Positions 1 to 6,960 of a stretch of DNA of 6,960 nucleotides are shown one piece after another; position 1 is the first letter of the stretch; each line of letters begins with the position of its first letter. A model generated the notes under the pieces. It was not told where the DNA came from. It saw only the letters and a list, made by a program, of their open reading frames with translations, and ran no database searches. The stretch comes from Fidelibacterota bacterium. Its GTDB lineage: Bacteria; Fidelibacterota; Marinisomatia; SCGC-AAA003-L08; D37C17. The stretch covers positions 1 through 6,960 of the forward strand of contig PARL01000014.1 in NCBI GenBank assembly GCA_002711465.1, in the 5' to 3' direction. The translations under genes and the position numbers were made by a program.

Positions 1-768
1 ATCTTCATTTAATGCATTCCACTGGTAATCATAAAATAATGCCTCATGAGCTAGGTAATGTAAATAATTACCAATGAATCCATCAGGATTAGATAATGAG
101 CCTATTTCTTGGAGTTCCTGAAATTGATTAATACCAAGCGCAGATCTATTTGCTAAACCAGTAGATAACCAACCTTCATATTCAGATATTTTTTTTGCAG
201 AATAATGTAAATGAGTTAACCAATGGTTTTGTAAAGACTCTGGAAATTGATTTAATATAACATCAAATTCATCTTTTAAATTCTGCATATCTTCGTAATT
301 AGAATCTAAATTAGATAAGAAAATATAATGTACATTTAATGGAGAATTTTGCAATAATTCTAATTTTACATTTTGTTGCCAAAGCGTATTAGAAGGAATA
401 AGTATAAAAGATTCTCCACCAATCCAGTTTTCCTCAAAATTCCATATTGCTGGTGTAAAATTAAAGATTTTATCAATAGAAAGTATTATATCTATAATGT
501 CGATGTTACTATCAGTATTAATATCTGAATATAATAAATCATTTTCATCAAAGTTGATTTCACCATCTAGATAAGAAGTGTATAATAAAATATCTTTTAA
601 ACTAATAGTCCTATCACCATCTAAATCTCCAACTTGCCTCACTCCTAAATCTTCTATTTGAAATGGTCCTGCAACATCTAAATAGTTTGTACCATAAGGA
701 CCATCTGAAAAATCTTGGCTTTGACTTAAACTAAATAAAAATAAAAATATGTAAATATAATTTTTCAA
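1..768 (-). CDS. Secreted dockerin protein, PNGase F-type paralog (partial, C-terminus off left edge)
   Basis: The first 256 codons are present and the gene runs off the window. Start: TTG at 768-766, nine bases after the stop of the upstream protease gene. The first in-frame ATG is codon 161, and only the TTG start gives a signal peptide (about residues 1-18, K2 then a hydrophobic run ending near SQSQ) matching the homolog at 5740. Layout: a short segment with GPYG and AGPF motifs (about 23-36); a dockerin at about 47-103 with two calcium loops (D48, D50, D52, T54, S56, D59 and D82, N84, D86, N88, D90, D93); then a conserved region of unknown fold (about 109-256) with HYIFLS, HWLTHLHY, LAHE and WNALNED motifs. 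All of these have counterparts in the same order in the protein at 5740, which continues into a PNGase F-like domain. A glycosidase domain here is therefore expected but lies outside the window. It is probably the last visible gene of the protease operon. Confidence is high that it is a gene and moderate for function. Confidence 0.85.
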   Translation of the reverse strand, partial: MKNYIYIFLFLFSLSQSQDFSDGPYGTNYLDVAGPFQIEDLGVRQVGDLDGDRTISLKDILLYTSYLDGEINFDENDLLYSDINTDSNIDIIDIILSIDKIFNFTPAIWNFEENWIGGESFILIPSNTLWQQNVKLELLQNSPLNVHYIFLSNLDSNYEDMQNLKDEFDVILNQFPESLQNHWLTHLHYSAKKISEYEGWLSTGLANRSALGINQFQELQEIGSLSNPDGFIGNYLHYLAHEALFYDYQWNALNED

Positions 769-786
769 TTTATAAGGTTAACCTGC
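766..786 (-). promoter_or_regulatory. Translation start region of the left-edge gene: TTG start coupled to upstream stop
   Basis: On the minus strand the protease gene ends GCA GGT TAA (786-778). Three sense codons, CCT TAT AAA, then lead to TTG (768-766) in the same reading frame. The only Shine-Dalgarno-like bases are AGG at 784-782, 13 bases from the start, which is too far to be convincing. By contrast the two protease genes have good GGAG or AGGA sites 8-9 bases from their ATG. Initiation here may therefore depend on ribosomes terminating at the protease stop codon (coupling), which is an inference. Confidence 0.5.
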
Positions 787-3198
787 TAAAATAATATTAA
801 CTAATAGTATTATATCTTGAACATTGATATTGCCATCTAAATTCATATCAGAAACAATTAAATCACACTCTCCACCTTGGCTAGTACCTAAAATAATATT
901 TAAAACTAAAATTACATCCTGAACATTTAGATTACCATCATTATTTGCATCTCCAGCATTCCATTGAGAGCAAGCATCAGTGATATTTAACTCAAATGGA
1001 ATTTCAAACAAATAATTATTATAATCATTTGTTTGTATTTTGATAATATCATAATAAGTACCCTCAACTAAATCTGCAGTATTAATATCTAAATTAATAT
1101 TAAGATTATTTCCAGGCATTAAATTTCCACTTAATGGAGAAATTTCTAACCACTCTGCTTTTGGTAAAATATTTGATGTTAAATTATTTTCAGCATAATT
1201 ATTATTGTAAGAAATTAATATTGCCTCATCTGAATTGGCTTGAGCGCCAATTGTAGCACTATTTACTTCACCTATTAAATTCAAATAGTTTAATTCAATT
1301 CTACCATCAACATGTAAAACCATTTGAAAAGTATAAAATGTATTTTCGAAGTTTGTCCACCAGTGAGCAACATTGTCAAATGTAACAACAAACTTATCTG
1401 AATATTGTTGATAATAAACTTCACCAGAACAATACTGATTACACTGATTATTAGTTGGGTTTAAATCATCCCACATTCCAAAAATAGCTGCTCCAGGAAC
1501 TTCATTTGTTGGAAGGGTAGCATTATCCCATGCTCCACTATCTCCATCTAAACCTATCCAGCCATTTGGATTAATTGTACATTGAGTGAATACTCTATTA
1601 TCAAATGGAAATTCAATTTGCATGTCAATTGGTTCTGGGGCATTGTCATTATCATTAAATACAACAATAGTTGCATTATCAAGTTCTATCCAATTTGATT
1701 CAAACATATCACCATTACTGTCTGCCCACTTATAATTATCTTGCGCTATCAAAAAATCTAATTCAGCTTCGCCTGCCAAGCCATTGGCAATGTTAATAGT
1801 TTCATAAATCGTTTGATTTGAGCCTGCTTCAATATTAAACTCATTAACATTGACTTGAGCATCTGGTTGTGCTGCAAAAAGTGAAACTGCATTAAATGCA
1901 TTTACTCTACCCCAGCCAGTTTGAGTATCATAACCAGTTGATCCAATATCTACACATGTAGCATGCATAGCGGCCCTTACATCTTCAGGAGCTAACTCTG
2001 GAGCCATTGAATATATAAGTCCAGCAACACCAGCAGCATGAGGACATGCAGAAGAAGTGCCATTAAATGTTGAAGTATAACCACCTATTGTAGCAGAATG
2101 AATTCTCACCCCTGGTGCTACAAAATCTAATCCATTACCATAATTACTTCCCCAAAAATTTTCTCCATCACAAGAACTTGGACTTTTTCTTTCATTACAT
2201 GGAGACATAGCACCAACTGAAACACAATCTTCATATGCGGCAGGATAAGATATGCTGCCATTGTCATTTCCAGATGCAGCTATAACAATTGTACCATTAT
2301 CATTTGCATAAGTAACTGCATTATCAAAACTGCTTTGATAACCTCCGCCACCTAAACTCATACTAATTACATTAGCACCGTTATCTGATGCCCAAATAAC
2401 ACCATTTATAATATCAGAGAAATCACCAAAACCTTGGTCACTTAAAACTTTGACAGGCATAAGACTACAGTCCCAACAAACACCCGCAACTCCTATTCCA
2501 TTGTTAGTTGTTCCTGCTGCAATGCTGCCACAAGCAGTACCATGCATATTACCATCATTAGCATTAGTATCATTATCAACAAAATCATAACCACCAACTA
2601 ATTCACTTGCTAAATCTGGATGATCTAAATCAATTCCTGTATCTAAAATTGCAATTACTACATTTGGATTACCAGTGGTTACATTCCATGCTCTTTCAGC
2701 ATCTACATCACATCCTGGAGTTCCAACACTATTACCATTATAAGATACTGCCTGACCTGTATTGTTTAAAGCCCATTGATCTGAATAATAATTGTCATTA
2801 GGCACTAAAAACGCTTCCATTTTAAAATTAAATTCCACATTTTCTACTTCAGGCAATGTTTTAATTTCAGAAATTAAATCCATTAAATTATAAACTGGCG
2901 ACTTAAATTCTAATCGATAATACCTATGTAAATGATTTGATATGTGTAGATGCGTGAAATTTTCATAAGTTCTAATGAGCGGTTTAATACTTTTAAAATT
3001 ATTATTTCTATCAAGATTCTTTAAATTACTAATTTGTGATAATGTTAAAGGTACCTCTTGACCAAGTAATGGAGCATGTTCTTCTTTAAACTCAATTATG
3101 ATAGAGTTGATTGAAATTTCATGATTACCAAAAACTTGCCAATCTTTATCCAAACTAAAACTTATGCAAAAAAGTAAAATTAAAAATATCTTATTCAT
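778..3198 (-). CDS. Secreted subtilisin-like serine protease (S8) with beta-sandwich/Ig-like region and C-terminal dockerin
   Basis: This 806-residue exported endopeptidase is predicted to cut proteins outside the cell. A signal peptide covers about residues 1-16 (K3 plus a hydrophobic core). A propeptide-like region follows (about 25-130). The S8 catalytic domain spans about 135-440: Asp186 in AILDTGIDLDHPD, His219 in MHGTACG, oxyanion Asn311 in AASGN and nucleophile Ser382 in GTSSACPH, so the triad is intact. Residues about 447-740 look like an Ig-like/BACON-type domain (WLEISPLSG near 683-691, then TNDYNN) with a nidogen-like beta-sandwich inserted (NGWIGLDG, MWDDLNP, FQMVLHVDGRIELNY). A dockerin closes the protein (749-806; loops D750, N752, D754, N756, D761 and D784, N786, D788, N790, D795). 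ATG is preceded by GGAG with 8-base spacing (3207-3210). The gene starts 19 bases after its shorter paralog ends, suggesting tandem duplication and one mRNA. Its catalytic domain has many cysteines, unlike classical subtilisins. Accessory domain names are tentative. Confidence 0.95.
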   Translation of the reverse strand: MNKIFLILLFCISFSLDKDWQVFGNHEISINSIIIEFKEEHAPLLGQEVPLTLSQISNLKNLDRNNNFKSIKPLIRTYENFTHLHISNHLHRYYRLEFKSPVYNLMDLISEIKTLPEVENVEFNFKMEAFLVPNDNYYSDQWALNNTGQAVSYNGNSVGTPGCDVDAERAWNVTTGNPNVVIAILDTGIDLDHPDLASELVGGYDFVDNDTNANDGNMHGTACGSIAAGTTNNGIGVAGVCWDCSLMPVKVLSDQGFGDFSDIINGVIWASDNGANVISMSLGGGGYQSSFDNAVTYANDNGTIVIAASGNDNGSISYPAAYEDCVSVGAMSPCNERKSPSSCDGENFWGSNYGNGLDFVAPGVRIHSATIGGYTSTFNGTSSACPHAAGVAGLIYSMAPELAPEDVRAAMHATCVDIGSTGYDTQTGWGRVNAFNAVSLFAAQPDAQVNVNEFNIEAGSNQTIYETINIANGLAGEAELDFLIAQDNYKWADSNGDMFESNWIELDNATIVVFNDNDNAPEPIDMQIEFPFDNRVFTQCTINPNGWIGLDGDSGAWDNATLPTNEVPGAAIFGMWDDLNPTNNQCNQYCSGEVYYQQYSDKFVVTFDNVAHWWTNFENTFYTFQMVLHVDGRIELNYLNLIGEVNSATIGAQANSDEAILISYNNNYAENNLTSNILPKAEWLEISPLSGNLMPGNNLNINLDINTADLVEGTYYDIIKIQTNDYNNYLFEIPFELNITDACSQWNAGDANNDGNLNVQDVILVLNIILGTSQGGECDLIVSDMNLDGNINVQDIILLVNIILAG

Positions 3199-3217
3199 TT
3201 TATTATCTCCATTTATA

Positions 3218-4711
3218 TTAAACTAAAATTATTTGTATCAACAACATAATATCATTGATATTATTTATTCCATCAGAATTAATATCCCCTGAGGCATTGT
3301 AATCACCTAATAGTATTTCATCCATTAACAGAACTACATCATTAACATCAACACTTCCATCAGTATTAAGATCTCCTGAAACTGCATTTGGAACTAATAA
3401 TAGCGATTCGTACGCATTTACTTTACCATAGCCTGTTTCAATATCATAACCTTGCTCTGCTATATCATCTGCTCCTTGTCTTAAGATTTCTCTAATTGTA
3501 TAAGGATTTAAGTATGGATTTTTTGATAACATTAATCCTGCTATACCTGCTACATGAGGGCATGCGGATGAAGTTCCATTAAAATCTGTCCAATATCCTG
3601 CTCGTTTAGCAGTAGCAAAAATTCTGACTCCTGGTGCCACAAAATCAATCTGATCACCATATGTACTACCCCAGCCAGGTTCTGCATCACAGGAGTTAAC
3701 TCCTTGCTTGCGTTCGCAGCAAGGTGACATGGCTCCTACTGCAATACACTGATCATAACTTGCTGGATAAAAATCCATATTTGTATTAATATTTCCAGAT
3801 GCAGCAATTGTTACACTTCCATTTGCAACACTATAATTGACTGCTGATTCTAAAACTTCTTGATACTGTCCGCCACCTAAACTTAAACTAATTACATCTG
3901 CACCATGATCTGAAGCCCAAACAATTCCCTCTGAAATAATACCCCAATCTCCAGAACCATCATCATTTAAAACTTTAACGGACATAATACTGCAGTCAGG
4001 ACAAACCCCTGCAATACCTATATCATTGTTAATTGAAGCGGCTGCAATCCCTGCACATGGTGTGCCATGATCATATTCATCATCTGGAGGTAAAGAGTCA
4101 TTAACAAAATTATAACCACTTACAATATTATTTACTAAATCAGGATGATCTAAATCTACACCAGTATCTAAAATAGCAATTACAACAGATGATTCACCTG
4201 TTGTAATATCCCAAGCTAAATCTGTATCTAAATCACAATCAATCATTCCAATTAAATTTCCAGTACCATACTGAATTGCTTGTCTTTGATTATCATGGTC
4301 CCATTGATTTATATATAATTCATCATTTGGTACTAGTAATGTATTTGCCATTCCATTTGTAGTCACATTTTCAATGATATCTAAATTTTTTAAATTATCT
4401 ATAATTACTTCAAATAAATTATTATTCTCATATAATTCTAATCTATAAAATTGATGTAAATTATATTTGTAATGCAAATCTGTATATTGATTGATAGTAG
4501 AAAAAAGTGGAGAGAGTGTTCTAAAATTATCACTGTTATCTATACTGCTAATCTCATTTAAAGAAATTGGATTTTCTATTCCAAGCTTAGGTGCGTAATG
4601 TTCTGAAAATTTAACTATTAAAGTTTTAGGATGTACAAAATGTGAACCATAGAAAATATTTTCTGAAAAGATAAAACTAAATAGTAAAAAAATAATAACG
4701 GTGTTTTGCAT
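3218..4711 (-). CDS. Secreted subtilisin-like serine protease (S8) with C-terminal dockerin (short paralog)
   Basis: This 497-residue extracellular endopeptidase is the compact paralog of the downstream 806-residue protease. Residues 1-16 form a hydrophobic signal peptide, although no Lys or Arg precedes the core. A propeptide-like region follows (about 25-125) with counterparts of the downstream gene's HAPLLG and FKSIKPL stretches (YAPKLG, FRTLSPL). The S8 domain spans about 130-438: Asp182 in AILDTGVDLDHPD, His215 in DHGTPCAG, oxyanion Asn307 in AASGN and nucleophile Ser381 in GTSSACPHVAG, so all catalytic residues are present. It passes almost directly into a dockerin (446-497; loops D447, N449, D451, S453, D458 and D476, N478, D480, N484, D487). 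The roughly 300-residue Ig-like/beta-sandwich region of the paralog is absent. ATG is preceded by AGGA with 9-base spacing (4721-4724). It is probably the first gene of the protease unit, with a promoter-like sequence just upstream. No specificity can be assigned. Confidence 0.95.
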   Translation of the reverse strand: MQNTVIIFLLFSFIFSENIFYGSHFVHPKTLIVKFSEHYAPKLGIENPISLNEISSIDNSDNFRTLSPLFSTINQYTDLHYKYNLHQFYRLELYENNNLFEVIIDNLKNLDIIENVTTNGMANTLLVPNDELYINQWDHDNQRQAIQYGTGNLIGMIDCDLDTDLAWDITTGESSVVIAILDTGVDLDHPDLVNNIVSGYNFVNDSLPPDDEYDHGTPCAGIAAASINNDIGIAGVCPDCSIMSVKVLNDDGSGDWGIISEGIVWASDHGADVISLSLGGGQYQEVLESAVNYSVANGSVTIAASGNINTNMDFYPASYDQCIAVGAMSPCCERKQGVNSCDAEPGWGSTYGDQIDFVAPGVRIFATAKRAGYWTDFNGTSSACPHVAGIAGLMLSKNPYLNPYTIREILRQGADDIAEQGYDIETGYGKVNAYESLLLVPNAVSGDLNTDGSVDVNDVVLLMDEILLGDYNASGDINSDGINNINDIMLLIQIILV

Positions 4712-4736
4712 ATAATATGTTCCTGTTAAGCCATAA

Positions 4737-4763
4737 TTTATACGAAATTGAGGCTTTATTCAA
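4737..4763 (-). promoter_or_regulatory. Possible sigma70-like promoter of the protease operon
   Basis: Read on the minus strand, TTGAAT (4763-4758) is followed after 15 bases by TATAAA (4742-4737). Transcription would start near 4730, leaving an untranslated leader of about 19 bases that still contains the AGGA ribosome site (4724-4721). The spacer is two bases short of the usual 17 and AT-rich DNA gives many chance matches, so this is only a candidate. It would make the proteases independent of the transporter gene upstream. Confidence 0.35.
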
Positions 4764-4779
4764 TGTTTGTAATAATTTT

Positions 4780-5646
4780 TTACTTTTTTTGATTTTGAGT
4801 AATTAAAAACAAGCCAAATATTGTGATTGTTCCTCCAAAAACAATATAGGCGTTGATGATTTGGCCAGGAAAAATAAAATATGCTATTATAGATGCTATA
4901 AAAGGCTCCCCTAATGGTATTGAGGCTACTACAGTGGGAGAAAAATATTTCACTAAATAGTAAAAAACACTATGGCCAATGATTGTAGGCACAACACCCA
5001 AAAATAATAAATACCAAAAATCATGATTTGAAAACGAAAATAAATTGATATCTAATATTATAGAAATGATAAACAATATTAAAGTTGCATATGTAAATAA
5101 AAACTTTGAAAAATTTACAGCACTTTCCTCCTTTCTTACTTTGTCTGATATTATAAATACAATTGCGAAACAAATTGAGCACGTTACAGCTAAAAGGTTA
5201 CCTTGCATAAGATTGCTATCAAAACTAAAATCAGATATGAACATAATAAATGAACCAGTAAGAACAATAATTAAACCTAGAACTAAATTAATTTTAATTT
5301 TTCTACCAAAATAAATTTCGATTAAAAGTGCAAAAAGTGGAGCAAGAGTTCCAAAAACAGTTGCATTTACAATGTTATTTGGAAGTAATGAAATTGAACT
5401 ATAAAAAAGTGCAAAATGTAATCCCAACAAAATTCCTGCTGAAATAGTTAAAATAGAATTTTTTTTTGATAAAGTTTTTTTACCTTTATAAAAAATACTA
5501 AAAGTATGCATAATAATTGAACCAATCATCATTCTCCAAAAAGCAATAGCAATTGGGTCTAAATGATTTAAGTATCTTGCTATTAACGGGGATGTACTAA
5601 CAGCAAACATTGAGCAAAAGAGCAGAATATATATTCCTATAGACAT
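4780..5646 (-). CDS. EamA/DMT-superfamily transporter (10 TM)
   Basis: This 288-residue inner-membrane protein has the usual length of drug/metabolite transporter (DMT) superfamily EamA proteins and their duplicated five-plus-five helix plan. Hydrophobic helices fall at about residues 3-23, 31-50, 65-84, 91-110, 117-138, 147-166, 178-198, 208-230, 238-260 and 262-283. Family features are the FWRMMIGS stretch at the second helix, GTLAPLFALLIE in the fourth, and SIPLGEPFIASIIAY in the ninth, matching the typical P-L-x-EP signature of the second repeat. Family members export or exchange amino acids and other small metabolites; the substrate cannot be read from sequence. The start at 5646 has no clear Shine-Dalgarno site, only AT-rich sequence. 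It lies 68 bases upstream of the protease genes on the same strand. No terminator is visible between them, so read-through is possible. It has no signal peptide or dockerin and may be an unrelated housekeeping neighbour. Confidence 0.9.
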   Translation of the reverse strand: MSIGIYILLFCSMFAVSTSPLIARYLNHLDPIAIAFWRMMIGSIIMHTFSIFYKGKKTLSKKNSILTISAGILLGLHFALFYSSISLLPNNIVNATVFGTLAPLFALLIEIYFGRKIKINLVLGLIIVLTGSFIMFISDFSFDSNLMQGNLLAVTCSICFAIVFIISDKVRKEESAVNFSKFLFTYATLILFIISIILDINLFSFSNHDFWYLLFLGVVPTIIGHSVFYYLVKYFSPTVVASIPLGEPFIASIIAYFIFPGQIINAYIVFGGTITIFGLFLITQNQKK

Positions 5647-5692
5647 ATTATATATTATTTAATTTAAAGGTTATTATTTATATATTTATATG

Positions 5693-5720
5693 TTGAAAAT
5701 TTAACGTTTCTTTTGATAAT
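5693..5720 (+). promoter_or_regulatory. Possible sigma70-like promoter of the PNGase F-like gene
   Basis: TTGAAA (5693-5698), a 16-base spacer and GATAAT (5715-5720) resemble a sigma70 promoter. Transcription would start near 5727, just before the AGGA ribosome site (5728-5731), which is 8 bases from ATG. The leader would be only about 13 bases. The 93-base gap also has to hold the promoter of the divergent transporter gene, for which no convincing -35/-10 pair is visible. Low confidence because the region is very AT-rich. Confidence 0.4.
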
Positions 5721-5739
5721 TACTAATAGGATATCAATT

Positions 5740-6960
5740 ATGCCAAAAACATTTATAATTTATTTTTTACTTTTTTCTTTAATAACTACACAAGATTTTA
5801 ATGAAGGTCCATATGGCCAGGAGTATTTTGATATTGCAGGACCGTTTACAGTACTTGATTTAAATAATAGTACAGTTCTAGGTGATTTAAATGACGATTC
5901 TATATTAAACATAAATGATGTAATATTTTTAATTGGAATAATTTTAAATACCATTGATCTAGGAGATGAAGAAATAAATGGTGATATAAATATTGACGGT
6001 GATATTAACGTTTTAGATATTACTTTGCTTATAGAAAGAATATTATACCCTGATTCTTTTAATCCAGAAAATATATGGGATTTCCAAACTGAGTGGGATG
6101 GTGAAGATAATTATATGTTCATTCATTATGATCCTTCTAATACAAATTCGGTAAATATGTGGTCTGATAATTGTCCTGCTAATATTTGTTCAAATGGCTC
6201 TGATAGATTAACACTACTAGAAAAATCTAACTTAAATACTCATTATTTCTTTTTATCCTCAGGTGCAGATGCAGAAAGAGATATAACTCTTATTCAAGAA
6301 TTTTTCAAAAATACTATTGAGCAAAATATGTCTCCAGAAATGCAAGAACACTGGAAAAAACACTTACATTTTGTACCAACACCTGTAAGTGAACTTGATA
6401 ATTGGATAGAACAGAGAATTGTTGGGACATATGCATTTTCTATTGATAGATTTCAAAGAATTAAACAGTCTGGATATTTAGGAAATCCAGCCGGCTTTAC
6501 AGGTTTTTATATGAATTTCTTAGCGCATGAAGTAACATATCAAGATTATGAATGGAATGCATTAAATGAAGATGAGAATACCTATGATGAGGTGTCTGTA
6601 TTTGAAAGAGAATTATATACAGGTGGCTGGGCGGCTACTATTGAAAAAATTGTAGAATTTCCTGCGCTTGATCAATTAAATAATTATAGTGGTATGTCAA
6701 TTGAACTGTTAAGAGGTTGCCCAGACGCTAATGGAAATTATAGTGATCAAGGATGTGATGATTATGACCGTAAAGCAAGGATGTTCATATGCGATGAAGA
6801 TGGCTCAAATTGCCATGAGGCAGCTAGATGGATTACACCCTTTGATCGTCAACCTCATCATTTAACAGACATAAGTCCATTTATATCGATGTTAAAACCT
6901 GGTGGTAATAAATTAATTAAGTTCCAAGAATCAGGTTGGCCAAATAGTTTATTAACTATG
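5740..6960 (+). CDS. Secreted dockerin-bearing PNGase F-like glycoprotein amidase (partial, C-terminus off right edge)
   Basis: 407 codons are open to the window end. PNGase F enzymes cleave the amide bond between Asn and the first GlcNAc of N-glycans. Order: signal peptide (about 1-18), GPYG/AGPF segment (23-36), dockerin (48-104; loops D49, N51, D53, N57, D60 and D82, N84, D86, D88, N90, D93), a conserved middle region of unknown fold (about 112-310; FFLSS, HWKKHLHF, SIDRFQRIK, LAHEV), then the start of a PNGase F N-domain (about 318-407). That last part holds CDDYDR with Asp343 placed like catalytic Asp60 (CDEWDR) of Elizabethkingia PNGase F, a preceding Cys327/Cys339 pair like Cys51/Cys56, RWITP (cf. 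RFITP), LTDISPFISML (cf. IDVTDFKSLL), and Glu397 in FQESGW placed like Glu118. The residue matching Glu206 and the C-terminal domain lie outside the window. ATG has AGGA 8 bases upstream (5728-5731). Divergent from the transporter; paralog of the left-edge gene. Comparison with PNGase F is from memory of its sequence. Confidence 0.88.
   Translation, partial: MPKTFIIYFLLFSLITTQDFNEGPYGQEYFDIAGPFTVLDLNNSTVLGDLNDDSILNINDVIFLIGIILNTIDLGDEEINGDINIDGDINVLDITLLIERILYPDSFNPENIWDFQTEWDGEDNYMFIHYDPSNTNSVNMWSDNCPANICSNGSDRLTLLEKSNLNTHYFFLSSGADAERDITLIQEFFKNTIEQNMSPEMQEHWKKHLHFVPTPVSELDNWIEQRIVGTYAFSIDRFQRIKQSGYLGNPAGFTGFYMNFLAHEVTYQDYEWNALNEDENTYDEVSVFERELYTGGWAATIEKIVEFPALDQLNNYSGMSIELLRGCPDANGNYSDQGCDDYDRKARMFICDEDGSNCHEAARWITPFDRQPHHLTDISPFISMLKPGGNKLIKFQESGWPNSLLTM

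What the first reader, a model, noticed from the sequence alone, without database searches (positions are those of the whole stretch)
5740..6960. Dockerin-tagged PNGase F-like enzyme with key residues kept
Seen: residues 318-407 follow the PNGase F N-domain pattern (Cys pair, CDDYDR, RWITP, LTDISPF, FQESGW) with counterparts of Asp60 and Glu118. Known: PNGase F-type enzymes were described mainly from Elizabethkingia/Flavobacterium and relatives. A copy with an N-terminal dockerin plus an extra domain of about 200 residues in an AT-rich, probably marine, genome is an unusual architecture. It suggests N-glycoprotein use by a free-living bacterium.
Basis: partly seen in the sequence, partly recalled or inferred. 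Interest (0 to 1): 0.7.

Follow-up and report, generated by a model that had tools for sequence, protein, structure and literature searches.

The report
Surface-docked PNGase in marine Marinimicrobia
A bacterium with a small genome, likely marine, carries a gene for a predicted secreted enzyme, related to PNGase F and to the fish enzyme Ngly2, that likely strips sugar chains from proteins and bears a dockerin tag predicted to hook it onto cell-surface anchor proteins that would also hold protein-cutting enzymes.

The parts
5740..6960 (+). PNGase gene, residues 1-407 of about 594; continues to about C21:7522 outside the window
5740..5793 (+). predicted Sec signal peptide (hydrophobic N-terminus, residues 1 to about 18; by eye, no predictor run)
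   Evidence: helix 2-15 in the model
5878..6045 (+). dockerin type I domain, residues 47-102, acidic residues of both calcium loops kept
6052..6564 (+). predicted thioredoxin-like domain, residues 105-275, no CxxC, no PA insert
6577..6960 (+). first part of the PNGase domain (window part), residues 280-407
6763..6771 (+). Tyr342-Asp343-Arg344 = PNGase F Trp59-Asp60-Arg61 = Ngly2 Trp420-Asp421-His422
   Evidence: PMC12753239 passages
6928..6930 (+). Glu397, proposed Glu118 counterpart (53 of 56); the sequence alignment sets it one place off Glu118
4780..5646 (-). EamA transporter, divergent neighbour; an EamA gene lies in 7 of 17 loci of this PNGase type
3218..4711 (-). subtilase (S8) with C-terminal dockerin at 3224-3376, beyond the EamA gene
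778..3198 (-). subtilase (S8) with C-terminal dockerin at 787-957; a full-length relative neighbours the PNGase in L033
1..768 (-). N-terminal part of a second gene of the same family (39% identical over residues 6-278), cut by the contig end; dockerin at 481-630

Best explanation
The gene encodes a predicted secreted, dockerin-tagged relative of PNGase F and zebrafish Ngly2 that likely cuts N-glycans off glycoproteins and is predicted to dock on cell-surface cohesin proteins that would also hold dockerin-tagged peptidases. Shown: the two-part PNGase domain with the catalytic Asp and Glu, the dockerin, two subtilase genes with dockerins nearby (beyond the EamA gene, other strand). Predicted from models: the thioredoxin-like domain (in Ngly2 part of the dimer interface) and the cohesin fold of the T9SS-tailed protein at C21:16438-17160. 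Inferred: hydrolysis of the GlcNAc-Asn bond (Asp343 and Glu476 acting as Asp60 and Glu206 do), export, docking, and the purpose, which is to open glycoproteins for proteolysis and peptide uptake rather than to harvest the sugars. Lacking the PA lid that lies over the Ngly2 cleft, it would accept bulkier, more folded glycoproteins than Ngly2.
Against: PF09112 gives no match. PF00963 gives no match in the own genome; the cohesin fold rests on a model with pTM 0.51 and on matches at 8-17% identity in the first 16 rows, and Foldseek's own list has another protein first and many antibody chains. The PNGase has no T9SS tail (PNPF motif in 0 of 56 C-termini), so its passage over the outer membrane is unexplained; several other dockerin proteins here (EndoI, ASST, GSDH types) have relatives that are periplasmic (recalled). 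The subtilases are not next to the gene, and a full subtilase recurs in only 2 of 17 loci. The genome is 80.6% complete, so absences are soft. Glu476 lies just after the low-confidence stretch 470-473 of the model.
Confidence: 0.6

Rival explanations
1. PNGase for sugar harvesting: the freed N-glycans are taken in and broken down as carbon source, as in Bacteroides. (Rivals overlap in part, so the odds need not add to one.)
For: Bacterial PNGases are described as commonly outside the cell for nutrient acquisition (PMC10154615 passages); two related TonB-receptor-like genes lie downstream at L001:10413-15663 (the first by Pfam; the second by 49% identity to it).
Against: No GH92, GH20 or GH130 match in the own genome, though it is only 80.6% complete and GH38, GH2 and GH18 were not searched.
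Confidence: 0.15
2. A working PNGase whose dockerin does not dock: it serves as a calcium-stabilised accessory domain, and the enzyme is free or periplasmic.
For: No PF00963 match in the own genome; no T9SS tail on the PNGase; the dockerin is N-terminal here but C-terminal in 24 of 25 other dockerin frames of the genome that were read.
Against: 39 dockerin matches, a T9SS-tailed protein with predicted cohesin fold on the same contig, Pfam cohesins in both other genomes of the genus.
Confidence: 0.25
3. Housekeeping enzyme for the cell's own N-glycoproteins.
For: No call supports it; a secreted enzyme could act on the cell's own envelope proteins.
Against: No STT3/PglB match in the own genome, while the same search rang in 4 archaeal controls.
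Confidence: 0.04
4. A PNGase-fold protein with another activity, such as a lectin or another amidase.
For: PF09112 not matched; Tyr342 stands for Trp59 and His465 for Trp191.
Against: Catalytic Asp and Glu are invariant in 56 of 56, and Ngly2, which also has His at the Trp191 place, is an active PNGase.
Confidence: 0.06

Closest known systems
Zebrafish Ngly2 (acid PNGase, PDB 9lwg, PMC12753239)
   Different: No PA domain (12 residues in place of about 150 by a weak alignment; stretch 105-275 is 149-171 residues in all 56 rows, against 293 for Ngly2 51-343); Arg344 where Ngly2 has His422, so one of its two active-site histidines is missing; N-terminal dockerin; bacterial.
PNGase F of Elizabethkingia (1pnf, 1pgs)
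   Different: Tyr for Trp59, His for Trp191; two added N-terminal domains; no PF09112 match.
PNGF-II and Bacteroides PNGases (4r4x, 7zgn, 3ks7)
   Different: Only the PNGase core aligned (model 278-594); weaker sequence match (3ks7 E 0.16 with the C half).
Ca. Stygibacter (Cloacimonadota) cellulosome-like complex (PMC8542988)
   Same: C-terminal dockerins on S8 and C25 peptidases and a cohesin-bearing protein with a conserved C-terminal surface-attachment domain, for which the authors cite a T9SS review; inferred from genomes (passages).
   Different: No PNGase named in the passages read; there a 3,755-residue scaffoldin with tandem cohesins, here a predicted single-cohesin protein in a small, likely marine genome.

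Membership tests
PNGase F family (PF09112 + PF09113) | C-domain profile PF09113 | tested here: met
   E 1.3e-20, 74.1 bits against cut-off 25
PNGase F family (PF09112 + PF09113) | N-domain profile PF09112 | tested here: not met
   No match; in none of the 120 listed relatives' precomputed domains. The PNGase F superposition nevertheless begins at model residue 279 and so covers the N-domain
PNGase F family (PF09112 + PF09113) | Catalytic Asp60 and Glu206 | tested here: met
   Asp343 and Glu476, 56 of 56
PNGase F family (PF09112 + PF09113) | Glycan release from glycopeptides | not testable with these tools
   needs the purified protein
Ngly2 | Thioredoxin-like domain without CxxC before the PNGase domain | tested here: met
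Ngly2 | Protease-associated domain inserted in the thioredoxin-like domain | tested here: not met
   residues 226-237 stand opposite Ngly2 172-323 (weak stretch, numbering offset 25); residues 215-245 span 31 residues in 56 of 56 rows, no insert; no PA match by Pfam at E up to 1
Ngly2 | His422 and His546 at the active site | tested here: not met
   His465 matches His546, but Arg344 replaces His422, both in 56 of 56
Dockerin type I | PF00404 profile and paired calcium-loop acidic residues | tested here: met
Cohesin-dockerin complex (cellulosome-like) | Cohesin partner in the same genome | tested here: inconclusive
   PF00963 none; predicted cohesin fold for C21:16438-17160 from a 96% identical database copy
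Cohesin-dockerin complex (cellulosome-like) | Binding between the two | not testable with these tools
   needs a binding assay

The most novel reading that the evidence does not exclude
Free-living, small-genome Marinimicrobia build a T9SS-anchored, cohesin-dockerin enzyme complex for eating glycoproteins, a cellulosome whose substrate is protein: a PA-less Ngly2-type PNGase strips N-glycans while dockerin-tagged subtilases, carboxypeptidases and nucleases on the same anchors digest the rest. The bacterial PA-less form would be the older state of the aquatic Ngly2 family, the PA lid of animals a later insertion that narrowed its substrates.
Probability: 0.3. Interest if true: 0.8.

Novelty: new variant of a known kind. 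Interest (0 to 1): 0.58.

Why it matters
The gene for fish acid PNGase, Ngly2, was named only in 2025; its authors note orthologs in some bacteria, wish for the pH profiles of bacterial forms and ask why aquatic organisms share it (PMC12753239). This lineage offers dozens of sequences without the PA lid (56 of 56 aligned; 330 relatives found, 120 listed), with one of Ngly2's two active-site histidines swapped for the PNGase F arginine, so both questions become testable with one expression experiment. If docking is real, it extends cohesin-dockerin machinery to glycoprotein in the ocean and gives a concrete role to a largely uncultured phylum. A PNGase without the lid could also be a useful reagent.

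Tried and rejected
PF09112 search of the own genome: no match, and none in 14 controls, so it says little alone. Viral contigs: no related DNA by six short patterns; no phage link was pursued. Esterase 7v8u as kin of the middle domain (E 0.07-0.09): rejected as not significant. Cohesin by Pfam in the own genome: none; the fold route was then tried. The N-terminal region of the downstream FG-GAP protein (L001:7516-9459) as a further cohesin: looked similar by eye, four relatives aligned, not tested further. Profile comparison of the T9SS-tailed family with the Pfam-positive cohesin L090: 98.7% probability over 213 columns, but much of it comes from the shared T9SS tail, so I do not count it for the cohesin. 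Second PNGase clade in the phylum (L038, L041, L043: 22-23% identity over the PNGase part; L039, L045, L046: no match at 1e-6): set aside. A tree with Ngly2 was not built because its sequence was not held as a record. The 56 rows of A1 were picked by me: 52 of 120 listed relatives, P0001 included (length 540-640, thinned by shared words), plus 4 from loci; fragments were dropped. In the 17-locus tally duplicates L005=L033 and L006=L044 were counted once; L001 and L004 are both from the own genome and may be one locus; L007 and L008 are cut.

Paper searches: 'PNGase F' with 'Marinimicrobia' 0 papers; 'Marinimicrobia' with 'dockerin' 0; 'PNGase F' with 'dockerin' 0. Other searches were broad and only their first 8-20 rows were seen; one search found the one Ngly2 paper.

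Full report
What is there. The frame from ATG 5740 is open to the window end. The window is C21:1-6960 of a 1.12 Mb, 80.6% complete assembly; the contig is 56,711 bases. The 4 relatives fetched with names are Candidatus Neomarinimicrobiota (SAR406, Marinimicrobia); L005 there and L033 from the window's own phylum set are the same contig by length and open frames. That the organism is marine and free-living is inferred from this.

The gene beyond the window. At 6961-7018 ten bases are ambiguous and the frame is lost; coding resumes at L001:7019-7522, which matches PF09113 at E 1.3e-20. I took the two halves apart. The protein database holds an intact form, P0001, 594 residues, identical over 407 of 407 window residues. 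The own assembly has a second copy with an open frame at C9:112903-114687, 98% identical to P0001, with some ambiguous bases. The two copies are 97.5-100% identical in 200-base steps from 5401 to 7200 and then fall to 78% and 63%; the C9 contig ends about 100 bases past the start of the likeness. A recent duplication, gene conversion or an assembly mix-up of strains would all look like this, so copy number is open. A third member, at 1-768 on the minus strand, is 39% identical and cut by the contig end.

Active site. Tyr342-Asp343-Arg344 align with Trp59-Asp60-Arg61, Glu476 with Glu206 and His465 with Trp191. Asp343, Arg344, His465 and Glu476 are in 56 of 56 rows, Glu397 in 53 of 56. In Ngly2 the alanine mutants of Asp421 and Glu555 lose all activity (passages). 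The Glu118 counterpart is uncertain: the alignment sets Glu397 one place off. Distances in the model could not be measured.

Spread. PF09113 rings in 66 of 245 genomes of the phylum, 29 of 84 genera, 18 of 94 high-quality genomes, and in 20 of the 22 other genomes of the family. These include a second clade, related only weakly or not detectably to this one. In 56 of 56 aligned sequences the dockerin stretch is covered at 92% or more and the thioredoxin-like stretch at 87% or more; that set was chosen for near full length, which favours this result. Pfam's precomputed table names the dockerin in 42 of the 120 listed relatives (my count).

Neighbours. In 17 loci of this PNGase type an EamA transporter gene lies in 7, an FG-GAP protein with T9SS tail directly downstream in 4, a full subtilase in 2. 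In the window the two subtilases lie beyond the EamA gene, on the other strand. EamA genes also lie in 3 loci of the second clade (L039, L041, L043), so this neighbour is not special to the dockerin type.

Purpose. No GH92, GH20, GH130 or STT3 in the own genome, at 80.6% completeness. With two dockerin subtilases close by, opening glycoproteins for proteolysis is the likelier use. The Ngly2 authors speculate about the same order of events in fish eggs (section 13).

Known and new. The Ngly2 paper already notes orthologs in some bacteria, and a cohesin-dockerin complex with a surface-attachment domain is inferred for Ca. Stygibacter (passages). New here, as far as the searches show: the PA-less, dockerin-tagged branch, its hold on one lineage, and the mixed active site. 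Papers: PMC12753239 abstract, passages, sections 7 and 13; PMC10154615 and PMC8542988 passages; all others search listing only.

Noticed in passing
window 1-768 (-): Second gene of the same dockerin-bearing family, 39% identical over residues 6-278, cut by the contig start; the PF09113 and P0001 searches found no separate C-terminal half for it in the assembly.
   Followed up: partly
L001:6961-20000: 72 ambiguous bases in L001, the first one directly after the window end, and the C9 and C21 copies share a near-identical block with sharp edges: strain mixing in the assembly is likely.
   Followed up: partly
L001:16438-17160 (-): Small T9SS-tailed protein with predicted cohesin fold that Pfam's cohesin profile misses; 138 relatives at E up to 0.001.
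   Followed up: yes
L103 (G176:C3): A 2904-residue frame with repeated cohesin-like domains (at least five stretches match the own T9SS-tailed protein) and a T9SS tail, scaffoldin-like.
   Followed up: partly
L001:7516-9459: FG-GAP protein with T9SS tail directly downstream of the PNGase; its N-terminal region resembles a cohesin by eye, and the gene pair recurs in L028, L035 and L042.
   Followed up: partly
L009-L013, L038, L039, L041, L043: Other PF09113 proteins in the phylum; L009-L013 score about 158-160 bits against 73 for the window's gene; where compared, likeness to P0001 is weak or undetected.
   Followed up: no
own genome: L059, L065, L071, L087: Four arylsulfotransferase-type proteins with C-terminal dockerins in one 1.1 Mb genome.
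   Followed up: no
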